A stretch of 25,816 nucleotides of DNA. Origin: a virus. The number at the start of each line of letters is the position of its first letter. The first letter of the stretch is position 1. Positions 1 to 25,816 of this stretch are shown here, piece by piece. The DNA lies in the IMG/VR virus record IMGVR_UViG_3300037332_000071, positions 1-25,816 of that record; one strand, 5' to 3'. Both the position numbers and the translations under genes were made by a program. A model generated the notes under the pieces. That model did no database searches. It saw nothing but the letters and a program-made list of their open reading frames with translations, and was not told the DNA's origin.

Positions 1-2
1 TA

Positions 3-641
3 ACTCTAAAAGAAGGATTTTTAACTCTATTAGACAAAATAACTTTTGGTGATGCAAATAAAGCAGTTAAACTTAAACAACAAGAAGTAGCAGCTGAACG
101 ACAAGCATTAGACGAAAAAGAAAAAGTTAGAGATGCAGAAAGAAAAGGGGTAGCTAACGAACGAAGCAGTGAAACAAAGAAAGAAGCCAGAGAGCAAAAG
201 AAAACTGAAATAGATAAAAAACTTATTGGACTAAAAGATAGTCATACTAAGAAAATTGGTGTTGAAAACGATAAAGCCGAGGCAGCACAAGCAAAGACTA
301 ATTTTAATACAAACAATAGTTTAGACTTGTTGAAATCTGAAGTAGCAATTGCCGGAGGACCAAAATCAGGCGGTATGTCTACAGCTGAAGCCGGAAAGAA
401 AGATATTGAAAATAAAAAAGAAGCTGAAGTTAAAGCTAAAGCAGACAAAGCAGAGATGAAGAACTCAGGAGGCGCTGCTACTGCTGCGGCACCTACTCAA
501 GAATCAGCAGAATCATTACTTGCTAGCTTAAATACTAAGTTGGAGCAGTTAATAAAAGTAAATATGAACATGAAAGATGTTCAAGATAGACAGCTTACAG
601 TGCAGCAAGGATTGAGCGGTGACTTATTTGCCAGCGTCTAA
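3..641 (+). CDS. C-terminal part of a charged coiled-coil phage protein (possibly tape-measure/tail related)
   Basis: The reading frame is open from the left edge to the TAA at 639-641, so this is a 3'-terminal fragment of 212 visible codons. No ATG occurs before the middle of the fragment, so the true start lies upstream. The first ~110 residues are dominated by K, E, A, D and Q and look like a long helical coiled coil. A low-complexity Ala/Gly/Thr linker follows, then a helical tail containing LNTKLEQLIKVN and a segment DRQLTVQQGLSGDLF. Tails of this style, with leucine-spaced helices ending in an 'LSGDLF'-like segment, occur in phage tape-measure and tail-associated proteins. That assignment is from general resemblance only. 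It lies 15 bases upstream of the portal gene, where T4 has the tail tube gene 19; it is clearly not gp19. Coding status is certain, function is not. Confidence 0.75.
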   Translation, partial: TLKEGFLTLLDKITFGDANKAVKLKQQEVAAERQALDEKEKVRDAERKGVANERSSETKKEAREQKKTEIDKKLIGLKDSHTKKIGVENDKAEAAQAKTNFNTNNSLDLLKSEVAIAGGPKSGGMSTAEAGKKDIENKKEAEVKAKADKAEMKNSGGAATAAAPTQESAESLLASLNTKLEQLIKVNMNMKDVQDRQLTVQQGLSGDLFASV

Positions 642-656
642 TAATAGGATAATATA

Positions 657-2360
657 ATGAGTTGGAAAAAATACTTCACCCCAGTAGACACATCGAATCA
701 ATCAGGATCAATGAGTCCATTGGGCGGCCAAGGGCGGCCCGGGCCAGCTCGTACTAATTACTCAAGCTACTTGCCAGATGTATACGCAGGTAGTCCGAAC
801 CGTATTGAAAAGTATATTCAATACGACACAATGGATATGGACAGTGAAGTTAACGCTGCATTAGATATCCTTGCTGAATTTTGTACACAGCGCGATAAAG
901 AAAACGAAACACCGTTTAGTACACACTTCCGCGGCAAGCCAACTAGCACTGAAGTTAAACTAATTAAAGACAGCCTGCAGAAGTGGGTCAAGCAACAACA
1001 ATTTGAAACACGTATATTCCGCATTGTGCGTAATGCATTCAAATACGGCGACTGTTTCTTTGTACGTGATCCTGAAACTAAAAAATGGCTATTTGTTGAT
1101 GCTGCTAAAGTAAGCAAAATTATTGTAAACGAAAGCGAAGGTAAAGTTCCTGAGCAGTATGTTATTAAAGATATGAACTTCAACTTTGCAAATCTAGTTG
1201 CAGTTACTCCCCACGGAACAACTAACACTAGCCCTAGCGGTACAAGCTCTTACACCACAGGTGGCGGATTTGGACGCGGCATGGTTGGTGATATGGGACA
1301 GTCTCCTGGTACACGTTTTCAAAACGCCACAAACGAATTTTGCGTTGATGCAAAAGATGTTGTGCATATTTCATTAAGTGAAGGACTAGATAGAAACTAT
1401 CCTTTCGGCAATAGCTTGCTAGAATCAGTATTCAAAGTTTACAAGCAAAAAGAATTGCTGGAAGATGCAATTATTATCTATCGTATTCAACGTGCGCCTG
1501 AACGTAGGATTTTCTATGTTGACGTGGGTAATATGCCAGCACACATGGCCATGAGCTTTGTTGAACGTGTTAAAAACGAAATACAGCAGCGCCGCATTCC
1601 TAGTGCTAGTGGCGGCGGTTCAAACATTGTTGACTCAAGTTATAATCCATTAAGCACTAACGAAGATTATTTCTTTCCGCAGACCGCAGAAGGTCGTGGA
1701 TCAAAAGTAGAAACGTTACCAGGCGGTACTAACCTAGGTGAAATTACTGACTTACGCTTTTTTACTAACAAGTTATTCCGTGCGTTGAGAATTCCCAGTG
1801 CTTACTTGCCAACAGGTGTTGAAGAATCAAGTAACTCAGTTGCCGATGGCAAAGTTGGCACAGCATACATTCAAGAACTACGATTTAACAAGTACTGCGA
1901 ACGGTTGCAGGCAATGGTTGTCGAAACATTCGACTTAGAATTTAAGTTATGGATGCAGCACCAAGGCATCAATATTGATTCAAGTTTGTTTGACTTAAGG
2001 TTTAATCCTCCTCAAAACTTTGCTGCTTACCGTCAAGCAGAACTTGATACTACTCGTGTTGGAGTATTTGCGCAGGTGCAAGAAATTCCACATATGAGCA
2101 AACGTTTTGCTATGAAACGATATCTTGGTCTTACTCAGGAAGAGATTGTAGAAAACGAAACATTATGGCGCGAAGAAAACGGCAACAAGCTAAAAGCATC
2201 TACAGATGCAGCAAGCGAGATGCGATCAGCAGGTATTACTCCAAGCGGTATGTCAGCTGATTTAAGCGGCCAAGATGAAACAGCTCCTGATGATATGGCA
2301 GCAGCAGCCGAAGCAGGCGCAGCAGCCCAGGCACCTGCAGAAGAACCTCCAGCAGTATAA
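657..2360 (+). CDS. gp20: Portal vertex protein of the head (T4 gp20-like)
   Basis: This protein forms the dodecameric portal at one capsid vertex, nucleates prohead assembly and is the channel through which DNA is packaged. It has 567 aa against 524 in T4 gp20. The diagnostic portal core is visible: YRIQRAPERRIFYVDVGNMP around residues 275-295, and GRGSKVETLPGGTNLGEI around 346-364, followed by the 'FxxNKLFRALRIP' helix region. Two low-complexity additions stand out: a Gly/Ser/Thr-rich loop near residues 190-220 and an Ala/Glu/Pro-rich C-terminal tail. The ATG follows an AGGATA-type ribosome-binding site, 15 bases after the preceding stop, so it may be co-transcribed with the upstream gene. 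It heads the head-assembly block that continues to the capsid gene. The family assignment is secure. Confidence 0.97.
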   Translation: MSWKKYFTPVDTSNQSGSMSPLGGQGRPGPARTNYSSYLPDVYAGSPNRIEKYIQYDTMDMDSEVNAALDILAEFCTQRDKENETPFSTHFRGKPTSTEVKLIKDSLQKWVKQQQFETRIFRIVRNAFKYGDCFFVRDPETKKWLFVDAAKVSKIIVNESEGKVPEQYVIKDMNFNFANLVAVTPHGTTNTSPSGTSSYTTGGGFGRGMVGDMGQSPGTRFQNATNEFCVDAKDVVHISLSEGLDRNYPFGNSLLESVFKVYKQKELLEDAIIIYRIQRAPERRIFYVDVGNMPAHMAMSFVERVKNEIQQRRIPSASGGGSNIVDSSYNPLSTNEDYFFPQTAEGRGSKVETLPGGTNLGEITDLRFFTNKLFRALRIPSAYLPTGVEESSNSVADGKVGTAYIQELRFNKYCERLQAMVVETFDLEFKLWMQHQGINIDSSLFDLRFNPPQNFAAYRQAELDTTRVGVFAQVQEIPHMSKRFAMKRYLGLTQEEIVENETLWREENGNKLKASTDAASEMRSAGITPSGMSADLSGQDETAPDDMAAAAEAGAAAQAPAEEPPAV

Positions 2361-2361
2361 G

Positions 2362-2369
2362 ACTAAATA
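2362..2369 (+). promoter_or_regulatory. T4-type late promoter-like motif (ACTAAATA)
   Basis: The octamer matches the T4 late -10 element TATAAATA at the six 3' positions and sits in the 14-base gap after the portal gene. T4 late transcripts start about 6-7 bases after this element, which would be at or next to the ATG at 2375. Support comes from six similar sites in other gaps of the window. Confidence 0.5.
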
Positions 2370-2374
2370 CAAGT

Positions 2375-2617
2375 ATGCTCCTATTAGAATTTTTTTATTT
2401 CAACAACGAAAATAACGACTTTGCTAACGATCGTAGATACGATAACAGTAAAGACAGTTCAGTTGTGAAAAAAAGCGACACTCGCAAGATTCGCTTAACA
2501 CTAAGACAGATAAATCAGCTTAGGTTACAATCTGAAGCGCACCAAGCAGAAGAAAATTCAGAGCAAGGGTTTATCCAACAGATGTATGGTATCCCAGTTG
2601 AAGCAGCAGCCGAATAA
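2375..2617 (+). CDS. Small conserved-looking protein of the head cluster, function unknown
   Basis: An 80-aa protein between the portal and the prohead core genes. The N-terminus is hydrophobic and aromatic (LLLEFFYFN), followed by an Asn/Asp-rich, Arg-containing stretch and a helical segment RKIRLTLRQINQLRLQSEAH. It ends with an Ala/Glu tail. It does not look like a membrane protein, because the hydrophobic start is short and contains Glu and Asn. I do not recognise a characterised family. Its position, between genes 20 and 67/21 in T4 terms, suggests a small head-assembly factor. No other ATG is available in frame until the very end. No Shine-Dalgarno sequence precedes this start: a late-promoter-like element ends five bases upstream of the ATG. 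The 3' end overlaps the next gene by 32 bases, implying coupled translation. Confidence 0.7.
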   Translation: MLLLEFFYFNNENNDFANDRRYDNSKDSSVVKKSDTRKIRLTLRQINQLRLQSEAHQAEENSEQGFIQQMYGIPVEAAAE

Positions 2618-3236
2618 TACTCCAGCATTTGTACTAGGAAATGGAACCAGCAGACTATCGGTTGATCCTAAATCTCTGCTACCTAAAGGTATTGTTTACG
2701 GATGTAATGCCCAGTATAGAGAATATGAACCACACGTTTTAATTGCAGTAGATGTTAAAATGGTTAATGAGATTATTGAGTCTGGCTATCATAAGACACA
2801 CCAGGTATGGACTAATCCTAATAAAGGTATTAGCTCTAAAGCAGGTATAAATTTCTTTACACCTCATAAAGGTTGGTCAAGTGGTCCAACAGCACTATGG
2901 CATGCTGCAAGTCAAGGCCATAAAGAAGTTTACATTTTAGGGTTTGACTATCAAGGTATTGCTGGAAAGTTTAACAATGTATATGCAGATACATTTAACT
3001 ACAAAAAATCAACAGACGCAGCAACTTTTCATGGAAACTGGTTAAGCCAGACGGAAAAAGTTATTAAAGAGTTTAAAGGTATTAAATTTTATAGAGTTAT
3101 ACCGACAACTGCTTTTATTCCAGATAAACTTGGAAATCAGCTAGGTAATCTTAGCCATATAAGTTTTAGTCAATTTGAACAAAAATTTCCAGAAACTGCA
3201 TATTCAGATCAAACGAATCAAAAAACTATCATTTAA
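2586..3236 (+). CDS. Rossmann-like protein resembling DUF115/MptE-like or related glycosyl-transfer enzymes
   Basis: A 216-aa protein. Near the N-terminus FVLGNGTSR (residues 15-23) looks like the glycine-rich nucleotide-binding loop 'GxGxS' that opens DUF115/MptE-like proteins. NAQYREYEPHVLIAVD (41-56) resembles the following strand with a conserved Asp, and GPTALWHAASQGHKEVYILG (100-119) with FDYQG resembles the family's helix-strand with a terminal Gly-aromatic/Asp. These are pattern resemblances, not a profile match. Relatives include enzymes acting on pterin diphosphates and sugar-transfer-associated proteins, so a nucleotide-sugar or nucleotide substrate is plausible but unproven. The start overlaps the upstream small gene by 32 bases in another frame and has no strong Shine-Dalgarno, which fits translational coupling. 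T4 has no counterpart here, so it is an accessory gene inside the capsid cluster. The last ~40 residues have no recognisable feature. Confidence 0.85.
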   Translation: MVSQLKQQPNNTPAFVLGNGTSRLSVDPKSLLPKGIVYGCNAQYREYEPHVLIAVDVKMVNEIIESGYHKTHQVWTNPNKGISSKAGINFFTPHKGWSSGPTALWHAASQGHKEVYILGFDYQGIAGKFNNVYADTFNYKKSTDAATFHGNWLSQTEKVIKEFKGIKFYRVIPTTAFIPDKLGNQLGNLSHISFSQFEQKFPETAYSDQTNQKTII

Positions 3237-3256
3237 CGCCGGTTTTAAATCTACGC

Positions 3257-3264
3257 ATTAAATA
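3257..3264 (+). promoter_or_regulatory. T4-type late promoter-like motif (ATTAAATA)
   Basis: The octamer lies in the 63-base gap ahead of the gp67-like gene, 35 bases before its ATG. An AAGGAG ribosome-binding site lies between it and the ATG. The geometry fits a normal late transcript with a short leader, driving the block gp67-gp21-gp22-gp23 up to the terminator at 7096. Confidence 0.55.
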
Positions 3265-3299
3265 TACTACAGCCTAACAATCTTGAAGGAGAACATAAC

Positions 3300-4136
3300 A
3301 TGGCAGACAAAAATATTTTAGAACAGATGCTAGCGCATCTAGTTAACGAAGACCAAGCTAAAGCAGAAGAACTATTCCACGAATACGTAGTTGCTGCTTC
3401 ACGTGAAATTTACGAAAATCTAATCGATTCCGAAATTTCTGAAGAAGAAGAAGAAGACGAAGACGAAGAAGAAATGGACGAAGCAGCTGAAGATGAAGAT
3501 GCTGAAGAAGACAAGATGGATGAAAACTTCGAAGATATCGCATATGAAGGCGATGACGAAATGGGCGGCGACGCAACTGACGATCTAGAAAGTGATTTAG
3601 ATATGGACATGGGTCCAGAAGAAGATGACGAAGAAAAGTCCGAAGAAGAATTATTCCAAGATCTAGACAGTATTGTAGATGAACTACAAGCTAAGTTTGA
3701 TGCATTGAAAGGTGGCGACATGGCTGACGACAGCGACGACATGGGCGACGAAATGGAAATGAAAGATGACTTTGATCTAGAAACAGTGCGTGAATATGTT
3801 GAGAAAGTTCCAGCAGGTCACGGCGCAGAAAAGAAAGGTCAATCCGAAAAAGCTGACGGCGGCAAGTCCCCAGTAGCTGGTAAGAATGATATGGGTGGTA
3901 CAACTGCTAACATCCTAAGCGGCCGTAACGGTAGCGAAGGTTCAGAGACAGGTGCATTAAAAGGCAACGGTCTGTTAAAAGGTAATCCAAAAGAACAAAA
4001 TACAGGTAACATCAATGTCCCAGGCGGAAAAGCAGGTAGTGCTTTCTCCAAGAAAGAGTCAGGTCATGGTGCTGAGAAAAAGGGCGCAGCGGAAGGTTCC
4101 ACTGATGGCCAAAGTCTTTTCCGTGGTCGTAGATAA
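3300..4136 (+). CDS. gp67: Acidic prohead core protein (T4 gp67-like), extended
   Basis: A 278-aa protein. Residues 1-45 form a helix-rich head (NILEQMLAHLVNEDQAKAEELF). It resembles the start of T4 gp67, where a short helical segment is followed by an acidic run. Residues ~45-155 are extremely acidic, mostly Glu and Asp with Met. The last ~110 residues switch to a Gly/Lys/Asn-rich, basic, probably disordered region in which GHGAEKKG occurs twice. Gene 67 of T4 encodes a small inner-core component of the prohead, and location just upstream of gp21 matches. The length is about three times that of T4 gp67 (80 aa), so the basic extension is an addition or a fusion. A good GAAGGAG ribosome-binding site precedes the ATG. 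The role as a core/scaffold component is likely; the gp67 name rests on composition and position rather than on detailed identity. Confidence 0.65.
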   Translation: MADKNILEQMLAHLVNEDQAKAEELFHEYVVAASREIYENLIDSEISEEEEEDEDEEEMDEAAEDEDAEEDKMDENFEDIAYEGDDEMGGDATDDLESDLDMDMGPEEDDEEKSEEELFQDLDSIVDELQAKFDALKGGDMADDSDDMGDEMEMKDDFDLETVREYVEKVPAGHGAEKKGQSEKADGGKSPVAGKNDMGGTTANILSGRNGSEGSETGALKGNGLLKGNPKEQNTGNINVPGGKAGSAFSKKESGHGAEKKGAAEGSTDGQSLFRGRR

Positions 4137-4145
4137 TAGGACCGA

Positions 4146-4781
4146 ATGGTGAAAAAATTTACTCTAGCAGAACATTTAAGTTACGATCAGGCTAAGATTG
4201 TTCTTGAGAGCGAAGAAGATGGTAACGGCGGTAAGTCGTTACATCTCAACGGGATTTGCATCCAAGGTGATATCCGCAATGCAAATCAACGTGTTTATTC
4301 TTCTCAAGAGATTGGCAGGGCTGTCAAAACGCTCAACGAACAGATCTCTGGTGGTTACTCTGTGCTAGGTGAAGTTGATCATCCTCAGGATTTAAAAATT
4401 AATCTAGATCGTGTTAGTCATATGATTACCAAGATGTGGATGGATGGTCCTAACGGCTACGGAAAACTAAAAATCTTGCCAACACCAATGGGTAAATTAA
4501 TTGAATCCATGTTGACGGCAGGAGTTAAGTTGGGTGTAAGTTCAAGAGGATCCGGCGAAGTAGACGGCGGCGGCAATGTCCAGGGATTTGAAATTATCAC
4601 TGTTGACATTGTTGCGCAGCCAAGCGCACCCGGAGCTTACCCAACTCCAGTATATGAGCACTTGATGAATAACACAGGTGGCTATCAGGCATTTAAAATG
4701 GCATTAGAAGTACAAGGCAACCCACAGGCACAAAGATATATAGCAGAGAGCTTGGTGAAAATCATCAAGGGTCTCAAATAA
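4146..4781 (+). CDS. gp21: Prohead maturation protease (T4 gp21-like)
   Basis: A serine protease of the T4/herpesvirus-assemblin type that digests the internal scaffold and trims capsid proteins before packaging. It has 211 aa, about the size of T4 gp21. The expected catalytic features are visible: His79 in GEVDHP, Ser132/Ser133 in GVSSRGSG, and the following strand ITVDIVAQPSAPGAYP (residues 151-166) typical of the fold. The N-terminal region NGICIQGDIRNANQRVY (residues 35-51) is also characteristic. The gene starts nine bases after the upstream stop with a weak AGGAC ribosome-binding site, which suggests translation is coupled to the gp67-like gene and kept modest. It is followed by the scaffold gene with a strong site. 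The assignment is secure; which of the two adjacent serines is catalytic cannot be told without alignment. Confidence 0.95.
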   Translation: MVKKFTLAEHLSYDQAKIVLESEEDGNGGKSLHLNGICIQGDIRNANQRVYSSQEIGRAVKTLNEQISGGYSVLGEVDHPQDLKINLDRVSHMITKMWMDGPNGYGKLKILPTPMGKLIESMLTAGVKLGVSSRGSGEVDGGGNVQGFEIITVDIVAQPSAPGAYPTPVYEHLMNNTGGYQAFKMALEVQGNPQAQRYIAESLVKIIKGLK

Positions 4782-4794
4782 AAAGGAGAATCAC

Positions 4795-5889
4795 ATGCTA
4801 GATTTCGTTAAACAATTATTTGAAAACAATGTGATTTCCGAGGACATCAAATCGGAGATTGAAACTGCTTGGAATACGCAGATTCAAGAATCTCGTGATC
4901 AAGTCACTGCTACACTACGTGAAGAATTTGCGCAGAAATATGCGCACGATAAAACCGCAATGGTTGAAGCTGTTGAAGGAATGTTAGCTGATCGCTTAAC
5001 CGCAGAGCTAACAGAACTTGCTGAAGACCGTCAAGGACTTATCGAAGCCCGTGCAAAATACGCTAGAAAAATGAAAGATGATGCGGCCACTATGGAATCA
5101 TTTATCTTAAATAATCTACGCAAAGAAATTGCAGAATTACACGAAGACCGTAACGCAGTTGCAGGCAACGTTGAAAAATTAGAGTCTTTTATTGTGGACT
5201 CACTAGCGAAAGAAATCGCAGAATTCCACAGCGACAAGAAAGATTTAGCTGAAACTAAAGTACGTCTAGTACGTGATAGTAGAGTTAAGTTTGAAGCTGT
5301 CAGGAAAGATTTCATCGCTCGTTCAGCACAAATCATTGAAGAAACAGTCTCTAAGGGATTGAAATCTGAAATGACTCAGTTGAAAGAAGATATCAACTCT
5401 GCTCGCAGAAACGACTTTGGTCGCAGAATTTTTGAATCATTCGCAAGCGAGTTTGCTGCAAGTCATCTAAATGAAAAATCTGAAACTGCACGCCTGTTAA
5501 AGGTAGTTGCACAGAAAGAAATGGAATTAGAAGAAGCAGCAAAGATTGTTGCAGAAACAGAAAAATTAGTAGAAAGCAATAAAACTGAATTAAGAATCAT
5601 TAAAGAATCCGCAAAGCGCACAGCAGTTATAGGCGAGTTGTTAGGACCATTAGGTGGTGATAAGCGTTCAGTAATGAGCCAACTATTAGAGTCAGTACAA
5701 ACAGATAAGCTAAATGCAGCTTTTGACAAGTATCTACCAGCAGTAATGAATGGTGGAACTCCGGCCAAGAAAGCATTGACCGAAGGCAAAGAAATTACAG
5801 GCAATAAACATCAGGCACAACAATTTAGCAGTGAAGAAAAAACTGCTGAAATATTTGACATCCGCAGGCTTGCGGGACTAAAAGTTTAA
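4795..5889 (+). CDS. gp22: Prohead core scaffold protein (T4 gp22-like)
   Basis: This is the main scaffolding protein around which the capsid shell assembles; it is degraded by gp21 and removed. It has 364 aa against about 269 in T4. It is almost entirely charged helix with heptad-like spacing (for example around residues 60-190) and no globular motif, as expected for a scaffold core. The extreme C-terminus FDIRRLAGLKV is short, basic and hydrophobic, like the capsid-binding tail of T4 gp22. Near residues 290-305 it contains KRSVMSQLLES, pieces of which recur in the N-terminal propeptide of gp23 next door. A strong AAAGGAGA ribosome-binding site precedes the ATG. Identification rests on gene order between gp21 and gp23 together with composition and the C-terminus. 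Confidence 0.9.
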   Translation: MLDFVKQLFENNVISEDIKSEIETAWNTQIQESRDQVTATLREEFAQKYAHDKTAMVEAVEGMLADRLTAELTELAEDRQGLIEARAKYARKMKDDAATMESFILNNLRKEIAELHEDRNAVAGNVEKLESFIVDSLAKEIAEFHSDKKDLAETKVRLVRDSRVKFEAVRKDFIARSAQIIEETVSKGLKSEMTQLKEDINSARRNDFGRRIFESFASEFAASHLNEKSETARLLKVVAQKEMELEEAAKIVAETEKLVESNKTELRIIKESAKRTAVIGELLGPLGGDKRSVMSQLLESVQTDKLNAAFDKYLPAVMNGGTPAKKALTEGKEITGNKHQAQQFSSEEKTAEIFDIRRLAGLKV

Positions 5890-5900
5890 GGAGAACTATA

Positions 5901-7070
5901 ATGTCACAATTACTCGAGTCACGCTGGTCGGAAACCAAAGACGCCCTTCTAGAAGGTCTTCAAGGTAACAAGCGTTCAGTAATGGCTACTACTTTAGAAA
6001 ATACCCGCAAGTATTTGGCTGAGAGTGCTACTGCTGGAGCTACATCCGCTGGCAACGTTGCAACTTTAAATCGTGTGATCCTTCCAGTGATCAGACGTGT
6101 AATGCCTACCGTTATCGCTAACGAGTTAGTAGGTGTACAACCAATGACTGGCCCAGTTGGTCAGATCCATACCTTGCGTGTTCGTTATGCAGATAGCTTT
6201 AACAGCGCAGCCGGTACTGACATCACAGCTGGTGATGAGGCACTAAGCCCATTCAAGATCGCCGAAGGCTATTCCGGTTCAGCATCTGACAAAGCAGCTA
6301 GTACAGCAGCTTTAGAAGGTCGTGCTGGTAACAGACTAAGCATTCAAATCTTGAAACAGACAGTTGAAGCTAAGACACGTAAATTGTCAGCTCGCTGGAC
6401 GTTTGAGTCTGCACAAGATGCACAAGCCCAACAGGGTATTGACATCGAAGCAGAAATTATGGCTGCTTTGGCGCAAGAAATTACTGCTGAAATTGACCAA
6501 GAAGTTATTGCTAGCTTGAAGAGCTTGTCTGGTATCGTATTAACATACGACCAAGCTGCTGTTTCTGGTACTGCAACTTTCGTTGGTGACGAGCATGCTG
6601 CTTTAGCTGTTCAAATCAATCGTACTGCTAACTTGATTGCTCAACGCACACGTCGTGGTGCTGGTAACTGGGCTGTTGTATCTCCAACAGTTCTAACTCT
6701 TCTACAATCTGCTACTACAAGCGCATTTGCTCGTACAACAGAAGGTACATTCGAAGCTCCTACAAACACAAAGTTTGTTGGTACATTGAACAGTGCAATG
6801 AAGATTTATGTTAACGGCTATGCTACTGACGACAACGTATTAGTAGGTTACAAAGGTTCATCTGAGTCAGATGCAGCGGCATTTTACTGCCCTTACATTC
6901 CTCTAATGAGTTCTGGTGTAGTGTTAGATCCATCAACATTCGAACCAGTGGTGTCATTCATGACACGCTATGGTTATGTTGAGTTGACAAACACAGCATC
7001 TTCTTTAGGTAACGCAGCTGATTACCTAGGTACTGTTGCTGTAACTAGCGCAAACCTACGTTTTGCTTAA
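5901..7070 (+). CDS. gp23: Major capsid protein (T4 gp23-like)
   Basis: The hexamer-forming shell protein, with the HK97-type fold. Conserved gp23 landmarks are present: VIRRVMPTVIANELVGVQPM with TGPVGQIHTLR (residues ~58-95), the EAKTRKLSARWTFESAQD region, ITAEIDQEVI, and the C-terminal LVGYKGSSESDAAAFYCPY and FMTRYGY segments. At 389 aa it is far shorter than T4 gp23 (521 aa); the shortening falls in the middle of the protein, where T4 carries its insertion domain. The N-terminal ~41 residues are the likely propeptide: a T4-style gp21 site (hydrophobic-x-Glu) is present as LAE, residues 39-41, so the mature protein would begin at Ser42. A strong AAGGAG site precedes the ATG and a terminator follows 26 bases after the stop, consistent with very high late expression. 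Confidence 0.97.
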   Translation: MSQLLESRWSETKDALLEGLQGNKRSVMATTLENTRKYLAESATAGATSAGNVATLNRVILPVIRRVMPTVIANELVGVQPMTGPVGQIHTLRVRYADSFNSAAGTDITAGDEALSPFKIAEGYSGSASDKAASTAALEGRAGNRLSIQILKQTVEAKTRKLSARWTFESAQDAQAQQGIDIEAEIMAALAQEITAEIDQEVIASLKSLSGIVLTYDQAAVSGTATFVGDEHAALAVQINRTANLIAQRTRRGAGNWAVVSPTVLTLLQSATTSAFARTTEGTFEAPTNTKFVGTLNSAMKIYVNGYATDDNVLVGYKGSSESDAAAFYCPYIPLMSSGVVLDPSTFEPVVSFMTRYGYVELTNTASSLGNAADYLGTVAVTSANLRFA

Positions 7071-7095
7071 TTCTTAGAAATAAGAAGAAAGATTC

Positions 7096-7119
7096 AAAAA
7101 GGCCCTTCGGGGCTTTTTT
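7096..7119 (+). terminator. Intrinsic terminator after the capsid gene
   Basis: A TTCG tetraloop (7106-7109) is closed by CCC/GGG, G-C and G-U pairs, then five A-T pairs running into a six-base T tract (7114-7119). The stem plus T run makes a strong rho-independent terminator that separates the head block from the fibre genes. The A tract on the left means it could also act weakly on the opposite strand. Confidence 0.92.
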
Positions 7120-7124
7120 GTTGA

Positions 7125-7132
7125 CTTAAATA
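7125..7132 (+). promoter_or_regulatory. T4-type late promoter-like motif (CTTAAATA)
   Basis: It lies just after the terminator and ends four bases before the ATG at 7137. A terminator followed directly by a promoter is a sensible block boundary. By T4 geometry the late transcript would begin at about the start codon itself. Confidence 0.6.
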
Positions 7133-7136
7133 CCTG

Positions 7137-7406
7137 ATGCAAATAGAATCAGACAACGACTTTAAACAGATGCGTGAGCAGTTTAGTATATGGCGTAAAC
7201 GCTTTCCTATGTTTACTCACGATGTTAATCAGATAGAACATATGATTGAAAATCGCATAAAGCAACATAGTATTATTATGGTACAGCATAGACAAACTAA
7301 AAGTCGAGCCTATTTAGAAAAAGCACAAAAAGAAATAGACACTATTAATCAAATACTAAGCACAGTTGAAAAAATTGAGCTAATGGCAATGCTTAGTCGT
7401 GGATAA
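7137..7406 (+). CDS. Small helical protein, function unknown
   Basis: An 89-aa protein, predicted almost wholly helical and charged: MREQFSIWRKRFPMFTHDV near the start, then a long helix with IENRIKQHSIIMVQHRQTKSRAYLEKAQKEI in two pieces and a C-terminal leucine-containing helix. There is no signal peptide or membrane segment. I do not recognise the family. It sits alone between the capsid-gene terminator and the fibre-protein block, with its own late-promoter-like element four bases upstream and no Shine-Dalgarno. A leaderless late transcript would fit. An internal ATG at codon 12 (7170) is the only early alternative and also lacks a ribosome-binding site. The stop codon overlaps the next promoter-like motif. 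A small structural or assembly protein is a guess from context only. Confidence 0.75.
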   Translation: MQIESDNDFKQMREQFSIWRKRFPMFTHDVNQIEHMIENRIKQHSIIMVQHRQTKSRAYLEKAQKEIDTINQILSTVEKIELMAMLSRG

Positions 7407-7409
7407 ATA
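7402..7409 (+). promoter_or_regulatory. T4-type late promoter-like motif (GATAAATA)
   Basis: Seven of eight positions match TATAAATA. It overlaps the stop codon of the preceding gene and lies 68 bases upstream of the next ATG, leaving a leader of roughly 60 bases with a hairpin and a strong AAGGAG site. It would drive the block from 7478 to 9893. Confidence 0.6.
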
Positions 7410-7423
7410 AAGAGTCAAGAAGA

Positions 7424-7448
7424 TTTATGCAGAATCCCTCTGCGTAGA
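7424..7448 (+). promoter_or_regulatory. Leader hairpin upstream of the 7478 gene
   Basis: A 10-bp stem (7424-7433 with 7439-7448, including G-U pairs) with GCAGA/TCTGC next to an ATCCC loop. No T run follows, so it is not an ordinary terminator. It lies between the late-promoter-like motif and the ribosome-binding site at about 7466-7471 and leaves that site free; mRNA stabilisation is one possible role. Confidence 0.5.
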
Positions 7449-7477
7449 CCTAAAACGTCATATTAAGGAGAAATCAA

Positions 7478-7885
7478 ATGGGACGTCCATTAAGAAAAGA
7501 TGCACTGGGAACCGATGCTATCGGAACTCCACTATCAGCGGCGACAGGTATTCGTGTTGAAGCATACTTCGGTGCTGCTGCATACACTGATGACACATAT
7601 AATATCACAACTAACTATGCTTATATTTCTAAGCAACGTGGTGCAAAAACTTTCGTAGTAGCCAATCAAGCTGGTGCTAAAGCAACTTGTGTATTACAAG
7701 CAACTATCCCTAATAGCAATAACGAGATGAGAATTAACGGTTACCTCGACGGTAACGGATCAACCCCGACTCCTATTGCTAAAATCACCAAGCGTCTTGC
7801 TACTGATTTTAGCGGCGTTAAGTACAATTGGTACTTAGAAAATGACTCATCAGCAGACTACATTGTACTAACAGCAATCGTTTAA
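7478..7885 (+). CDS. Small beta-rich virion protein
   Basis: A 135-aa protein starting MGRPLRKDALGTDAIG. A middle segment YAYISKQRGAKTFVVAN and a C-terminal segment SGVKYNWYLENDSSADYIVL follow. From memory, proteins beginning M-G/A-RPL-K with an 'I-KQ-G-K-F-V' segment recur as unnamed structural proteins in T4-like marine phages; I cannot confirm this by search. Composition is rich in Thr, Ala, Asn and Ser with alternating hydrophobics, typical of an all-beta virion protein. There are no cysteine pairs, signal peptide or catalytic motif. The start is well supported by AAGGAG nine bases upstream. It is the first gene of a run of small structural genes leading to the giant fibres, so a role in tail-fibre attachment or decoration is likely but unproven. 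Confidence 0.8.
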   Translation: MGRPLRKDALGTDAIGTPLSAATGIRVEAYFGAAAYTDDTYNITTNYAYISKQRGAKTFVVANQAGAKATCVLQATIPNSNNEMRINGYLDGNGSTPTPIAKITKRLATDFSGVKYNWYLENDSSADYIVLTAIV

Positions 7886-7899
7886 TTTAGGATTACAAC

Positions 7900-8994
7900 A
7901 TGGGACAGTTTTTAAGAGTCAACGGCGATTATAATATACAAGCCATTAGAGATTCAGTATCCGGAGGTACAATTACCCTAGATACTGGACCTTCAGGTAC
8001 GGTTATTGTAACTGGCGGATTACTAGTTGAAGGGGAAACTGTCTATGTTGCTGCAACACAATTAGAAATTGAAGACAACGTTATCACGCTAAACAAAGGT
8101 GAAGGAGGCGACGGAGTATCATTAATTATTTCCGGAATCCGAATTGATCGAGGTTCAGCTGATGACGCTTCTTTACTTTGGGATGAGAATATTGCTATAC
8201 CAACAGCACAGACATTTCCAAGTTTAGAACTAGGAGCAACCGCAGGCGGATGGAAACTAGTCGGCGCCGAAGACGCTTATACATTCCAAAACAGTCGTTT
8301 AAAATTAAGACAAATAATTACAGATAGTATAACAGACGCCGGAGACTTGACATTGATTGGTCAGGGAACAGGAGTTGTTAAAGTATCTGGTACTACCAGC
8401 TATGAAGATCAAGTTACACACGACGATGTGTTAACAAACAAAAAATATGTTGATGATGCAATTCAAAATAATCCAACATTCCAAATTCTTAAAGATAACA
8501 CTAGAGTAATTATTGCTGACGCCGATGTTACTCCTAATAATACAGATACAGCCGGCTCGCTTGCATTTGCGACTGCAACTGTTGGTCAATTAATTAATGA
8601 AAGCTCTGTATCTATTGTAGTGGATACTACGCTAACGGCTCAGTTTTTTGCAGATAGATTTTTAGTTGGTCTCAAAGGACTGAATGGTATTGAGATCGAC
8701 GGGGTAAATTTTGAAGTAAGAACGCCCGACGGTGTATCGGATCAAAATATTTTTATCAACACTGCTCGATTTGATGCCGGCAGTACTGGAAAGCTTCAAA
8801 CAAATTATGCATTACAACTAGATCAAATATCTAGTGATCCTGCTTTTGTTTCTGGGGCAACATTAATTCGAGCAGGCGACCCGGGATTAGGAACTAGCGG
8901 TGTTTACTATGTAAACGATAGTGCAAGCACTAATCACCGAACTGGCGAATTAATAAGCAAAAACAAGGCACTTGTTTTTAGCATGATATTTTAA
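7900..8994 (+). CDS. Fibre-like virion structural protein
   Basis: A 364-aa protein. The N-terminal third has fibre-type motifs: 'LxVEGETVYVAATQLEIEDN' followed by VITLNKGEGG, then IRIDRGSADDASLLWDE. The latter is the recurring 'DRG-dA-LLWdE' module of phage fibre and neck-appendage proteins. A central HDDVLTNKKYVDDAI segment (about residues 180-195) is the 'TKKYVDxA' connector common before distal fibre domains. The C-terminal half is beta-rich and ends HRTGELISKNKALVFSMIF. No chaperone or S74 peptidase domain is present. It follows the 135-aa gene by 14 bases with a GGATT-type ribosome-binding site. I infer a trimeric tail- or baseplate-associated fibre or a connector carrying one; the specific role is unknown. 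Confidence 0.85.
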   Translation: MGQFLRVNGDYNIQAIRDSVSGGTITLDTGPSGTVIVTGGLLVEGETVYVAATQLEIEDNVITLNKGEGGDGVSLIISGIRIDRGSADDASLLWDENIAIPTAQTFPSLELGATAGGWKLVGAEDAYTFQNSRLKLRQIITDSITDAGDLTLIGQGTGVVKVSGTTSYEDQVTHDDVLTNKKYVDDAIQNNPTFQILKDNTRVIIADADVTPNNTDTAGSLAFATATVGQLINESSVSIVVDTTLTAQFFADRFLVGLKGLNGIEIDGVNFEVRTPDGVSDQNIFINTARFDAGSTGKLQTNYALQLDQISSDPAFVSGATLIRAGDPGLGTSGVYYVNDSASTNHRTGELISKNKALVFSMIF

Positions 8995-9004
8995 AGAGAC
9001 AACT

Positions 9005-9379
9005 ATGATTACAAGTACATTGATTGATGTAACAAGAGCACTTACATCTCCAGGACTTCCTATTTTTGTTAGCACTACTAACGGAGCTAGTGGCGGGACT
9101 GGGCAAGTGAATGCTATAACAACTATTGCATTATGTAATATTGGTGATGTAACACTAACTGACGAAACAGCTAATGCAGTTACAGTTAATATTTGGTTTG
9201 CTCGTGCTGGAATTGGCAATCAAAATTATAACAGGATTGTTAGCAACTTGATTATTCCAGCAGGCGAAACTGTTTTCTTTTCAGAAGAAAGAATAGTGTT
9301 AGATGCAAACGATACAATTTATGTAGGCGCAGATGTTGCAGACTTAATCGCAGTAACAGTAAGTTCATTGCCGGTATAA
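9005..9379 (+). CDS. Small beta-sandwich-like virion protein, possibly related to the 12223-12555 product
   Basis: A 124-aa protein, probably all-beta. It shows a pattern of a central IALCNIGDVTLTDETANAVT segment, a segment with IIPAGETVFFSEERIVL, and an ending DLIAVTVSSLPV. The same order occurs in the 110-aa product at 12223 (IGCNLANIT, VIPPNTSVKV, GEKLILPS, ATVSYVEIS), so the two may be distant paralogs. The pattern 'core strand, I-P-(A/P), then D/E-x-I/L near a hydration-exposed loop, then VSxxE/P' is seen in small tail proteins of T4-like phages. The ATG is 10 bases after the previous stop with AAAGAGA. No specific role is recognised. Confidence 0.8.
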   Translation: MITSTLIDVTRALTSPGLPIFVSTTNGASGGTGQVNAITTIALCNIGDVTLTDETANAVTVNIWFARAGIGNQNYNRIVSNLIIPAGETVFFSEERIVLDANDTIYVGADVADLIAVTVSSLPV

Positions 9380-9380
9380 T

Positions 9381-9893
9381 ATGAAATTTCTAAAACAAAA
9401 AAATATTTCAAAGTTTAGTATTAGAGACCAAACTCTATTCACTAATCAATTTGGTCGTGCAGTAATGGGACTAACTGGTGGGTTAAGATTGCCACAGGGA
9501 ACAACTGCACAACGTCCTAACGAAACACTCGTACGTTATCCAGGCGGCATTAGTGGCGCTGAATTTGCCGACGGTACAATTCGTTACAACTTAGACACTA
9601 ACAGCTTAGAAGCTCTTATTGCAGGAGTATGGGAAATTGTACGAGGTCCGGGTGCAACTGCAATTACTAAAGAAACATTAGGCCCTGGCAACGATGTCGA
9701 AACTACTTATACTCTTAACCCACCATTTGGTATAGCACCATCTAGTGCAGATAATCTTATTGTTCTAGTAGAAAACGTTATGCAAATTTCTGTTACTAAC
9801 TATAACTTGATCAACGGCAACACTGAAATCGAATTTACCAGTGCTATCCCGGGCGGCAAGTACGTTACAGTCTATTACGGCTTTGCTAACTAA
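9381..9893 (+). CDS. Fibre-associated virion protein with C-terminal beta domain
   Basis: A 170-aa protein whose ATG is one base after the previous stop (TAATATG), so translation is probably coupled. It contains GGLRLPQGTTAQRP followed by GTIRYNLDTNSLEALIAGVWE (residues ~33-88, in pieces). This is the 'LPxGTTAQRP...G-x-IRYNxxTxxLE-x-GxW' cassette found in many phage fibre and collar proteins. The C-terminal part (~110-170) has the 'NLIVLVENVMQ...YNLINGNTEIEF' pattern of a small beta-sandwich recurrent in fibre tips ('NxxVxVDGVxQxPxxYxxxGxxIxF'). The N-terminus is basic. The same QRP cassette occurs near the C-termini of the products at 9935 and 11163, linking them into one structural module. 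Confidence 0.85.
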   Translation: MKFLKQKNISKFSIRDQTLFTNQFGRAVMGLTGGLRLPQGTTAQRPNETLVRYPGGISGAEFADGTIRYNLDTNSLEALIAGVWEIVRGPGATAITKETLGPGNDVETTYTLNPPFGIAPSSADNLIVLVENVMQISVTNYNLINGNTEIEFTSAIPGGKYVTVYYGFAN

Positions 9894-9903
9894 CTAGATT
9901 TAG

Positions 9904-9911
9904 AGTAAATA
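9904..9911 (+). promoter_or_regulatory. T4-type late promoter-like motif (AGTAAATA)
   Basis: It lies in the 41-base gap before the 9935 gene, 24 bases upstream of its ATG. By T4 geometry the transcript would start near 9917-9918, inside the left arm of the hairpin that immediately follows. Confidence 0.55.
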
Positions 9912-9934
9912 TACATATCGAACGGAGATATGTA
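9912..9934 (+). promoter_or_regulatory. Perfect 8-bp hairpin enclosing the ribosome-binding site
   Basis: TACATATC (9912-9919) pairs with GATATGTA (9927-9934); the loop is GAACGGA. The Shine-Dalgarno core GGAG (9924-9927) lies in the loop and first pair, and the ATG at 9935 follows the stem directly. This could restrict translation from read-through transcripts while a late transcript starting within the left arm would escape. Confidence 0.6.
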
Positions 9935-11041
9935 ATGCCAGAATCTTATGCAGCCAGTTTAGGTAGAATTAGCGGTAAGCTACTTACTGAAAACCTTCTA
10001 CGCAACGGTAGCGATCTAACCTTTAGAAACGCTCCTACTGACGACGACTTATTATATCTTGACGTTAATAACCTGCGTATCGGTATTAATACTGATGCAC
10101 CGTTATACGATCTACAGATTGATACTGATGTTAAAACTACAGTTTTAAATGTTACAGGTCAAGCACGTATTGATAATATCTTAATCAATGCAGCCGGCTC
10201 GTTTGGATCATACACTGGTCCTATTATTATTTCTACAGCAATACCTAATTCAGTTATCTTAATGGGTAAGCTAAAAAGCGATTATTTAGAAATATATAAT
10301 GGTCGAATCGATAGCATCGCTAATTCTAATATTAAATTAGACCCTAATGGCACTGGTCAAGTTGTAGCTGAATCAAATGTACAAACTTATGGTAATGTCA
10401 CAGTACAAGGAACCGGTACTGGTAATATTGTTATGGGAGGCAATTTACAAGCCGACGGCACTATTACAGTTGGTGACAACATATTAGATACTGTAACAGT
10501 TAACACTGATTTTACACAGAGCATTATTCCGGGAACTGATATTACTTATGATCTAGGTAAGAGCAATAAACGTTGGTCCGAACTTCGTTCTCCCGTCTGG
10601 CAACAGATAGATACTATACGACCAACTAACGTTATAGTTAGCGACCAGCTATTTATTAACGGAGTTGACAATAAGATTAGCGGTTTGCAATCTAATGAAG
10701 ATGTACTACTAAACCCAGAGACTGGCGTTGTTTATATTGAAAACATTAAATGGCAAGAAAATGACATTACTAACTTGCTTAATACTGCATTAACATTTAG
10801 AAATAATGGAGGTATTGGATATGTAAAATTTGTTGGTACAAATGCGTTAGCAATCCCAGCAGGTGATAATGCTAGTCGCCCAGCTGTTCCTGAATTAGGC
10901 GATACTCGATGGAATACTGAGATAAGCTACCTAGAGTGTTTTGACGGTAATGTATATGTTATTGCTACTGGCGGTGGTGAAGAAGTTACTCAAGGTGTTA
11001 TGGAAGATTTAGGTAACGTTTTTAGCCTCATACTTGGCTAA
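9935..11041 (+). CDS. Fibre-like structural protein, paralog of the 11163-12215 product
   Basis: A 368-aa protein. The N-terminal LGRISGKLLTENLLRNGSDL and LLYLDVNNLRIGINTDAP match the start of the protein at 11163 (GRISGPLLKANLIRDGVDL, LLYLDVTNSRIGVN). The 'RIGI-xxxAP-xDLxxxxxxxT' unit is a common N-terminal fibre/adhesin motif. A middle beta-repeat region has 'GNVTVQGTGTGNIVMGGNL'-type strands, then PGTDITYDLGKSNKRWSEL (residues ~198-216), the 'TDxxYDLGxxxxRWxxLY' marker seen in phage fibres. Near the end is AIPAGDNASRPAVPELGDTRWN, the QRP-type cassette, and the protein closes with DLGNVFSLILG. No S74 chaperone peptidase follows the RW motif, so any trimerisation is by other means. It has its own promoter-like site and an RBS hairpin. 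Probably a trimeric short fibre or connector. Confidence 0.88.
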   Translation: MPESYAASLGRISGKLLTENLLRNGSDLTFRNAPTDDDLLYLDVNNLRIGINTDAPLYDLQIDTDVKTTVLNVTGQARIDNILINAAGSFGSYTGPIIISTAIPNSVILMGKLKSDYLEIYNGRIDSIANSNIKLDPNGTGQVVAESNVQTYGNVTVQGTGTGNIVMGGNLQADGTITVGDNILDTVTVNTDFTQSIIPGTDITYDLGKSNKRWSELRSPVWQQIDTIRPTNVIVSDQLFINGVDNKISGLQSNEDVLLNPETGVVYIENIKWQENDITNLLNTALTFRNNGGIGYVKFVGTNALAIPAGDNASRPAVPELGDTRWNTEISYLECFDGNVYVIATGGGEEVTQGVMEDLGNVFSLILG

Positions 11042-11053
11042 AATGTCCTTTGG

Positions 11054-11061
11054 GCTAAATA
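11054..11061 (+). promoter_or_regulatory. T4-type late promoter-like motif (GCTAAATA)
   Basis: It lies 12 bases after the stop of the preceding gene and is followed by an unusually long leader of about 100 bases. It would drive the compact run 11163-18523, whose genes are separated by only 7-12 bases. Confidence 0.55.
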
Positions 11062-11162
11062 CTATTACTGTAAAGACTGACCAAGTTTTTACGATACTCA
11101 ACAGCGCAGGACCGCTATGTAAGGTGTCCGTATCCGTGTAAGTCGGTGGAAATGGAGAGCAC
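11062..11162 (+). other. Long leader of the 11163 gene
   Basis: About 100 bases with no gene, the longest untranslated stretch in the window. It looks more GC-rich than its surroundings. GGAC (11109-11112) can pair with GTCC (about 11126-11129), and GTAAA with TTTAC further up, but neither stem is long. A GGAGAG ribosome-binding site sits just before the ATG. A structured leader or small RNA is possible; no known class is recognised. Confidence 0.35.
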
Positions 11163-12215
11163 ATGGCTATTGGTCGAATTAGTGGTCCGCTCTTAAAGGC
11201 TAACCTCATCAGAGATGGTGTGGATCTTGCTTTTGAGACTGACCTGTTATACCTAGATGTTACTAACTCACGCATAGGCGTGAATAACTCCAATCCGACC
11301 ACAGACCTAGATGTTATCGGTACAACCCGTACTACAACACTTTCTGTAACCGACCAACTAGATGTAGGCAATTTACATATCACTGGCAATACAATTTCCA
11401 GTGATATCGATACTATTAGTTTTGTTGCCAGCGCAGGGAATCCTGTAATCTACAACGCAATTTTACAAGTTGATGATATACAGATTACTGGTAATGTAAT
11501 ATCTACTTTTGTTTCAAACAGTAATTTAGAACTTCAACCTAATGGGTCTGGCATTGTTGAAATTACTGGTAACACTCAAATCACTGGTAATTTAGATGTT
11601 GCTGGAAATATTTCAGCAACAGGTAACGTTACTATTGGCGGCAACATTGTAATTGGTGATGCACTAACTGATAACATTGTTATTAACGCTGCTATTAAAA
11701 GTGATTTAATTCCCGAAACTGACACGCTATATGATTTAGGTAGCGCCTCTTTTAGATGGAATAATTTATACGTTAACAATTTCTACACAACTTCAGTTAC
11801 ATTACCTACACTAGATGTTGGTAATTTAATATTTCGTGATAATGAAATTACAACAACTTCCGGCAGCGATTTATACATAGATGGAAGTGGCGTCGGCGGC
11901 GTTAGATTAGGTAATTTTAGAATTGTTGACAACGTTATTACAAACGTATCAAATAATGCAATTACTCAAATTGCGCAAACCGGAACCGGCTATTTTAAAA
12001 TAGCAACCACTAACGGATTTGTACCACCTGTAGGCAATGATGCTCAACGTCCAACTGCTTATGCAATAGCTGGTATGACACGGTATAACACGAACTCGAA
12101 AGCTCTTGAAATTTGGGACGGATTTGCATGGGCTAGCCCAGCAGGCGCATCAGGTGCAGTTAGCGGTATCCAAGCAGAAGATATTGCAGTTTCGTTCGCA
12201 CTAACATTAGGATAA
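11163..12215 (+). CDS. Fibre-like structural protein, paralog of the 9935-11041 product
   Basis: A 350-aa protein with the same order of parts as its paralog. The N-terminus is GRISGPLLKANLIRDGVDL, followed by LLYLDVTNSRIGVNNSNP and 'TTDLDVIGTTRTTTLSV'. A stretch of short beta repeats follows (ITGNTQITGNLDVAGNISAT and similar, residues ~125-165). IPETDTLYDLGSASFRWNNL comes at about residues 183-202, and FVPPVGNDAQRP with MTRYNTNSKALEIWDGFAW near the C-terminus. It ends AEDIAVSFALTLG, echoing DLGNVFSLILG in the paralog. The regular ITGN/GNI repeats suggest a slender triple-beta-helix shaft. There is no S74 peptidase domain. It is the first gene after the 11054 promoter-like site and its long leader. 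Tandem duplication with divergence is the simplest origin of the pair. Confidence 0.88.
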   Translation: MAIGRISGPLLKANLIRDGVDLAFETDLLYLDVTNSRIGVNNSNPTTDLDVIGTTRTTTLSVTDQLDVGNLHITGNTISSDIDTISFVASAGNPVIYNAILQVDDIQITGNVISTFVSNSNLELQPNGSGIVEITGNTQITGNLDVAGNISATGNVTIGGNIVIGDALTDNIVINAAIKSDLIPETDTLYDLGSASFRWNNLYVNNFYTTSVTLPTLDVGNLIFRDNEITTTSGSDLYIDGSGVGGVRLGNFRIVDNVITNVSNNAITQIAQTGTGYFKIATTNGFVPPVGNDAQRPTAYAIAGMTRYNTNSKALEIWDGFAWASPAGASGAVSGIQAEDIAVSFALTLG

Positions 12216-12222
12216 TTATAAT

Positions 12223-12555
12223 ATGCCAACCGTATTTAGACATGCACTAGTAACAGAAATAGGAACTGTTCCTCAAGATCTAGTAACTATTGATGCAGGA
12301 GTTAGAGCAACTGTAATTGGTTGTAACCTTGCAAATATAACAGATTATGATACTGTTGTTGCTGACCTACAAGTTGTAGGAGCAGACACCACAGTAAGTT
12401 ATTACATACGAGGATTAGTAATTCCTCCAAATACTAGTGTTAAAGTAATTACACAGGGAGAAAAGTTAATTCTTCCGTCAACAACAGGGTTAAGATTAGT
12501 ATGCGATACCCCTGACAGCATTGATGCTACGGTAAGTTACGTAGAGATATCATAA
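12223..12555 (+). CDS. Small beta-sandwich-like virion protein, possibly related to the 9005-9379 product
   Basis: A 110-aa protein beginning MPTVFRHALVTEIGT, with VIGCNLANITDYDTVVADL (residues ~31-49), YYIRGLVIPPNTSVKVITQG (~61-80), a GEKLILPSTTGLRL strand pair and a final ATVSYVEIS. The pattern 'IGCNLANxT ... IPPN ... GEKLxL ... VSxxEI' looks like the small attachment-type virion proteins that accompany fibres in T4-like phages, again from memory. The start lies seven bases after the previous stop, with only a weak GGATAA ribosome-binding site, so coupling to the upstream gene is likely. The order of segments parallels the 124-aa product at 9005. A structural role is likely; the exact position in the virion is unknown. 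Confidence 0.82.
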   Translation: MPTVFRHALVTEIGTVPQDLVTIDAGVRATVIGCNLANITDYDTVVADLQVVGADTTVSYYIRGLVIPPNTSVKVITQGEKLILPSTTGLRLVCDTPDSIDATVSYVEIS

Positions 12556-12565
12556 GGAAAAACTA

Positions 12566-12931
12566 ATGCCAAGCCCATATTATTTAGGTACCAGTCCAGA
12601 TGAAGCCCTAGGAGATAGTCCTAGGTACTGGTACGCACTTCGTAGAAACGATGACGGTGAATTATTTTTACTGCGTAGTGATCAATTAAAAGATAAAGAT
12701 TCGATTGAATTAAATACTGCAGGAATTCCTTCGGAAAATTTTGAAGATTTTGAACCTGGTGTTGATTATTTTGAAGGTGTTACTGCCGATCATGTAGTTG
12801 AGTATGACAATTTAAATTGGACTCAGTATCGATGGGATAATAGAAATATGCTGTACTATATTGGTGCAGAAGGTCGATTAGTACAACGAATAAATCAAGG
12901 ATACGTGTATCCAACAGGTACATCAAGTTAA
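12566..12931 (+). CDS. Conserved-looking small virion protein preceding the giant fibre
   Basis: A 121-aa protein, unusually rich in Tyr, Asp, Glu, Asn and Arg. Segments include YYLGTSPDEALGDSPRYWYA (residues 4-23), LRRNDDGELFLLRSDQL, FEDFEPGVDYFEG and YRWDNRNMLYYIGAEGRL. I recall proteins with a 'YYLGxSPDEA...PRYxYALRRNxDGELFLLRSDQ' start as unnamed conserved proteins of marine T4-like phages, next to fibre genes, but cannot verify it here. The acidic, aromatic composition suggests a soluble globular protein. The ATG follows AAGGAAA by a normal distance, 10 bases after the previous stop, and the giant fibre gene starts 12 bases downstream. A role in fibre assembly or attachment is inferred from this tight linkage. 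A potential hairpin lies within codons 8-23. Confidence 0.82.
   Translation: MPSPYYLGTSPDEALGDSPRYWYALRRNDDGELFLLRSDQLKDKDSIELNTAGIPSENFEDFEPGVDYFEGVTADHVVEYDNLNWTQYRWDNRNMLYYIGAEGRLVQRINQGYVYPTGTSS
12588..12634 (+). promoter_or_regulatory. Two-part inverted repeat inside the 5' end of the 12566 gene
   Basis: GTACCAGT (12588-12595) pairs with ACTGGTAC (12627-12634); within it CCTAGG (12607-12612) pairs with CCTAGG (12620-12625) around a seven-base loop. An 11-base bulge on the left separates the stems. It lies in coding sequence just after the start codon and may affect translation or be incidental. Confidence 0.4.
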
Positions 12932-12943
12932 ACGGAATATATT

Positions 12944-14143
12944 ATGGCAGAATTTAAGATCAGTAGATTACGATATACCTGGAAAGGAACATGGGTTCTT
13001 TCAACTGAGTATAATAGAGATGATGTAGTACAATACGGTGGTTATTCTTGGGTATGTTTTAGACAACATACTGCCGGGGCATTTGCTGCTGACCAAACAT
13101 TTTTAGCAAATCCTAACGATACAGATCCAACACCAGCATGGCGCAAAATGACCGACGGTTATGCGTGGCGTTCAGCTTGGACAGGATCTACGTTATATAA
13201 CCCCGGCGACATCGTATTAAACGGTGGTAACTTATATCTGTGTGCAGTTAGCTATACCTCAACTAGTATATTTGATGACGATATTAGTAATTGGATTGTG
13301 TACACTGAGGGTTCAGCATTTAAATCAGATTGGATTGATAGTACACGGTATGGTGCAGGCGATGTTGTAAAATACAATGGTATTGTGTATCGTGCTATTA
13401 CTGGACATACTGCAAGCTCAATTAGCGACGGATTAGAAGCAGATCAAGAAAAGTGGGAACTTGTTTACGACGGCGTAGAATATGTAGGACAGTGGGCAAA
13501 TGGCACTCGATATCGTAAAAATGATCTAACAACATTTGGTGGAACATTATTCCGTTGTAAGAAAGGACATACTGCTGGCAGCGACTCAACTTTAAACTTT
13601 AATCAAGAAGAAAATTGGGAAATTGAATTTCCAGGATTTCAGTTTAGTAACGAGTGGAACACTACTACGGTATATCAAGTCGGTGACTTGGTTAAACATG
13701 GTGGGTACTTATTTTATAGTTTAACTAATAATTACGGTAGCAATCCAAGTAACAGCATCTATCAATTAGAAGATAGAGTTGATGCAATAGATTGGCAAAT
13801 TGCAGCTAAGAATATTAATTTTAGAGGCGACTGGAGCGTTACTGGATTATATAAAACAGGCGACCTAGTCCGCCGAGGCGGAAACACTTATAGTGCATTA
13901 CTAGATACAACAGCCGACGGCAGTAGTCTAGATTATCTAGACGATACAAACTGGGAACTTATTACTGTTGGCCAAAACTGGCGTAATTTTTGGGCTGACG
14001 GCAATCGCTATTCTCCTAACGATCTAGTAATTTTTCTAGGAAGCACATATAAATCGATAACTGAGCATGTGTCAACGGATCAGAATTATCCTGGAGATAA
14101 CGGCTCAGGATATTTCTACTGGGAGTTAGTACTATTAGCTGGT
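12944..14143 (+). repeat. Seven tandem W/Y/GDxV carbohydrate-binding-like repeats (giant protein 1)
   Basis: Repeats of about 50-70 residues each follow the pattern W-x(3-4)-T/R-x-Y-x(3)-D-hydrophobic-V-x(2)-G-x-Y-x-C/A-x(4)-T, ending with a Trp and a Gly-containing joint. Examples are WTGSTLYNPGDIVLNGG, WIDSTRYGAGDVVKYNG and WSVTGLYKTGDLVRRGG. The aromatic-plus-GDxV pattern is like chitin-binding type-3/CBM5/12 modules; sugar binding is inferred. Confidence 0.75.
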
Positions 14144-17100
14144 TCTGAATCAGGTCTTAGTATTCGAGGAGATTTATTAACTTATGATCTTAGTCGTGGC
14201 GCAGCAGGCGACGGCAGTACATTTGGCGCAGCAGCAGTTAATATTGGAACTCCTGGACAGGTAGTTGCTATTAACAATACAGATAGTGTTATCTATAAAA
14301 CCTTGGTCCAAGCTAACAGAGTTGTTTACGTAGATATCAATGGCACTGATGATACCTCTGATCCACAACAAGGAAACAGTCAATTTAAACCATGGCGCAC
14401 AATTAGATTTGCCTGTGATCAACTAGACGACGGATTTGCCGGAACATCTACAGTAAAAGTTGGCGCTGGCACATACGATGAAATTTTGCCAATAAGTGTC
14501 CCTGCAAGAACAGTGGTGTTAGGCTCAGAGTTAAGAACTACTGTGATAAATGCCGCTGGACCGATTGCATCATTGGCATTAGATAGTGCTTACACTATTG
14601 CAGTGTTAACTAGAATTTCACAAGTAATTGAAGGAGTAATTGGAGGTACAGAATTAATACCGCCAAAAACTGTTGGAAATTTAAAAGATCAAGTAATATT
14701 AACTGAAACAGTTTCAGAAACAGTTATAGATGAGTATGGTATTTCTACAACATCAACTTCTACAGGGGTGGTAGTAGCTGATCAACAAGCCGCAACTGAT
14801 ATTCAACTATTAATTTTAGATATTAAAAATTATATTAATTTTTATGTTAATTCAACTGGAATTGATCCGATATTAGGCGGTAGTAACGTTGCGATTACAT
14901 CAGCTGGATACGTAAATGCTGTGCGTATTCTCGAAGCTAACAGACAGTTCATAATTGCTGAAGCTGTTGCATTTATTGAATTTACTCACCCAGACTACAA
15001 TTTTGATAGCGAGCTAGTTAAAGCAGACTTAAGTAGATACATTGATGCATGGAAGTATGACATTATCTATACTGGTAATTATAAATCAAAATTAGCAGCA
15101 AGATGCTATCGTAATTCGGTATTAGGCTCAGCAACTGAAGATATGTTTTACTGCCGCGATACTACTGGAGTTAGAAACTGTACATTAACAGGGTTAGCTG
15201 GAGTCTTAAATCCGTTAGGAGTGGCTGATATCTTTAGAGTGCCCACTGCTGGAGCATATATATCATTAGATCCAGGCTGGGGTCCAGCTGATAATCGTAC
15301 TTGGATTATTAATCGTTCTCCTTATATTCAAGGAGTTACTACATTTGGTACTGGATGTACTGGGCAAAAGATCGACGGTAACTTACATAATGGCGGAAAT
15401 AGATCTATTGTATCTAACGACTTTACACAAGTAATCAGTGATGGTATTGGTGCATGGGTTACGAATAATGGTAGAGCAGAGCTTGTATCTGTTTTCTCGT
15501 ATTATGCACACATTGGCTACTTAACTCAAAACGGCGGAATTATTCGTGCAACTAACGGTAACAGTTCATACGGTACGTTTGGAGCCATTGCATCTGGAGT
15601 TGACCTAACAGAAGTACCTGTAGCAGCAGCAGTTGGTACTAGAGCCAACGAGGCAATTATATCATCGGCGTTTGCCGGCGACTTCGTTGATGAGATTCAA
15701 ATATTTGAGTGGACTAATGCTGGACAAGATTATACACAAGCAACTGCTACCTTTGTAGGAGCTGGAGTAGACGCTGAAGTATTATTTGAAGAATTTAGAG
15801 ATGACGCAGTGTTTGAAGCACGTCGTTTAGATGTCAGTGAGACTATCACACAGGATATCGGCGGCGGCGGCTACATCATTGTTCAGAACAACGCACAAAC
15901 AGGAAACGCAACAACTATCACTCTAGCAACTAATGATCCAAACGCACAATCTAATTATCTAGGCATGAGAATTGTGTTAACTAGCGGACCAGGTACTGGA
16001 CAATATGGTTACGTAAACGCTTACAATAATACAAGTAAAGTTCTCACAGTTTATAGAGAAAGTGACGATCAGCCCGGCTGGGATCATGTTGTTCCGGGAA
16101 AGCCAGCAACTATACCGTTAACTACTGGAACTACATATCGAATAGAGCCAAGAATTATCTTTGCAGCTCCTCAGTACATTGCTGCTGAAGTTACTACTCC
16201 TGTTAGTACTACTTGGACTGATATTGCCTACGGTGAAACTACTGAAACATATACAGAGTTAACAGCCGGTACAGGCACTGGCAGTGTCGATGGTCGTGAT
16301 GGCCTAGTAGTAACTGCCGCAACTTTTACTATTACTAAAATTGGAAGAGATTACACTGTTGATATTGCAACGGCAGGTTCAGGGTACCTTGTTGGCGACC
16401 AGTTAATAATTACTGGAGAAAAAATCGGCGGAGAAACTCCATTAAACGATTTGTTACTTGTAGTAACTTCTACTAGTGATGACAGCACTAACTCAATTTT
16501 AGCTATTGATCAGAGAACATTCGGAGCAGGAAACGGCATCGAAGCATCAAGCGGTAAATTTGTTGTTATCTCGTCAGGCGGAACAGCAGGCCTTTATAGC
16601 GGCGACGGAGACACATGGGAATCATTTACTTTACCTACTGCGGGAGACTGGAAATGTACAGCCGCAGGCGATAACAAATTTGTAGCCATCCGTACAGGAA
16701 GTAATGCCGCAGCTAGTTCATTGGACGGAATAACATGGACTGCTAGAACGATGCCAGCAAGTAGGCTTTGGAACTCAGTTGTTTACGGTAACGGTATATT
16801 TGTTGCAGTTGCTGGTGATTTAGATGCAGGAGCTATTAGTACTAACGGAACTACTTGGACATCAACTAATTTACCAGAATTTGGCGACTCAAGTTTTAGC
16901 GAATGGGTTGACATAGCCTACGGCGCAAGAAAATTTGTAGCATTGTCAAATAGTGGAAACTATGTTGGAATTGGAGTATATAACAGTGAAGACGGTATTA
17001 TTACATGGACTCCTCGCACAATGGATGTTATTGCTGACTCATCTAACAAGTCTTGGCAAAGTATTGCATATGGCAATAATAGATTTGTGGCAATATCATC

Positions 17101-18523
17101 TACTGGTGACGTCGGATACAGCTTTGATGGAGTAGAATGGTATCCAGGAACGATGCCAAGTCAGGACGGATCAACTTCACACAATTGGAAGAAAATTAGA
17201 TACGCCCAAGGCGTATTCTTTGCTATTGGCGATACTGGAGCACGATTAGTCGGCGCTGATACTACTGCAGGACCTACAACTTTCGCAGCAACATCATTCG
17301 ACGGCATAGTTTGGACTAACAGAGAATTAGCATCAGAGCAATCATGGGAAGCAGTTGGCTTTGGAAATCCTTACATTGCGTCAAGAGACTCGTCTATAGG
17401 AAAACGTTCACCAATGTGGGTAGTAGTTCCTGCGGCTACTGATAAATTTAACAAAGTGTTAACAGGAGCTAGAGCGTTAGGAAGAGCAACTGTTGTAGCA
17501 GGTAAAATATCAGAGATTAGATTATGGGATCCGGGATCAGGCTATCTTGATGGTCCTGCGATTACGCTAATTGATCCAAATAATACATCTGATGTGCTAC
17601 TTGAAAGTAGAGTCGGAGACGGAGTATTACCTAATCCAACATGGATTAACCGAGGGTTGGGATATCGTACTAATTCTACTAAAATTACAATAGCTGGAAA
17701 TGGATTCGCTGACATTATTCCGTCCGGTAAATTTATTGTTATAAACGAGTTGGAAAATTATCCAGGACCTGGCGCACAGCTAACTATTGCTGGTCTCGAG
17801 GGTATTTTCACATTAGTTGCAATTACACCAATTGGGCAAACTGATCAAGGACTTGCTGCAAGGATTCGAATTAGTCCGGAAATTACAGTTAGAGATAACC
17901 TACAACACAAGACTCAGGTATCCATTAGATCACGATATAGCCAATGTCGAATTACTGGACACGACTTTTTAGACGTCGGAACTGGCAATTTTCAAGAAAC
18001 TAATTACCCACTATTATATTCAGGATTTTATACACCTTCTCCAGAAAACGAAATTGTTGAAACAGGCGGTGGCCGCGTATTCTATACAAGTACTGATCAA
18101 TCAGGTAATTTTAGAACAGGCGAATTATTTGCTGTAGAACAGGCAACTGGTACTGTTACAATTAGTGCAGACTTCTTTGACTTTAGCGGATTGACAGAAT
18201 TGACCTTGGGTGGTATTAGAGTAGGAGGTACTGGAGCAGTAGTTAGGGAATTTTCAACAGATCCGTTATTTACTGCAGATTCTAATAATGTAGTTCCTAC
18301 ACAACGAGCAATTCGTGCGTACTTGGCAGGAAGATTAAGTATTGGTGGATCAGAAATTGCAGTGGGAAGTTTTATTGCAGGTACAGTACTAGTAGGTCCA
18401 GATAAAATGGGAAATACTGCTGGGTCAAAAATAATCTTTCCTAAACTCGCAAAATTTGAAGGCGAGTTTGCAGGCGTCAGCGGCAGTATACTAGCACAAA
18501 CTATGTTTTATAAATCATTCTAA
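12944..18523 (+). CDS. Giant multi-domain fibre/adhesin protein 1
   Basis: A complete 1859-aa protein, probably a tail fibre or spike for host-surface polysaccharide. Residues 1-400 are seven W/Y/GDxV repeats resembling CBM5/12 carbohydrate-binding modules. RGDLLTYD starts a linker (~406). VVYVDINGTDD with KPWRTIRFA (~460-485) is the usual entry to a parallel beta-helix, continued by VPARTVVLGSELRT. One helical module follows (656-728), then more beta-helix with GQKIDG to SYGTFG (807-880), almost identical to the second giant protein. A beta region 'GTGQYGYVNAYN...GWDHVVPG...YRIEPR' (~970-1080), a GSGYLVGD module (~1150), a propeller-like region (1203-1481), another GSGY unit, then GGGRVFYTSTDQSGNFRTGE and VPTQRAIRAYLAGRL near the end. 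No hydrolase motif or S74 chaperone is recognised. It starts 12 bases after the previous gene with a weak GGAAT site. Confidence 0.93.
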   Translation: MAEFKISRLRYTWKGTWVLSTEYNRDDVVQYGGYSWVCFRQHTAGAFAADQTFLANPNDTDPTPAWRKMTDGYAWRSAWTGSTLYNPGDIVLNGGNLYLCAVSYTSTSIFDDDISNWIVYTEGSAFKSDWIDSTRYGAGDVVKYNGIVYRAITGHTASSISDGLEADQEKWELVYDGVEYVGQWANGTRYRKNDLTTFGGTLFRCKKGHTAGSDSTLNFNQEENWEIEFPGFQFSNEWNTTTVYQVGDLVKHGGYLFYSLTNNYGSNPSNSIYQLEDRVDAIDWQIAAKNINFRGDWSVTGLYKTGDLVRRGGNTYSALLDTTADGSSLDYLDDTNWELITVGQNWRNFWADGNRYSPNDLVIFLGSTYKSITEHVSTDQNYPGDNGSGYFYWELVLLAGSESGLSIRGDLLTYDLSRGAAGDGSTFGAAAVNIGTPGQVVAINNTDSVIYKTLVQANRVVYVDINGTDDTSDPQQGNSQFKPWRTIRFACDQLDDGFAGTSTVKVGAGTYDEILPISVPARTVVLGSELRTTVINAAGPIASLALDSAYTIAVLTRISQVIEGVIGGTELIPPKTVGNLKDQVILTETVSETVIDEYGISTTSTSTGVVVADQQAATDIQLLILDIKNYINFYVNSTGIDPILGGSNVAITSAGYVNAVRILEANRQFIIAEAVAFIEFTHPDYNFDSELVKADLSRYIDAWKYDIIYTGNYKSKLAARCYRNSVLGSATEDMFYCRDTTGVRNCTLTGLAGVLNPLGVADIFRVPTAGAYISLDPGWGPADNRTWIINRSPYIQGVTTFGTGCTGQKIDGNLHNGGNRSIVSNDFTQVISDGIGAWVTNNGRAELVSVFSYYAHIGYLTQNGGIIRATNGNSSYGTFGAIASGVDLTEVPVAAAVGTRANEAIISSAFAGDFVDEIQIFEWTNAGQDYTQATATFVGAGVDAEVLFEEFRDDAVFEARRLDVSETITQDIGGGGYIIVQNNAQTGNATTITLATNDPNAQSNYLGMRIVLTSGPGTGQYGYVNAYNNTSKVLTVYRESDDQPGWDHVVPGKPATIPLTTGTTYRIEPRIIFAAPQYIAAEVTTPVSTTWTDIAYGETTETYTELTAGTGTGSVDGRDGLVVTAATFTITKIGRDYTVDIATAGSGYLVGDQLIITGEKIGGETPLNDLLLVVTSTSDDSTNSILAIDQRTFGAGNGIEASSGKFVVISSGGTAGLYSGDGDTWESFTLPTAGDWKCTAAGDNKFVAIRTGSNAAASSLDGITWTARTMPASRLWNSVVYGNGIFVAVAGDLDAGAISTNGTTWTSTNLPEFGDSSFSEWVDIAYGARKFVALSNSGNYVGIGVYNSEDGIITWTPRTMDVIADSSNKSWQSIAYGNNRFVAISSTGDVGYSFDGVEWYPGTMPSQDGSTSHNWKKIRYAQGVFFAIGDTGARLVGADTTAGPTTFAATSFDGIVWTNRELASEQSWEAVGFGNPYIASRDSSIGKRSPMWVVVPAATDKFNKVLTGARALGRATVVAGKISEIRLWDPGSGYLDGPAITLIDPNNTSDVLLESRVGDGVLPNPTWINRGLGYRTNSTKITIAGNGFADIIPSGKFIVINELENYPGPGAQLTIAGLEGIFTLVAITPIGQTDQGLAARIRISPEITVRDNLQHKTQVSIRSRYSQCRITGHDFLDVGTGNFQETNYPLLYSGFYTPSPENEIVETGGGRVFYTSTDQSGNFRTGELFAVEQATGTVTISADFFDFSGLTELTLGGIRVGGTGAVVREFSTDPLFTADSNNVVPTQRAIRAYLAGRLSIGGSEIAVGSFIAGTVLVGPDKMGNTAGSKIIFPKLAKFEGEFAGVSGSILAQTMFYKSF
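16550..17386 (+). repeat. Propeller-like repeats in giant protein 1 (about seven blades)
   Basis: Residues 1203-1481 repeat the unit 'W-x-x-I/V-x-Y/F-G-x-x-x-F-V-A-I/V ... S-x-D/N-G-x-x-W-T'. Examples are WNSVVYGNGIFVAVAG, WQSIAYGNNRFVAISS and SFDGVEWYPGTMP. Six complete units plus a closing half (WEAVGFGN) fit a seven-bladed beta-propeller with a velcro closure. The pattern is BNR-like, but no sialidase active-site residues were identified. Confidence 0.7.
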
Positions 18524-18542
18524 ACAATAGTAATAACAGATA

Positions 18543-18550
18543 CATAAATA
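18543..18550 (+). promoter_or_regulatory. T4-type late promoter-like motif (CATAAATA)
   Basis: This is one of the two closest matches to TATAAATA in the window (seven of eight). It is in the 45-base gap before the second giant gene, 18 bases upstream of its ATG, with an ACGGAG ribosome-binding site between. It would let the second giant gene be transcribed independently of the first. Confidence 0.65.
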
Positions 18551-18568
18551 TAAGATACGGAGTAGAAA

Positions 18569-19762
18569 ATGGCAGAATTTAAATTAGGTAGAATTAGATT
18601 TGTATGGAAAGATGTATGGATCACCGGTACAACATATTATGTTGACGATGTAGTTAGAAACGGCGGCAAAACCTATATTTGTACTGTAGGACACACAGCC
18701 GCTGCCGACTTCTATACCAATCTTGATTACAATCCAACAAAATGGAATCAAATGACAGACGGTCAAGAATGGAAAAGTGACTGGACTGTAGGTACATTTT
18801 ATAAAGATAACGATGTTGTAAAATACGGAGCTCTTTTATATATCTGTACAAATTCTCACACATCGGCTGCTACCTTAGCACTAGGGCTTGAAGCTAATTT
18901 GCCAGACAATTGGGATGTATTTGCTGAAGGTACCGAGTGGAAAAACACCTGGACAATTAGTACTCGATACAAAATCGGCGATCTAGTTAGAACCGGCGCA
19001 TACACATATGTTTGTAAGACCGGACATACTTCAGCAGCTACTGAACTATTAGGATTAGAAGCCAACGCCGCAAATTGGGACGAGTTTAACGCCGGATTAG
19101 AATATAAAGGCGCATGGAGTGGAAGCTCAGTACTTTACAAACTTAACGATATTGTTAAACAAGGTGCAGGATTATGGATTTGTATAGATAAACACACTTC
19201 TACTACTAACTTCATTACTGATAGTTCCGCGTACTGGAGTCAGTTTGTTGAGGGTGTACAATTTGAAGATAATTGGAACAGTTCAACAGTCTACCAGATA
19301 GGTGATATTGTACGTTACGGCGGCAATCAATATATTGCAATAACTAACCATTTCAATGCAACGCCTAGTACAAGTACTGCTATCTGGTCATTATTTAGTG
19401 AAGGCATTACGTTCGAATCAGAATGGAGTAGTGCAACTGCCTATCGTGTCGGTAATGTAATTAGCCAACGCGGATACACATATATTGCCACCGCAGACAG
19501 TACAAATCAAGAACCGCCAAACTTAACATACTGGCAAAAACTTAATTCTGGTATTTCATGGCAAGCCGAGTGGGTAGATGATGTTATATACAAATTGGGA
19601 GATGCAGTCCGTTACGGATCAAATGCTTATATCTGTGTATTGGGTCATAAATCTGAAGCAGACGATGGATCAACTATTGGCAATGATCCACAAGGCGGCG
19701 GCAATGTAAACAGCCGTCCAGACCAAGATATTAGTGGTACGTACTGGAATCTGTTATCTATC
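18569..19762 (+). repeat. Seven tandem W/Y/GDxV carbohydrate-binding-like repeats (giant protein 2)
   Basis: The same unit as in giant protein 1, again seven copies, for example WTISTRYKIGDLVRTGAYTY, WNSSTVYQIGDIVRYGGNQY and WVDDVIYKLGDAVRYGSNAY. A His-Thr/His-Lys after the Tyr-x-Cys position is frequent (HTA, HTS, HKS). Repeat number is conserved between the paralogs although sequence is not. Confidence 0.75.
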
Positions 19763-22700
19763 GGTACAGAAGTATCTGTATTAACTACTCGTGGCGATTT
19801 AGTGTACTTTGGCGGAGCAGGCCCAACTAGGTTACCAATTGGTACTGAAGGACAAGTTTTACGTGCAGGAGCAGACGATCCAGAATGGGTGTCATTAGGT
19901 GCTGCTGACCAAGTGTATTATGTTGCACCACATGGTTCCGACGCACCAAGTCCAGTACAAGGCAAAACTTTAGATAAGCCGTTTAAAACAATCCGATACG
20001 CATGTGAGCAAGTTGAAAACGGACCACGTAACCCTAGCGCACAACGACTATTAGAACTGAACCGCGTGTTTATTCAACGTGAAGTTACTAGCTGGATTGA
20101 CTATCAAGTTGCAAATGCAACTTCTGACAGCATTTGGGAAAACTTTGTATACGAAGATGCCAAGTGCGCAAGAGATATTGGGTTCGTTGTTGACAGACTA
20201 CAGTGGGATATTGGGCATGGAGGCAATTTAAAGATTAGAGCAGCAGCTCAATCTTTGCTAGGACTTTTAGTTGACGGTCCATTCTCAGTAGCAGAAGAAG
20301 ATGCTCCGTATTCTACACTATCGTCTGAAACAGATCAAGGAATTGCAGCATATAATTACACTTTAGTAGTTATTGAAGCAGTGTTAGCTAATCAAGCACC
20401 TGCAGTGGCATACCAAAATGTAACAGATGATTCTACAACAATCGCTGAACAATTTATTGATACTGCGGTAGTTGCTGAACCGGGTGTACTGACCGACATT
20501 ACTTTATTGGTAACGATTATTACTGATGCACTAGCTAATCCTACACAGGTTGGTTCACTACCTACAATTCCAGCTAGATATGTCCCGTTCACCCTACTTA
20601 AAGTAGCAACTGGTCGATACCGTGAAACATTACCAATTATTGTACCAGCATATACTTGCGTACAAGGTGACGAATTACGTTCTACTAATACTGGTCCAGC
20701 AGGCAGCTTAGTTGATATTTCAGATAGCTACTACAGCCTTAGCTCTCTGGCACACATTAGTGGATTTATTGGCAATATTGTTACAGGCAGCACAGTCACA
20801 CCGACAACCGGAAACATTGTAGCACAAAGCGCAAATTGGCCATTCGCTGATGTAGCAGAAAATGTTGCCGTTACTCAATTAGTTGACGTAATTAAGTTGC
20901 AAAGTGATTATCGCTTAGGCACATTGCATACTACAAATCTTATAGATCCTGTGGGCTACAATGCCGGCTATCTAGCAGGATATGGTAATGCTAGAAAATT
21001 AATTAAAGAAAACAAAAAGTTCTTGCAAGAAGAAGTAATTACGTATCTTAAAAATTCATACAGTTCTCTAGCATTTACTGGATCAATTGCTGGAAATGTG
21101 TTAACTGTTACTTCAGTTGAAAGTGGCGTGGTTACTAATGATGCATTAATTCACGGTGAAAGTGTAATTCAAGGCACACGTATCGATAAACAACTTTCAG
21201 GCGCTACTGGTGAAATTGGTACATACGAAGTAAGTAAGTTTCAAACAGTGCCATCTACTATAATTAAAGCTGATACAAAATATAGTAGAACTGCTAATCG
21301 AAGAGATACTGGGTATGCAATTGATGCCGTGATATATGACTTAACTTACGGCGGGAACTCTCAAAGTGTTACTGCTGGTCTAGCATATTTTGATGGCGAC
21401 AGTGCTGACAGTACTATTGCTAAATCAATACTTTCTGCATCATTTAAACCAGCAACACTTGCCGGACTTGCATTTTTAAAAACTAGAATGCAGGCAGTTG
21501 CACTCGGTAGCGCATTTACTCCACTACAGACTGTGATTACACCGTATACTGATACAGTAGGCAGTGCAGAATCGTCAACACTTATTGGTAATAGTTTAGA
21601 TGCAATTATTGAAATTATCGATACTGGTCCTGGCGCAGTTGGATCTACCGTAACATTATCTGACCCAGCTACTACTGACGGAGTAAGCTCTACTACTGCA
21701 TTAATTGGTGCATATAGTGCATTGAATTCAGCAGCAGCAACTATTAGAGCAAATACAATCTCCTATATTAATGCACAATATCCGGCATTAACATACGATA
21801 GTGCAAAGTGTTCAAGAGATATTGGTATTATTCTAAAAGCTGTTGGCTACGATTTTATGCTTGGTAATGTTGCAGCTAATAATGTGTCTACTAACTTTAA
21901 ATCAATTATTGCAGCACAGTCTTATTTGAGAGATAACGCTGCTGAAGTATATACTTTAGGACAAAAGGCAGTTACTATAGAAGCAATTGAGTATGCTCGA
22001 ACACAGGCTATTGCTAATGTGAGTAGTGATGCAACTGCGATTGCACGTATAAACATATTGATGCCTTTGATTACTACGATTATCTACAGCGGATCAAATG
22101 AAGGAAATGTTTGTTCAACAGAATTACGTAACAGAGATTATGCAATCTTACAACTTGAACTTAACCGATCATTTATTGTAGCAGAAGTTAATGCATATAT
22201 TGCTAATACCTTTAGTGATACTGCTACCGCTGTGACTACTAACGTAATTACAATTAGCGATACTAGCTGGTTAAAAAGAAACGCTGAGATTGTATTCAGT
22301 GGCACAACATTTGGCGGGATTACCGTAGGTACTAGGTATTATGTTCAAAGTGTAGTTAGCTCAACTACCTTTACAGTATCCACAACACGTTATGGAACTG
22401 CTGCATTATTTACTGACGATACAGGGTCAATGGCTGTTAATTTAGCTTACAACACAGAGTCATGCGCACGAGATGTTGGTACATACATTGACGCACTAAA
22501 GTGGGATTTGAAATATACTTCTAACTATCAATCAAGATTTGCTTCACGTTATTATGCAAATGCAGTGCTTGGAAGTCTAGAAGAAGATATGTATTATCTA
22601 CGTGATGGCACTGGATTACGAGATCAGACATTAGTTGGACTAACAGGTGACATGTTAGCAGAAAATGAATTTGGCACTAGCCGCGTGTCAGCTGGAGCAT

Positions 22701-25700
22701 ATGCAAGTTTAGATCCAGGTTGGGGACCAAATGACTTCCGTACATGGATTATCAGCCGTTCACCGTATGTGCAAGGGTTAACTACATTTGGTAACGGAGC
22801 AGTAGGACAAAAAATTGACGGCGGATTGCATAATGGCGGTAACGATTCTATAGTATCTAATGACTTTACGCAGGTAATATCAGACGGTATCGGTGCCTGG
22901 ATCACCAACAATGGTCGTGCAGAGTTAGTATCTGTGTTCTCATACTATGCACACATAGCATACCTAGCTGAAAACGGCGGACGAATCAGAGCTACTAATG
23001 GCAATAACTCTTATGGAGATTTTGGTTCTGTAGCAGAAGGATTCGACGATCGCGAAACACCAAACACTGCGGTAGTCGATAACGTATTGCAGTTTGTTGC
23101 AACAGTCGGTGATGTAACTACAACTGGCGCACAGTTTATTGGTTTAGAGTTTAGTAATGCAGGTATAGACTACACTGATGCACAATTTGTACTAACGGGC
23201 GGCGGAATTAATGCTACTTCTGAAGCGGACGAGTTCCGAGACGATGCAGTTTACCAAGTTAGATTGGTGCAATTAGCAGAAGATGGGCTTAATGGCGAGT
23301 TTGGCGGCTCAGGATACCTAACTAACTCCAACACAGCTCAAGCAGGATCTACTACGCAAATTACACTAGCTGCTACTGATAGTACAATTAGTACAGGATA
23401 TATTGGAATGAAGGTAGTAATTACTGGCGGAACAGGAGTAGGCCAGTTTGGTATCATCGATACATACAACACCGGTACCAAAATTGCCACAATAATTACC
23501 GAATCTACAGGCGCAGCAGGGTGGGAACATTTTGTAGCAGGAACTACTATTGCTTCTCCGGATGCAAGTACTACGTACACTGTTGAACCAAGATTAACGT
23601 TTACAGCACCATCATATGCTTCTGCGGCAGGAACAGGGCTTCCAACTGCTGGTACATACACTGATGTAAAATTTGCATCAGCAGTAACTACTTACCTCGG
23701 AGTTGCTGGCACAGGCGGCACAGGAACTGGCGCTACATTTAATGTTATCAAGAAAGGAACCAAGTACCTTGTAAGTATTGCCGCTGCCGGAACTGGATAT
23801 GTTAGATTAAACACTCTAACAATTGCAGGGACATCGCTAGGCGGTGTTAGCACAACCAATGATATCACTATCACTATCACAGCAATTACCAGCCTATCTG
23901 GTGCAGTACTTGCAGTTGACACTACTGGTAGCGCCGTTGGCGGCAATTTTGTTGCATTGTTGTCAGGAAGTGCTACAGCTGAAACATCAATCGGCGGCAC
24001 ATGGACCTCAAGAACACTATCTGCTAGCAGAGATTGGATTGCCGCTGCATCTGGACAAGATATTACAGCTATCACCGCTGACAGTCTAGTAGCTGGAACA
24101 GCATATAAGATTACAGTATTAGGTGATTCGTTGTTCAATACAGTAGGAGCAGTAAACAACTTTGTTGGAACTACATTTATTGCCACAGGCGCTACTACAG
24201 GCACTGGAACAGTTGTAGCAGTTAATTCTATAATAGTTGCAATTGCAACTGGCTCTAACACAACTACACGCTCAGTCGATGGCGGAATTAATTGGACAGC
24301 CGGCGGAAACTTACCTGCAACTACTACTTGGACTAGTATTGCCTACGGTGGCGGAGTATGGGTTGCAGTTGCTACGGGCGGAACTGCAAATGCATATAGC
24401 ACAAACGGCGGACTAACATGGGTAGCCGGAGCAGTATTGCCTGCAAGCACTACTTGGACTAGCGTTACTTACGGTGCTGGAAAATTTGTTGCAGTAGCTT
24501 CAGGCGGAACTCAAGCAGCATACTCTATAAATTACGGTTTAACCTGGGTTACGGCTGCTTTACCATCTAGCACTAACTGGAAGAGTGTTGAATTTGGCAA
24601 TAATAGATTTGTTGCAGTATCAAGTACTAGCGGAACAGCAGCAGCTTTCAGCTTAGACGGCATTACTTGGGTAGCTAGCACTATTATTAGTGCTGCTTAC
24701 CTGTCAGTTGCTTACGGCCAAGGAACATTTGTTGCAGTAGGCGCAGGTACAACAGCAGCTAGCTCTCCAGACGGAGTTGTTTGGACTTCAAGAACTATTA
24801 GTACAAGTAACAGTGTAGCCGTAGTATTTGGAAATACAAATAGAATTGGTAAATTTGTAACAATTAGTAACAGCGGCGCATCTAATGTTAGTGTGATAAC
24901 TGCTAGCACCCGTGCCCGAGCAAGAGCGCAAGTAGCTAACGGTAAAATATTTGCAATTAATATCTTAGAACCTGGATCGGGTTATGCTTCATTGCCAACA
25001 ATGACCATTACTGACCCTAACAATATCTTCGAAGCACCATTTACAGTCAGAACAGGTAAAGGAACATTAGCCAACCCGTCATTTATTAATCGCGGAATCC
25101 AGTACGAAACAGCAAGTGCTGAGATAGGTAGTGGCGACGGATTTGCTGATAACTATCAAACAGGTAGTTTTGTTGCAGTTCGACAACTAGCAACACGTCC
25201 AGTAGCTGGATCTAACGTAGTGTTCGATGGTGTACCAGGAGTAACTTTTAAGTTAGTAAATATTGTAACTTTCCTTGGTACGAATGATGGAGAATATACA
25301 GCATTCTTACAAATAAGTCCTCAATTAACAATCAGTCAAGCTCCTGAACATTTAGAGGGTGTAACTACTAGATTGCGCTACAGTCAGGTACGATTAACTG
25401 GACACGATTTCTTAGACATTGGTACAGGTAGCTTCACAGAAAGTAACTACCCTAATGATCCATTGCAAGATCCAATACCGGGTAACGAGACGGTTGAAGC
25501 TGACGGCGGACGAGTATTCTTTACTTCAACTGACCAAGACGGCAACTTCCGAGTTGGTAGTTTGTTTGCTATTGAGCAGTCGACTGGTATTGCTACATTG
25601 AATGCTGATGCGTTTAATATTAGTGGTCTACAGGAACTTAATCTAGGTAATGTTACACTTGGCGGCGGATCAGCAACAGTTACAGAATTTTCAACAGATC

Positions 25701-25816
25701 CGTTCTTTACAGCAGATAGCGATAATATTGTACCAACACAGCGAGCAATTAAAGCATTTATTGCTTCACAAATTGGTGGCGGTGGCGCATCGTTGAACGT
25801 AAATAGCGTAACAGCA
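18569..25816 (+). CDS. Giant multi-domain fibre/adhesin protein 2 (3' end beyond window)
   Basis: The frame stays open for 2416 codons to the right edge, so the C-terminus is missing. It starts MAEFKLGRIRFVWK, matching MAEFKISRLRYTWK of giant protein 1. Residues 1-398 are seven W/Y/GDxV repeats; 'LTTRGDLVYFGG...LPIGTEGQVL' (~405-430) is a widespread fibre linker; VYYVAPHGSDAP with KPFKTIRYAC (~449-475) opens a beta-helix. Unlike the paralog, about 200 residues, including a helical module, are then inserted before LPIIVPAYTCVQGDELR (~688). Three further helical modules follow (starting at residues ~809, 1051 and 1191), then the conserved block at 1413-1486, the GQFGIIDTYN/VEPR region, a GTGY module, a propeller-like region (1777-2111), a GSGY unit and the C-terminal RVFFTSTDQDGNFRVG and VPTQRAIKAF segments. 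Clearly a diverged, expanded paralog; a host-receptor or polysaccharide-binding role is inferred. ACGGAG supports the start. Confidence 0.93.
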   Translation, partial: MAEFKLGRIRFVWKDVWITGTTYYVDDVVRNGGKTYICTVGHTAAADFYTNLDYNPTKWNQMTDGQEWKSDWTVGTFYKDNDVVKYGALLYICTNSHTSAATLALGLEANLPDNWDVFAEGTEWKNTWTISTRYKIGDLVRTGAYTYVCKTGHTSAATELLGLEANAANWDEFNAGLEYKGAWSGSSVLYKLNDIVKQGAGLWICIDKHTSTTNFITDSSAYWSQFVEGVQFEDNWNSSTVYQIGDIVRYGGNQYIAITNHFNATPSTSTAIWSLFSEGITFESEWSSATAYRVGNVISQRGYTYIATADSTNQEPPNLTYWQKLNSGISWQAEWVDDVIYKLGDAVRYGSNAYICVLGHKSEADDGSTIGNDPQGGGNVNSRPDQDISGTYWNLLSIGTEVSVLTTRGDLVYFGGAGPTRLPIGTEGQVLRAGADDPEWVSLGAADQVYYVAPHGSDAPSPVQGKTLDKPFKTIRYACEQVENGPRNPSAQRLLELNRVFIQREVTSWIDYQVANATSDSIWENFVYEDAKCARDIGFVVDRLQWDIGHGGNLKIRAAAQSLLGLLVDGPFSVAEEDAPYSTLSSETDQGIAAYNYTLVVIEAVLANQAPAVAYQNVTDDSTTIAEQFIDTAVVAEPGVLTDITLLVTIITDALANPTQVGSLPTIPARYVPFTLLKVATGRYRETLPIIVPAYTCVQGDELRSTNTGPAGSLVDISDSYYSLSSLAHISGFIGNIVTGSTVTPTTGNIVAQSANWPFADVAENVAVTQLVDVIKLQSDYRLGTLHTTNLIDPVGYNAGYLAGYGNARKLIKENKKFLQEEVITYLKNSYSSLAFTGSIAGNVLTVTSVESGVVTNDALIHGESVIQGTRIDKQLSGATGEIGTYEVSKFQTVPSTIIKADTKYSRTANRRDTGYAIDAVIYDLTYGGNSQSVTAGLAYFDGDSADSTIAKSILSASFKPATLAGLAFLKTRMQAVALGSAFTPLQTVITPYTDTVGSAESSTLIGNSLDAIIEIIDTGPGAVGSTVTLSDPATTDGVSSTTALIGAYSALNSAAATIRANTISYINAQYPALTYDSAKCSRDIGIILKAVGYDFMLGNVAANNVSTNFKSIIAAQSYLRDNAAEVYTLGQKAVTIEAIEYARTQAIANVSSDATAIARINILMPLITTIIYSGSNEGNVCSTELRNRDYAILQLELNRSFIVAEVNAYIANTFSDTATAVTTNVITISDTSWLKRNAEIVFSGTTFGGITVGTRYYVQSVVSSTTFTVSTTRYGTAALFTDDTGSMAVNLAYNTESCARDVGTYIDALKWDLKYTSNYQSRFASRYYANAVLGSLEEDMYYLRDGTGLRDQTLVGLTGDMLAENEFGTSRVSAGAYASLDPGWGPNDFRTWIISRSPYVQGLTTFGNGAVGQKIDGGLHNGGNDSIVSNDFTQVISDGIGAWITNNGRAELVSVFSYYAHIAYLAENGGRIRATNGNNSYGDFGSVAEGFDDRETPNTAVVDNVLQFVATVGDVTTTGAQFIGLEFSNAGIDYTDAQFVLTGGGINATSEADEFRDDAVYQVRLVQLAEDGLNGEFGGSGYLTNSNTAQAGSTTQITLAATDSTISTGYIGMKVVITGGTGVGQFGIIDTYNTGTKIATIITESTGAAGWEHFVAGTTIASPDASTTYTVEPRLTFTAPSYASAAGTGLPTAGTYTDVKFASAVTTYLGVAGTGGTGTGATFNVIKKGTKYLVSIAAAGTGYVRLNTLTIAGTSLGGVSTTNDITITITAITSLSGAVLAVDTTGSAVGGNFVALLSGSATAETSIGGTWTSRTLSASRDWIAAASGQDITAITADSLVAGTAYKITVLGDSLFNTVGAVNNFVGTTFIATGATTGTGTVVAVNSIIVAIATGSNTTTRSVDGGINWTAGGNLPATTTWTSIAYGGGVWVAVATGGTANAYSTNGGLTWVAGAVLPASTTWTSVTYGAGKFVAVASGGTQAAYSINYGLTWVTAALPSSTNWKSVEFGNNRFVAVSSTSGTAAAFSLDGITWVASTIISAAYLSVAYGQGTFVAVGAGTTAASSPDGVVWTSRTISTSNSVAVVFGNTNRIGKFVTISNSGASNVSVITASTRARARAQVANGKIFAINILEPGSGYASLPTMTITDPNNIFEAPFTVRTGKGTLANPSFINRGIQYETASAEIGSGDGFADNYQTGSFVAVRQLATRPVAGSNVVFDGVPGVTFKLVNIVTFLGTNDGEYTAFLQISPQLTISQAPEHLEGVTTRLRYSQVRLTGHDFLDIGTGSFTESNYPNDPLQDPIPGNETVEADGGRVFFTSTDQDGNFRVGSLFAIEQSTGIATLNADAFNISGLQELNLGNVTLGGGSATVTEFSTDPFFTADSDNIVPTQRAIKAFIASQIGGGGASLNVNSVTA
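20048..22573 (+). repeat. Four dispersed copies of a helical module in giant protein 2
   Basis: Copies lie at about 20048-20270, 20993-21395, 21719-21943 and 22139-22573. Each has a helix of the type L-x-x-N-x-x-F-I-x-x-E-V-x-x-Y/W-I, then C/R-x-R-D-I/V/T-G-x-x-I/V-D-A/R-x-x-W/Y-D-L/I. Giant protein 1 has one copy (14909-15127; EANRQFIIAEAVAFI and SRYIDAWKYDI). Copies 2 and 4 carry a beta insert between the two helical parts. Confidence 0.7.
23897..24901 (+). repeat. Propeller-like repeats in giant protein 2 with a nested insert
   Basis: Residues 1777-2111 repeat 'W-T-S-I/V-x-Y-G-x-G-x-W/F-V-A-V ... S-x-N/D-G-x-x-W', about seven units. Examples are WTSIAYGGGVWVAVATGG, WTSVTYGAGKFVAVASGG and VEFGNNRFVAVSS. 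Between the first and second units (about 24050-24226) lies a separate beta module with GTAYKITVLGDSLF and FIATGATTGTGTVV. Confidence 0.7.

Follow-up and report, generated by a model that had tools for sequence, protein, structure and literature searches.

A late-promoter hairpin before a virion-type gene of uncultured T4-like phages probably ties translation to the gene's own transcript

The leader of a 368-aa gene in this 25.8-kb window (the window being the whole stretch of DNA that was analysed) probably acts as a start-site-gated translation switch, of the kind represented by T4 gene e, soc and I-TevI. It lies at 9904-9937 on the + strand, and its layout is exactly as the original prediction had described it. 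A late-type promoter box AGTAAATA (9904..9911, +), with the constrained core TAAATA at 9906-9911 and 2 bases off TATAAATA, is followed at once by the left arm TACATATC (9912..9919, +) of a perfect 8-bp inverted repeat, a 7-nt loop GAACGGA (9920..9926, +) and the right arm GATATGTA (9927..9934, +), which adjoins the ATG at 9935. The Shine-Dalgarno GGAG (9924-9927, +) has its GGA in the loop, and the right arm opens with its final G; this G and the spacer between the Shine-Dalgarno and the AUG are inside the stem. Downstream is the tail-fibre-like gene, of the type that we call GRISG_A (9935..11041, +), and the cassette stands directly 3' of a 170-aa gene (MKFLKQKN..., 9381..9893, +). Its exact pattern occurs a single time in the window and, being a dyad, can be read on both strands.

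RNA entering from upstream would hold both arms and fold the hairpin, and with the spacer between Shine-Dalgarno and AUG caught in a helix, 30S ribosomes would bind such read-through RNA poorly. A gp55-type late polymerase at the adjacent box would start inside the left arm, at about 9917, and the resulting late RNA, unable to fold the hairpin, would be translated. A passage of PMC2988020 numbers the first base of the T4 late box as -13; applied to this box, that puts its last base at -6 and the predicted +1 at 9917 (+), in agreement with the late start near 9917 that had been foreseen. An RNA from 9917 retains three bases of the left arm, and in its computed fold the hairpin is not formed. 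The complete hairpin (9906-9937) folds at -8.1 kcal/mol and is present in both the minimum-energy and the centroid folds of 9880-9970. Freeing positions -14 to +3 at 37 C costs 10.3 kcal/mol on the read-through RNA versus 3.1 on the RNA from 9917 (15.9 versus 5.8 at 15 C); the same computation for T4 e gives 15.7 versus 1.2 kcal/mol at 37 C. Across the 16 distinct cassettes aligned below, the gap at 37 C ranges from 2.2 (L322) to 9.3 kcal/mol (L040), and it is weak in L322 and L328 (2.2-2.3 kcal/mol, with just 0.6 for L328 at 15 C). For thirteen other starts in the window the cost lies at 1.3-9.1 kcal/mol, the highest value belonging to the start at 11163, for which we claim no such switch. 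The location of much of the Shine-Dalgarno (GGA) in the loop counts against full masking by the stem. Since the hairpin begins 18 nt past the upstream stop codon, a terminating ribosome should not melt it.

The window encodes a T4-type portal protein (PF07230, 1.3e-104) and major capsid protein (PF07068, 3.2e-98), the latter with its best matches in phages such as Phosso (72.9%) and PA5oct (66.8%). A gp55-like late sigma factor is known from the records of relatives, the 25.8-kb window being too short to show it: it was found in six of the seven records searched (E 3.9e-7 to 1.2e-5), namely the two largest contigs that carry a homologue of the 368-aa protein (G001, 186 kb, and G002, 127 kb) and four of five others, and the record without it is a 44-kb fragment. 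The genes upstream of the cassette are themselves late-type structural genes (gp20-like and gp23-like) with TAAATA boxes of their own at 7127..7132 and 7404..7409 (both +), which are possible sources of read-through RNA. The terminator scan, which is not very sensitive, lists no + strand terminator between these boxes and the cassette. By eye, a terminator-like hairpin with a T run can be seen behind the capsid gene at about 7100-7121, with the late box at 7127 next to it; because the scan did not list this hairpin, its silence elsewhere is weak evidence. Read-through from the late-type boxes into the cassette is thus plausible, and since the upstream genes are late-type with their own boxes, the read-through RNA is probably in part late RNA. 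The original prediction held that the gene is silent on read-through messages and switched on by late transcription. It is safer to propose that translation is limited to RNA begun at the gene's own promoter; silence specifically in the early phase does not follow, since the upstream genes are late-type too, and we therefore read the switch as a restriction to the gene's own transcript of which early silence would form a part. Its likely use would be to set the dose of the product and make it independent of the upstream operon.

Homologues of the 368-aa protein itself are found in four contigs at 100% identity and in one at 96% (G001). For a wider view of this gene border, we searched with a profile of the upstream protein (9381-9893), so that the matches are independent of the leader, and kept the best 80 of 587 matches. 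With L321 left out of the count, as it ends before the next gene, the other 79 loci reduce to 38 combinations that differ in intergenic sequence, next protein or both. Among these combinations from the best 80 matches, 14 (with 13 distinct leaders) have the cassette of box, arms, GGAG and ATG, in the form TAAATA, [TC]AC[A/G]TATC, a loop ending in GGA, GATA[T/C]GT and ATG, within an intergenic region of 41-47 nt. The cassette is absent from the other 24: in 22 of them the intergenic region measures 0-18 nt and has no box, and two (L374 and L375) have a late box without such a hairpin. In eight of the 22 boxless combinations the next ATG comes 0-2 nt after the stop, which suggests translational coupling. 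The hairpin had been tied to a fibre gene, and within the group of the window it does stand before the tail-fibre-like gene, all three of the GRISG_A cases belonging to that group; in the remaining 11 of the 14 cassette combinations from the best 80 matches the next gene is of another type, with the start MALVxADRVKVR. As residues 1-99 of five MALV-type proteins have no match in G001, the lineage of the window seems, from these comparisons, to have lost the MALV-type gene and kept the leader. The idea that the hairpin is absent from homologues of the 368-aa gene at 48% identity was rejected: there it lies one gene upstream. Among 50,697 phage records, cultured relatives have no near DNA match to 9400-10600 and no protein match to the upstream gene or gene 11163, and the cassette pattern has no match in genome_contigs.

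When distinct leaders before MALV-type or window-type starts are considered, 17 of 18 have the cassette (the exception is L294), and TAAATA precedes the arms in 17 of the 18, the two bases ahead of it being variable. The repeat abuts the ATG or comes within about a base of it in every leader that has the cassette, and the loop, 7 nt in the window, measures 8-11 nt in the relatives. Identity among the 17 leaders is 0.92 and 0.93 in the two arms, as against 0.45 in the 15 bases ahead of the box and 0.46 in the last four loop bases before GGAG. Nor is the arm TACRTATC a general sequence behind late boxes: it follows exactly in only two of 90 box/start pairs of G001 and G003, both of which are the cassettes, and one further pair comes within two mismatches of it.

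An alignment of related phages had been suggested as a means of finding compensatory changes in the arms, and such changes are there. We aligned 16 distinct cassettes of the 17, omitting a near-copy from L005; standard pairs fill 99.2% of the pair cells. The fourth pair is G-C in 11 cassettes, A-U in five and mixed in none, and the outermost is U-A in 14, U-G in one and unpaired in one (L320). Because six of the eight pairs are invariant, the covariation comes from one pair. The number of paired cells, the number of double-change cells and the covariation score were each reached by one of 500 shuffles; two other measures did not rise above the shuffles, namely the count of pairs showing a double change (reached by 456 of 500 shuffles) and that of additional pair types (reached by all 500). 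Mapped onto a tree built from the upstream protein (18 rows, 7 A and 11 G), the fourth pair must have changed state at least four times, as supported branches require, although some rows have long branches and, with recombination, the leader itself could have undergone fewer events. Patterns that demand ATAT in both arms were excluded from the pairing evidence, and a scan that leaves the four outer pairs free gave 94 matches, 51 of them distinct. All four outer pairs are complementary in 21 of the 51 and three are in six; with the right arms re-dealt (2000 deals), the fully paired matches averaged 4.9 with a maximum of 13. Eighteen of the 21 belong to gene types of this locus, and L035, L489 and L516 are of other types; L489 and L516, going by a motif, may be GIY-YIG endonucleases. 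Non-complementary arms in relatives, which had been named as grounds for giving up the proposal, turned up only in L320, at the outermost pair, and in the MALV-type leader L495, at the second. The Rfam covariance models gave no match in 9850-11200 up to E 10. With their conserved arms, one compensating pair and variable loop length, the relatives' sequences support an RNA fold, and the proposed T4 lysozyme-style geometry is strengthened by the conservation of box and arms, by the compensating pair across distant relatives and by the gp55-like sigma in close ones.

Could the inverted repeat simply have arisen by chance near a ribosome site? The regional fold energy is ordinary: the 91-nt region 9880-9970 is no stabler than its shuffles (z -0.57, with 53 of 200 shuffles equal or better). 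Fold energy by itself is for that reason unconvincing, and the case is carried by placement and conservation. For placement, we took pairs of a TAAATA box and an ATG 8-54 nt later, with a purine-rich stretch before the ATG and an ORF of at least 40 codons. Two of 33 such pairs in G001 have a perfect 8-bp stem ending at most 4 nt from the ATG, against a mean of 0.027 and a maximum of 1 in 300 sets of shuffled stretches; in G003 the figures are two of 20 against 0.02. In each genome the two stems are those of this leader type and of the leader of a 94-aa gene, so that both genomes hold a second cassette of like build. The placement of the hairpin beside a late box is not chance. Box, arms and spacing are moreover conserved amid diverged flanks; the sequences of the relatives already contradict an accidental repeat, which we regard as very improbable.

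Other roles for a genuine hairpin would assign it to a protein or to the message upstream. It might be the site of an RNA-binding or RNA-cutting protein, either a nuclease resembling RegB or a repressor of the sort of gp43 or RegA in T4, that silences the transcripts carrying it; the invariant six pairs of the stem would then be that protein's mark. Yet outside GGA the loop is variable, the loop of the second cassette contains AGGAA instead of GGAG, and late transcripts resist RegB according to a passage of a published paper. The RegB profile PF10715 matched none of the seven records, in a search where the positive control was likewise silent. On balance we think a protein site of this sort unlikely. 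The dyad also directly adjoins the promoter box, as would a DNA operator bound by a dimeric repressor, and an operator overlapping the late promoter of I-TevI is described in a passage of PMC2988022, so that autorepression of that type has a precedent. A rigid dimer should, however, poorly tolerate an arm distance that varies from 7 to 11 nt; where one half-site changes, the other arm changes with it so that the base pair is kept, and the repeat keeps its place against the ATG. An operator therefore seems to us highly unlikely, and so does a function in RNA stability or 3'-end protection of the upstream messages without translational control. The latter would suit a hairpin at the end of the upstream transcription unit, but the hairpin keeps a constant distance from the late box and the ATG and not from the upstream stop, only the arrangement with the box at offset 0 is conserved, and no T run follows the hairpin. 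A start-site-gated translation switch is thus the reading that we prefer.

According to passages of PMC3014915, T4 e, soc, 49 and I-TevI have masked initiation sites, and the late promoter of e lies within the 5' strand of the helix, which leaves the late RNA without masking. Similarly, in a part of PMC2988022, the hairpins of I-TevI, I-TevII, I-TevIII, segB and mobE are said to form only on transcripts started upstream and never on late RNA, and the genes so regulated to be late genes that share their transcripts with early and middle ones. What marks the gene e type can be found here: a computed helix over the Shine-Dalgarno and start-codon region of the long RNA, a late promoter so positioned that RNA from its predicted start loses the 5' arm, the late sigma of the relatives noted above, and arms that are complementary in relatives apart from L320 and L495, with cassette-free relatives also in existence. 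By these sequence criteria the leader would be gene e-like, a kind already known from T4, and the computed energies run in the same direction as for T4 e. There are also differences, since T4 e has its Shine-Dalgarno inside the stem and two late boxes, whereas this leader has GGA in the loop and a single box just ahead of the left arm; the gene differs as well, and the RNA from upstream is late-type rather than early. The likeness to soc is that of a late virion gene with a masked initiation site, as described in the cited passages of PMC3014915 and PMC2988022. With I-TevI, segB and Aeh1 mobE, as PMC2988022 describes them, the leader would share a hairpin confined to upstream transcripts by the placing of a late promoter that excludes it, but those are homing endonuclease hairpins, and here we have a virion-type gene in the structural-gene region, at one conserved border, in uncultured phages. 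T4 genes 38 and 25 also have structure at the initiation region, but a passage of PMC3014915 describes their helix, between Shine-Dalgarno and AUG, as an aid to initiation; here the loop holds GGA. A limited literature check found no paper on this gene family.

As for the gene downstream, the label "fibre" given to the 368-aa product in the original prediction is weakly backed by profile matches, and the predicted structure (mean pLDDT 36.7) is unusable. Farther along, a 1859-codon ORF at 12944-18523 contains carbohydrate-binding modules (CBM_5_12, PF02839, 3.8e-31), and its product is possibly a glycan-binding fibre.

Two neighbouring leaders may also be recorded. Gene 11163 has a late box and then a leader of roughly 100 nt (11056-11162), conserved and structured in relatives. 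Among 55 leaders of this type, 41 have a first hairpin of at least six ungapped pairs, with 31 different stems and a conserved loop GACCA; with no Rfam match in the window or in seven relatives, it may be an RNA element that has yet to be described. Positions 7411-7480, flanked by the late box at 7404-7409 on one side and the start of gene 7478 on the other, resemble the Freshwater-2 RNA (RF02980) at 45.9 bits, for a gathering threshold of 49.9, and the relatives L244 and L288 reach 47 bits. Given its site behind the 7404-7409 box, Freshwater-2 RNA would be a late-transcript leader in T4-like phages.

The second cassette of late box and hairpin, at 30391-30427 of G001 (L298) and 58679-58716 of G003, stands before the 94-aa gene (MSRPKPK...), which itself follows an exonuclease-like gene (phrog_107); this cassette has the same build with other arms. 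In the best 80 loci it is represented by 22 distinct leaders, 14 of them with the full TATACGTG/CACGTATA arms and five with seven pairs; in L422 the stem ends farther from the ATG, and L425 and L426 (8 loci) are without a perfect stem. By eye, cultured homologues of the 94-aa gene (PA5oct, Phosso, Atu_ph07 and SCTP-2) have TAAATA within 90 nt and not these arms. TAAATA was also observed 4 or 5 nt before an ATG, at 2364-2377 and 7127-7139 of the window and likewise in G001 and G003. In the latter two genomes together, 22 of 224 boxes stand at this distance from the ATG of an ORF of at least 60 codons, compared with 45 of 7833 when the letters of the box are rearranged. With T4 numbering and a 5-nt gap (N5), +1 falls on the first base of the ATG, and leaderless late mRNAs are therefore possible from such boxes. 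The arrangement was not seen in a 49-kb piece of PA5oct, and our literature search, which took in part of PMC9004378, found no report of leaderless late mRNAs in T4-like phages. We offer only tentatively, as something that may well prove otherwise, the notion that translation tied to a gene's own late start is a genome-wide rule realised in at least two ways, by arm-removing hairpins (at this border and before the 94-aa gene) and by leaderless late mRNAs. If that were true, such genes would go largely untranslated from polycistronic late RNA, and each promoter would determine the dose of its own gene.

In the papers cited here, start-site-gated hairpins are described for a few genes of the T4 family (e, soc, 49 and the homing endonucleases), and the present leader would place one at a virion-gene border in many environmental phages. 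Its occurrence before different downstream genes, in a late-type region, argues for a use beyond early/late timing. The border also offers natural controls, in the form of relatives with the hairpin, with the promoter only and with neither.
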